From a bacterium (GTDB taxonomy: Bacteria; Patescibacteriota; Dojkabacteria; JAKAPS01; JAJZLI01): a stretch of DNA of 46,384 bases. The notes under the pieces are model-generated. The model was not told where the DNA came from and did no database searches. It was given only the letters and a program-made list of their open reading frames with translations. Positions 1-46,384 of the stretch are shown piece by piece. The stretch is from the NCBI GenBank assembly GCA_021791275.1, contig JAJYWX010000034.1, positions 1 to 46,384 on the forward strand, written 5' to 3'. The position numbers and the translations under genes are program-made. Positions within the stretch are counted from its first letter, which is position 1, and every line of letters starts with the position of its first letter.

Positions 1-41
1 AAGAATATTATAAGGTTTAAGGATCTTTTTTGTCAAATGAA

Positions 42-1184
42 TTAAGTATTCCAAAGTGGACTATCTATATTCTTGATAAATTTATCTTTAGAATTAAAAT
101 CTTTAATTGCATTATCTATTAATTTATCTATTATTTCTGAGAACTGTACTCCTGTAGCTTCCCAAAGATAAAATGAGAGTGATCCAGGTATAGTATTTAT
201 TTCTATTGGATAAAATTTATTATTTTTTTGATCGACTAAAAAGTCTATTCTTGCTAAGCTCTGCCCATCTAAAAGCTTGTAGATCTGTTTAGCTGTATTT
301 CTTATTGATGCATCTAAATTTTTGTTAATTTTTGCAGGAACTTTTCTCTTTGATCCAGCCATCCCCTCATTAGTCTTACTTTTTTTACCCCCTTCTTGAA
401 GGTACTTATCTTCATAGGAGTAAACGATATTTAAGTCTTTTTCAATTTCTTCAGAGAGAGATAATTCTATTTCATTATTATTTTTCATTAATGAATAAGT
501 TATCTCAATAACATCATCTTTAAATTTTTCTATAATAATTTTTTCATCAAATAGTATATCTGTATCTATAATGTCTTCGAGTTCAGAATCATTTGTAACT
601 TTTTTGACACCTATACTTGATCCTAATGAATTAGGTTTAACTATTGCAGGATATCCAATCTCTTTTTTTATTCTTTCTATACATTTATCTCTATTATTTT
701 CCCAATCATCTTTTAATATATACATCCATGGGACAATTTCGATATTATTTTCTTCTAATATATATTTGGTAATTATTTTATCTATACCAAATAAAGCTCC
801 TTTGATGTTTGGTCCAGTATAGGGGATTTTTAGTAAATCAAAAAAACCCTGTATTTGACCATTCTCCCCCTCTCCTCCATGGAATGTTGGCAAAATAGCA
901 TCTATTTGTGTGATTTTTTTTATACTACCTATGTAAAAAGAAGTTTTCCCCTTATATAGAGATATTTTGACAGGGATTTTTTTTAATTTTACAAAATCTT
1001 TAAAAGTTTCAAATTTAGAAAAATCTTTTATATATTTAAATTCGTGTTTTTTATCTATATATATAGGATATACATTATATTTTTCAAAATTAAATTTCCT
1101 ATATACCTGTTTGGCAGTAATTATAGATACTTCATGTTCTGTAGATTCTCCCCCAAATATTAAAACTATATTTTTTTTATTCAT
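42..1184 (-). CDS. ddl: D-alanine--D-alanine ligase
   Basis: Cytoplasmic ATP-grasp enzyme that joins two D-alanines for the peptidoglycan stem peptide. At 380 aa it is slightly longer than typical Ddl. The N-terminus has the family motif GGESTEHEVS (residues 11-20), followed by the PTFHGGEGENGQIQG segment, a central ATP-grasp lysine region (YPAIVKPNSLGSS) and the C-terminal metal-binding part around ARIDFLVD and PIEINTIPGS. The start ATG (1184-1182) overlaps the TGA of the upstream MurF-like gene as ATGA, so the two are translationally coupled. That fits, because MurF consumes the D-Ala-D-Ala that Ddl makes. The gene is complete; its TAA is at 42-44. No terminator is visible before the window edge. 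Confidence 0.95.
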   Translation of the reverse strand: MNKKNIVLIFGGESTEHEVSIITAKQVYRKFNFEKYNVYPIYIDKKHEFKYIKDFSKFETFKDFVKLKKIPVKISLYKGKTSFYIGSIKKITQIDAILPTFHGGEGENGQIQGFFDLLKIPYTGPNIKGALFGIDKIITKYILEENNIEIVPWMYILKDDWENNRDKCIERIKKEIGYPAIVKPNSLGSSIGVKKVTNDSELEDIIDTDILFDEKIIIEKFKDDVIEITYSLMKNNNEIELSLSEEIEKDLNIVYSYEDKYLQEGGKKSKTNEGMAGSKRKVPAKINKNLDASIRNTAKQIYKLLDGQSLARIDFLVDQKNNKFYPIEINTIPGSLSFYLWEATGVQFSEIIDKLIDNAIKDFNSKDKFIKNIDSPLWNT

Positions 1185-2623
1185 AAGTTTTTTATATAAT
1201 ATTCATCTGTAATATCATTTTGTATTAATACACATCCATTCTCATTAAACTCAGATTTATGATTTTCTATATCATAGATATTTTTTATATTTATGATTTT
1301 ATTTTTATTCTTTATACCACTTATTATAAAGTTTTTAAAAGGGCTATCATATAAAAGAATTTTATCTACACTTTTGTCTAATAATTCACCATACTTTTTA
1401 TTTATAAGACTACTTTCATTTCCTCTTTCTACTATACCCCCCGTAGCAACATAGATATTTCTATATAAATTTTTATCTTTCATATCTTTTAAAAATTTTA
1501 TTGCAGATTGGGCACTCTCTTCTCCGATATTATAACTGTCATCTATATAAGTAATTGAATCTTTCTCATAAGGATACATCCTTCTTTTTGTAGGAGATAT
1601 TAAATTGATTTTTCCCTGTATATTTTTTATATTAAATAATTTTGCACATTCAATCGCTAAGGTAAGATTACTTATCATGCTATATCCTAGCAATTTTGTT
1701 TTAAAAGTATCTTTATTTACTTTAAAATGTATCTCGTTTTTCTTAATATCCAATATTTTATATTCAGTTTTTATGTATTTTTTATTTTTGCTAAACTCTA
1801 TTTGTATATTATATTTATCAAAAGGATATTCATATATATCTTTTGGAGCTATTATTGTTGCATCAGTTTTAGAATAATCAACTGCTTCTTTCCCAGCTTT
1901 AATTATATTTCCAATACTTTTAAACTTTTCTAAATGTTGAGTCCCTATGGAAGTTATTATTGTTACATCTGGGGAAAAATTTTCTGCTATTTCTCTTATC
2001 TCTCCAATCTTATATGCTCCTGCTTCTATTAATAGTATCTCTGTGTGAGAATCCATATCTTTTAATATTCTTTGAGATATACCTATGATTGTATTTATGC
2101 TTCTTCCTTCTGAAAATTTATTTGGAGAAAATACCTTATAATCATATGATAGTAGTGTATTCAAAAAATTTGTTGTACTAGTTTTTCCATAACTTCCTAC
2201 AACCATTATTATTTTTATATCTTTTATTGAATTAACTTTTTTAACAGCTTTCTTTATTAGTCTGACCTCAAAAGATCTTTGGAAAGGGTAAATAACAAGT
2301 AATGATATAAGGATGTATATCCATGATAATTGATATATCGCAATTATAATAAGTAGAAATATTATTATTGAATAGGGTTCAGAATAATTTTTGAATATAT
2401 TTATATAAAAATATATTAGTGTTAATAATTCTAATAATATAGTTATTGTTAATAGTAATTTTATTTTAGATGTGAATTGTATACTATTTTTATGTTGTAG
2501 CTTTTTGCCTATATATAATTTAGGAAGGGCATATTTGAAAAAATCAATCACATTGTACTCCATTAACTGGAGAGAATATAATATATTTATAATATAGGTT
2601 TTCTTTATACTAAATTTTCTCAT
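1181..2623 (-). CDS. murF: membrane-anchored MurF-like Mur ligase
   Basis: Mur-ligase family protein of 480 aa, probably adding D-Ala-D-Ala to the UDP-MurNAc-peptide. The ATP-binding loop GSYGKTSTT lies at residues 143-151, followed by the MurF-like stretch IEAGAYKIGEIREIA and then ITSIGTQHLEKF, and a C-terminal ligase domain (YIDDSYNIG). It is unusual in lacking a normal MurF N-terminal UMP-binding domain. Residues about 53-75 and 84-113 are instead strongly hydrophobic and look like two to three membrane segments. The gene overlaps the alpha/beta hydrolase upstream by 14 nt and ddl downstream by 4 nt. The context with ddl supports MurF over other Mur ligases, but the substrate is inferred. 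Confidence 0.85.
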   Translation of the reverse strand: MRKFSIKKTYIINILYSLQLMEYNVIDFFKYALPKLYIGKKLQHKNSIQFTSKIKLLLTITILLELLTLIYFYINIFKNYSEPYSIIIFLLIIIAIYQLSWIYILISLLVIYPFQRSFEVRLIKKAVKKVNSIKDIKIIMVVGSYGKTSTTNFLNTLLSYDYKVFSPNKFSEGRSINTIIGISQRILKDMDSHTEILLIEAGAYKIGEIREIAENFSPDVTIITSIGTQHLEKFKSIGNIIKAGKEAVDYSKTDATIIAPKDIYEYPFDKYNIQIEFSKNKKYIKTEYKILDIKKNEIHFKVNKDTFKTKLLGYSMISNLTLAIECAKLFNIKNIQGKINLISPTKRRMYPYEKDSITYIDDSYNIGEESAQSAIKFLKDMKDKNLYRNIYVATGGIVERGNESSLINKKYGELLDKSVDKILLYDSPFKNFIISGIKNKNKIINIKNIYDIENHKSEFNENGCVLIQNDITDEYYIKNL

Positions 2624-3341
2624 TTTTCTTTAAAAATTTTTTTACAGTCCCTGAAAATAAATATGGATTCTCAATATGAGCAAAATGTGTATATCCTTGC
2701 AAAACTACAATTTCAGAATCTTTAATTTCTCTTTGAATTAAGTAAGATTTAGATATATCTAACTCTTGATCATGATCTCCCCAAATTATTAAAGTGGGAC
2801 AGTGCACATTTTTTAACAGTGGTTTTACATTATAGTTTATTGCTTTTATGAATACATTTTTTAATTCTCCTGCATTAATATAGTCGCGACTTTTAAATTT
2901 ATTTTTTATCTTTTCAGGTACAATTTTTTTTATGGATTTAGATGATATAACTCTGTTTATCTTTTTATCTTTTTCTATTATTCCTGCAGAAGAAAATAAT
3001 ATTAAGTTCTCTATAATAGAATTTTCTTGACTTGCCATATTGATAGCAATCCTGCCTCCAAATGAATGAGCGAGTATATTAATCTTTTTTATTCCTAGTT
3101 CTTTTAAAAATTTTTCTATATATCTTGCATAATCATCTACCCCAAAATCCAAGAATTTTCTGTTTTTACTTTCTCCAAACCCTGGTAAATCTGGGCATAT
3201 GACCCTGTACTCGTCTTGCATAAGCTCAATTATATCGTTCCAACTTTCTTTATTTTGTTGCCAACCATGTAATATCAATATTGGTGTTTTTTTATAATCA
3301 TTTTTTGTATCTATATATGCTATATCATTTATTTTTCTCAT
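2610..3341 (-). CDS. alpha/beta hydrolase
   Basis: Alpha/beta-hydrolase fold protein of 243 aa. Visible features are the HGW oxyanion-hole motif near residue 25, the nucleophile elbow AHSFGG (a variant of GxSxG), the acid region IIWGDHDQ and the catalytic-histidine region YTHFAHIENP near the C-terminus. The catalytic triad therefore looks complete, but the substrate cannot be read from the sequence. It is the first gene of a unit with the MurF-like ligase (14-nt overlap) and ddl, which suggests an envelope-related role without proving one. A TATAAT hexamer at 3350-3355 lies 8 nt before the ATG and there is no Shine-Dalgarno sequence. Confidence 0.85.
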   Translation of the reverse strand: MRKINDIAYIDTKNDYKKTPILILHGWQQNKESWNDIIELMQDEYRVICPDLPGFGESKNRKFLDFGVDDYARYIEKFLKELGIKKINILAHSFGGRIAINMASQENSIIENLILFSSAGIIEKDKKINRVISSKSIKKIVPEKIKNKFKSRDYINAGELKNVFIKAINYNVKPLLKNVHCPTLIIWGDHDQELDISKSYLIQREIKDSEIVVLQGYTHFAHIENPYLFSGTVKKFLKKNEKI

Positions 3342-3355
3342 AATTTATTATTATA
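3342..3355 (-). promoter_or_regulatory. -10 box of the hydrolase-murF-ddl unit
   Basis: On the minus strand TATAAT (3355-3350) is followed by 8 nt and then the ATG at 3341. This predicts an almost leaderless transcript. No good -35 box was identified. Confidence 0.45.
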
Positions 3356-3375
3356 TCATTAATGTGAAAGTATTT

Positions 3376-3409
3376 TTGAAAAAATATCTTTTTAATATAT
3401 AATATCTTT
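3376..3409 (+). promoter_or_regulatory. leaderless promoter of trhO-RimK operon
   Basis: TTGAAA (3376-3381), a 16-nt spacer, TATAAT (3398-3403), 6 nt, then the ATG at 3410. With a normal -10 to start-site distance, transcription would begin at or next to the A of the start codon. There is no room for a ribosome-binding site. Confidence 0.65.
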
Positions 3410-4267
3410 ATGGTAAAAATTATACTTTTCTATAAATATGTAAACATAGAGCATCCTTTATCATTTAGTAATCAACAAACAAAAAGACTTAAATTACTTA
3501 ATCTTAAAGGGCGTTTAATAATTTCACGAGAAGGAATTAATGGTACTTTATCTGGAAGAGAGGAAGATATTAATGATTATGAAAAATCTCTTATTCAAGA
3601 TAAAAAATTTGAAGATATAGTTTTTAAAGAATCATTTTTTAAGGAAGAAGTTTTTCCTAGATTGTCAGTTAAAATAAGGGATGAAATAGTCTCTTTAAAA
3701 AAACCTATTGATATAAATAATAAAGAAAAAAAAGGTAAATATATAGATATTGATAAATTTCATGAGATTATAAAAAATAAATCTGATGAATATGTCATCT
3801 TAGATGCAAGGAATAATTATGAGTCTAATATTGGGAGATTCAAAAATGCTATTACTCCAGATATAGATAATTTTAGAGATTTCCCTAAAGTTTTAAAAGA
3901 TATTAAAAAGTATAAAAATAAGAAAATTGTTATGTATTGTACTGGAGGAGTTAGATGTGAAAAAGCTTCTTCTTATCTTATTAAAAAAGGATATAAGAAT
4001 GTTTATCAGCTTAAAGATGGAATTTTAAATTATATTAATTATTATCCAGATGATTTTGAAGGAAAATGTTACGTTTTCGATAAAAGAATTGCTGTTGGAG
4101 TTTTATCCAATAACAGTATTATTTCAAAGTGTACATATTGTTCTAACAAATCTGATAGATACGTTAATTGTGAGAATAAGTCATGTAATAAACAATTTAT
4201 TGTTTGTACTGAATGTGAATCTAAATTTAACAAATTTTGTTCAGTTAAATGTATGAGTAAGATATAA
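3410..4267 (+). CDS. trhO: tRNA uridine(34) hydroxylase TrhO (rhodanese-like)
   Basis: Member of the TrhO/YceA family, which performs oxygen-dependent hydroxylation of U34 in tRNAs on the way to 5-alkoxyuridines. It is 285 aa. The N-terminal UPF0176-type domain contains SREGINGTLSG (residues 39-49). The rhodanese domain has LDARNNYE (131-138) and the active-site loop YCTGGVRCEKA with Cys177. The C-terminal tail carries a cluster of CxxC-like cysteine pairs that probably bind zinc. The gene starts directly at a leaderless-type promoter and ends 1 nt before the first RimK-like gene, so the three genes form an operon. The family is clear; that this protein has the same activity is inferred. Confidence 0.9.
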   Translation: MVKIILFYKYVNIEHPLSFSNQQTKRLKLLNLKGRLIISREGINGTLSGREEDINDYEKSLIQDKKFEDIVFKESFFKEEVFPRLSVKIRDEIVSLKKPIDINNKEKKGKYIDIDKFHEIIKNKSDEYVILDARNNYESNIGRFKNAITPDIDNFRDFPKVLKDIKKYKNKKIVMYCTGGVRCEKASSYLIKKGYKNVYQLKDGILNYINYYPDDFEGKCYVFDKRIAVGVLSNNSIISKCTYCSNKSDRYVNCENKSCNKQFIVCTECESKFNKFCSVKCMSKI

Positions 4268-4268
4268 G

Positions 4269-5159
4269 ATGAAAATAGCCATATTCTCTAGAGCTAAAAC
4301 AGATGAAGTTTTGATGATTCAGAAAGAAGCTCAAATTAGAGATCACATTGTTGATATAATAAATCCAATTGACCTTGTTTTTGTACAGGATAAAGAATTT
4401 AGAATATATTATAAAGAAGAAGATATTCTAAATTATGATGCATATATACCCAGATATTTTGGAATTAAAACGTCAAAAGGTTCAAAAAATAATAAAAGTT
4501 TAGTTATAAAATATCTAAAGAATCATGGTAAAGCTGTTATGGACTCAATAGAGGCTGAAAGAGTTCACGGAGAAGGAAAGATGTATTCATTTTTCAAATA
4601 TTCTGATTTAGGAATTAACCTTATACCTACTCTGTATTTTTATAAATATCAAGATATTTCCTTATTAGAAGGTTTAATAGATAGATATAATATAAAAAGT
4701 CCATTTATAGTAAAGAGTACTACCGGTGCACAAGGCAAAGACATATATAAAGTTGATAATATTGAGGATTTATTTAATATTTTAAATGAAAATAATAATT
4801 TATCTTTTATGATTCAACCATATATTAAGGCAGACCATGATTTAAGAGTATTATTATTAAAAAACAAAATATTAGGTGCAATGGACAAAATTCATAAGGA
4901 AGATAATTTTAGAGGAAATATCTCACAAGGTGCTATAGGGAAAAGATATGAATTAAGTGATAGTTTAAAAAAGGATGTTTTACTTTGTTCTCTTTTAAAT
5001 GGAGGGGATCTTGTAGGAGTAGATATTCTTATATCAGATAATAAAAGTTATCTTTTAGAAGTTAATAGAGCTCCTCAGTTTAAAGGTTTTTCAAAATACG
5101 TTGGTATTAATGTAGCAAAAGAAATAATTAAATATTTAGAATTATTATATTTAAAATAA
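4269..5159 (+). CDS. RimK-like ATP-grasp ligase, copy 1
   Basis: ATP-grasp ligase of 296 aa in the RimK/LysX/MptN group, which joins an amino acid to the carboxylate of a protein or small-molecule acceptor through an acyl phosphate. Recognisable parts are GKMYSFFKYSDLGINLIPT (a KxxxxxxL-type segment), the ATP-binding strand and loop FIVKSTTGAQGKD, the LRVLLLKNKILGAM strand, the RGNISQGA motif typical of RimK, and the metal-binding end VGVDILI followed by LLEVNRAP. It begins 1 nt after trhO, and its TAA overlaps the ATG of the second copy as TAATG. The acceptor is unknown. Ribosomal protein S6, a small peptide or a LysW-like carrier (one is encoded at 10696) are all possible. Confidence 0.85.
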   Translation: MKIAIFSRAKTDEVLMIQKEAQIRDHIVDIINPIDLVFVQDKEFRIYYKEEDILNYDAYIPRYFGIKTSKGSKNNKSLVIKYLKNHGKAVMDSIEAERVHGEGKMYSFFKYSDLGINLIPTLYFYKYQDISLLEGLIDRYNIKSPFIVKSTTGAQGKDIYKVDNIEDLFNILNENNNLSFMIQPYIKADHDLRVLLLKNKILGAMDKIHKEDNFRGNISQGAIGKRYELSDSLKKDVLLCSLLNGGDLVGVDILISDNKSYLLEVNRAPQFKGFSKYVGINVAKEIIKYLELLYLK

Positions 5160-6076
5160 TGAAAGTCTGTGTAATTACAAGGTCTAATAAAGGAAATAAT
5201 CCGAATGATTTTTTTGATGTAAAAAGTCTCAAAAAATCTTCTTTGAAATCCAATCATGAATTTTTTATGGTTAATCCAGAAGATTTAGTATTCAGCTATA
5301 TAGATAATAAGCTTAATATAGATATTCTAGGAGGAGGAAATATATTAGATTTTGATATTTACATAATAAGGATATCACTGATTGTTTATCCAGAAAGAAA
5401 AAATAGTGATTCTGCTCTTATCACTGAATACTTACTTGGTAATGGAAAAACTGTTTTGAATATATCCAATTCATTCAGATCTAAAACTAGAAATAAAATG
5501 TATGATTTTATGATATTATCTCAATCTAATATACCTCTTATTCCGTCAATATATTTAGATAGCAATGATATTGATAATATAGAATATTATATATCTAAAA
5601 ATAATTTTAAATACCCATTAATTCTAAAATCGATCAAAGGGTTACAAGGGAGAAATCTTTTTAAAGTAGAAAATTTTGAAGAGATTAAAAAGATTATTTC
5701 TAAAAATAGTCATATTAGTTTTATGATTCAAGAGTACTATAAAATATTGCATGATTTAAGAGTTATAGTTTTGGATGGTAAGATTTTAGGTGCAATGGAA
5801 AAAATACCTAAAGAAGGAGATTTTAGAGGTAATATATCACAAGGAGCTAGTGGAAAAAATTTTGAACTAGATAAAGATCTTTCTGACTTGGTGAAAAGGA
5901 CTTATTATGCAGATGGAACAGAATTTATAGGAATTGATATAGCAATTACAGATAGAGGGACATTTGTTCTAGAAGTAAATCGAGGATTGGGATTTGAAGG
6001 TTTTTCTAAATATTTAGATATAGAAGTTTCAGACCACATTATTAAATATTTAGAGAATAAATTTAATAATCAATAA
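5159..6076 (+). CDS. RimK-like ATP-grasp ligase, copy 2
   Basis: ATP-grasp ligase of 305 aa, a clear tandem paralogue of the preceding gene: both share KMYDF/KMYSF, LxLKSIKGLQGR versus IVKSTTGAQGK, the LGAM(E/D)KI core, FRGNISQGA and LEVNR. Divergence is high outside these motifs, so this is an old duplication rather than a recent one, and the two may act on different substrates. The ATG is fused to the previous stop (TAATG). The 3' end overlaps the convergent ATP-grasp gene on the other strand by 7 nt, leaving no space for a terminator. Confidence 0.85.
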   Translation: MKVCVITRSNKGNNPNDFFDVKSLKKSSLKSNHEFFMVNPEDLVFSYIDNKLNIDILGGGNILDFDIYIIRISLIVYPERKNSDSALITEYLLGNGKTVLNISNSFRSKTRNKMYDFMILSQSNIPLIPSIYLDSNDIDNIEYYISKNNFKYPLILKSIKGLQGRNLFKVENFEEIKKIISKNSHISFMIQEYYKILHDLRVIVLDGKILGAMEKIPKEGDFRGNISQGASGKNFELDKDLSDLVKRTYYADGTEFIGIDIAITDRGTFVLEVNRGLGFEGFSKYLDIEVSDHIIKYLENKFNNQ

Positions 6077-7329
6077 ATTGTACTTATTACTTTTTTAATA
6101 ATATCGATATCAATTTTTTCTTTTGACTGTATTCTAGATATTTCAATGTTATATCCTACCTTCTCTTGGCTTGTAATTATTAGTAAATTATTTTTTCGAA
6201 GGTAAGTGAGGTCATACCCATCACCTATTTTTTCTAGATTATTATTATAAATTCCATTTAGTAGATTTTTAATTTTTATCTCATCTGTTTTTTTATTTCT
6301 TATTATAATTTGCCTAAAATTATAATCATCATAAATATATTCATTTATCTTTTTATAGTCAATTTTATAATCTTTTTTTAAAAATTCTAATATATGTATA
6401 AGTTTAAAAGGTATTTCTTCTCTTTCTATTTGTAATTTTGTAAATGTAGGAATAGATGCATTTTCCCTTGCATTAATTTCAATTAAATAAAAATTTTCCC
6501 CGTCAAAAACAAAATCAGCACCAAACATCCCAATGTATCCATCTTTTTTCATTATATTTGCTATATAATTCATTTTATCTATTAGTTTATCTTTTTCTTT
6601 ATTTTCAAGATTAGTTATCCATTCATTTCCAACACTTGCACCCTTGAAGTCTGTTAAAACATTTATACCTGTTATTTGTTTTGATAAATTACCTATCAAT
6701 ATTCCATTCTTGGTGATTACAGAATTTATAGTATAATATATTCCCTCTATCTTTTTTGATGCTTTTGATATTCTTTTAGGATATATGTTTTTTATTTTAT
6801 TATATTCATCACTATTCTCAATAAAGAAGGTGCTGTTTCCACTCTGCCCTCTTTGAAATTGTATGACGAATTTATCGCCTATTTTATTTTTGATACTTTC
6901 ATATGAGTCTTTTTCTAGATTTATAAATATGGTTTGAGGAACAATATCTTTAAATATTTTACTTATCTCTATTTTATTTTCATATTTCTTATTTAGTAGT
7001 GATGAGGTATTTAATATATTTTTTCCATTCATCACATTTTCTATTTCTTTTGATATTTTAAAGAACATGAAATTTGCTTTATCAATGGAATTTATATATT
7101 TTTGTGTATTTTTATTTAAAAGTAATTTTACAGAGCTTCTTTTTATTTCTATTTCAGGGAAGTCCTTCTTTAAAGAAAAATATTTTTTTTGAAAATTTAA
7201 AATATATGAGTTATCCATACAAACAATATAAAAATTAGGCAATACTTTTTCTAATCCCAATGATCTTTCTGGATCTGTCGTTACATATATTATATTTTCA
7301 TTTTTTATTTTTCCTTCTAAATCTTTCAT
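6070..7329 (-). CDS. ATP-grasp amino-acid/peptide ligase-like protein
   Basis: Protein of 419 aa with an ATP-grasp core in its middle: an ATP-binding strand FVIQFQRGQSGNSTFF, a substrate-side strand, and the metal-binding segment GMFGADFVFDGENFYLIEIN with ARENAS after it. This is the arrangement of the carbamoyl-phosphate-synthase/biotin-carboxylase-like L-amino-acid ligases. It has an N-terminal domain of about 120 residues and a C-terminal extension of about 110 residues that I do not recognise. Its ATG overlaps the stop of the PLP-enzyme gene (ATGA), which in turn overlaps leuS, so the three are co-translated. A two-step pathway, with an amino acid made by the PLP enzyme and then ligated by this protein, is plausible but inferred. 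Confidence 0.75.
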   Translation of the reverse strand: MKDLEGKIKNENIIYVTTDPERSLGLEKVLPNFYIVCMDNSYILNFQKKYFSLKKDFPEIEIKRSSVKLLLNKNTQKYINSIDKANFMFFKISKEIENVMNGKNILNTSSLLNKKYENKIEISKIFKDIVPQTIFINLEKDSYESIKNKIGDKFVIQFQRGQSGNSTFFIENSDEYNKIKNIYPKRISKASKKIEGIYYTINSVITKNGILIGNLSKQITGINVLTDFKGASVGNEWITNLENKEKDKLIDKMNYIANIMKKDGYIGMFGADFVFDGENFYLIEINARENASIPTFTKLQIEREEIPFKLIHILEFLKKDYKIDYKKINEYIYDDYNFRQIIIRNKKTDEIKIKNLLNGIYNNNLEKIGDGYDLTYLRKNNLLIITSQEKVGYNIEISRIQSKEKIDIDIIKKVISTIY

Positions 7330-8258
7330 ACTCCAGTAAAAAGTATTACTACCTTTTTAAATAAATATCCATTTTCTAATGCTTTATATAAACCTGCAAG
7401 GGCAAGTGCCCCTTCATAAGACGTATATACTCCACTTTTCCTAAGTAGTCTTTGATATTTATCAATCTCTTTATTCTCTATAGTCCATCCCCAACCTCTT
7501 GTTTTATTAATTATTTTCTCTACATCTTTTTTCCTATTTGTTACCCTTGCTACGATAGCTTTTGCTAATGTTTCATCTTCTGATTTAAAATTATTGTCAA
7601 ATAGATGTGATATTGTATTTATTTTTGATGTCTGAACTAGATGAATTTTACAATTTTTATTTATTCTTTTGGATATACCATAAAGTGTAGTTCCACTACT
7701 TACAGGTATAAATAGGGCATCTGCTCTCAAATTATATAACTCTTCACCGATACTTTTATATCCTTGTTCAGCATATTTGGTGTTAGACCCTCTAAAAATT
7801 TCTATATTATTTTCTTTAGAAAATTTTATCGCATCTGATAGTGGTCTTAGTGTTTTTATTACTGATATATTTTTCTTGTTATTTTTTATTGCTAATTCTA
7901 ATCTTTCATCTTTTTTCTCTTCTAATTTAGAAGATAAATATAGGTATACCTTTATTCCTGATAATTTAGAATAATTTGCCGCTGATATGGCTGTATTTCC
8001 TGATGATGGGATTATAACCTCTTTTATTCCCTTATATTTTAAGTATGAAAAGTAATATGCAATTGACCTATCTTTAGCAGACCCTGTTGGGTTTTTGTCT
8101 TCTCTTTTTGCAAATACATTTTCTATGCCTGTATCTATTTCTATATTTTTTAACCTTATGAGTTCTGTATTCCCTTCATTTAGGCTTATTTGATATTCTT
8201 TAGGTATTTTAGGCGTATATAGATTTTCGTATTCCCATATTCCTTTATTTTTTTTCAT
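7326..8258 (-). CDS. threonine-synthase-like PLP-dependent enzyme
   Basis: Fold-type II PLP enzyme of 310 aa, related to threonine synthase and cysteine synthase. The N-terminus has the family's EGNTELIRL motif (residues 28-36). The PLP lysine is probably Lys62 in NPTGSAKDRS, and the phosphate/substrate loop is SSGNTA (85-90). A glycine-rich PVSSGTTLYG loop follows. It is shorter than typical threonine synthase and lacks that enzyme's N-terminal extension, so the substrate is uncertain; beta-replacement or beta-elimination on serine, homoserine or their phosphates are all possible. It is coupled by ATGA overlaps both to leuS upstream and to the ATP-grasp ligase downstream. Confidence 0.8.
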   Translation of the reverse strand: MKKNKGIWEYENLYTPKIPKEYQISLNEGNTELIRLKNIEIDTGIENVFAKREDKNPTGSAKDRSIAYYFSYLKYKGIKEVIIPSSGNTAISAANYSKLSGIKVYLYLSSKLEEKKDERLELAIKNNKKNISVIKTLRPLSDAIKFSKENNIEIFRGSNTKYAEQGYKSIGEELYNLRADALFIPVSSGTTLYGISKRINKNCKIHLVQTSKINTISHLFDNNFKSEDETLAKAIVARVTNRKKDVEKIINKTRGWGWTIENKEIDKYQRLLRKSGVYTSYEGALALAGLYKALENGYLFKKVVILFTGV

Positions 8259-10615
8259 ATAACAATATTCAAAATTTTATTTTTTATATATATTACTTTT
8301 TTAATCTCATTATTTTTAATTTTCTCTTTAAGTTTATTATCATCCAATACTTTATTTAAAACTATTTCCTCTGGAGAATCTTTTTCTATATATATCTCTC
8401 CTCTAAATTTCCCATTTATTTGTATAGGAATTAATATATGTGTATTTTTATTTTCAATATTTAAAATTTCTGGCCATTTAGATTTATGTATACTATAAGT
8501 ATTGCCGATTTTTTCCCAAATCTCTTCTGTTATAAATGGGGCGTATGGTGAAAGTATTATCAGAAATTTTTCCAGATTTTCTTTTGTTATGGAGTTTAGT
8601 TCTTCTACTCTATTAACATATTTCATGTATTCACTAACACATATATTATACTTTCCTTTTTCTATATTATTTTCAATTGTTTTTATAAGTTCATTTGTCA
8701 AAAAATCTTCTTCATTATTTTTACTCTTACTTGTAATATATTGCAGGTTCCAGATTCTTGTAAGAAATTTATTTATCCCTATTATTGATCTGGTCTCCCA
8801 TGATGAGTATTGTTTAAAAGGAGCCATGAACATTTCATACATTCTAATTGCATCTGCGCCATATTCTTCAATGGCAAATTTTAAAGTTACTACATTCCCC
8901 CATCTTTTACTCATTTTTCTCTTATCTTCACCATATATTAGTCCTTGATGTCTTAATTTTGTGAATGGTTCATCAAAATTTAGTATTTTTTCATCATATA
9001 AGAATTTTGTTATAAATCTAGAATACAGCAAATGTCCTACTGCATGTTCATTTCCACCTATATATAGATCTACTGGTAGCCAATGATTTATATATTCTTT
9101 ATTTCCTATAGATTTAGTATTCTTATTATCTATGAATCTTAAAAAGTACCATGAAGAGTCAACGAACGTATCCATTGTTTTAGCTTCTCTTTTAGCCTTT
9201 CCTTTGCATTTAGGACATTTAACATTTGTAAATTTTTTAGATTTTTCTAAAGGTGGTTTCCCTGTTGGTCTATAATCATCTATATCATCAGGTATTAATA
9301 CTGGTAGATCTTTCTCATCTACTGGTACTTCTCCACAATTTTTACAATATATTATAGGAATTGGTGTTCCCCAGAATCTTTCTCTTGATATGAGCCAATC
9401 TCTAAGTTTGTATTGAGTTGTCCATTCAGCATCTTTTATGCTTTCTACTATATTCTTACGTGCTTCAGAAACATTCATTCCTTTATAATCACTTTTAATC
9501 ATGATTGATTTTTCATATGGTTTTTTTTCATTTAGAACATACTCTATTTTAATATTATGTTTTTGTGCAAATAACATGTCTCTTTTATCATGTGCAGGAA
9601 CTCCCATTATTGCTCCAGTGCCATATTCCATGAGAATGTAATCTGCTACCCATATAGGAATCGGCTCATTATTTGTTGGATTTATAGCATACAAATTTGT
9701 AAATACTCCGGTTTTTACATCTTTTTTCCTTTCTACTTCAGATTGAGGAGTTAGATTTTTTCTATATTCACTGATAGCTTTTTTTGTATTAGAGTCAAAT
9801 AAATTATCTAAAGACTTATTTTCTGGTGCTAGAGCTATAAACGTTGTTCCATAAATTGTCTCGGGTTTTGTTGTAAATATAGATATACTTTTATCTAAAT
9901 CCTTTAATTTAAATTTTATTTTTGCACCTATACTTTTTCCTATCCATTTTTCTTGCATCTTTTTAGTAGATTCAGGCCAATCTAGATTTTTATTATCATT
10001 GAGTAATCTATCAGCATAGTCAGTTATTTTAAAAAACCATTGATCTATATTTTTTATCTCTATTTTACTATCACATCTTTCACATATGCCTCCTACAGAT
10101 TGTTCATTTGATAGAACCGTTTTGCATGATGGACACCAATTAACTGGAGACTTCTTCTTATATGCAAGGCCTTTTTTATAGAGTTTTAGAAAAATAATTT
10201 GGTTAAATTTATAGTAATCTGGATCAGAAGTGGTTATTTCTCTATCCCAGTCAATACCTACTCCAGAATTTATTAATTCTTTTTTAAATTCACTTGTATT
10301 TTCTTCGGTAACAATATTTGGATTTTTACCTGTTTTTATAGCAAAATTTTCTGTTGGCAATCCAAATGAGTCCCATCCCATAGGATGTAGTACTTCAAAT
10401 CCTTTTAATCTTTTATATCTAGCAACAATATCCGTGGCAGAGTATCCTTTTATATGACCTACATGAAGACCTGCACCTGAAGGGTAAGGAAACATATCTA
10501 GAACATAATACTTGTTTTTTTTTGAAGTTATATCTGTCCTATATAAATTTTCATCTTTCCATCTTTTTTTCCACTTATTCTCTATTTCTTTTATATTATA
10601 TTCTGATCTTTTCAT
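8255..10615 (-). CDS. leuS: leucyl-tRNA synthetase
   Basis: Class I aminoacyl-tRNA synthetase of 786 aa. The N-terminal catalytic signature is FPYPSGAGLHVGHIKGY (HIGH-type HVGH). A zinc-binding CPSC...CERC pair lies around residues 160-180, the CP1 editing domain is present (TTFIALAPEN region, VPAHDKRD), and the KMSKRWGN signature follows near residue 567. A C-terminal anticodon-binding domain completes it, so it is full length. It starts directly downstream of a leaderless-type promoter divergent from the LysW-like gene. It is the first gene of an operon with the PLP enzyme and the ATP-grasp ligase. Confidence 0.97.
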   Translation of the reverse strand: MKRSEYNIKEIENKWKKRWKDENLYRTDITSKKNKYYVLDMFPYPSGAGLHVGHIKGYSATDIVARYKRLKGFEVLHPMGWDSFGLPTENFAIKTGKNPNIVTEENTSEFKKELINSGVGIDWDREITTSDPDYYKFNQIIFLKLYKKGLAYKKKSPVNWCPSCKTVLSNEQSVGGICERCDSKIEIKNIDQWFFKITDYADRLLNDNKNLDWPESTKKMQEKWIGKSIGAKIKFKLKDLDKSISIFTTKPETIYGTTFIALAPENKSLDNLFDSNTKKAISEYRKNLTPQSEVERKKDVKTGVFTNLYAINPTNNEPIPIWVADYILMEYGTGAIMGVPAHDKRDMLFAQKHNIKIEYVLNEKKPYEKSIMIKSDYKGMNVSEARKNIVESIKDAEWTTQYKLRDWLISRERFWGTPIPIIYCKNCGEVPVDEKDLPVLIPDDIDDYRPTGKPPLEKSKKFTNVKCPKCKGKAKREAKTMDTFVDSSWYFLRFIDNKNTKSIGNKEYINHWLPVDLYIGGNEHAVGHLLYSRFITKFLYDEKILNFDEPFTKLRHQGLIYGEDKRKMSKRWGNVVTLKFAIEEYGADAIRMYEMFMAPFKQYSSWETRSIIGINKFLTRIWNLQYITSKSKNNEEDFLTNELIKTIENNIEKGKYNICVSEYMKYVNRVEELNSITKENLEKFLIILSPYAPFITEEIWEKIGNTYSIHKSKWPEILNIENKNTHILIPIQINGKFRGEIYIEKDSPEEIVLNKVLDDNKLKEKIKNNEIKKVIYIKNKILNIVI

Positions 10616-10652
10616 TAAAACGATGTTAACATAAAATTTAAATCAAAATCAA
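10616..10652 (-). promoter_or_regulatory. leaderless promoter of leuS operon
   Basis: On the minus strand: TTGATT (10652-10647), an 18-nt spacer, TAACAT (10628-10623), 7 nt, then ATG at 10615. It is divergent from the promoter of the LysW-like gene; the two share the 80-nt intergenic region. Confidence 0.55.
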
Positions 10653-10660
10653 TTTTTATG

Positions 10661-10695
10661 TTGATTAATTAATATTTTTAAAGTATAATATTTTC
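10661..10695 (+). promoter_or_regulatory. leaderless promoter of LysW-like gene
   Basis: TTGATT (10661-10666), exactly 17 nt, consensus TATAAT (10684-10689), 6 nt, then ATG at 10696. This is one of the best sigma-70-type promoters in the window. It places the transcription start on the start codon. Confidence 0.75.
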
Positions 10696-10854
10696 ATGAA
10701 AGTTACTTGTTTAGAATGCCAAAATGAATTTCAAGTAGAGCCTGTTTCTAACGGTGATACAGTAGAGTGTCCCTTTTGTGGAATTGAACTCGAGTATAAA
10801 GGAAAGAATCCTCAAGGAGAGGAATCATTTGAAATAATAGAGGAAGAAAAATAA
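10696..10854 (+). CDS. LysW-like zinc-ribbon small acidic protein
   Basis: Small acidic protein of 52 aa with Cys5/Cys8 and Cys25/Cys28 zinc-ribbon pairs, Gly20 and the GIELE segment at 29-33. As I remember Thermus LysW, the amino-group carrier protein, the cysteine spacing, Thr4, Gly20 and ELE all coincide. LysW proteins end in EDWGE, whose last Glu is the attachment point for the substrate. This one ends in IIEEEK, so it is either a non-carrier relative or uses a different acceptor residue. It has its own leaderless promoter and is followed 4 nt later by another tiny gene. Two LysX/RimK-type ligases lie about 5 kb away. Family assignment is moderately sure; function is open. Confidence 0.7.
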   Translation: MKVTCLECQNEFQVEPVSNGDTVECPFCGIELEYKGKNPQGEESFEIIEEEK

Positions 10855-10858
10855 ATCC

Positions 10859-11017
10859 GTGTTCGAGAAAAAAGAGTATACAGGCCCAATTTTCCATAGG
10901 AAAGATAAATGTAATCCATTTGAAGTCATTAGAATATTTGGTGAAATAGTAGAAAAAGGTGGTGACCCTAGAATATCTGAGATAATTAAAAAGCTAGAAT
11001 CTACACAAGAAGAATAG
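10859..11017 (+). CDS. small protein of unknown function (52 aa)
   Basis: Reading frame of 52 aa beginning at GTG, 4 nt after the LysW-like stop, and ending with TAG at 11015-11017. The product is charged and has a sequence expected to form helices (NPFEVIRIFGEIVEKGGD, then ISEIIKKLES). I do not recognise a family. The tight spacing behind the LysW-like gene and sensible amino-acid composition support a real gene. A GTG start with no ribosome-binding site would depend on coupling to the upstream gene. It may be a partner of the zinc-ribbon protein, but nothing in the sequence demonstrates that. Confidence 0.55.
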   Translation: MFEKKEYTGPIFHRKDKCNPFEVIRIFGEIVEKGGDPRISEIIKKLESTQEE

Positions 11018-11022
11018 CCATA

Positions 11023-11057
11023 TTGATTTATATTATAGGATGTTGTATAATGGAGGT
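11023..11057 (+). promoter_or_regulatory. leaderless promoter of 60-aa gene
   Basis: TTGATT (11023-11028), 17 nt, TATAAT (11046-11051), 6 nt, then ATG at 11058. The geometry is the same as at the LysW-like gene. The GGAGG inside the 6-nt gap is only 1 nt from the ATG and is probably not used as a ribosome-binding site. Confidence 0.7.
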
Positions 11058-11240
11058 ATGAATAGTGAACATCAACCTACCACACCTAAAGAATGGTTTG
11101 ATAATATGCGTGAACAATTGTCTAAAGCTGAAATAGGAGGATCTAATCCTGATGAATCTAATCCTTATGTTACTGGAAATGGTTTAGATAGACTAAGACT
11201 TTTAGCTCTTAGGAGAATAAGACAGGAAACAGGGATTTAA
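11058..11240 (+). CDS. small protein of unknown function (60 aa)
   Basis: Predicted protein of 60 aa, hydrophilic, with a TPKEWFDNMREQLSKAE helix-like segment, an Asn/Ser/Gly-rich middle and a basic C-terminus (LRLLALRRIRQ). No family recognised. An in-frame ATG exists at 11040, but a consensus -10 box lies between the two ATGs, so the start at 11058 is chosen: it sits 6 nt after TATAAT as at other genes here. Its stop is 11 nt from the stop of convergent murB. It could be co-inherited with the LysW-like gene upstream, yet it has its own promoter. Confidence 0.65.
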   Translation: MNSEHQPTTPKEWFDNMREQLSKAEIGGSNPDESNPYVTGNGLDRLRLLALRRIRQETGI

Positions 11241-11251
11241 TAAAATTAATA

Positions 11252-12235
11252 TTAAGATTTAAATATTATTTCTGGAGATAACTTTATTTTGAATTTCTTA
11301 TACACCTCATTTTGAACTTTATCCATTAAATTTTTTACATCTTTTTCTGTTGCATTTCCAGTATTGACTATATAATTTGCATGTTTGTCATATATTTGGG
11401 CTCCACCTATTTTTTCTCCCTTTAGTCCACATTGATCTATAACCCATCCTGCTGAATTTACAGGAGATCCAATTTTTTCTCTTTGATTATCAGTTATATT
11501 TTTAAAAATTGATCCTGCAGAAGGTAGTTTTGGTTGGATATTTGTTTTTCTTTTTAACCATTCTATAGATGTCTCTCTGGCTTTTTTAACATCTCCTTTA
11601 AATAAAACTAAATTTGAAGATAATAATATATGTTTATTTTCATGAAGTACACTATAATCATATCCAAATTTAAAAAAGTTTCTATCAACTTCCTCAACAT
11701 CACCTTCTAGAGTCAATATCTTAGCCTTATATAAATAATTACCTATAAGTTTAGATCCTCCATGGATATTATTAAAGATTGCACCTCCTACTGTTCCTGG
11801 TATAGCAGAAAAGTATTGTATTCCTGTGATATTCTTTGATAATAAATCATTTATAAGGTAGGTAAGGTTTACTCCGGATGAAACATTTACAATTACTTGA
11901 GCATACTTTTTCTCATCTTCTTCAAGGTCTGTAAATTTGAAGTATTCTCCTTCCCTATAAAATGATTTATCATCACTTATTTCAATTCTTGATTTAATAT
12001 CAGAAATATTAGTCTCTTTATATTTATTAATTATAGTAAGACCTTTTATACCTTTATCAGATATTAATACATTACTTCCCCCACCTAAAATAGTTATTGG
12101 GAAGGATTCTTTTTTCGCAAATTTTAAAAGATTTATTAAATCTTCTTTAGTGTTTGCTATTGAAAAAAATTGAGCATCTCCACCTATTTTAAAAGTTGTA
12201 TATTCTTTCAAACTTATGTTTTTATCTATTTTCAT
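11252..12235 (-). CDS. murB: UDP-N-acetylenolpyruvoylglucosamine reductase
   Basis: FAD-dependent enzyme of peptidoglycan precursor synthesis (UDP-GlcNAc-enolpyruvate to UDP-MurNAc), 327 aa. Visible are the N-terminal YTTFKIGGDA motif, the FAD-binding ILGGGSNVLI loop, FSAIPGTVGGAIFNN, the catalytic-serine region LPSAGSIFKN, and the C-terminal LSPEIIF with the conserved glutamate. An insertion of about 40 residues (around 74-112) rich in charged residues separates the FAD-binding parts and is longer than in typical MurB. It is the last gene of the envelope-glycan cluster and overlaps the upstream glycosyltransferase by 14 nt. Confidence 0.95.
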   Translation of the reverse strand: MKIDKNISLKEYTTFKIGGDAQFFSIANTKEDLINLLKFAKKESFPITILGGGSNVLISDKGIKGLTIINKYKETNISDIKSRIEISDDKSFYREGEYFKFTDLEEDEKKYAQVIVNVSSGVNLTYLINDLLSKNITGIQYFSAIPGTVGGAIFNNIHGGSKLIGNYLYKAKILTLEGDVEEVDRNFFKFGYDYSVLHENKHILLSSNLVLFKGDVKKARETSIEWLKRKTNIQPKLPSAGSIFKNITDNQREKIGSPVNSAGWVIDQCGLKGEKIGGAQIYDKHANYIVNTGNATEKDVKNLMDKVQNEVYKKFKIKLSPEIIFKS

Positions 12236-13313
12236 TATTTATAATTTTAATAAAATTTTTTGCAGATTTGTCCCAAGTATACTCTTTTAATAAGTTTTTA
12301 CCTTTACTTATCATTGATTTCCTTAGAGATTCATTATTAAGCAGTAGTATTATTGAATCTTCTATTTCTTTTTTATCAAAAGGATTCACATATATTGCGG
12401 CGTCCTTTAAAATCTCTCTAATAGAGCTTTTATATGAAGCTATTACAGGAGTTCCCAAACTCATAGCTTCAAGAGGAGGTAGTCCAAATCCTTCATAATA
12501 AGATAGAAATAAAAAAATCTTTGCATTTTTATATAGAGAAAATAGTGTTTTGATATCAACCATACCTACAGGTATAAATTTCTCATTTTCATTTATTTCA
12601 AGAAATTGTGATGCATGCTTTTCTCTATTAATATCTCCAACAAGAATACATTTTATTTCTATCTTAGTCTCCCTCATTATATCTTCAAGGATTTTATTAT
12701 TTTTTCTTTTTTCACCTCCTCCTATAGCCATTATATATGGAAAATTGATTTTAAGTTTATTTAGATAGTGTTTACTATTAAATGGTGCTCTTTTTTTGTC
12801 AATTCCGTGTTTCACTACAAATATTTTACCAGGGTCTATCTTCAAATATTTTACTATTTCTTTTTTTGAAAATTCTGATATTGTATATACAATATATTTT
12901 TTAGGGAAAATTTTTAATGTTAATACTTTTACCCTATATTTTATTTTGTCATATAATTTATCATAATAATTATTTAGGGCAATAGGTATAACATCCTGTA
13001 TTGATATTATAGTTTTTCCTTTAAAAAAAAGTGGATAAACTATATTCTCTACTGAGAAGAATCTATCGAAATGATTTTTATTTAATAAGTGAGATAATCC
13101 AAAAATTTGCCATATATAAGTGAATTTTTCTCCTCTTTCTTTGGGAGATTTTATTTTTTCACATTTTACTTTTGGAAAAGGATCATCCCCTGTATAAAGA
13201 ATAGTATATTTATTTGATTTATCATATTTAATTACTTTAGGATATAAGTTTCTTATTACGTTTCCTGTCCCAGTATTTGATTGTGCTTCTCTTGCATCTA
13301 GTAAAATACGCAT
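12222..13313 (-). CDS. GT4-type glycosyltransferase
   Basis: Glycosyltransferase of 363 aa with the GT-B fold of family GT4. It has an N-terminal RILLDAREAQSNTGTG start typical of mannosyl/rhamnosyl transferases of surface polysaccharides, a linker, AIGGGEKRKN, and the C-terminal nucleotide-sugar motif YYEGFGLPPLEAM followed by GTPVIAS. It is predicted to be cytoplasmic or membrane-associated. It lies 2 nt from the preceding GT28-type gene and overlaps murB. Together with the other GT4 gene at 15488-16606 it flanks the two GT28-type genes symmetrically. Donor and acceptor are unknown. Confidence 0.88.
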   Translation of the reverse strand: MRILLDAREAQSNTGTGNVIRNLYPKVIKYDKSNKYTILYTGDDPFPKVKCEKIKSPKERGEKFTYIWQIFGLSHLLNKNHFDRFFSVENIVYPLFFKGKTIISIQDVIPIALNNYYDKLYDKIKYRVKVLTLKIFPKKYIVYTISEFSKKEIVKYLKIDPGKIFVVKHGIDKKRAPFNSKHYLNKLKINFPYIMAIGGGEKRKNNKILEDIMRETKIEIKCILVGDINREKHASQFLEINENEKFIPVGMVDIKTLFSLYKNAKIFLFLSYYEGFGLPPLEAMSLGTPVIASYKSSIREILKDAAIYVNPFDKKEIEDSIILLLNNESLRKSMISKGKNLLKEYTWDKSAKNFIKIINNENR

Positions 13314-13315
13314 AC

Positions 13316-14431
13316 TTATTTTATTAAGCTAATTAACTCTTGTGCTTCTTTCATTCCAGAATCTTTATCTGATAATTTCTCACAAACTTTTTTATATCTT
13401 TTTAGTCTTTTTGGATTCTTTGTTACACTTTCAATACTATCTACTACATTCCTTTTATTCACTATACCTGCTCTTTTCATTTTTATAAAATCAGCACAGT
13501 CCTTCTCTTGTCCTCTAACATAATTTATTACTATTGGTACTACTTTTTTAGTAAATAACTCTTGTATTGTTGTTGATCCTGCTTTACATACAGCAACATC
13601 AGATACACTCATTACCTCTTCCATATTATTTATGAATCCAAGATTTACTATTTTCATTTTACTTTTCTTTGATAATTTTTCTATATCTTCATATGTTTTT
13701 TTATTTTTTCCATTAATAACTATTGCTTGATATCTTTCTGGGTCTTTCTTCATCAAATCTTTTAAAATTTTAGTGGGATTTATTGTTCCACTTCCTCCAA
13801 ATGTAAAGAGTACTGTGTATTTATTATTATCTAATTTATATTTTTTCCTTATTTTTTCAACATCAACATTTTTAGAGAATTTTAATTTTACTGGGATTGG
13901 ATGTATATTTATATTTTTAATTCCATGCTTTTTACATTGCCTTGCAACATATGTATTAGGAGCAATATATAAATCAGAATTACTATTTAGCCAACTCTCA
14001 TGAACATTATACATATCAGTTATAACTACAGCAAAAGGTATATTTTCCTTTCTTGATATCTCCCCTGCTATTTTATTTACAAGTGGATGAACAGATATTA
14101 TTAAGTCTGGTTTAAATGAATCTATAAGAGAAGTTATTTTTTTTCTGGACTGAATTCTAATTAAAGATAGAAATAATGATAACCTTATTTCATTATCTGT
14201 GAAATAATATCCAGATGTATATAATGTCGGAACATATTTTACTATCGGAACATATGATTTGGATATTCCCTTAACAAGTCTTTTTGAATAATCTTGAAGT
14301 GCATCTACGATTTTGATTTCAAATTTATTAGAGTCAATATTTTCAATATGCTCTTTTAAAGTTTCTGCTACAGATAGATGGCCGTTTCCTGTTTTTGACA
14401 TTAGAATTAATATTCTCTTCTTCTTTTTCAT
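13316..14431 (-). CDS. MurG/MGDG-synthase-like glycosyltransferase (GT28 type)
   Basis: GT-B glycosyltransferase of 371 aa. The N-terminal half resembles the MGDG-synthase domain (ILMSKTGNGHLSVAETLKE). The C-terminal half is glycosyltransferase-28-like (TFGGSGT, VCKAGSTTIQE). Characterised relatives of this architecture transfer Glc or Gal to diacylglycerol, so a membrane glycolipid role is likely. Its ATG overlaps the stop of its neighbour paralogue (ATGA). It is not MurG itself: the N-terminal motif is GNGHLSVAE rather than the MurG GGTGGHxxP pattern. Confidence 0.82.
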   Translation of the reverse strand: MKKKKRILILMSKTGNGHLSVAETLKEHIENIDSNKFEIKIVDALQDYSKRLVKGISKSYVPIVKYVPTLYTSGYYFTDNEIRLSLFLSLIRIQSRKKITSLIDSFKPDLIISVHPLVNKIAGEISRKENIPFAVVITDMYNVHESWLNSNSDLYIAPNTYVARQCKKHGIKNINIHPIPVKLKFSKNVDVEKIRKKYKLDNNKYTVLFTFGGSGTINPTKILKDLMKKDPERYQAIVINGKNKKTYEDIEKLSKKSKMKIVNLGFINNMEEVMSVSDVAVCKAGSTTIQELFTKKVVPIVINYVRGQEKDCADFIKMKRAGIVNKRNVVDSIESVTKNPKRLKRYKKVCEKLSDKDSGMKEAQELISLIK

Positions 14432-15504
14432 AAATCTTTTTCAATAAATTTAATTATTTTACTAGTTGATGGTATTTTGCTATCTACTATTTTTCCTCTA
14501 AGTTCTATTTTACCACTTAATATCTTATTTACGGTAATTTTTAATTTTTCTTTATTATTTATCTCTATACATGCATTGTTTTTTTGAAAGAAGATACTAT
14601 TATCTTTTTCCTGTCCTGGTATTGCTTTATAAATTATTATAGGAACTCTTTTTAGATTTAATTCACTCAGAGAGAGTCCGCCTGCCTTTGTAATGGCAAT
14701 ATCAGATATACCCATTATATCTTCGATATTCTCTTCATATCCTAGAATTATAGTATTTGGGAAATTTTTTTCTTCTAGATTTTCTTTCAACTTTTTATTT
14801 TTAGCTGTTATAACTATGATATTATATTTTTGAGATAAATTAGATATTATATATTCCGCATCTGGAATAATTCCATCACCTCCGCCCATTAAAAGAATTA
14901 CCTTTTTATCATTATTAATTGATAGTCTTTTCTTAACTTCAGATTTATTTGTAGTTTTATAAAATTTCTTCTTTATGGGTATTCCTGTTATGTGTATTTT
15001 ATTTTTATCTATATCAGCTTTTTCAAACTTTTCTTTTATCTCATTATTTGCTACAAAGTATCCGTCAATTTTTTTTGTTATCCATCCATCATGGGCATAG
15101 TAATCTGTTACAACAGCATATTTCTTGTAAGCATCAATAAATGAGAGTGCTATAGTTGAGTTTGGAAATGTGGATATCAAGATTGAATTTTGAAGTTTTT
15201 CCTCCCCTATCCTACTTTTTAATTTCTGAGCTATTAGCATATCCATTATAGAGTAATCTGACCCCTCTTTGTTGATGAGTATATAGTAAATTATCTTATA
15301 TAAATATGGTAAGTTTCCTATTATATATTTGTATGTACTCCCTAATGCTTTTTCGATATTTTCACTTACTAATGAAAAATAGTCTATTACTTCAACACTT
15401 ACCTTAAATTTGTTTTCAATCTCTTCTTTTAGTGCTTCACTTACTGCTCTGTGTCCTTTTCCTATATTTTCATTTATTATATAGATATTATCTTTTTTCT
15501 CCAT
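14428..15504 (-). CDS. MurG/MGDG-synthase-like glycosyltransferase (GT28 type), second copy
   Basis: Glycosyltransferase of 358 aa, paralogous to the following gene. N-terminal IINENIGKGHRAVSEALKEE corresponds to the GNGH motif of diacylglycerol glycosyltransferases, and the C-terminal half carries LMGGGDG and ITKAGGLSLSE. The TDYYAHDGW stretch corresponds to the ITDMYNVHESW stretch of the paralogue. The start overlaps the upstream GT4 gene by 17 nt and the end overlaps its paralogue by 4 nt. Two such enzymes in series could add successive sugars to a lipid; this is inferred. Confidence 0.82.
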   Translation of the reverse strand: MEKKDNIYIINENIGKGHRAVSEALKEEIENKFKVSVEVIDYFSLVSENIEKALGSTYKYIIGNLPYLYKIIYYILINKEGSDYSIMDMLIAQKLKSRIGEEKLQNSILISTFPNSTIALSFIDAYKKYAVVTDYYAHDGWITKKIDGYFVANNEIKEKFEKADIDKNKIHITGIPIKKKFYKTTNKSEVKKRLSINNDKKVILLMGGGDGIIPDAEYIISNLSQKYNIIVITAKNKKLKENLEEKNFPNTIILGYEENIEDIMGISDIAITKAGGLSLSELNLKRVPIIIYKAIPGQEKDNSIFFQKNNACIEINNKEKLKITVNKILSGKIELRGKIVDSKIPSTSKIIKFIEKDL

Positions 15505-16606
15505 GGATTTTTTTTATTTCTTTTAGCAATTTCTGGGCAGACTTATTCCAATCAAAATCTTTTAGTACCTTTGTTCCCTTTTTTATTAACTCTTTTCTAA
15601 GATTCTCATTACGTATGACTTTTATCATAGCATCTTTAATTTCATCTTTTTCATAAGGGTTTATAAGTATTGCTCCATCTTTCGTTGCTTCTGGTATTGA
15701 AGTTATCTCAGAAGTTATTACTGGGATTTTATGCCTAAATGCTTCAAGAGGAGGTAGTCCAAATCCTTCATATATACTAGGGTATACAAACATATCTGCA
15801 TTTTTATAAAGTACAGAAAGTTCTTTATCAGATACTTCTCCTAAAAATCTTATCCTTTCTTTTAAATGTTCTGGAACTTTTCTCTCATCCATAGGAATTT
15901 TTTTTGAATATAGCTTTCCTATAATTACCAAATTATGCTTCAATTCTGAATTCTCTTCAATCATATCTATAAATGCAGAAATTAATGTCTTATTATTTTT
16001 TCTAAGTTCCATTCCCCCAATACCAAGAATATATGGTTTTTCTATATCAAAATTTTTAATTATTTCATTATCATTGGATATATCTTTTAATCTTTTATCC
16101 AAAGCTTCTTTTATTATGAAAATTTTATTATCAGGTATTTGAAGAATTCTTTTTATCTCATCCTTAGAGAATTTTGATACTGTCATAATTTTTTCAGGTG
16201 GAAATATTTTTGACATGAAAACTTTGAATTTATAGGGGCTAATTTTATTTTGTAAATACTCTTTGAATACTATTGGAATAAGGTCATGTATTGTCAATAT
16301 TGTTTTTCCCTTAAAGAAAGGTGGAATTATAAAATTCTCTGTTGATAAAAATATATCCACTTTTTCTTTTTTTAATATATAGGGAAGGTAAATAAATTGC
16401 CAAGTCAATTTCTTTTTTGTAGAAAAAGCGTTCCTTATCTTTTTCACATTCTTTTTATTAATATCTTCAAAAGGGTCATCTTTTCCTAAAAGTACTATGT
16501 ATTGATTTTCATCATCGATTAAAAGCAACTCTTTTGTAAGGCTATATGCTACCCTACCTATACCTACTTTAAGATTTGCGAATCTTGCATCTATAGCTAT
16601 TCTCAT
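15488..16606 (-). CDS. GT4-type glycosyltransferase
   Basis: GT-B glycosyltransferase of 372 aa, same family as the gene at 12222-13313. N-terminal RIAIDARFANLKVGIGR is the typical start of this group. The C-terminal half has GIGGMELRKN and the donor-binding YEGFGLPPLEAF with KIPVITS. It lies 53 nt downstream of the Wzx-like gene. The intergenic stretch has no clear terminator, so it may belong to the same transcript or have its own weak promoter. Likely role: building a surface polysaccharide or glycolipid repeat on the cytoplasmic face. Confidence 0.88.
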   Translation of the reverse strand: MRIAIDARFANLKVGIGRVAYSLTKELLLIDDENQYIVLLGKDDPFEDINKKNVKKIRNAFSTKKKLTWQFIYLPYILKKEKVDIFLSTENFIIPPFFKGKTILTIHDLIPIVFKEYLQNKISPYKFKVFMSKIFPPEKIMTVSKFSKDEIKRILQIPDNKIFIIKEALDKRLKDISNDNEIIKNFDIEKPYILGIGGMELRKNNKTLISAFIDMIEENSELKHNLVIIGKLYSKKIPMDERKVPEHLKERIRFLGEVSDKELSVLYKNADMFVYPSIYEGFGLPPLEAFRHKIPVITSEITSIPEATKDGAILINPYEKDEIKDAMIKVIRNENLRKELIKKGTKVLKDFDWNKSAQKLLKEIKKIHGEKR

Positions 16607-16659
16607 ACTTTGTTTTTAGATAATATAGAACTTAAGTATACAATAATTAGTATATAATA

Positions 16660-18087
16660 TTAAGTATTTTCCCCTTTTCTTCCAAGACCAATACTTTCTT
16701 TTATAAATTGTATGCTGATTTCTTTTAATATTACTAACATTACAAAATATACTATAAGGCCTACGAATGAAATTAATATTATATTTAGATTTTTAAAATA
16801 AAACATTATAAATCCAGCTATTATGCCTGCCAATACAGGTACCTTCAAAAATTTTAAAAGTCTTATCTCATAACTTCTTTTAAGTATTGTATATGAATAT
16901 ATTCCAATAAAAAGTTCTGTTAATATTGATGCAAATGCTGCTCCTGGTGCATTGAAATAAGGTATTAGAGAAAAATTAAGTACTATATTGATAACCATTG
17001 ATATTGCAAGTCCTAATAATAGTTCTTTTTGCCTATCTATTGCACCAAATATATTTCCTATTAGTGCATTTACAAATATTAATCCTGTTGTAATTGATAA
17101 AAGTTGTAGAGGAAGTATTGATCCATAGTATTTATATCCAAATATCAATAATACATAGCCTTTGGAATTTAGTATCATTTCAACTACAAATATTACTGCA
17201 AGTATTATCATGAATTTGATACTGTTATTAACTAGATCAGAAAAGGCAGAAAGATCCTTTTTAAAAAGTAGAGAAAGAGATGGGAATAGTACCCCTATAA
17301 GTATTCCAATGATTGATGTCACAACTCCAGTTGCAGATCTTGCAAGAGCATAATAACCTACCTGAGTGATTGGTTTGATTGAACCTAGTATTACTTGATC
17401 TATTGTAAAATAGACTGTTACTACAATAGAACTTAGTCCGTATGGCCAAATTTCTTTAAGCATATATTTCCAAAAATCTTTATTAATAGAAAAAGAGAAA
17501 TTTGTAAACCTTTTTTTTATTATAAATACTGCAATTATTACAGATATAAGTGATGTTATAAAAAAGGCTAGTGAGTAATCTAGTAAACTTTTGTAATAAT
17601 AAAGTGCGATTATTCCAAGTATTAGCATTAGTATTTTTGATATTGTAGTATTTATAGATTCATAAACCATTTTGTTGTGAGATCTAAATATTCCTGCAAA
17701 AAGAATATAGAATCCATTTAGTATGTTATATAGACCTAAGAAAAGCATTATAAGAGTTATATCTGTATAGTGTTTTACAAAAAGTGATGTGATTGTTATA
17801 AGTAGAAGAATTATTATTCCTATGAATATTTTTAGAGATACTATGTTATCAAGGTATTTTTTTGCAAGGTTAGTATCTCTGGCGATATCCCTTATTAGTA
17901 CTGTAGACATTCCGAAATCTACGAATATTGCAAATATACCTACAATTGAATTAGCATAGTTATAGATTCCGTTATACCTTGGCCCTAGATGTTTTGCTAA
18001 TATTAGTGTTAAAAAAAGAGATACTATTATTGATATCCCCTGTGAAGTTAGAAGCCAGAGTGTATTTTTCCTTATTTTATCAATCAT
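16660..18087 (-). CDS. Wzx-like polysaccharide flippase
   Basis: Polytopic membrane protein of 475 aa with about 12-14 hydrophobic segments spread over its whole length. It is of the MOP-superfamily polysaccharide transporter type: N-terminal NTLWLLTSQGISIIVSLFLT, then AKHLGPRYNGIYNYA with the conserved LGP(xx)G region, and FVDFGMSTVLIRD after the second segment. Such proteins flip lipid-linked oligosaccharides to the outer face. It overlaps the O-antigen-ligase-like gene by 8 nt, which supports a shared surface-glycan export pathway. Confidence 0.87.
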   Translation of the reverse strand: MIDKIRKNTLWLLTSQGISIIVSLFLTLILAKHLGPRYNGIYNYANSIVGIFAIFVDFGMSTVLIRDIARDTNLAKKYLDNIVSLKIFIGIIILLLITITSLFVKHYTDITLIMLFLGLYNILNGFYILFAGIFRSHNKMVYESINTTISKILMLILGIIALYYYKSLLDYSLAFFITSLISVIIAVFIIKKRFTNFSFSINKDFWKYMLKEIWPYGLSSIVVTVYFTIDQVILGSIKPITQVGYYALARSATGVVTSIIGILIGVLFPSLSLLFKKDLSAFSDLVNNSIKFMIILAVIFVVEMILNSKGYVLLIFGYKYYGSILPLQLLSITTGLIFVNALIGNIFGAIDRQKELLLGLAISMVINIVLNFSLIPYFNAPGAAFASILTELFIGIYSYTILKRSYEIRLLKFLKVPVLAGIIAGFIMFYFKNLNIILISFVGLIVYFVMLVILKEISIQFIKESIGLGRKGENT

Positions 18088-19546
18088 TTAATATTTTAAA
18101 TGCTATTACCTCAACTATAAAGATAACCATCCAAATCTGTAATATATATATTGTTGAAAAAGTTGCATATTGAAGTAGTATTCCACATAGTGCAGCAAAA
18201 GAAGATACCAATATTATCTTTTCTAAATCCATATTCTTTTTCTTTTTATAAGCTTTGATGAAATTTCTAAAAATTAAATAAAAGAAATATATAAAAAGCG
18301 CAGCCCCCAATATACCTGTTTCTGTAAGTATTTCTAGATATTCATTATTAACTATAGCCCAACCAAATCCTTCTATCTGTCCAAAATTTTGAGGTGGCAT
18401 TACATATGGGTTTACAGACATATAGGGGCCAAATCCACCAGATCCTATTCCAAAAATAGGAGAAGTTTCAAATGCCTGTATTGCGTTATTATCTAAAAAT
18501 ACTCTGTCTGGAGAATTTAAATTAGTTGCTCTTGATATAAGGTTCTGTGCAAAATGAGGCAATTTGTCCACTTTATATAGCCCAAAGACAATTATTCCCA
18601 ATACAAGTATTACACCGATACTTGTATATATAGTTTTTTTAGGAACTTGGAATTCTATTAAAAAGATTATTGCTATAACGATTATTGCTAATATTTCTCC
18701 AATCCATGCACCTCTTGCATATGTTAAAATTAAATTTAATCCTCCTAAAATTAATGCTCCAATAGCCAATCTATATTGATTATCAGTTAATATTTTTTTA
18801 CCTTTATTAAAAATTAATAGACCTAAAGATAAGGTGACAGAGAAAATTAAATATGTGCCATAATATAGAGGTTCTATTTCAGTTGCCTCTATTCTTGGGT
18901 ATCCTAAAACAGATTTAACATAAGGAGCTCTTAACCCCAAAACTGATCCTGGTAGTCCGAAAATATTACCGAAGTATTGATAAAGTCCAAAAATTGAGAG
19001 AATTATAGTTATTGATAAAACCACGGAAGGTATGTACTTTATATATTTTGTATCAAAAAAATTAAGAGGAATTGAATAATATATTATGAATGTAATTAAT
19101 GTGAATATAAATATTTCAAGATTTCTTGTAAGATTTATAGATGCAGTTAAAGATAAAATATTCGCTATAATAAGAAGAGCTATAACTATAAGTGTTTTAT
19201 CTTTTTTAATTTTAAAGTCTTTATTGATTAGAGAATGAATTATAAATATGAAAGAAGTTAATCCTATTATAATCTGATCAAACCTTATATGTATTGAATG
19301 AAAATAAAATCCCCCTATATTTTCAAATGGCATAATAGCAAGTGTTATAAGTATACCAATATTAGGGTTTTTAAATATAGCTATAATTGCTGATATCAAA
19401 ACAAATATTATTATAAATATTAGAGGTAATAAATTTACTGTAGGAAGGAAAATTTTATCTGATATTGCAAGCAGTACTATTGATAATATAACAGCTGTTA
19501 TATAGTAGTACTTTGTTGGATATATATAGTCAATAATTTTTTTCAT
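18080..19546 (-). CDS. O-antigen ligase/polymerase-like membrane protein
   Basis: Membrane protein of 488 aa with about 11-12 hydrophobic helices. It carries the Wzy_C/O-antigen-ligase signature: a large external loop with GIGSGGFGPYMSVNPY and, after it, WAIVNNEYLEILTETGILG. Family members ligate or polymerise lipid-linked glycans outside the membrane, or glycosylate proteins. With the Wzx-like flippase immediately downstream and four glycosyltransferases it completes a surface-glycan assembly line. The start codon overlaps the stop of the preceding gene (ATGA). The acceptor is unknown. Confidence 0.85.
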   Translation of the reverse strand: MKKIIDYIYPTKYYYITAVILSIVLLAISDKIFLPTVNLLPLIFIIIFVLISAIIAIFKNPNIGILITLAIMPFENIGGFYFHSIHIRFDQIIIGLTSFIFIIHSLINKDFKIKKDKTLIVIALLIIANILSLTASINLTRNLEIFIFTLITFIIYYSIPLNFFDTKYIKYIPSVVLSITIILSIFGLYQYFGNIFGLPGSVLGLRAPYVKSVLGYPRIEATEIEPLYYGTYLIFSVTLSLGLLIFNKGKKILTDNQYRLAIGALILGGLNLILTYARGAWIGEILAIIVIAIIFLIEFQVPKKTIYTSIGVILVLGIIVFGLYKVDKLPHFAQNLISRATNLNSPDRVFLDNNAIQAFETSPIFGIGSGGFGPYMSVNPYVMPPQNFGQIEGFGWAIVNNEYLEILTETGILGAALFIYFFYLIFRNFIKAYKKKKNMDLEKIILVSSFAALCGILLQYATFSTIYILQIWMVIFIVEVIAFKILND

Positions 19547-20088
19547 GATATAACTTCAAATTTTTTAAATTCATTCATATATTTTAAAAATTCTATTTGT
19601 AGATCATCTATATTAGTTTTAGGTATATCTCCGTTTATAAAGTTTATCATAGTATATATATTATCATAAGAGCCTTCCATTTTAGTATCTATATATCCTA
19701 TTTCTGTTCTTTTTATCCATCCATATATTGATAAGCTATCGGCATACCTTTTTATTATTCTTTCAAAAGATTTATTTTCTATAAATCCAAATATTTTTAT
19801 ATAAACTTTTAATTTTATTTCACTTCTATCCTTAACTACATATAAATTTTTAAAATCACCTCTGTATTGAATATTTTTTTTCTCAATACTCTTTTTTGAT
19901 AATATTTTTTTATTATGTTTTTCTATCAATTTTTCTATTAGGTCTTTTTTGCCTTCAAGTTCTGCGATTGAATTCTTTGTATCTATATATCCAGTAAAGT
20001 TAAATTTTTTACATAACTTTACTGTTAATGGATAATTAAAATTTCCTGTGATTAAAACTCTTGAATCTTTATTCACACTATCATTCAT
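19543..20088 (-). CDS. tandem degenerate acylphosphatase-like protein
   Basis: Protein of 181 aa. Residues about 93-170 follow the acylphosphatase pattern (VYIKIFGFIENKSFERI, IYGWIKR, MEGSYDNI) with the GxVxGxxFR loop altered: the position of the catalytic Arg is Glu109 and the usual catalytic Asn after GW(V/I)xR is Thr. Residues about 9-60 look like a second, shorter and more eroded copy (VLITGNFN, FTGYIDT, AELEGKKDLIEKLIE). If the alignment is right, neither copy can be a normal acylphosphatase, so a binding role is likelier. It lies 46 nt after the corrinoid adenosyltransferase gene and overlaps the O-antigen-ligase-like gene. A TTTAAT hexamer (20100-20095) 6 nt before the ATG may be a promoter element. 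Confidence 0.55.
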   Translation of the reverse strand: MNDSVNKDSRVLITGNFNYPLTVKLCKKFNFTGYIDTKNSIAELEGKKDLIEKLIEKHNKKILSKKSIEKKNIQYRGDFKNLYVVKDRSEIKLKVYIKIFGFIENKSFERIIKRYADSLSIYGWIKRTEIGYIDTKMEGSYDNIYTMINFINGDIPKTNIDDLQIEFLKYMNEFKKFEVIS

Positions 20089-20134
20089 ACTGTAATTAAA
20101 GTAAATATGAGAAGTATTATACCATTATACTGTC

Positions 20135-20671
20135 TTAAAAATCTATTCCTATTTTTGCTAATTTCCCTTTTGAAAAGGCATGTTTTATCTCTTTCATTTC
20201 TGTAACAGTATCTGCAAGATCAATTATTTTTTTATTTGCATAATTTCCTGTTAGTACAAGATCCATTTCTTTCCTTTTTAATTTTATTATATCGATTATA
20301 TCTGATACTTTTATAAGCTTTCCTTTTGCGGCATAATTTATCTCATCTAATATTACAATGTCATTCTCTTCTTTTTGTACTTCTTTTTTAGCTATCTCCA
20401 ATGCTTCTTGTGCAGCTTTTTTATGTTCAGAAAAAGTTAATTTATCATCAATTATTCCGACAAATCCTTTCCCTAGAGTTATTAATTTAAAATTCGGATA
20501 AAGCCTTTTAAAGCTCTTTTTCTCTCCATAGAACCAAGAGCCTTTAATAAATTGTATCATTACACCATGAAGACCATACCCGCAGGCGCGCAGAGCTATT
20601 CCTAATGCTGCTGTAGTTTTACCTTTCCCTCCACCTGTATTTACTATTATAAGTCCATCTCCTCTTTTCAT
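20135..20671 (-). CDS. cobO: corrinoid adenosyltransferase (CobA/CobO/BtuR type)
   Basis: Makes adenosylcobalamin from reduced corrinoid and ATP. The 178-aa protein has the family's modified P-loop NTGGGKGKTTAALG (residues 11-24), followed by GVMIQFIKGSW, the central VILDEINYAA and LVLTGNYA strands and the terminal EMKEIKHAFSKG. The length matches the family. Its ATG overlaps the MazG-like stop (ATGA). That gene in turn overlaps the adenosylcobalamin-dependent ribonucleotide reductase, so cofactor production and its user are co-translated. No cobalamin-synthesis genes are present in the window, which suggests salvage. Confidence 0.93.
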   Translation of the reverse strand: MKRGDGLIIVNTGGGKGKTTAALGIALRACGYGLHGVMIQFIKGSWFYGEKKSFKRLYPNFKLITLGKGFVGIIDDKLTFSEHKKAAQEALEIAKKEVQKEENDIVILDEINYAAKGKLIKVSDIIDIIKLKRKEMDLVLTGNYANKKIIDLADTVTEMKEIKHAFSKGKLAKIGIDF

Positions 20672-21006
20672 CTATTATCTCCCTTAGATTTGATAACTTT
20701 TCTTTTTTTTCTATCTAATACTTTTTCAAGATTGGTATTTGCTATTGATGAAAGTGGAATATTAAATTCATTAGCTAATTCTGAGATATACCATAAAACA
20801 TCACCTAGTTCTTTTTCTATCTCTTTAAGATCATCTTCTGTATATTTACCATCATTGTTTCTTACTATCTTCTTTATTTTTTCAACAACTTCGCCTGTTT
20901 CTCCAGCTATACCCAAACAAAGGTATATAAAAGCTGGCACAAAATTTGAATAATCAGCAGTTTTATGGGCTATTTTTTGGTATTCATCAAAGGTATATTT
21001 TTTCAT
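20668..21006 (-). CDS. MazG-like nucleotide pyrophosphohydrolase
   Basis: All-alpha NTP pyrophosphohydrolase of the MazG-like group, 112 aa from the chosen start. Metal-binding motif residues are visible: GETGEVVEK (ExxE) and, after a linker, EKELGDVLWYI (ExxD). The frame is open further upstream to an ATG at 21048, but starting at 21006 gives MKKYTFDEYQ, a normal family N-terminus, and an ATGA overlap with the reductase stop, so this start is preferred. The enzyme may clean non-canonical dNTPs next to the dNTP-producing reductase; that link is inferred from position. Confidence 0.85.
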   Translation of the reverse strand: MKKYTFDEYQKIAHKTADYSNFVPAFIYLCLGIAGETGEVVEKIKKIVRNNDGKYTEDDLKEIEKELGDVLWYISELANEFNIPLSSIANTNLEKVLDRKKRKVIKSKGDNR

Positions 21007-23246
21007 ACGGAACAATAAGAATATCCACATGAAGGACAGGTTGCACATCCTTCTTTTAGCTCCATTTTTTGATTACATTCGGGACATCTATTATTCTCTG
21101 GAATAGTCTCTTCAAATTTTTTATTTTCGCGTTTTACCTCTTTTCCTTCATCATTTTTCAAAAGATTTAATACCTGTACATCTCTGGATCCATCTCTGTA
21201 TACTGTACATCCTTTACACTTTAGTTGCCATGCAAGAATATATCCTTGCATTACATCATCCTTAGTTGCTGAATTTGGAAAGTTGCAAGTTTTAGAAATA
21301 GCATTATCTGTATATTTTTGAAATGCAGCTTGCATACGTATGTGTGATTCAGCAGATATATCCATAGCAACAACAAAAGTATCTTTTATATCTTGAGGAA
21401 TACCTTTTATATTTTGTAGACTCCCTTCTTCTGAAATTTTTTCTATTAAATCATGAGTATACAAATTTCTTTCTCTTAATACTTTTTCTAGATGCTTGTT
21501 TAAATAGTACAATTTTTGTCCTCCCATTACCTCTTTATAATAAGAAAGTGCAAAGTATGGCTCTACCCCAGAAGAGACATCATAGATCATTGATATTGAT
21601 CCTGTTGGAGCTACTGTTGTTAGGGCAGCATTCCGCATTTTTATATTTTTTTCTTTATATATGGATAAATCATAATTAGGAAAAACTCCCTTCTCTTTAG
21701 CTAGTCTTTGTGATTCCACATGAGCTTCATCGTTAATGAGTTTCATTACTTTAGATGCCATTTGAAATCCTTTATCTGAATCATATCGAATATTCAACAT
21801 ATATAATAAGTCTGCAAATCCCATGATTCCTAATCCTATTCTTCTATTACCTCTAAATGTTGTATTAACTCTTTCTGAAGGGTATTCTGAAAGGTCAATA
21901 ACATTATCCAGTAATCTTACTGATATTCGGGTTACTTCTTTTAGTCTTTCTTCATCTAATTTCCCATCTTTTGCAAACATTTCTAGATTAATTGATCCTA
22001 AGTTGCAAACATCCCCGTCTTGCAAAAATTGTTCTCCACAAGGGTTGCATGCTTCAATTCTTCCAAGTTTTGGAACAGGGTTTTTTCTGTTAGCTTCATC
22101 TAGAAATACTACCCCAGGTTCCCCATTACTCCAAGCTGCAGAGACTATTTCATCAAATATTTCTCTTGCAGTCATTGTGGACTCTTTTATATCGCTAACA
22201 TTTCCATATTTATCTCTTATGATAGTCCTTGGTTTCATTTTTACTCCACCAAACTCACAAATCCAAGGTTTATCAGAATTTGATATGACCTCTTTCATAA
22301 ACTTATCTGTTATTCCAACAGATATATTAAAATTTCTTAAATCTCCCTCTACCCTTTTAGCTTGAACAAAATCTAATATATCTGGATGGTCGATAGACAT
22401 TACAGCCATATTAGCTCCATGTCTTCCTTGTTGTTTAATTATTCCAAAAGCTTCGTTATATACTTTTAGAAAACTTACAGGGCCAGATGATACTCCCTTA
22501 TTTCTTATAGTTCTTTGTCCTGCTGGTCTTAAGAGGTGGAAAGGAAAACCTAATCCAGATCCAGATTGTTGAAGAAGAGCAGCTTCTTTTAATGTTTGAA
22601 ATATTCCTTCCATAGAATCTTCCATATGAAGTACTATACAATTTGCAACTAGTTTCGTATCTGAACCAGCATTTGCAAGTGTTCTCCCAGCTGGAGTGAA
22701 TTCAAAGTTATATAATACGTCTCTAAAATCTTTCTCTATTTTTTTTATATCATCAGAATTTTTTCCATACCTTTTTTCTACATTTGCAAGGGATTTTGCT
22801 ACTCTGTCAAACATTTCTTCTGGATTTTCAACAATTTTTCCTGTTTTTCCATCTCTTTTAAGGTATCTTCCTGCAATAACTCTAAGAGAATTTTCTGTAA
22901 AAGGTAATCTTGTAGATTTACCCTCCATGATGTCTTCCTGTATTTGTCTTATCTTGGAATGTTCTTCTCTGTATAGGATGTATGTTTTTGCAACTTGATG
23001 ATACCTTTCATCATTTTGTGCCATTAATGTTATCTCTACTATATCTTGGGTTTGTTCTACAGTTGGAATTTTGTTAGGATATTTTTTTTCTAATATTTCT
23101 ACAACTTTACTTGATAATTTTTCAGCTTCATTATGAAGAAAGCTTTCTCCAAACCTTGATTTTCCAGCTTTAAAAATGGCCTCTGTGATTTTATTATTGT
23201 TAAATAGGACGGTAGATCCATCCCTTTTGATTATCTTTTTAATCAT
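21003..23246 (-). CDS. nrdJ: adenosylcobalamin-dependent ribonucleotide reductase (class II)
   Basis: Large protein of 747 aa that reduces ribonucleotides to deoxyribonucleotides using adenosylcobalamin. It starts with an ATP-cone-like regulatory domain (KKIIKRDGSTVLFNNNKITE, about residues 3-22 and beyond). The catalytic barrel contains the first cysteine in LVANCIVLHMEDSMEG, the LLQQSGSGLGFPF loop and the active-site NPCGEQFLQDGDVCNLGSIN. The C-terminus has a zinc-ribbon with CPECNQ and CPSCGYSYCSV, usual for NrdJ-type enzymes. No NrdB-type subunit is nearby, and the adenosyltransferase two genes downstream supports the class II assignment. It has its own upstream promoter. Confidence 0.95.
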   Translation of the reverse strand: MIKKIIKRDGSTVLFNNNKITEAIFKAGKSRFGESFLHNEAEKLSSKVVEILEKKYPNKIPTVEQTQDIVEITLMAQNDERYHQVAKTYILYREEHSKIRQIQEDIMEGKSTRLPFTENSLRVIAGRYLKRDGKTGKIVENPEEMFDRVAKSLANVEKRYGKNSDDIKKIEKDFRDVLYNFEFTPAGRTLANAGSDTKLVANCIVLHMEDSMEGIFQTLKEAALLQQSGSGLGFPFHLLRPAGQRTIRNKGVSSGPVSFLKVYNEAFGIIKQQGRHGANMAVMSIDHPDILDFVQAKRVEGDLRNFNISVGITDKFMKEVISNSDKPWICEFGGVKMKPRTIIRDKYGNVSDIKESTMTAREIFDEIVSAAWSNGEPGVVFLDEANRKNPVPKLGRIEACNPCGEQFLQDGDVCNLGSINLEMFAKDGKLDEERLKEVTRISVRLLDNVIDLSEYPSERVNTTFRGNRRIGLGIMGFADLLYMLNIRYDSDKGFQMASKVMKLINDEAHVESQRLAKEKGVFPNYDLSIYKEKNIKMRNAALTTVAPTGSISMIYDVSSGVEPYFALSYYKEVMGGQKLYYLNKHLEKVLRERNLYTHDLIEKISEEGSLQNIKGIPQDIKDTFVVAMDISAESHIRMQAAFQKYTDNAISKTCNFPNSATKDDVMQGYILAWQLKCKGCTVYRDGSRDVQVLNLLKNDEGKEVKRENKKFEETIPENNRCPECNQKMELKEGCATCPSCGYSYCSV

Positions 23247-23276
23247 AAGGATTTGAGTTGGACTAAATTATGTTTA

Positions 23277-23312
23277 TATCAGAAATATATTATTTTCTGT
23301 TATTTTTGTCAA
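23277..23312 (-). promoter_or_regulatory. promoter upstream of nrdJ
   Basis: On the minus strand: consensus TTGACA (23312-23307), 17-nt spacer, TATATT (23289-23284). The predicted start is near 23277, leaving a leader of about 30 nt without a Shine-Dalgarno sequence. This is one of few promoters here that predicts a real leader. The 100-nt gap is too short for a full cobalamin riboswitch. Confidence 0.7.
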
Positions 23313-23346
23313 ATAAGGCTTCTCCATATTTATCTTATCTACATTT

Positions 23347-23589
23347 TTATTTAACGGGATCATTTCCTCCCTTAGAAAAGGGATTACATCGCATTATTCT
23401 ATATGTACCCATAGAGATTCCCTTAATTAGACCGTATTTTTCTATTGCCTGATACGTATATTCAGAGCAACTGGGATTATATTTACAATAGCCAAGGGGA
23501 AAAAGTTTTTTAAAAAAACCATGGTCAGGAGATATTGTTTTTTGATAAAAACGTATAATTCTTAAAAAAGGTTTTCTTATATTTTTCAT
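23347..23589 (-). CDS. yidD: membrane protein insertion efficiency factor YidD
   Basis: Small protein of 80 aa with the whole YidD pattern: an N-terminal amphipathic [13 protein letters not shown] segment, then [19 protein letters not shown] and the C-terminal [19 protein letters not shown]. The length is normal. In many bacteria yidD sits between rnpA and yidC. Here it lies behind the Nramp-like transporter gene, whose stop it overlaps (ATGA), and it ends 100 nt before nrdJ. It assists YidC/Sec membrane insertion in characterised species. Confidence 0.96.
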
Positions 23590-24824
23590 ATAAATATTAG
23601 AATAGAAGCTATTACCATTATTATAACAGAGAGGATTGAAAAGAAATTATCAAACAGTTTATTTGTATTATTCCCCATTATATCCTTATTATTAGCTATT
23701 ACTATTATAAATATTACTATTATTGGAGTAAGTATCCCATCCAATACTTGAGAGTAAAAAAGTGCATCAATAGTATTAATCTTAAATATAGCAAAGGCAA
23801 ATCCAGAAAGAAGAGATGCTACTATAATATAGTAAAAAAGTTTTGATTCTCTAAAACCCAAAGAAAGAAATCCTCTTTTTTTAGTAAGCTCAGTTAGTGC
23901 ATATGATGAAGATATTGCCAAAACAGGTATTGCTATCAATCCTGCAGATATTATTCCAACTGCAAATAATTGTGAAGCAAGGTTTCCTGCAAGAGGTCTT
24001 AGTACTGATGCAGTTGCTATTGCAGGATACTTAGAACTTAATATATTTATATGATTTTTAAATAAAGTTGCACCTGCTGCAGTTATTATAAATATTGTCA
24101 TTACCTGGGAGAAAATAAATCCAGCTGTAACAGCTCTCCTTTCTCTTTTTGCAAAAGAAAATCTTCTTTTTTCTTCTTGTTCTTCTTCTTGTTGCCAAAA
24201 TAGAAGGTATGGGGAAATCGTAGTACCTAGTATTCCTGTGGCAGTTAGAGCATAACCTTTATTGAAAAATAAATCTTTTAAATTTGGAATAAAAGTTCCC
24301 TTAAGTACATCTATTATATTAGGGTGCACTAAAACTACAGTGATTGCATAACTTATAAATACAAGAGATCCCCAGAACATATATTTTGCTATTTTTTTGT
24401 AGTCTTTGAAAACAATGATATATACCAGGAATAGAAAAAGTGGTATTAGGATGTATTGTGTGTTATATGTATTGTTTGTAAAGAAAAGATCTATAGATGC
24501 AGACGTAGCAAGCATATCTGCCCCTATTGTAAAGGTATTACAAAATATTAGTATTAATACTATGATTATGGCTACAAATTTTCCATATCTATTTTCAATT
24601 ATTTCATTAAGGCCTTTTCTTGTTATGACACCAATTCTTGCAACTGTTGATTGTACAGCAATAAGCATGGGGATACTTATAAGCATTAGCCAATTTTGTG
24701 AATATCCAAATTGTGATCCAGATATAGAATATGTAGATATTCCTGAAGGATCATTATCTGCAGCACCAGTTATAACTCCTGGTCTTATTTCTTCTATAAA
24801 ATCTTTTGTTTTGGTCTTTTTCAT
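23586..24824 (-). CDS. Nramp-like divalent metal transporter (divergent)
   Basis: Membrane protein of 412 aa with about 11 hydrophobic helices, related to the Nramp/MntH family. The first-helix motif that is DPGN in canonical Nramps reads DPSG (in [13 protein letters not shown]), and the sixth-helix region that normally has MPH reads [16 protein letters not shown]. These two segments line the metal site, so the ion or its coordination probably differs from Mn/Fe-transporting MntH; the Nramp-related Mg-type branch is a candidate. A run of charged residues after helix 6 ([11 protein letters not shown]) is notable. The start overlaps the cvpA-like stop (ATGA). Confidence 0.8.
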
Positions 24825-25357
24825 TTAGATGGTATTATGATACTTTTTTTGGTCTGTATTTTTTGAATTGCATTTCCTACTATTGGGGATAATATTTTAT
24901 TATTTTCTTTTATTATATAGCTTCCAATAGAAGATTGTCTTATTGCTGATTGTAAACTTCCTTGTCCAGGGAAGAAATTTATATTTTCTATTATAAATAT
25001 AATAAAACTTAAAAGTATTAAAGCTTCTATGAAAGATAATATTACTCCTAAGTATCTGTTAAGAGGAGAAGATCTAAATTCTTTAGGTATCCTTTTGTAT
25101 GCAATATTAGAAAGAATTTCAAAAGCAACTGCTATTATTATGAAAGTTACAACTATGAATATGAATTTATTAAATCCTAAAGGTATTTTCAATATATCTT
25201 CAAGTATATATCCTCCTAATGTATAATATTTTACTGATATAGCGTATGCTACTATAAGTCCTAAAAATCCTGTAAATATCCTTACTCCTCCATCCGTGTA
25301 ACCTCTATATATATATATTAAAAAAATTATAATTATAACAATATTTATATAATTCAT
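24821..25357 (-). CDS. CvpA family membrane protein
   Basis: Protein of 178 aa with four hydrophobic helices in the N-terminal 140 residues and the CvpA-type opening (NIVIIIIFLIYIYRGYTDGGVRI, then GFLGLIVAYAIS). The C-terminal tail is hydrophilic and presumably cytoplasmic or periplasmic. CvpA proteins are linked to colicin V export in E. coli and to envelope integrity elsewhere; the exact role here is unknown. First gene of the operon with the Nramp-like transporter and yidD, preceded by a good leaderless-type promoter divergent from htrA. Confidence 0.8.
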   Translation of the reverse strand: MNYINIVIIIIFLIYIYRGYTDGGVRIFTGFLGLIVAYAISVKYYTLGGYILEDILKIPLGFNKFIFIVVTFIIIAVAFEILSNIAYKRIPKEFRSSPLNRYLGVILSFIEALILLSFIIFIIENINFFPGQGSLQSAIRQSSIGSYIIKENNKILSPIVGNAIQKIQTKKSIIIPSK

Positions 25358-25393
25358 GTATAATATAGTATGTATTTTTTAGTGAACTTTCAA
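25358..25393 (-). promoter_or_regulatory. leaderless promoter of cvpA-like operon
   Basis: On the minus strand: TTGAAA (25393-25388), 17-nt spacer, TACTAT (25370-25365), 7 nt, then ATG at 25357. The remaining 80 nt to htrA must hold that gene's promoter, for which no hexamer pair stood out. Confidence 0.6.
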
Positions 25394-25473
25394 TAGCACA
25401 CATTTTAATGTTGTTTTAATATTCATTTAATATAAGTATCATAAATAAAATTAGTTTTGTAGTAATTAAAAGT

Positions 25474-26754
25474 ATGGAAGATAAAAAAGAAAAAGAAATA
25501 GAAAACAAAGTTCAATCTGTATCTCCTGAGGAGCATTTTGAATATACAACCAAAAGAGAACTAAAAAGAACAATGACATTTGTCTTGGTTGTAAGTATAG
25601 TTTTTTCAACTTTGCTTGGTGGACTTTTGGGGTATATTGCAAGTTCATCTTTTGTAAATAATAATAGTTCAGGTAAGACTCTATCTTCTATAACAGAAAA
25701 TGTGCCATCAGTTAATCAACAATCTGCTGTAATATCTGCAGTGAAAAAAACTAATCCTGCTGTTGTAAGTATTATCGCATCTCAGTATGTCTCTAATAAT
25801 AATAGCTTTAATAATATTTTCAATTTTTTGAATAATGGTGGAAGTAATTCATCTGGTGGAAGCAATTCATCTGGAGGATCTTTGCAAGAGGTTGCTGCAG
25901 GTTCGGGATTCATAATAACATCAGATGGATATATTCTTACTAATAAGCATGTAGTTGCATCAAAAACATACTCATATACTGTTATTATGAATAATGGGGT
26001 CAATTATAAGGCAACTGTAGTTGCTAGAGATCCAACTAATGATCTTGCTGTAGTAAAAATTAATGCTACAAATCTACCTACTCTGACTTTAGGAAACTCA
26101 TCTAATCTGCAATTAGGATCAGATGTTATAGCTATTGGTAATGCTCTAGGCCAATACCAAAATACAGTAGATACAGGGGTTATATCTGGTTTAGGAAGAA
26201 CTGTACAAGCACAAAATCCGGAGACAGGAGCAGTTGAGAATCTTACTGGAATGATTCAAACTGATGCAGAAATAAATCCTGGAAATTCTGGTGGTCCTCT
26301 CTTAAATCTTGAAGGTCAGGTTATAGGAATCAATACAGCAATTGCTCAATCTGCACAAGGAATTGGATTTGCTATACCAATAAATCAAGCAAAAGCAGAT
26401 GTTTCATCAATACTTAAGAATAATGGAAAAATTATAAAGCCAGAATTAGGAGTCACATATGAGATGGTAACCCCTGGGATTCAAAAATCAAAGAATCTAC
26501 CATATTCTTATGGTGCTATAATAGTAAAATCTGGTAGTAATTCAGGGGTCTTGTCAAATACTCCAGCATCAAGAGCAGGACTTAAAACTGGAGATGTAAT
26601 ATTAGAAGTTAATGGTGTTAAAGTGAACAATATGAATCCTTTATCATATCTTATTGGGGAACAGCAGATAAACTCTACTATTACTTTAAAGGTATATACT
26701 AAGAACAAGAATGTAAAGAATTTTTCTGTAACATTGAATAAAGTTTTTAGTTAA
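25474..26754 (+). CDS. htrA: HtrA/DegP-like membrane-anchored serine protease
   Basis: Trypsin-like HtrA protease of 426 aa. One N-terminal membrane segment (about residues 35-57) anchors it with the protease outside. A Ser/Asn/Gly-rich linker (about 108-137) precedes the protease domain. The catalytic triad is visible: His159 in LTNKHVV, Asp190 in TNDLAVV, Ser272 in NPGNSGGPL. A single PDZ domain follows (about 325-425). The likely job is degrading damaged exported proteins. It is followed after 3 nt by the response-regulator gene, and the three genes look like an envelope-stress operon. Confidence 0.93.
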   Translation: MEDKKEKEIENKVQSVSPEEHFEYTTKRELKRTMTFVLVVSIVFSTLLGGLLGYIASSSFVNNNSSGKTLSSITENVPSVNQQSAVISAVKKTNPAVVSIIASQYVSNNNSFNNIFNFLNNGGSNSSGGSNSSGGSLQEVAAGSGFIITSDGYILTNKHVVASKTYSYTVIMNNGVNYKATVVARDPTNDLAVVKINATNLPTLTLGNSSNLQLGSDVIAIGNALGQYQNTVDTGVISGLGRTVQAQNPETGAVENLTGMIQTDAEINPGNSGGPLLNLEGQVIGINTAIAQSAQGIGFAIPINQAKADVSSILKNNGKIIKPELGVTYEMVTPGIQKSKNLPYSYGAIIVKSGSNSGVLSNTPASRAGLKTGDVILEVNGVKVNNMNPLSYLIGEQQINSTITLKVYTKNKNVKNFSVTLNKVFS

Positions 26755-26757
26755 TTT

Positions 26758-27435
26758 ATGGAAAAAAAACAAACTATTTTAATAGTTGAGGATGAGAGAA
26801 AAATATCTAGCTTCATAAAAAGAGGTTTAACGGACGCAGGATATTTTGTAGATACAGCCTTTACTGGTGATGAGGCATTAGATAAGGTATCTGAGGAATT
26901 CAGTCTTATCATTCTTGACCTAATGCTTCCCGATATGGATGGATTCGATATCTGTAAAAAAATAAGGAAAGATGGAATCCAAGTTCCAATGATTATATTG
27001 ACAGCTAAAAATTCTACTGAGGATAAAATAAAGGGATTAGATATAGGGGCAGATGATTATCTCACAAAACCTTTTGCTATAGGCGAGCTTCTTTCAAGAA
27101 TAAAAGCTTTATTAAGGAGAGGTCCTTCAATATCTGGAGGGGAGCTTAAAGTTGGAGATTTAATTCTTAATACAAAAACTCATGAAGTCTATAGAAATGG
27201 AAAATTGATAGAACTATCACAAAAGGAATTCTCTATACTCGAGTATATGATGTACAATAAAGATATAGTTTTGACAAGGACAATGATAGAAGATCATGCT
27301 TGGGATTATGAATTTGATAATTTTTCTAATGTTGTAGATGTATATATACGAATGTTAAGAAAGAAAATAGATGATGGATATAAAAACAAAATTATTAAAA
27401 CTATACGAGGAGTGGGCTACAAAGTTAAAGGATAA
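26758..27435 (+). CDS. OmpR-family response regulator
   Basis: DNA-binding response regulator of 225 aa. The receiver domain has the acidic pair Glu11-Asp12, phosphoacceptor Asp54 in ILDLMLPD, Thr82 and Lys104 in LTKPF. The C-terminal winged-helix domain has the typical ELSQKEFSILEYMM segment and ends in IIKTIRGVGYKVKG. The gene begins 3 nt after htrA and its end overlaps the histidine-kinase gene. It probably controls the htrA operon or other envelope genes; no target site could be assigned. Confidence 0.95.
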   Translation: MEKKQTILIVEDERKISSFIKRGLTDAGYFVDTAFTGDEALDKVSEEFSLIILDLMLPDMDGFDICKKIRKDGIQVPMIILTAKNSTEDKIKGLDIGADDYLTKPFAIGELLSRIKALLRRGPSISGGELKVGDLILNTKTHEVYRNGKLIELSQKEFSILEYMMYNKDIVLTRTMIEDHAWDYEFDNFSNVVDVYIRMLRKKIDDGYKNKIIKTIRGVGYKVKG

Positions 27436-28828
27436 TAATTTATTTTCAACATTAAAATTTAAATTTTTATTTTGGAACATAATATTATCTACTGTTTCAA
27501 TATTTATAATATTGTTTGCATTCTTTGAAACAGCACAATATGTTCTCTACTCTCAATTCAACTCCAATCTACTTTATACTGCTCATGAGGTATCTTCTCT
27601 CGTAGGTAATTCTTCCTCTCAGTATAATTCTGATAATATATATCAATTTCATAATAAAAAGTTCATAGGATATTTTATACTAGTGCTAAATTCTAATGGA
27701 CATGTTATTGCTGAATCTAATGATATTAAATTAAGTGGATCTTTTATAAAAGATTTATTTGGAGCTGTACAAAAGAAATCAACATCTTCTGTGTTTAATC
27801 AAAATATAGGAGGAAGAGAGTTATCCTTAGTTTCTTTGCCTGTATTTAATAGTTTTAATGATCTTACAGGTGTTGTTATTGTAGGGAATTCTGTAGATAT
27901 AATTAATCAAACTTTGCATACACTTTTCTTCGTAATGTTTTTTATGTCCTTAATATTCATATTTATTGTAGTTTTATTTACTTTTTATTTTTCAGATAAA
28001 ATTACAGAACCTTTAAGTGAAATTACATCTCAAATTGTATCAATAACTGGGTTTAATCTTAACCAAAGGCTCCAAAAAGGAAATTATGAGGTTGAGTTCA
28101 ATGTCTTGTCTGATGAGTTTAATAAACTATTTGATAGACTAGAGGCTACATTTCAAAGGGAGAAGAATTTTATAAATGATGTTGCACATGAGATAAAAAC
28201 ACCACTTGCTATTATTCGCGGAGAGAATGAATTAGCATTAAATAAGAAAAATGAAGATATTAAATTTTATAGAAAGATACTGGAGGCTAATATAAGCCAG
28301 TCGAGTAAAATTGAAAAGGTATTAAATGATGTTTTATCTTTGGCTAGAATTGAGTACAGAAGTATATCATATAAGAGTGAAAGAATTAATTTATATGAAG
28401 TTTTATCAGAAATGTCAGAAGATATTAAAATTATGGCAGAGGGTAAAAAGTTGAATTTTGAATTTTTACACAAAGGTAAAGATTTTTATATTTTTGCTAA
28501 TAAGGAAAATATATCTAAGGCTATATTTAATATAGTTTCTAATTCTTTAAAGTATACTAAAAGTGGCTTTATAAAAATGAATCTTTATAAGAAGAATAAA
28601 AATATATTTATAGAAATTGAAGATAGTGGTATTGGAATAGAAGAAAAAGATAAACAGAGAATCTTTAACAGGTTCTATAGAGCATCAAATGTCAAAAATA
28701 TTGATGGGTCAGGATTAGGGCTATCTTTATCTAAATCTATAATCGAAGGTTATCTGGGATCTATATTTGTAGAAAGTGAAATTGGTAAAGGATCCAAATT
28801 TACCATAAATTTTAATGAAATTAAGTAA
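27371..28828 (+). CDS. sensor histidine kinase (partner of the OmpR-type regulator)
   Basis: Membrane sensor kinase of 485 aa. It has two membrane helices (about 33-52 and 184-207) enclosing an external sensor domain, then a HAMP-like linker, a HisKA domain with the phosphoacceptor His273 in VAHEIKTPLA, and an ATPase domain with N-box FNIVSNSLKYTKSG, G1 IEIEDSGIGIEE and G2 GSGLGLSL. The only usable start codons are ATG 27371 or 27374, which lie 65 nt inside the regulator gene. Overlaps this long are not common, but no later start fits the first membrane helix. Confidence 0.92.
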   Translation: MMDIKTKLLKLYEEWATKLKDNNLFSTLKFKFLFWNIILSTVSIFIILFAFFETAQYVLYSQFNSNLLYTAHEVSSLVGNSSSQYNSDNIYQFHNKKFIGYFILVLNSNGHVIAESNDIKLSGSFIKDLFGAVQKKSTSSVFNQNIGGRELSLVSLPVFNSFNDLTGVVIVGNSVDIINQTLHTLFFVMFFMSLIFIFIVVLFTFYFSDKITEPLSEITSQIVSITGFNLNQRLQKGNYEVEFNVLSDEFNKLFDRLEATFQREKNFINDVAHEIKTPLAIIRGENELALNKKNEDIKFYRKILEANISQSSKIEKVLNDVLSLARIEYRSISYKSERINLYEVLSEMSEDIKIMAEGKKLNFEFLHKGKDFYIFANKENISKAIFNIVSNSLKYTKSGFIKMNLYKKNKNIFIEIEDSGIGIEEKDKQRIFNRFYRASNVKNIDGSGLGLSLSKSIIEGYLGSIFVESEIGKGSKFTINFNEIK

Positions 28829-29024
28829 AAATGAGTAATTAATCCTTTCACACTATTAAACATTATAAATTTTTATACCAACTGTAATGTTGCTCTCATA
28901 AATTTAGTCAACCTATCTGGACAATTTTTTGCTACAGAATAAATAGTTGCACTTTACATAAATACTATTGATATGGTAGTATAAGTGATATTAACATTAA
29001 GTTAATTTTATAAAGATATAGAAA
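28829..29024. other. 196-nt intergenic region, no gene seen
   Basis: AT-rich spacer between the histidine kinase and the LysM gene. Stops occur in all frames and no tRNA-like fold or clear terminator was found. A TATAAA at 29009-29014 lies 10 nt before the LysM-gene ATG and may be a promoter element. Confidence 0.4.
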
Positions 29025-30365
29025 ATGTTTAGATTACCAGAGGAAGAGCCTGGCTCGCCCAGTAGGTTTAGTTCTTACAATATTTTTAAATTATCCATTT
29101 TAAAAGAATTCAAAGAGTCTTTATTCTCTTATATTTCTGACAGAGGTTCTCTTTTTTCTTTTTATGGTAATCGTATAAAAATTTTATTCAGACGTTTAAA
29201 TTTCGTTAAATCTTCAATATTTCAGAAATTTTATTGGGGAAGAGGTAATTTATACAAACCCTTACTTACGGTTCTCGTAGTTTCAATTTTTAGTTTTAGT
29301 TTTATTATGATATGGATTTTATCTGGAAGTCCATTTAGCAGGCATATAAAAATACAATCCTTGTCATCTCAAAAGCCCACTATTTCTAGAAGCATACTTT
29401 CTTCTTCGGAAGGTAATACAAACAGTTTATCTCTTACTAAAGCTAAAGTTGGAACAAGTTATGGCCTTGTTAACTGGTATAAGGTACAGCCTAATGACAC
29501 AATAGAGAGTATTGCTAAGAAATTTAATACAACTCCTAGTGTAATAGAGTGGTCAAATAATCTTTCAGGTAAGAATATTTATGTTGGAGAAGAATTAAAT
29601 ATTATTCCAATATCCGGGATAACATATGTAGTACAACCAAAGGATACTCTAGAGAGTATTGCTCAAAAATTCAATGTTAGTGTTAATGAAATAGAAGATT
29701 GGAACCTTTTAAATAATTCTGAGGTAGCAAAAGGGCAATTATCTTCTGGAGAGACTATATTTATCCCTAATGCAATAATACAAGGATCTCAAACACAAAG
29801 TACCAGTACATCTAGTAATACAAATCAGACTTCGAATAATTTTTCTAATTTTTCATCAGATTTAGTAAACAGTTCTGTTTCTGTAAAAACTGGGCAAGAA
29901 AATCCATCACTCTATTACTATAGTCAACTTAATCCAAGTTGGGCTAATGTAAGACTCGGATATAGTGGATATACAATATCTGAGGTTGGATGTCTGATTA
30001 CAGATATAGCTATGGTCGGGAAATATTATGGATATAATATTAATCCAGCTAGTATTGCTGAAAATCCTGGTAATTTTTCAGGACCTCTATTTAATTGGAA
30101 TGGTTTAGGTATATTTAATGTTGACCCTTTGGGTAATCTTTATGGTGGTTATGTGAATTGGTCTGAAGTAAATTCTGAACTTTTGTCTGGACATCCAGTT
30201 ATTGTATCTATAGATTATGATTATCATTACGTACTTTTGACTTCAATTTTAAGTAATGGTGAATATGTTATGAACGATCCAGCTAGGGGTTCAGGATTAA
30301 TATTTAATAACTATTATTCAACTTCATCAGTTACCCAAGCTATTTTATTTACACCAAGAGGATAA
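29025..30365 (+). CDS. LysM-containing C39-like peptidase, membrane-anchored
   Basis: Cell-surface protein of 446 aa. A cytoplasmic N-terminus of about 75 residues and one membrane helix (about 78-100) are followed by two LysM peptidoglycan-binding repeats (about 150-196 and 200-249), a Ser/Thr/Asn-rich linker (about 253-290) and a C39_2-type papain-like domain. The likely catalytic residues are Cys323 in EVGCLITD, His401 in YDYHYVLLT and Asp418 in MNDPARG. The fold suggests a cysteine peptidase acting on peptides or cell wall outside the cell; the substrate is unknown. The gene is convergent with argS with a 1-nt gap. Confidence 0.88.
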   Translation: MFRLPEEEPGSPSRFSSYNIFKLSILKEFKESLFSYISDRGSLFSFYGNRIKILFRRLNFVKSSIFQKFYWGRGNLYKPLLTVLVVSIFSFSFIMIWILSGSPFSRHIKIQSLSSQKPTISRSILSSSEGNTNSLSLTKAKVGTSYGLVNWYKVQPNDTIESIAKKFNTTPSVIEWSNNLSGKNIYVGEELNIIPISGITYVVQPKDTLESIAQKFNVSVNEIEDWNLLNNSEVAKGQLSSGETIFIPNAIIQGSQTQSTSTSSNTNQTSNNFSNFSSDLVNSSVSVKTGQENPSLYYYSQLNPSWANVRLGYSGYTISEVGCLITDIAMVGKYYGYNINPASIAENPGNFSGPLFNWNGLGIFNVDPLGNLYGGYVNWSEVNSELLSGHPVIVSIDYDYHYVLLTSILSNGEYVMNDPARGSGLIFNNYYSTSSVTQAILFTPRG

Positions 30366-30366
30366 T

Positions 30367-32016
30367 CTACATTTTTTTTACAACATTTATTCCTAGAAGA
30401 TTTAATCCTGTTTTTATTGTTTCTTGAACATTTTTTGTTAATAATATTCTTGTATACTTTATATTTTGATCTTTTTCTTTTAGTATTGGATATTTTGAAT
30501 AGATAAAATTGTATCTCTTACATACTGTTAAAAGATAGTCTACTAATATATTAGGAGATAATTTTGCAGAATCGACATAGTCATTAAATTTATATAGCAA
30601 TCTAGCCAAATTCTGTTCTTGTTCATTAGATATGGAAATATCTTTTTGGCTGTCTAAATTTGTAGATTTTTGGATTATACTGTTACATCTTACATATGTA
30701 TATTGTATGTAGACACTAGTATCACCATTGAAATCTAATAATTTATTCCATTCAAATATGATATCTGATGAATAGTGTCTTTTTAATATATTAAATTTTA
30801 TGGCTCCTATAGCGATTTTTTTTACAGAATCTTCATTATCGATACCTCTTTCTTCTAAAAGTCCCTTAGCTCTTTTGAAAGATTCATCTATTATTTCTTC
30901 AAGCTTTATTATGTTTCCTTTTCTTGTAGAAAATTTTTCACCTCCAGAAAGTTTTATAATTCCATGAGATATAAGTATAAGTTGAGTTTTATTTTTATCG
31001 TATAGATTTAATAACTCTGCAGCTTTAAACATTTGTTCTATTATATTTTTCTGATCTGAACCTATTTCATATATGATTATGTTCTCCTTAAGCTTTTGGG
31101 CTCTATACTCTATTGTTGCAAGATCATGTGTAGAATAAAGAGTTGTCCCGTCAGATTTTTCTATAATAAGAGGTTTTTTATTGGGATCAGTGTATATTAC
31201 TACTGCGCCATTTTCCTTTGTGGCAATTTTTTTCTCTAAGGCGTTATTAATTATTTGTTTTGCCATATTTGCATAAAAGCTTTCTCCTAATGTATTTTCG
31301 AATTTAATTTCAAGTAGATCATATACATTATTGAAATTATCCATACTCCATTTGATTATTTTTTCCCATTGTGAAATTATGGCCTTATCATTTTCAGATA
31401 GTTTTTTGTATAGCTCTTTGGCTTTAATGGTTAATTCTGGATTCTTTTCTTCTTCTTTGTGAAATTTTATATATAGCTTATTTAGCTCATTAATTGGGTC
31501 TTTTTCTATTATAGAATAGTCTCCCCAATTATTGATTGCATATATTAGTTTTCCAAATTGTACTCCCCAATCTCCTATATGATTATCATTTGTTACTTCA
31601 TATTTTAAGTATTTGTAAATTCTATATATGCTATCACCTATTATTGTTGTTGTTGCATGAGATACACTAAAAGGCTTTGCTATATTTGGAGATGAATATT
31701 CAACTAATACTTTTTCGCTCCTTTTTTTAATTTCAGGTTTATTTCCTCTTAGATAATCTATAATAGAATTATCATTTATAAATATGTTTAGAAAAAAGTT
31801 TACTGCTTCTATCTTGTAATGCTCTAAATTTTTTGAAAGGTATTCAAATAATTCATTTTTATCAATATCGTATTTAGAGTTTAGCTTAAGTATTATATTT
31901 GATGAATAGTCTCCGAAACTATCTTCCTTGGGAATACTTATTTCTACAGTCTCTAGTATTTTATATTTTTTATATATTAAATTTTGAATTTTTTTTGAAA
32001 GAAGGTCTTTTTCCAT
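30367..32016 (-). CDS. argS: arginyl-tRNA synthetase
   Basis: Class I synthetase of 549 aa. An N-terminal Add-1-like domain is followed by the catalytic VEYSSPNIAKPFSVSHATTT (HIGH-equivalent SHAT), NHIGDWGVQFG, and the late KFSTRKGNIIKL motif that replaces KMSKS in ArgRS. A C-terminal DALR anticodon-binding domain ends with LLGINVVKKM. Full length for the family. It is a single-gene unit: TAAAAT 6 nt before the ATG suggests a leaderless transcript. Confidence 0.96.
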   Translation of the reverse strand: MEKDLLSKKIQNLIYKKYKILETVEISIPKEDSFGDYSSNIILKLNSKYDIDKNELFEYLSKNLEHYKIEAVNFFLNIFINDNSIIDYLRGNKPEIKKRSEKVLVEYSSPNIAKPFSVSHATTTIIGDSIYRIYKYLKYEVTNDNHIGDWGVQFGKLIYAINNWGDYSIIEKDPINELNKLYIKFHKEEEKNPELTIKAKELYKKLSENDKAIISQWEKIIKWSMDNFNNVYDLLEIKFENTLGESFYANMAKQIINNALEKKIATKENGAVVIYTDPNKKPLIIEKSDGTTLYSTHDLATIEYRAQKLKENIIIYEIGSDQKNIIEQMFKAAELLNLYDKNKTQLILISHGIIKLSGGEKFSTRKGNIIKLEEIIDESFKRAKGLLEERGIDNEDSVKKIAIGAIKFNILKRHYSSDIIFEWNKLLDFNGDTSVYIQYTYVRCNSIIQKSTNLDSQKDISISNEQEQNLARLLYKFNDYVDSAKLSPNILVDYLLTVCKRYNFIYSKYPILKEKDQNIKYTRILLTKNVQETIKTGLNLLGINVVKKM

Positions 32017-32028
32017 TCAATAATTTTA
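32017..32028 (-). promoter_or_regulatory. -10 box of argS
   Basis: On the minus strand TAAAAT (32028-32023), 6 nt, ATG at 32016. No convincing -35 box. Confidence 0.4.
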
Positions 32029-32058
32029 ACATAACTGAAAGAAAATCAGGAACATGGC

Positions 32059-32091
32059 CCCATAGTAACAATATTTAACTATGGGTCTTTT
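32059..32091 (+). terminator. hairpin with T-run upstream of cydA
   Basis: Arms CCCATAGT (32059-32066) and ACTATGGG (32078-32085), 11-nt loop, then TCTTTT. It looks like a factor-independent terminator reading rightward. It would block read-through into cydA, but no rightward gene ends nearby, so another role (operator or insulator) is possible. Confidence 0.5.
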
Positions 32092-32110
32092 ATAGTTTCT
32101 TTAATCTTAA

Positions 32111-32122
32111 TATAATAAAAAT
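32111..32122 (+). promoter_or_regulatory. -10 box of cydAB
   Basis: Consensus TATAAT (32111-32116), 6 nt, ATG at 32123. The -35 region is weak, which may indicate an activator-dependent promoter. The predicted transcript is leaderless. Confidence 0.55.
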
Positions 32123-33439
32123 ATGAACAATCTTTTATATGCAAGATCCCTCATGGGGATGTCTTTAGGGTTTCATATAATATTTGCATATTTGGGTGTT
32201 GGAATACCTCTTTTAATCTCTTTGGCTGAGCTTATAGGTATTGTCAGAAAAAATGATAATTTATTAATTTTTGCAAAAAGATTGTCATACGCATTAGTGA
32301 TACTTTTTGCAATTGGAGCTGCATCAGGAACTGCTGTTGCTTTTGAATTATCATTACTTTGGCCTCCTTTCATGTCATTTATATCAAAAGTTGATATATT
32401 CCCTTTTGCATTAGAAGGTATAGCTTTCGTTATTGAAGTTATATTTTTAGGTATATATATATATAATTGGGACAAATTTAAAAATAGGCTATACCATTGG
32501 ATCTGCTCTATTCCTATTGTTCTTGCATCTCTAGCATCTGCAGCTCTTATTACTACTGTAAATGCATTTATGAATACTCCTGCAGGATTTAAATATGTTA
32601 ATGGAAAGATAACAGATATAGAACCTATAAAAGCATTAATGAATCCTACTTCTTTTGTTGAAGTATTTCATGTTGCAGCAACAGCTTATCTTGCTACATT
32701 TTTTACAATAGGAGCTATTTATGCCTTTTATATTATCAAAGGTAAGAAGGAGAAGTATTATAAAAATGTACTAAATCTATGTATGATTTTGGTATTAATA
32801 TTTTCAATAATTACTGCATTCTCAGGAGATCTTCAGGGTAAAGCAGTTGCAAAATTTAATCCAGAAAAACTTGCAGCTTCAGAAAGTGTATTTCATACAC
32901 ATTCTGGAGTATCTGAGCGAATTGGGGGTATTTTTTCAAATGACCATTTACTTTATGCACTCAAAGTTCCTGATCTTCTAAGTTTTCTTGCCTATGGATC
33001 AATTAATGCTAAGGTTGTTGGACTCTATTCTTTCCCAAAAAGTAGTTGGCCCCCACTTTTTATACATTATACTTTTGATACAATGGTCATATTGGGAACT
33101 ATATATGTAATCTACTCTTTTATTTACTTTTTAGGTCTTTTAATTAAAAAGAAAACAGAAATTTTGTATCATAAATGGAACCTTTGGGTCTTAGTCATAA
33201 TGGGGATGAGCTCCTTTATTGCAGTTGAATGTGGATGGGTATCTGCTGAAGTTGGAAGATATCCTTGGATAATCTATCATGTGATGAGGATAAAGGATGC
33301 TATCACTGCTTCAGCATATGTTCCTTTTATATTCTATCTTTTCTTACTAACCTTTATATTTTTATTTATTATGATGGTATTTCTTCTTGTTCAATTCTTT
33401 AAGAGGAGGCCAATTTATAGAGATGGAAAAATAACATGA
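32123..33439 (+). CDS. cydA: cytochrome bd-type ubiquinol oxidase subunit I
   Basis: Membrane subunit of a bd-type terminal oxidase (quinol to oxygen), 438 aa, about nine helices. Heme-ligand candidates are visible: His18 in GFHIIFAY, Glu98 and Glu105 in FALEGIAFVIEVIF, His183 in EVFHVAATAYLA and Met321 in FDTMVILG. The GRxPW signature is present as VGRYPW (378-382 region). The Q-loop is of the short type. The gene overlaps cydB by 4 nt. It may serve energy conservation or simply oxygen removal. No other respiratory-complex genes lie in the window. Confidence 0.93.
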   Translation: MNNLLYARSLMGMSLGFHIIFAYLGVGIPLLISLAELIGIVRKNDNLLIFAKRLSYALVILFAIGAASGTAVAFELSLLWPPFMSFISKVDIFPFALEGIAFVIEVIFLGIYIYNWDKFKNRLYHWICSIPIVLASLASAALITTVNAFMNTPAGFKYVNGKITDIEPIKALMNPTSFVEVFHVAATAYLATFFTIGAIYAFYIIKGKKEKYYKNVLNLCMILVLIFSIITAFSGDLQGKAVAKFNPEKLAASESVFHTHSGVSERIGGIFSNDHLLYALKVPDLLSFLAYGSINAKVVGLYSFPKSSWPPLFIHYTFDTMVILGTIYVIYSFIYFLGLLIKKKTEILYHKWNLWVLVIMGMSSFIAVECGWVSAEVGRYPWIIYHVMRIKDAITASAYVPFIFYLFLLTFIFLFIMMVFLLVQFFKRRPIYRDGKIT

Positions 33440-34398
33440 TTGAATATTTTTTATTAAACCTTTTATTATTTGTTTATCTTACTCTTGTATCCATAGAATT
33501 TGGTAATTCTATTTACTATTATGTATTTTCAAAAGTAGATGTAAATATATCTAAAGTTATATTTAGATATATTTCTCCAATATGGGAATTAACAAACACT
33601 TTTCTAGTACTTTTTATTGTATTTCTTATTGCCCTCTATCCTTTAGCTCCATTTATATATGGGACTATTATGCTTGTTCCTATAGGTATAGCATTATTCT
33701 TCTTTCTTATTAGAGCATTTTCATTTGTATATATATATGAATTTGATGAAAATAGCATACTATTTAAAACTCTTTATGGAGTAAGTAGTTTCTTTATTCC
33801 AATATTTTTAGTTACTTATTTCTCTGTTTCAATTTTTAACAATATAAAAGTTATAGGATCATTCATATCCTATTCTGTATCATCAATAATGTTTTCTCCT
33901 CTATCACTCGCACTTATGTTATTTGCAATATTAAATATATTGTATCTTTCAGCATCATTTTTACTTATGTATACTAAAGAGGATAAAAAATTAATACCGG
34001 AAATGTCAGGATTTTTTATTATTCTATCTAGTATTATGATATTCACAGTATCTTTGTTTTTTTATATTTTCAGATCAATTCCTTTTTTCTCAAATATATT
34101 AAATAACTACTTTTTACTCTTATTTCTTTATTTATTTTTATTTGTACTTTCACAGGGATTGCTTATATTCAAAGAGTATAGATACATTTTCTCTTTTTCA
34201 CTTCTACAAATGTTTCTTTTATATATAATTTATACATTAGGGAATTATCCTTATATATTATATAGAAATATAACCTTATATCAGTTAAATAATTCTCAAA
34301 TGTTACATGCAATTCTTTTTGTTGTTATTTTGGCTTTAATATTGATAATTCCATCTTTGATATTCTTTATATATTTTTTAAGAAGGAAGAGTAAGTAA
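33436..34398 (+). CDS. cydB: cytochrome bd oxidase subunit II-like protein
   Basis: Hydrophobic protein of 320 aa with about eight or nine helices. It is placed immediately after cydA with an ATGA overlap, which is the normal cydAB arrangement. Recognisable CydB-like features are the N-terminal VSIEFGNSIYYY (where CydB has a G-rich LDGFDLG-type motif) and ISPIWELTNTFLV (the WDGNE/WEVNQ-like position). Both are much altered, so the protein is a strongly divergent CydB. A long hairpin terminator follows. Confidence 0.75.
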   Translation: MIEYFLLNLLLFVYLTLVSIEFGNSIYYYVFSKVDVNISKVIFRYISPIWELTNTFLVLFIVFLIALYPLAPFIYGTIMLVPIGIALFFFLIRAFSFVYIYEFDENSILFKTLYGVSSFFIPIFLVTYFSVSIFNNIKVIGSFISYSVSSIMFSPLSLALMLFAILNILYLSASFLLMYTKEDKKLIPEMSGFFIILSSIMIFTVSLFFYIFRSIPFFSNILNNYFLLLFLYLFLFVLSQGLLIFKEYRYIFSFSLLQMFLLYIIYTLGNYPYILYRNITLYQLNNSQMLHAILFVVILALILIIPSLIFFIYFLRRKSK

Positions 34399-34412
34399 AA
34401 ATTTTAAATACT

Positions 34413-34468
34413 AAAAGATCCCTTTTGGAAAATATATTATAAAAATATATTCCCTCTAGGGATCTTTT
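34413..34468. terminator. bidirectional hairpin terminator
   Basis: Perfect 11-bp arms AAAAGATCCCT (34413-34423) and AGGGATCTTTT (34458-34468) with a partly self-complementary AT-rich loop. Runs of A before and T after make it work in both directions, terminating cydAB from the left and the MMPL gene from the right. Confidence 0.85.
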
Positions 34469-34470
34469 GC

Positions 34471-34528
34471 TGGTCTTGATAAGCATTTCTCTACGAAGAA
34501 CGTAGATAAGTGCATTATTTGAAGACCA
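34471..34528 (-). other. nested imperfect hairpin downstream of the MMPL gene
   Basis: Outer arms TGGTCTT (34471-34477) and AAGACCA (34522-34528) enclose further pairing: GCA with TGC, and CTACG/CGTAG around a 5-nt loop. The 58-nt structure lies between the MMPL stop and the terminator. It could be a 3'-UTR structure, a small RNA or a remnant of a mobile or recombination site. It does not have the consensus ends of integron attC sites. Confidence 0.55.
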
Positions 34529-34535
34529 TGTGTCC

Positions 34536-36344
34536 TCAGATCATATTGTACTTTCGTACAAAAGATGGGAGAACAATTGTTCTTGCGATGAATGCTTCAA
34601 TCAGAAATGCCAGAGCGAGTAGCTCAGCTAACTGAATAATTGATGCATTCATGCTGACGATAGAGAACCCAGAGAGCACAGTAAACATTGCAAATGCTCC
34701 ACCCATTACTGGGAGTGATGTTCTCTTTATGCTGTTTTGGATGAAATCTGCTTCCCCTCTTTTTTTTCTTTTTCTCATGTCATTGATTATGAGAATGTGG
34801 TAGTAAGTTGCAAACCCAACGTATACCGGGATTGCGATGATGGGGTCAACTATGTTGTAGACGTTGTACCCTGTGATTTTACTACCAATAATCATAATCC
34901 CAAATGCTGCTCCTAAGGGGAGAAGTTTCAGTAGCACAGTTAAAAGTGCTAGGTGAAACTTTTTGAACAGTACCAAGCTCAAAAGGAAAGGTATTGCTAC
35001 AAGTTCCAATGGTATTAACCATGGGAGTGAGTTACCCAACCTTTTGTTAAAATCAATGATAGTTTCTCCGGCTCCTCCTATTTCTACTTTTGGGAATGAT
35101 TCTTGTATTTTTTGAATCATTCTTGATTGTTCCATTGCAGGAATAGTTGTGGGGATGTAAACTACTCCTTTGTTGATTTTCCCATGAAATTCTTTTGCTA
35201 AAGAAACCTCCTCTTTGGCGTCTCCTATCACTACTACTGGAAAAAGACTTTCCTGAGGGAAAATCCTTGATATTTCCTCGGTAGTAGTTTGGATTTTACC
35301 TGCAGGCTCTGTCTGATTCAACAGTGGAATACTCAGATTCTCTGTATTCTTAACAGGATTCTGAGGGTTTCCAATCCTTAGGATAGATATTGGAAGTGAT
35401 AGAACTACTAACACTCCAATAAATATCCACCCCACCTTGTGAGACCTTATTCTTGTTACCTTGAAAGGTAGCTTATTTTTAGTCTCAAGGATTCTTGACC
35501 TATTTGCATAGATTAAGAATGGGGTTACTGTCGAATTCAAGATTACGCTTACTACTGCAGTGATGCATACTGCAAGCCCCATTGATCTTACAACTTTTTG
35601 ATCTATAAAGATCAAAGGAATGCTTGTAAGAACAAGTGCAATGCCTGCTTTGAGAATGACCTCCTTAAGAAGTGAGAACACTTCTTTCATGCTTTCCGTC
35701 TCCCTATATGTATGAATCATCCCTAAGGGATAATCTACATTTGTAGAGAGTGCAATTGTGTTTGCTGTAGTTGCAGCAAGAATTGAAACTGGTGAAAGGA
35801 AGTGTACTAGGTAAAGAATAAAGTACACTATTCCTACTGTCAGTAATGCTACTGAAAGAGGAATTACTGAAACAAAGAAAGCTCCAAACAGAAGGATCAT
35901 TACAGGAAGAAGAAAAATACTACTTCCTAGGTCAGAAACTTCAGTTTGTGTTTTGATTTGGTTCAGTTCACCGTATTCAATTGCTGGAACTCCAGAAACT
36001 TGTGCGATTCCCTTAACCTTTGATTCCACTTCTTGTAAAGTGGAGATTGATCCCGATTCTGAAGGAAAATTTCCTACGTAAGTTAGCAGAAAAATTTCCC
36101 CTTTTGAATCAACGGATGAAAGGGTCAAAGAGTGGAAAGGCTTAAGAAGTTTTTCAGTCTCAGCTTTTTTTTGAGTGAGTATCAGGATAGATGTATTTTC
36201 ACTTAAGTGAGAAAATACATATTCCTCTTCTGTATGAGGGGTGTTCCAGCCAGACAAACTTTCATTCATCTGAAGTGCTAGAAACCCATATACAGCGATT
36301 GCGGCAATTACTATTAAAAGTAATCGCCTCCTGTGGGATTTCAT
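34536..36344 (-). CDS. MMPL/RND-superfamily membrane transporter, probably acquired
   Basis: Membrane protein of 602 aa with two similar halves. One helix near the N-terminus (about 7-25), an external domain (about 30-140) and a block of five helices are followed by a second set starting near 305, an external domain (about 335-435) and the last five helices. This is the 12-helix RND/MMPL plan in compact form. Base composition differs from neighbours: 34921-34980 has 23 G/C of 60, while 33481-33540 has 14 of 60. It has an AAGGAG ribosome-binding site (36358-36353) 8 nt before ATG, unlike most genes here. The cargo is unknown; lipids or hydrophobic compounds are typical for the family. Confidence 0.82.
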   Translation of the reverse strand: MKSHRRRLLLIVIAAIAVYGFLALQMNESLSGWNTPHTEEEYVFSHLSENTSILILTQKKAETEKLLKPFHSLTLSSVDSKGEIFLLTYVGNFPSESGSISTLQEVESKVKGIAQVSGVPAIEYGELNQIKTQTEVSDLGSSIFLLPVMILLFGAFFVSVIPLSVALLTVGIVYFILYLVHFLSPVSILAATTANTIALSTNVDYPLGMIHTYRETESMKEVFSLLKEVILKAGIALVLTSIPLIFIDQKVVRSMGLAVCITAVVSVILNSTVTPFLIYANRSRILETKNKLPFKVTRIRSHKVGWIFIGVLVVLSLPISILRIGNPQNPVKNTENLSIPLLNQTEPAGKIQTTTEEISRIFPQESLFPVVVIGDAKEEVSLAKEFHGKINKGVVYIPTTIPAMEQSRMIQKIQESFPKVEIGGAGETIIDFNKRLGNSLPWLIPLELVAIPFLLSLVLFKKFHLALLTVLLKLLPLGAAFGIMIIGSKITGYNVYNIVDPIIAIPVYVGFATYYHILIINDMRKRKKRGEADFIQNSIKRTSLPVMGGAFAMFTVLSGFSIVSMNASIIQLAELLALAFLIEAFIARTIVLPSFVRKYNMI

Positions 36345-36417
36345 CTAAAGTTCTCCTTTTTTCGTCCAATTGTGAAAGAACTGCCATTATTATATCAAAT
36401 GGAAGTCGTATAGTAAA
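36345..36417 (-). promoter_or_regulatory. promoter, leader and Shine-Dalgarno of the MMPL gene
   Basis: On the minus strand: TTTACT (36417-36412), 17 nt, TATAAT (36394-36389), leader of about 38 nt, AAGGAG (36358-36353), 8 nt, ATG. A canonical leadered and SD-led start, contrasting with the leaderless starts around it. Confidence 0.75.
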
Positions 36418-36457
36418 TAAATATGAGGTTTATGAGGGAGGATTTTTATATCTTACT

Positions 36458-36799
36458 TTAAAGTATAAATATTGATATCAAAAGTATTATTAATACCAAT
36501 GATGTTATATACACAAATTTAGTATTTTTTTCCTGTTTAAACATGAATATCGAGAATATTACTCTCGAAAGAGGAGTAAGTATTAATATTAGTATTGGTA
36601 AAAAAACAAATGATGTTAATGTAAAATGCTGTATATAATTTATATAGAAAAAACTGTATATACTAGTATATTTGTATATATGTGAGATTCTATTATGACT
36701 AAAAGAAAAAATTATTCCAATTAAAGCTAATATAAAACTTAGACTGACTCCAATTCTTAAGATATAACTTATATATTTATTATAATCTATTTTCTTCAT
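36458..36799 (-). CDS. DUF1634 family membrane protein
   Basis: Small membrane protein of 113 aa with three hydrophobic helices (about 11-29, 58-84 and 94-112). The opening YISYILRIGVSLSFILALIG and the SRVIFSIFMF segment before the last helix fit DUF1634, a family usually encoded next to TauE/SafE transporters as here. The start overlaps the TauE/SafE stop (ATGA). Function unknown; probably an accessory subunit of the neighbouring transporter. Confidence 0.75.
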   Translation of the reverse strand: MKKIDYNKYISYILRIGVSLSFILALIGIIFSFSHNRISHIYKYTSIYSFFYINYIQHFTLTSFVFLPILILILTPLSRVIFSIFMFKQEKNTKFVYITSLVLIILLISIFIL

Positions 36800-37626
36800 A
36801 ATAATCCCACCCCCCTTAAAACCATTTCTATAGCTATTATTAAAAGTATTATTGAGAATATAACTTTTAGATTTTGATTAGAAGTTTTTCTAAGTATTTT
36901 TGTCCCCAATAGAGATCCTATAAATATACCTGCCATTACAGGTAATGCTAAATAAGGGTTGATATATCCTTTTATAAGATAGATTACGGAGGATGCCAGT
37001 GCAGTGACGCCTATCATGAAATTAGAAGTTGTTGTAGAAACTTTCATTGGTATATGCATAATATCATCCATTGCAATTACCTTAAATACACCACTTCCAA
37101 TACCTAGTAGTCCTGAAGCAAAACCTGCTATATACATCATAATAAGTCCATATGGAGTATTATTTACACCATACTTATACACTACTCCATCATTATCCGT
37201 ATAAGATGATGCAAGTTCTAATTTTTTTGAAATATAGTCATTTTGGATTCCTTCTTTATTATTTTCTCTTTTCATGATCATAGGATATATACTTATTATT
37301 AGTACAAAAGCAAATATAAAAAAGAGTATTTGAGGGTTTATGATCCCAAGTAGAGTGGCCCCAGAAATAGCCCCTGTAGTTGTGGCAATTTCTAAAAACA
37401 TACCAGTTTTTAAATTTATTAGTTTATCTTTTAAATAAACAGATGCTGCACCAGAAGATGTTGCAATTACAGATATTATGCTAGCACCTATAGCTTCTCT
37501 TATATTTATATGATAAAGAAGTATTAATATAGGTATTATAACTATACCTCCCCCAATACCTAGCAGAGATCCTATAATCCCTGCTATTATAGCAAGCAGT
37601 ATTAGACTTATATAAAAAGTAAGCAT
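36796..37626 (-). CDS. TauE/SafE family (DUF81) anion exporter
   Basis: Membrane protein of 276 aa with about eight helices in two repeats. Each repeat carries a glycine-rich signature: GSLLGIGGGIVIIPIL near residue 20 and ASGLLGIGSGVFKVIAM near residue 170. TauE/SafE proteins are thought to export sulfite or sulfonates, or move other sulfur or organic anions; the substrate is not readable here. It forms a pair with the DUF1634 protein. TAGAAT 7 nt before the ATG suggests a leaderless transcript. Confidence 0.88.
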   Translation of the reverse strand: MLTFYISLILLAIIAGIIGSLLGIGGGIVIIPILILLYHINIREAIGASIISVIATSSGAASVYLKDKLINLKTGMFLEIATTTGAISGATLLGIINPQILFFIFAFVLIISIYPMIMKRENNKEGIQNDYISKKLELASSYTDNDGVVYKYGVNNTPYGLIMMYIAGFASGLLGIGSGVFKVIAMDDIMHIPMKVSTTTSNFMIGVTALASSVIYLIKGYINPYLALPVMAGIFIGSLLGTKILRKTSNQNLKVIFSIILLIIAIEMVLRGVGLL

Positions 37627-37639
37627 TTGAGATATTCTA
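37627..37639 (-). promoter_or_regulatory. -10 box of TauE/SafE gene
   Basis: On the minus strand TAGAAT (37639-37634), 7 nt, ATG at 37626, with a weak TTTATA-like -35 region. Confidence 0.45.
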
Positions 37640-37683
37640 ACATTAATAGTAATTTATATAAACTTTTTATTACTATTTAAGAT

Positions 37684-37911
37684 TTATTCTACTTTATCTA
37701 TTGTATATTCAATTACCCCAGATTCTGTTTTTACTTTTACAATGTCATTTTTTTTCTTACCTAGAAGCATCTCTCCTACAGGAGATGTTTTGGTTATCTT
37801 TCCTAAAATTGGATCTGGATTATTTTCAACTATAACAAATTTGTATAGCTTATTCTCTTTTTTTGCATATACTGTAGAGCCTATTTTTACTATATTTTGT
37901 GCTTTGCTCAT
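37684..37911 (-). CDS. stand-alone GreA/GreB C-terminal domain protein
   Basis: Protein of 75 aa that matches only the C-terminal FKBP-like domain of Gre transcript-cleavage factors: ITKTSPVGEMLLGKKKNDIVKV and then GVIEYTIDKVE, where Gre proteins have SPLGRALLGKxxGD and Y(x)I. The N-terminal coiled coil that reaches into RNA polymerase is absent. It could compete with Gre factors for polymerase binding, as Rnk- and Gfh-like proteins do; this is inferred. TATAAT 8 nt before the ATG indicates its own leaderless promoter. Confidence 0.8.
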   Translation of the reverse strand: MSKAQNIVKIGSTVYAKKENKLYKFVIVENNPDPILGKITKTSPVGEMLLGKKKNDIVKVKTESGVIEYTIDKVE

Positions 37912-37925
37912 ATTAATTCATTATA
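37912..37925 (-). promoter_or_regulatory. -10 box of GreA-C-like gene
   Basis: On the minus strand TATAAT (37925-37920), 8 nt, ATG at 37911. No clear -35 box. Confidence 0.45.
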
Positions 37926-37967
37926 TATCATAATACTTAAATTAATGCATTGCTATGTGTAGCAAAT

Positions 37968-40220
37968 TTAGGTTGTTTGTTTATGTAATAAATCTTGGCT
38001 ATGGAATTCGTTATCATTAGTATTAGTTTCTGTGGCTATTGGAATTGTAAATGAGAATGTAGATCCTTTACCTTCTTTACTATCTATCCATATTTTTCCA
38101 CCCATTCTTTCTACTAATCCTTTTACAACATAGAGTCCAAGTCCAGTTCCTCCAGGTCTTACTAATAGATGTTTAGTATCTTTAGGGTCGTTTGGATTAC
38201 CTACATAGTTATTTAATCTATGGAATTTCTGAAATAGTTCTGGTATATCTTTTTGAGGAATACCTACTCCATGATCTTTTATATGTACTGTGATAAACAT
38301 TTCATCTTTTTCTGTACTGATTTCTATAGCACCTCTTTCTGAATATTTAATAGCATTAGAAATCAAGTTTCCTAATACCTCTTCTATTTTTGTTCTATCT
38401 CCATATGCCATAGGTAAATCATTTTTATTATATATTATTTTTAATCCTTTACTCTCTGCATCTTTTTTAAATCCATCTACTTGGGATTCTATCATGCTGA
38501 CAAGATTTACATTTTCTTGAACGATTGGCACATCGGATTTCCCCATTCTAGAAGCTTCAAGAAGGGTATTAATTATCCTTATTTCACTTTCAATACTTTC
38601 AATACTTCTATCGATATATCTATTTAATTTCTCTATATATTCATTATTTTTTTTGTTATTTGGTAAAGTATTGATATATTCTTTTATTGTAGATTGAGCC
38701 ATATATACATTACCTTTTACAATACTTGCAGGGGTTCTAAGTTCATGTGAAGAAATAGAAATTAAATCATCTTTAAGTTGATCTAAGCCTTTCAAATCTT
38801 TATTGGCTTTTTCTAACTTCTTATTATTATTTTCTAACTCCTTTGTAGCTGAATCTATTTTTTCTTTAAGATGAGATATTAAATCTATATTTTCTTGAAA
38901 TAAAAATTCTCTATCTATGGCAATTTCTAAAAAGTCTATAATTCTAGTTAATATCTGTTGTTCTTCAATATCAAAAAAATCTTTATATATTTTATCTCCT
39001 ATTATTAATAGACCAAAGTCTCTAGATTTTAAATGTAAGGGAAAGATAAAAGATATACTATTTTTGTTCATATAGCGATATAATTTATCATTTTTTAATT
39101 TAAAATTATATATATAGTTTGAGGTTTTGAATATATTTAATGTTTCATCAAATGAAATTTTATAATTAAAATTTTCTCCTAGAATTTGTGTATTAGTATT
39201 TTGATATATAACAATACCAATTTTTTTTATATTAAAAATAGCCTTTATTTTATATAGTATTTTATTTATATTATATGTCATACTTATTTCTTTTATTATA
39301 TTCTCACTAGAGGTTTTTATTTCTTCAAAATTGTCAAATTTAATTATTTTGTTAATAATTTTCTTTATAGTTTTTGAGAAAATGAAATATAAAATAAATA
39401 ATGTTAATACAGATAAGAATATATAACTAATAGTGTTGTTACTATAATATTTATTAAATATTTTATAACTACTATATAAAAGAAAGAAGTATATAAAGAT
39501 GAAAAAAATAATGGCTAATATATAGAATATTGTTTGGGATAAGGTACTTTTTATGTTATGGAAATTTTTATTAATAATTGCTAAGTATGTAAATACTGAC
39601 ATAGATAATAAAGAAAGAGTTCCAATATTAATGTAAGAATATATATTAAATATAAGAGGAAGAATTATTTGGGTAATTGATAGAAATAATACAGATATTA
39701 AAGTTCCAAACAAGAAATAGTATAGTTTAGCTTTATTAATACCAAAAGAGATCTTTATTTTTTTGATAATGATATATATAGACAGAAAAATTAATCCGAT
39801 TAATAGAATAATATACAACGCAAACATTTTCCCAATTAATAGAGTATGTACACCATTTATTAATGATTCTTTATAGTCTATTGACGATGTTAATAAGGTT
39901 AAAAAAGATACTATTAAAAATAATATATTGATTATCCATGTTAATATTTTATTGAAAGATATTTTAAATGGAAAGTTTAATATAAAATAAAAAAAGCAAA
40001 ATATAAATACTAATGAATAAAAGAAATTTATTCTGCCTAGAAAAGTAATTACGCTATTAGTAGCATTCTCATATAAATATATTGATACAATCCATGATAT
40101 TAAAGAAAGAACGTAAAGCAAATATTGATAAAAATATTCTTCTTTTTCTTTCCTGAATAATAATAATAATATTGTTATTATATTAGTTATTATTATTATT
40201 GAATCGATTATTATATTCAT
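37968..40220 (-). CDS. multi-membrane-pass sensor histidine kinase
   Basis: Sensor kinase of 750 aa. About eight or nine N-terminal hydrophobic helices (to about residue 285) resemble the N-terminal membrane domains of 7TM-type histidine kinases. A GAF-like cytoplasmic domain follows (about 300-450), then a coiled coil (about 450-485) and a HisKA domain with His492 in SSHELRTPAS. The ATPase domain has N-box LGNLISNAIKYS, G1 IKDHGVGIPQ and G2 GGTGLGLYVVKG. There is no adjacent response regulator, so it is an orphan kinase. The promoter contains a 26-bp palindrome. Confidence 0.92.
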   Translation of the reverse strand: MNIIIDSIIIITNIITILLLLFRKEKEEYFYQYLLYVLSLISWIVSIYLYENATNSVITFLGRINFFYSLVFIFCFFYFILNFPFKISFNKILTWIINILFLIVSFLTLLTSSIDYKESLINGVHTLLIGKMFALYIILLIGLIFLSIYIIIKKIKISFGINKAKLYYFLFGTLISVLFLSITQIILPLIFNIYSYINIGTLSLLSMSVFTYLAIINKNFHNIKSTLSQTIFYILAIIFFIFIYFFLLYSSYKIFNKYYSNNTISYIFLSVLTLFILYFIFSKTIKKIINKIIKFDNFEEIKTSSENIIKEISMTYNINKILYKIKAIFNIKKIGIVIYQNTNTQILGENFNYKISFDETLNIFKTSNYIYNFKLKNDKLYRYMNKNSISFIFPLHLKSRDFGLLIIGDKIYKDFFDIEEQQILTRIIDFLEIAIDREFLFQENIDLISHLKEKIDSATKELENNNKKLEKANKDLKGLDQLKDDLISISSHELRTPASIVKGNVYMAQSTIKEYINTLPNNKKNNEYIEKLNRYIDRSIESIESEIRIINTLLEASRMGKSDVPIVQENVNLVSMIESQVDGFKKDAESKGLKIIYNKNDLPMAYGDRTKIEEVLGNLISNAIKYSERGAIEISTEKDEMFITVHIKDHGVGIPQKDIPELFQKFHRLNNYVGNPNDPKDTKHLLVRPGGTGLGLYVVKGLVERMGGKIWIDSKEGKGSTFSFTIPIATETNTNDNEFHSQDLLHKQTT

Positions 40221-40256
40221 TTATATAAGTATATATATACTTATATATTAAATCAA
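40221..40256 (-). promoter_or_regulatory. leaderless promoter with palindromic operator-like site
   Basis: On the minus strand: TTGATT (40256-40251), 17 nt, TATACT (40233-40228), 7 nt, ATG at 40220. A perfect 26-bp inverted repeat at 40222-40247 covers the -10 box and most of the spacer, where a dimeric repressor could bind. Being all A/T except one G and one C, it could also be chance. Confidence 0.55.
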
Positions 40257-40420
40257 TTAATAAAATATTATATACATATGGATTTTAATATATAAATCTT
40301 TTGTAAATTTATTTATTAAGAGTTATTAAATAATTATAGGGTATCCCATTCTATCTTTGTTAATGTTATATTAGTTATTACTATTTTTATTATGATATTT
40401 AGATTTAGTAATCAAACTTT
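40257..40420. other. intergenic region, no gene seen
   Basis: Very AT-rich spacer between the GNAT-like gene stop and the kinase promoter. No reading frame of note, tRNA or strong hairpin was found. Confidence 0.4.
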
Positions 40421-41260
40421 CTAATTATTTTTTTCCTCTCTCATATTTCTTAGAAAGTATTTAACTATCTCTTTTGGTCCCAATGATAATAAATATAATA
40501 ATCTCTCTATTGTAAAGGAACTTATAATTCTATATGTACCATTTTTAAATAGTATTTGTGCATCCATGTTTTTCACTATATTATATGTTAATGATTCTGT
40601 CGATGTCCAAAAAATAGCAATATCTGGGAGCTTGCCTACATCTAATTCTTTTATAAAATGTCTGAACAATTCTTGTAATTTACTTAATCCTCTTTCATTA
40701 TTTAATGATGCAATTTCTTTTATAAATAAAACGGGTCCTACCATATCAATTGCTAATTTTCTTAAGAATTCTTTTTTTAATTCAGGTTTATCTACATATT
40801 CTTCTTCGTGCTGCATCCATATATCATGAGCGTCATTTGTAAGGTGCCCAGATATAAATCCTGTTATTGAATTATTTTTTATTGAAACAAGAAAAATACC
40901 ATTTTTTTCTCTTAAATTTCTTATCTCATTACTGAATGATTCGAAAGTATGATATATTGATAACTCTCCACCACACTCACATCTTGTATCTTTATTCCTT
41001 TCAAAGATGCCTAATAAATCTTTTTCCCCTTTTTCTATTGGAGAATATATAGTATATGGATAATTTTTATTGCATTTTTTACACCTAACAAATTCATTCC
41101 ACCCGTTATTTTCACTAGAGTCTCCAAATGCCATTAAGTATGCATTATATGCATCTCTAATTAATTCTGGAGATGGATTCTTTACTATATCTATAAAATA
41201 GGTAGTAGAAGGATCCATCTCTTTCATATAGATAGGTTTTTCATTTACTGCTGTTTCCAT
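40421..41260 (-). CDS. GNAT-like protein with zinc-binding insertion
   Basis: Protein of 279 aa that I place only tentatively. The middle and C-terminal parts read like a GNAT acetyltransferase: SITGFISGHL as the central strand, then VLFIKEIASLNNERGLSKLQELFRH, where GNATs have the acetyl-CoA loop RGxG and a helix, and NMDAQILFKNGTYRI near the end. An insertion at about 57-96 carries Cys60/Cys63 and Cys94/Cys96, likely a zinc site. Its ATG is fused to the stop of the ThiF-like gene (TAATG), so the two products are made together. The acyl donor and target are unknown. Confidence 0.55.
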   Translation of the reverse strand: METAVNEKPIYMKEMDPSTTYFIDIVKNPSPELIRDAYNAYLMAFGDSSENNGWNEFVRCKKCNKNYPYTIYSPIEKGEKDLLGIFERNKDTRCECGGELSIYHTFESFSNEIRNLREKNGIFLVSIKNNSITGFISGHLTNDAHDIWMQHEEEYVDKPELKKEFLRKLAIDMVGPVLFIKEIASLNNERGLSKLQELFRHFIKELDVGKLPDIAIFWTSTESLTYNIVKNMDAQILFKNGTYRIISSFTIERLLYLLSLGPKEIVKYFLRNMREEKNN

Positions 41261-42351
41261 TATTTATTTTTGATATTTCTCAACCTAGAATGAACCTTTA
41301 ATATCTTTACAATACTTCTTCTCATATTATTATACACAGAGTTCCAAGATTTATCTGCACTAATCCATATTGTTTCCTGAGGATTATTTTCAGCTATAGA
41401 TATAATTATATGAGCGGATAAACCTGCTGTAATAAAAGATGCTACTAAGCTTTGAGGTATGTTATCAGAATCTATATATTTTTTATCTGCCATTCTTGCT
41501 AATCTTTCTGGCATTCTTATTGCTCCTTGTGGATATCTTAGAATAGTAGGTACTTTTCTAGAAGAGTGTACAATTATATCAAAGTCATTAGTATTATGAG
41601 GATCTTTTCTTACCATTTTACTTACTTGTTCATCTTTTATCTTTCCATTATATAATTTTCTTTTTTTGTTTTCTATGCGATAATCATACACTTCTATATG
41701 TACATCATGCCCCAAATCTAAAGGGTAAATAATAATTTTTCCTTGTCTATATGCTTCATGGTGTAATTTTTGTAATATTGTTAAGTCATCAAATGATGCT
41801 ATTATTATATCGTTATTAGTTACAATTTCTTCTATGTCAGCATCTTCTAGGTTTTTAGGATGAGCTTCTACCTGAACGTATGGATTTATTAATGCAAGTC
41901 TATTGGCCCTATCATTTGCTTTATTTTTCCCAATACTTCTTAAGTCAATAGCTTGTTTATCCATATTTTCAATACTATATTCATCACCATCATATAAATC
42001 TAATCTATGCACCCCTAGTCTTGCCATAGCAGATGATGTATAACTTCCAACTGAACCTAATCCAACAATTCCTATAGAATACTGTCTTATTCTCTCAATA
42101 GTATCTTTCTCTACACATGGAATCATATGAGAAGTAGTCTCTTCTAAATATGAGGTCATTCCTTCATTAGTATAATCTAGAGCTATTACTTGGCAATATT
42201 CATTATGATAGAACTCTACCTCTCCGGAATTTAAATCTATATCAAATGGATTTATTATTTCAGAATCATCTTTGGGCTTCTCTACTTTTCTTAAATACCT
42301 AGTAATTAAAGATTGCCCTATATGAGAATTTTTTTCATTTTCAGGTTTCAT
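41260..42351 (-). CDS. E1/ThiF-like adenylyltransferase
   Basis: Protein of 363 aa with a ThiF/MoeB/E1 nucleotide-binding core: IGIVGLGSVGSYTS (GxGxxG at 97-102), the acidic LYDGDEYSIENMDKQAID where E1 proteins have DxDxVExSNLNRQ, IGKNKANDRA with the conserved lysine, and ASFDDL. The usual Arg of NLNRQ is Lys132. There is no CxxC zinc pair and no obvious catalytic cysteine loop, so it may adenylate a C-terminus or another carboxylate without forming a thioester. An N-terminal extension of about 85 residues is unrecognised. Coupled to the GNAT-like gene. No ubiquitin-like protein is adjacent. Confidence 0.75.
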   Translation of the reverse strand: MKPENEKNSHIGQSLITRYLRKVEKPKDDSEIINPFDIDLNSGEVEFYHNEYCQVIALDYTNEGMTSYLEETTSHMIPCVEKDTIERIRQYSIGIVGLGSVGSYTSSAMARLGVHRLDLYDGDEYSIENMDKQAIDLRSIGKNKANDRANRLALINPYVQVEAHPKNLEDADIEEIVTNNDIIIASFDDLTILQKLHHEAYRQGKIIIYPLDLGHDVHIEVYDYRIENKKRKLYNGKIKDEQVSKMVRKDPHNTNDFDIIVHSSRKVPTILRYPQGAIRMPERLARMADKKYIDSDNIPQSLVASFITAGLSAHIIISIAENNPQETIWISADKSWNSVYNNMRRSIVKILKVHSRLRNIKNK

Positions 42352-42535
42352 AATAATTTAAACTAATATAACTTAATGAATTGTACAACATATTATCCCA
42401 GATGTAAATATTATAAGCTTTTGATAATTATTAAAATATAATATCTTCTCTTCATGAGTAGTTTTTAAAAAAGTCATTATTGCAATACACTATGAGTTTT
42501 GATATAATCTCTCATATATAATTTAATCATATATA
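42352..42535. other. divergent intergenic region
   Basis: Separates the ThiF-like gene from the ATPase gene. It holds the ATPase promoter (42480-42508); no clear hexamer pair was found for the ThiF-like gene, only TATATT on the minus strand 13 nt before its ATG. No gene or RNA seen. Confidence 0.45.
42480..42508 (+). promoter_or_regulatory. promoter of the ATPase-XRE operon
   Basis: TTGCAA (42480-42485), 17 nt, TATAAT (42503-42508). A second TATAAT at 42517-42522 lies 13 nt before the GTG start. Depending on which is used, the leader is about 6 or 20 nt. No Shine-Dalgarno sequence. Confidence 0.6.
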
Positions 42536-44782
42536 GTGGTTAGAATAAAAAAGAAAAGTATTATTGAAATTATCCAGGAGCCTGTGATCCTTAAAATTGC
42601 AGTTCCTAAGAATAATGAAAAGACTCCTTTAGCTGGAGAACAGCTATTCACTTCTATACATGGGATTTTAAATGATAGCAAAATTTCAAAGAATCATTTT
42701 AGTCTAGAGATAATATCTTCAGTACAGGGAATCTCATTTTGCGTTGTAATATCAAAGGAGTATAAAGACTTTATTAAAGGGCAGATATATGCACAATATC
42801 CTAGTGCTGAAATTATTGAAGAAAGTGATTATTGTTCATCATTTAATCAGTATAGATATTTTTATTCTACTGAAATTTCTTTTGGTAAAGATTATATATT
42901 TCCTATTAGGACTTTTCCAAATTTTGAAGTAGATCCTCTTTCATCTATAACTAGTGCTATGAGTTCTAAAATAGATAATAGTGATTTATCTTCCATTCAA
43001 ATACTTATTAGGCCAATTAATAATACCTGGCAAAGTAAAAGCAAAAGATATGTTGAAAGAGTAAAAAATTCAAGGAAATCAATGATATCAATCTTTGCTT
43101 CAAGTACAGATAAAAGTAAAGTTGAAAAAAATTTTTCAAGTTTAGAAGAGAATGAAATCTCTCAGATAGAAAATAAGGTATTAAAAGTAGGATATATCTT
43201 TTCTATTAGGGTTATATCTTTATCAAATACATTTGATAATCCTAAAATTAATGTATCAAATATGATAGCATCTTTTAAACAATTTACATCACCTCATCTT
43301 AATCACTTTGTAGAAATTAAAAATAGTAGTAAAGATAAGAATATTCTTAGTAAATTTCAATCTAGATATATGGGTAGTAAGGTGAAAAGTATAATTAATG
43401 TTGAAGAATTAGCTTCCCTATATCATTTACCAAATATATCAGTAGAAACACCATCTATTATATATTCAAAAGCAAAAAAATCAGAACCTCCATTAGATTT
43501 GCCAGTTGAGGGTGTTAATTTTATAGGGAAAACTAATTTTAGAGGCATGAATAAGAGGTTTGGTATCAAAAGGGAAGATAGAAGAAGACATATGTACATA
43601 TTAGGAAAAACTGGGACAGGAAAAAGTACAATGATGAAAAATATGATAATTCAAGACATACAAGCAGGTGAAGGTGTAGGTATTTTTGATCCTCATGGTG
43701 AACTCGCAGAAAGTATACTTGATTATATACCTTCTAATAGAGTTAATGACGTTGTTATTATTGATCCATCTGATATAGATAATCCAGTTTCAATCAATTT
43801 ATTAGATTTAAAAGATAAATCTTTAAAAGATTTAGTTGCAGATAATATTGTTTCTGTTTTTAAGAAACACTTTGATTCATGGGGACCTAGGTTAGAGTAT
43901 CTACTTCATAATTGCATACTTACATTAATTCAAGTTGATAATACTTCGATTTTGGGTATTCAGAGAATATTGATTGATAAAAAATATAGAGAATCTATTT
44001 TAAAACAGATAGATGATCCAATATTATTGCGATTTTGGAAAGAAGAATATGAAGGTATGGAGAAAAATCCAAGACTTACGGCAGAAGCAATAGCTCCAAT
44101 TCAAAATAAGGTGGGAAGATTCCTCTCTTCGTCTACAATAAGAAACTTAGTTGGTCAAGTGACTTCAACTATTGATTTAGAAGATATTATAAATTCAAAA
44201 AAAATATTGATAGTAAATTTATCACAAGGAAAGATAGGAGAAGAAAGTGCATCACTTTTAGGAGGTATGCTTATAACAAAGTTACAATCAGCTGCTATGC
44301 AAAGAGTCAGAATTGTTGATGAGACTCAAAGAGAAGATTTTTATCTTTATGTTGATGAATTTCAAATATTTGCAACTAATGCATTTTCAAAAATTTTGTC
44401 TGAATCAAGGAAATATAGATTAAATCTAGTATTAGCTCATCAATATATATCACAATTAGAAGAAAGTATCCAGAATGCAATTTTTGGAAATATTGGAACA
44501 ATAATATCTTTTGTAATTGGGCCACGAGATGCAGATGTACTTGAAAAAGAATTTACACCTTTATTTACCAATGAAGATCTAATATCATTAGATAAACATC
44601 ATTTTTATATAAGATTAATGATAGATGGAATGATTTCGAAACCATTTAGTGCTATATCTGAAGATATTCAATATGAAAAAACATTTAATAAAGAGAAGGT
44701 TATTAAAGTTTCAAGAGAAAGGTATTCTAGAAAAAAAGAAATAGTTGAAGATAAAATTAATAGATGGTCCAATAATAGTTAA
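42536..44782 (+). CDS. conjugation-type (TraG/VirB4/HerA-like) ATPase
   Basis: Protein of 748 aa. The first 330 residues are an unrecognised domain without membrane helices, and the C-terminal half is a FtsK/HerA-superfamily motor: Walker A GKTGTGKST (357-365), GVGIFDPHGELAE, Walker B in YLYVDEFQIFA (about 600-610) and a later LAHQYISQL. Such ATPases drive conjugation, type IV secretion or pili, and single copies are frequent in small-genome bacteria. The only possible start is GTG at 42536, since a stop codon lies four codons upstream. It is followed after 5 nt by the XRE regulator. No relaxase or other secretion gene is nearby, so the partner machinery is unknown. Confidence 0.82.
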   Translation: MVRIKKKSIIEIIQEPVILKIAVPKNNEKTPLAGEQLFTSIHGILNDSKISKNHFSLEIISSVQGISFCVVISKEYKDFIKGQIYAQYPSAEIIEESDYCSSFNQYRYFYSTEISFGKDYIFPIRTFPNFEVDPLSSITSAMSSKIDNSDLSSIQILIRPINNTWQSKSKRYVERVKNSRKSMISIFASSTDKSKVEKNFSSLEENEISQIENKVLKVGYIFSIRVISLSNTFDNPKINVSNMIASFKQFTSPHLNHFVEIKNSSKDKNILSKFQSRYMGSKVKSIINVEELASLYHLPNISVETPSIIYSKAKKSEPPLDLPVEGVNFIGKTNFRGMNKRFGIKREDRRRHMYILGKTGTGKSTMMKNMIIQDIQAGEGVGIFDPHGELAESILDYIPSNRVNDVVIIDPSDIDNPVSINLLDLKDKSLKDLVADNIVSVFKKHFDSWGPRLEYLLHNCILTLIQVDNTSILGIQRILIDKKYRESILKQIDDPILLRFWKEEYEGMEKNPRLTAEAIAPIQNKVGRFLSSSTIRNLVGQVTSTIDLEDIINSKKILIVNLSQGKIGEESASLLGGMLITKLQSAAMQRVRIVDETQREDFYLYVDEFQIFATNAFSKILSESRKYRLNLVLAHQYISQLEESIQNAIFGNIGTIISFVIGPRDADVLEKEFTPLFTNEDLISLDKHHFYIRLMIDGMISKPFSAISEDIQYEKTFNKEKVIKVSRERYSRKKEIVEDKINRWSNNS

Positions 44783-44787
44783 AATTT

Positions 44788-45597
44788 ATGAAGAATAACA
44801 TAGGAGAATACATAAAATCAAAAAGATTAACATATAATAATCAGGGGATTAGCCAGTTAGATCTCTCATTAAAAATTGGATGGGAAAATCCTTCAACTTT
44901 ATCAAGAATAGAGCAAGGGGATACTATTCCGAATAAAGATACTGTGATAAGAATATTAAAAGCTTTAGATATAAATGAATCTTTAATAATTTTTATACTT
45001 ATGAAAAATCTTTATCTGTATGATACTCCTATTAATAATAACTATATAAATAAGGTAATAAAAAATATAGGGAAGAGGCTTGAGTATTCTGAATATCCTA
45101 TATTTGTATCTTTTTTCCCGAGTAATATGATAGAAGAGAATTTATATATTAATGATTTATTATTTAAAATATTTATTGGTGAGAATTCTACAGGAAATAG
45201 TACGCAAAAATTTTTATTTAAAAAGGATGTAATTGAACTTCTATTTAATCCAGAATATGAATTTTATAATAGAGTTATTAATGGAGATGAATTTAGAAAG
45301 ATAATCGTCAATAATATGTATATAATTTTTAATGGAGAAAAAGATGAAGAAGGATACATTAATAGCTTGATGAAATTTAAAGATATGAAAAAATTTTGGA
45401 ATGAAAAAGTTTTATCGTCAAAGAATTTACAATTTTTTAATATACCTTTTATATATGATTCTCCATTAGTTGGAAAGATATCATTTTTTGTAGACAAAAT
45501 ACCTTTTATAGATGATAATAGGTTTTTCATACAAAAATTTATTCCACAGGGAAAAGAAGATTTCCTGAAATTAGAAAAAATAAAGAACATTCATTAA
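44788..45597 (+). CDS. XRE-family helix-turn-helix protein
   Basis: Protein of 269 aa. Residues about 5-65 form an XRE/Cro-type helix-turn-helix domain (GISQLDLSLKIGWENPSTLSRIEQGD). The remaining 200 residues match nothing I recognise and contain several Phe/Tyr-rich segments; they may sense a ligand or dimerise. It lies 5 nt behind the ATPase gene in the same operon and is a candidate local regulator of it. The start ATG lacks a ribosome-binding site, consistent with coupling. Confidence 0.8.
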   Translation: MKNNIGEYIKSKRLTYNNQGISQLDLSLKIGWENPSTLSRIEQGDTIPNKDTVIRILKALDINESLIIFILMKNLYLYDTPINNNYINKVIKNIGKRLEYSEYPIFVSFFPSNMIEENLYINDLLFKIFIGENSTGNSTQKFLFKKDVIELLFNPEYEFYNRVINGDEFRKIIVNNMYIIFNGEKDEEGYINSLMKFKDMKKFWNEKVLSSKNLQFFNIPFIYDSPLVGKISFFVDKIPFIDDNRFFIQKFIPQGKEDFLKLEKIKNIH

Positions 45598-45610
45598 ATA
45601 AGGTCTCCAT

Positions 45611-45639
45611 ATGACAATTTTTTTTATATATTATATACT
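45611..45639 (+). promoter_or_regulatory. promoter of phosphohexomutase gene
   Basis: ATGACA (45611-45616), 17 nt, TATACT (45634-45639), 10 nt, ATG at 45650. The expected leader is only about 4 nt. Confidence 0.6.
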
Positions 45640-45649
45640 TGTCTAGTAT

Positions 45650-46384
45650 ATGGATGATTCAATTTTTAAGGCATATGATATTAGGGGTATTTATCCTGAA
45701 TCTATAAATGAGAATATCGTTTCAAAAATAGGATATTTTTATGTAAAATTATTCGATTTAAAAAATATCTGTGTTGGAAAGGATATTAGAAGTTCTTCTC
45801 CATCTTTATTTAATACGTTTGTAAAAGGAGCTATTCTTGCTGGAGCTAAAATAACAGATATTGGAGTTATATCAACTGACATGATGTATTTTGCATCAGG
45901 CTTTTATGATTTTGATGGAGGAGCTCAAATAACTGCATCACATAATCCAAAAGAATATAATGGAATTAAATTAGTAAGACATGGAGAGCCTATTAGCAGT
46001 GATGATGGTATTTTTGATATACGAGATATAGTTAAAAAAAATATTGATATTAATCTAGATCTTCCAGAAAGCTTTAATATGGAATCTAAAAATATATTAA
46101 ATGATTATATAAAGCATGTTTTATCTTTCGTAGACTGTGATGAGATAAAGGATTTAAAAGTTGCAGTAGATGTAGGTAATGGAGTTGCCGGGTACATAGT
46201 AGAGGAAATTTTTAAATACTTAAAGTGCACCTTGGTTCCTTTATATTTTGATCCAGATGAAAATTTTCCTAATCATCCAGCTAATCCAATGGATGAGAAT
46301 AATGTAAAGGATTTGGAGAGAAAAATTATAGAATCTGGTGCTGATTTAGGGATAGCATTTGATGGAGATGCTGATAGGTGTGCA
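45650..46384 (+). CDS. phosphomannomutase/phosphoglucomutase family protein (partial, runs off the edge)
   Basis: The first 245 residues of an alpha-D-phosphohexomutase, which interconverts hexose 6- and 1-phosphates for nucleotide-sugar synthesis. The N-terminus AYDIRGIYPESI is typical of ManB/AlgC-like enzymes. The phosphoserine loop TASHNP has Ser97, and the metal-binding loop DGDADR is at 238-243, just before the window ends. It begins at ATG 45650 (an ATG at 45654 is in another frame). Such an enzyme could feed the glycosyltransferase cluster. Whether it prefers mannose, glucose or glucosamine phosphate cannot be told without the C-terminal half. Confidence 0.92.
   Translation, partial: MDDSIFKAYDIRGIYPESINENIVSKIGYFYVKLFDLKNICVGKDIRSSSPSLFNTFVKGAILAGAKITDIGVISTDMMYFASGFYDFDGGAQITASHNPKEYNGIKLVRHGEPISSDDGIFDIRDIVKKNIDINLDLPESFNMESKNILNDYIKHVLSFVDCDEIKDLKVAVDVGNGVAGYIVEEIFKYLKCTLVPLYFDPDENFPNHPANPMDENNVKDLERKIIESGADLGIAFDGDADRCA

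Follow-up and report, generated by a model that had tools for sequence, protein, structure and literature searches.

Gene content of the locus

The analyzed window, i.e., the whole stretch of 46,384 nucleotides of a Dojkabacteria contig (JAJYWX010000034.1), carries a gene for a small zinc-ribbon protein and genes for a PLP-dependent and an ATP-grasp enzyme, along with several cell-wall genes (Table 1). A sequence-only reading of this region had grouped the first three with a pair of RimK-like ligases into a possible reduced or repurposed amino-group-carrier system. All the genes that it named were found in place, and the PLP and ATP-grasp genes behind leuS overlap this gene and each other as it had described.

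Table 1. Features of the window and the NlpC/P60-like gene located on another contig.
Feature	Position	Strand	Basis and remarks
ddl (D-Ala-D-Ala ligase)	42..1184	-	NF002528 274 bits, above the cutoff of 262; cell-wall context
MurF-like ligase, membrane helices replacing the usual N-terminal domain	1181..2623	-	PF08245 79.5 bits; cell-wall context
Tandem RimK-like ligases A (4269-5159) and B (5159-6076)	4269..6076	+	Judged outside the module
ATP-grasp ligase-like enzyme (GRASP3), 419 aa	6070..7329	-	PF02655 36.1 bits
PLP fold-type-II enzyme, threonine-synthase-like, 310 aa	7326..8258	-	PF00291 142 bits
leuS	8255..10615	-	Separates the PLP gene from the LysW-like gene here and in G002 and G003; outside the module
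LysW-like zinc-ribbon protein, 52 aa	10696..10854	+	PF21344 score and PDB matches; C-terminus IIEEEK
murB-like gene	11252..12235	-	Judged MurB from its translation; orthologues in synteny in G002-G006; cell-wall context
Cytoplasmic NlpC/P60-like gene	G000 contig C12:7000-7701		Adjoins mraY; different contig from the window genes

The 52-aa protein retains the LysW ribbon spacing noticed earlier (Cys5, Cys8, Cys25, and Cys28), and the two CxxC pairs of zinc-binding cysteines are invariant in alignment A4 as well as in every LysW-like sequence listed. Rather than scoring as an unrelated ribbon, it reached 34.9 bits with Zn_ribbon_LysW (PF21344; gathering cutoff 27) in a Pfam profile search, its relatives' LysW-like proteins likewise exceed this cutoff, and its top PDB sequence matches are two LysW-family proteins (5k2m, E 6e-4; 3wwl, E 7e-4). 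The more specific models gave the opposite outcome: the lysW equivalog model TIGR01206 scored 23.3 against a cutoff of 53.2, and NF041070, the archaeal LysW/ArgW model, 23.0 against 75. Because PF21344 is passed while both latter models are not, we classify the protein, by its profile scores, as LysW-like but not as a LysW equivalog. A PF21344 match in G076 was discarded as an unrelated ribbon.

LysW and ArgW end in EDWGE, of which the terminal Glu is the attachment site (PMC10433800), and LysW carriers are loaded via the γ-carboxyl group of this residue (PMC10433800, PMC9303977). The 52-aa protein possesses neither the EDWGE tail, as the earlier reading had correctly noted, nor a terminal Glu. 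Instead, the last residue is Lys in all 49 LysW-like proteins (background 15%), and it stays invariant in orthologues that vary from 47 to 142 aa and carry insertions inside the ribbon. Clustering of 33 LysW-like sequences at 50% identity gave 16 clusters. No export signal was seen in these sequences on inspection by eye.

The PLP enzyme finds its top PDB profile match in threonine synthase (2zsj) and falls under every NCBIfam equivalog cutoff; its K62, located in an SAKDR motif, is invariant (alignment A2). In GRASP3, residues D272, E284, and N286 are invariant (alignments A1 and A5), and its AlphaFold model (pLDDT 93.7) was assigned the ATP-grasp fold by Foldseek.

As for the tandem RimK-like ligases, which had been proposed as LysX-type loaders of the carrier, this assignment had to be abandoned. 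Both are RimK relatives by their scores, which stay under all equivalog cutoffs, and the top PDB match of ligase A is Escherichia coli RimK. The GSWGR motif, by which LysX recognizes EDWGE, is replaced by GAQGK in A and GLQGR in B, while it was recovered in the LysX of G004 used as a control. In addition, in G002, G003, and G004 the contig that bears the pair is not the one that holds the ATP-grasp, PLP, and LysW-like genes. Thus, of the five genes grouped initially, only the latter three hold together, being linked in G002-G006.

A conserved module in Patescibacteria

We found that the LysW-like, PLP, ATP-grasp, and NlpC/P60-like genes form a module in Dojkabacteria and other Patescibacteria, and that the linkage of the first three recurs far above chance. 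In the vicinity of the ATP-grasp gene (70 loci), PLP genes were detected in 50, LysW-like genes in 46, NlpC-like genes in 43, and mraY in 33 cases; 16 loci lack nearby PLP, NlpC-like, and LysW-like genes. Wherever both are present (49 loci), the LysW-like and PLP genes are always arranged head-to-head, 43 strictly divergent and six with close or overlapping predicted starts. Apart from the window, G002, and G003, their starts are in most loci 3–450 bp apart with no intervening gene. Across 97 genomes, the NlpC-like gene occurs in 35 of 39 ATP-grasp-positive and 0 of 58 negative genomes, and small PF21344 ORFs in 26/39 and 2/58, respectively (long-ORF matches of G067, G071, and G081 not counted), with statistics inflated by relatedness among the genomes. 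In G016, G022, and G088, the ATP-grasp gene is distant from the PLP and LysW-like genes, yet all are encoded in the same genome; therefore, the association is more than linkage.

The NlpC/P60-like proteins retain an invariant catalytic Cys and His (C95 and H174) in 19 sequences, the third position being occupied by His or Gln. Four free-standing members score 17–20 bits with PF00877 (cutoff 23), while the domain fused to ATP-grasp in an ATP-grasp-SH3-NlpC/P60 protein (L262) reaches 68. A second ATP-grasp-NlpC-like fusion was found in L250, and in L256 (G118) the NlpC-like domain is joined to a MurC/Mpl-type ligase.

The module is neighbored by mraY, Mur ligases, ddl, murB, ftsW, and murG. In L254, L256, and L258, the PLP and ATP-grasp genes are inserted between mraY and ftsW-murG-ftsA-ftsZ, and in L244 (G103) between murD and ftsW. 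The MurF-like ligase of the window scores 132 bits with TIGR01143 (cutoff 288.6), the match beginning only at profile position 72. Among 12 module-positive genomes examined, 11 encode a MurE with just 30–66 residues ahead of the P-loop; short MurE proteins are also encoded by module-negative CPR of other classes, so they were dismissed as a hallmark of the module. Neither does the module replace MurE, which module-positive genomes keep, and its role as a general MurD substitute is weakened by the MurD adjoining it in G103. Only three Mur ligases were found in G004, and motif searches in this one genome revealed no MurI motif. The dapF gene was detected in one of the 97 genomes. Many Patescibacteria with an mraY-family gene do not possess the module; hence, it is dispensable for some CPR walls.

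We also considered the module as a replacement of the LysW pathway and rejected this, since G004 encodes both the module and a canonical LysW cluster (L081, with EDWGE tail, LysX, ArgC/LysY, LysZ, and LysJ). G001, which keeps the RimK pair and misses the module, was not taken as an example of independent gene loss; this genome yields no good mraY match, so its cell-wall contig may be missing from the assembly. The sequence-only reading had not picked up the NlpC/P60-like partner, the link to peptidoglycan, or the invariance of the C-terminal Lys.

A putative carrier role and its alternatives

The interpretation that we tentatively favor, giving it somewhat less than an even chance, is that the four proteins work together as a carrier module that supplies the synthesis of peptidoglycan precursors in Patescibacteria. 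In this scheme, the ATP-grasp enzyme would spend ATP on linking an amino acid or a short peptide through an amide bond to the tail of the carrier, at the invariant C-terminal Lys. The PLP enzyme would make or remodel that amino acid, either free or tethered, and the NlpC/P60-like enzyme would cut off or transfer the product. The Mur ligases and MraY could then use it for the stem peptide or cross-bridge. What we observed are the gene linkage and co-occurrence, the cell-wall neighborhood, the domain fusions, and the conservation of both the catalytic residues and the terminal Lys; from these we infer the carrier role, the Lys group used, the identity of the substrate, and the order of steps. 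Several observations speak against this reading: known LysW loading proceeds through a terminal Glu and not Lys, the NlpC-like model finds only a weak Foldseek match (4xcm, E 0.11) with Pfam scores under the cutoff, and some ATP-grasp loci and many mraY-bearing genomes lack the partners, as given above. Moreover, small genes transcribed divergently from an operon commonly encode regulators as well. Zinc ribbons often act as regulators or structural parts, and the shared intergenic promoter region in the mostly head-to-head loci would suit a regulator or adaptor of the PLP/ATP-grasp operon, whose enzymes would then produce a small molecule or dipeptide related to the wall, with no tethered intermediate. 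We regard this as unlikely, though the most serious competitor, since LysW ranked first in both PF21344 and PDB searches, the terminal Lys is retained in spite of insertions in the ribbon and large length differences, and the gene association persists despite an intervening leuS or an ATP-grasp gene placed elsewhere.

The invariant Lys, the Mur/MraY neighbors, and the NlpC/P60-like enzyme would also fit a LysW-like protein that is itself the end substrate and is coupled via its C-terminal Lys to a stem peptide or peptidoglycan precursor as a covalent tag. A precedent is Braun lipoprotein, which is attached through its C-terminal Lys to the finished wall rather than to precursors. This scenario leaves the PLP enzyme without a role and is at variance with the lack of a visible export signal; we consider it improbable. 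Still less probable is that GRASP3 is a carboxylase using bicarbonate and an amine. Its nearest structural neighbors by Foldseek are PurK, PurT, and biotin carboxylase, which also counts against the carrier reading, and the nearest NCBIfam model is named biotin carboxylase. However, the match to NF005096/PRK06524 is partial (121 vs. a cutoff of 684), amino-acid/peptide ligases such as BesA rank best and PGM1 weaker in the profile search against PDB sequences, which also speaks for the carrier reading, and no biotin carrier or carboxyltransferase gene was seen in the loci. Finally, RimK belongs to an ATP-grasp family related to that of LysX, and the five genes lie within 7 kb in this single genome, but a reduced LysW/LysX-type pathway with the RimK-like enzymes as loaders is scarcely credible given their unlinked position in relatives, the missing GSWGR and EDWGE motifs, the lack of LysZ, LysY, LysJ, and LysK nearby, and the genuine LysW cluster at a separate G004 locus. 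Of the initial proposal, it is therefore the repurposed rather than the reduced carrier system that stands as the best reading.

A bolder version of the carrier module, which we deem improbable, is that the stem peptide is partly assembled on the protein carrier instead of UDP-MurNAc. The first residue would be placed on the C-terminal Lys by the ATP-grasp enzyme, MurE/MurF-type ligases devoid of the N-terminal UDP-binding domain would elongate it, and the NlpC-like enzyme would free the peptide for attachment to UDP-MurNAc by a MurC/Mpl-type ligase. The short MurE proteins, the reduced Mur set of G004 with no MurI motif, and the NlpC-MurC/Mpl fusion of G118 are consistent with this version; conversely, short MurE occurs in module-negative CPR, MurD adjoins the module in G103, and the MurI result comes from motif searches in one genome.

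Comparison with known systems

Little is known about how Patescibacteria build a wall with so few genes. The occurrence of a Lys-ending LysW-like protein with these enzymes inside cell-wall gene clusters suggests an undescribed carrier-based step in wall building of these ultra-small bacteria. Our literature search returned no paper combining LysW with Patescibacteria and no description of the module. A conserved carrier-like module within mur/division clusters provides a concrete, assayable candidate for their wall synthesis and, if its role is as proposed, would mean that chemistry on protein carriers serves the cell wall as well as amino-acid synthesis.

The D-Asp ligase Aslfm and Ddl are, like GRASP3, associated with cell-wall gene clusters and act as ATP-grasp amide ligases, possibly paired with an amino-acid racemase. 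Yet, we know of no carrier protein in such systems, and the ATP-grasp sequences of the module belong to another branch. In the pearlin/PEARL peptides (TglA, TmoA), an amino acid is built via an amide bond on the C-terminus of a small gene-encoded peptide, from which a protease later releases it (PMC9303977). The proposed C-terminal build-up on a small gene-encoded carrier with subsequent proteolytic release resembles this route, although pearlins are loaded by a tRNA-dependent ligase, which was not seen for the module, and its carrier is a zinc ribbon.

The LysW/ArgW systems share with the module a small LysW-like ribbon with a mostly acidic tail and a fixed terminal residue, and an association with ATP-grasp and other amino-acid enzymes. 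The genes surrounding the locus in the window include no LysZ, LysY, LysJ, or LysK homologue, in line with the earlier reading, while the separate G004 locus possesses the LysW-pathway genes except LysK. In contrast to these systems, the putative carrier of the module ends in Lys (49/49) without EDWGE, its ATP-grasp enzyme represents the ATP-grasp_3 branch and not RimK/LysX, a PLP fold-type II enzyme is present, and an NlpC/P60-like protein replaces the LysK peptidase in a peptidoglycan context.

Gene linkage and the LysW-like protein

All genes named in the sequence-only reading were found at the positions assigned to them, in a genome of 37 contigs and 888 kb whose relatives are Patescibacteria. 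Its grouping of five genes within 7 kb held for the LysW-like, PLP and third ATP-grasp genes, which share one contig in the same-family relatives G002–G006, but not for the RimK-like pair. The latter is located elsewhere in G002, G003 and G004, and in several relatives near mraZ or ATP-synthase genes. Since the order in G002 (ddl, murF-like, hydrolase, trhO, ATP-grasp, PLP, leuS, LysW-like, murB) is kept without the pair, two of the five genes drop out. In the window, the ATP-grasp gene overlaps the PLP gene, and the two overlap leuS as well.

The 52-aa LysW-like protein scores above the PF21344 cutoff (34.9 bits; cutoff 27) and below that of TIGR01206 (23.3 vs 53.2), and its top PDB matches are two LysW-family proteins. 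It ends in IIEEEK. We considered whether it is a worn-down LysW replacing the LysW pathway; this was rejected, because the relative G004, besides the genes discussed here, has a separate canonical cluster. This includes LysW ending in EDWGE, LysX carrying GSWGR, and ArgC/LysY-like, acetolactate-synthase-like, PALP, SHMT-family, LysZ-like, LysJ-like and glutamine-amidotransferase-like genes; no LysK was seen in it.

Features of the window and of related genomes
Feature	Location	Strand	Observation
MurF-like ligase	window 1181-2623		apparent membrane helices replace the N-terminal domain
RimK-like A and B	window 4269-6076	+	tandem, duplicated in G000 (the window's genome) to G004; single near mraZ in G006
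ATP-grasp enzyme	window 6070-7329	-	
PLP enzyme	window 7326-8258	-	
leuS	window 8255-10615	-	
LysW-like protein	window 10696-10854	+	
Two small ORFs	window 10859-11017, 11040-11240		directly past the LysW-like gene; no match in Pfam or NCBIfam where searched; missing from the corresponding place in G002
MMPL-family gene	window 34536-36344		G+C ~0.33-0.39, surroundings near 0.27; possibly acquired
ThiF/E1-like protein and adjoining 279-aa protein	window 40421-42351		no Pfam match for the 279-aa protein
NlpC/P60-like gene	window's genome, C12:7000-7701		adjoins mraY
Canonical LysW cluster	G004, C1:198-207 kb (L081:6248-15198)		
Short MurE	L317:3262-4560		
ATP-grasp enzyme of the module	L272:8070-10055, L276:8466-10163		C-terminal NUDIX domain
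921-aa protein	L269:8408-11173		ATPgrasp_ST + Zn_protease domain + ATP-grasp_3; no module genes nearby

Module proteins and their distribution

We found a fourth member of the module, a cytoplasmic NlpC/P60-like protein in which Cys95 and His174 are invariant; its gene is often followed by mraY. The protein's model (pLDDT 89.9) weakly matches an NlpC/P60 endopeptidase in Foldseek. In the window's genome, this gene and mraY lie on the 7,865-base contig C12 and the window begins with ddl at base 1 of contig C6; thus, the two contig ends may adjoin. The PLP enzyme is nearest to threonine synthase, has an invariant K62 and fails every equivalog cutoff. The ATP-grasp enzyme (invariant D272, E284 and N286; model pLDDT 93.7) has PurK, PurT and biotin carboxylase as top Foldseek matches at ~12% identity. 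In the sequence-profile search, the amino-acid ligase BesA comes first, and the peptide ligase PGM1 matches more weakly.

An ATP-grasp alignment scan of 84,980 species genomes, based on strict peptide patterns that do not prove absence outside Patescibacteria/CPR, returned 25 loci, all with record titles of Patescibacteria/CPR or unnamed/uncultured bacteria (among them records of the window's own family, and the names Dojkabacteria, Paceibacterota, Roizmanbacteria, Spechtbacteria and Taylorbacteria). In a phylum-wide sample, 77 of 381 genomes match at E <= 0.001, strongly in somewhat over half of the 77. Among 97 genomes, 39 carry the ATP-grasp gene and 35 the NlpC-like gene, a count leaving out weak matches in three more (E > 1e-16). 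The latter occurs in 35/39 ATP-grasp-positive vs 0/58 negative genomes (Fisher 2.8e-22, inflated by relatedness), and small PF21344 ORFs in 26/39 vs 2/58. G016, G022 and G088 still carry the ATP-grasp gene, though at a distance from the LysW-like and PLP genes.

Cell-wall context

In several genomes (L254, L256, L258), the PLP and ATP-grasp genes sit inside a division/cell-wall cluster ordered MurC/Mpl-type ligase, NlpC-like, mraY, (LysW-like), PLP, ATP-grasp, ftsW, murG, ftsA, ftsZ, names such as ftsW, murG, ftsA and ftsZ in relatives being assigned by reading translations rather than by profile search. Fusions join the MurC/Mpl-type ligase to an NlpC-like domain (L256), ATP-grasp to SH3 and NlpC/P60 (L262), and ATP-grasp to an NlpC-like part in a single ORF (L250).

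MurE of many Patescibacteria (L196, L206, L213 and L317 among other loci) lacks its N-terminal domain, as only 30–77 residues precede the P-loop; module-negative members of the same class have a MurC-like N-terminal part instead (~140 residues). A short MurE is likewise present in some genomes that lack the module. In the whole G004 genome (L279–L318), only three Mur-ligase-family proteins were seen, along with an alanine-racemase-like gene; no MurD was seen in this single genome, and two MurI motifs were unmatched in a motif search of it.

A putative carrier route

In the 49 loci having both, the LysW-like gene faces the PLP gene head-to-head, their starts mostly 3–450 bp apart, with leuS in between in the window, G002 and G003; in family f11, longer LysW-like proteins (85–142 aa) occupy the same divergent position. 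The main rival reading takes the divergent LysW-like gene for a regulator. All 49 LysW-like proteins end in Lys, against ~15% of proteins in the same loci, and the same was true of the 18 loci retrieved once this pattern had been noticed. It is Lys that is constant, since the residue before it can be E, G, D, M, Y or Q.

We propose that the LysW-like protein is instead a carrier serving, with the ATP-grasp, PLP and NlpC-like enzymes, the synthesis of peptidoglycan precursors. The ATP-grasp enzyme would load the carrier's tail with an amino acid made or altered by the PLP enzyme, and the NlpC-like enzyme would release the product. Carrier function, substrate and step order are what we infer by analogy with the amino-group carrier proteins of LysW/ArgW systems (PMC9303977, PMC10433800).
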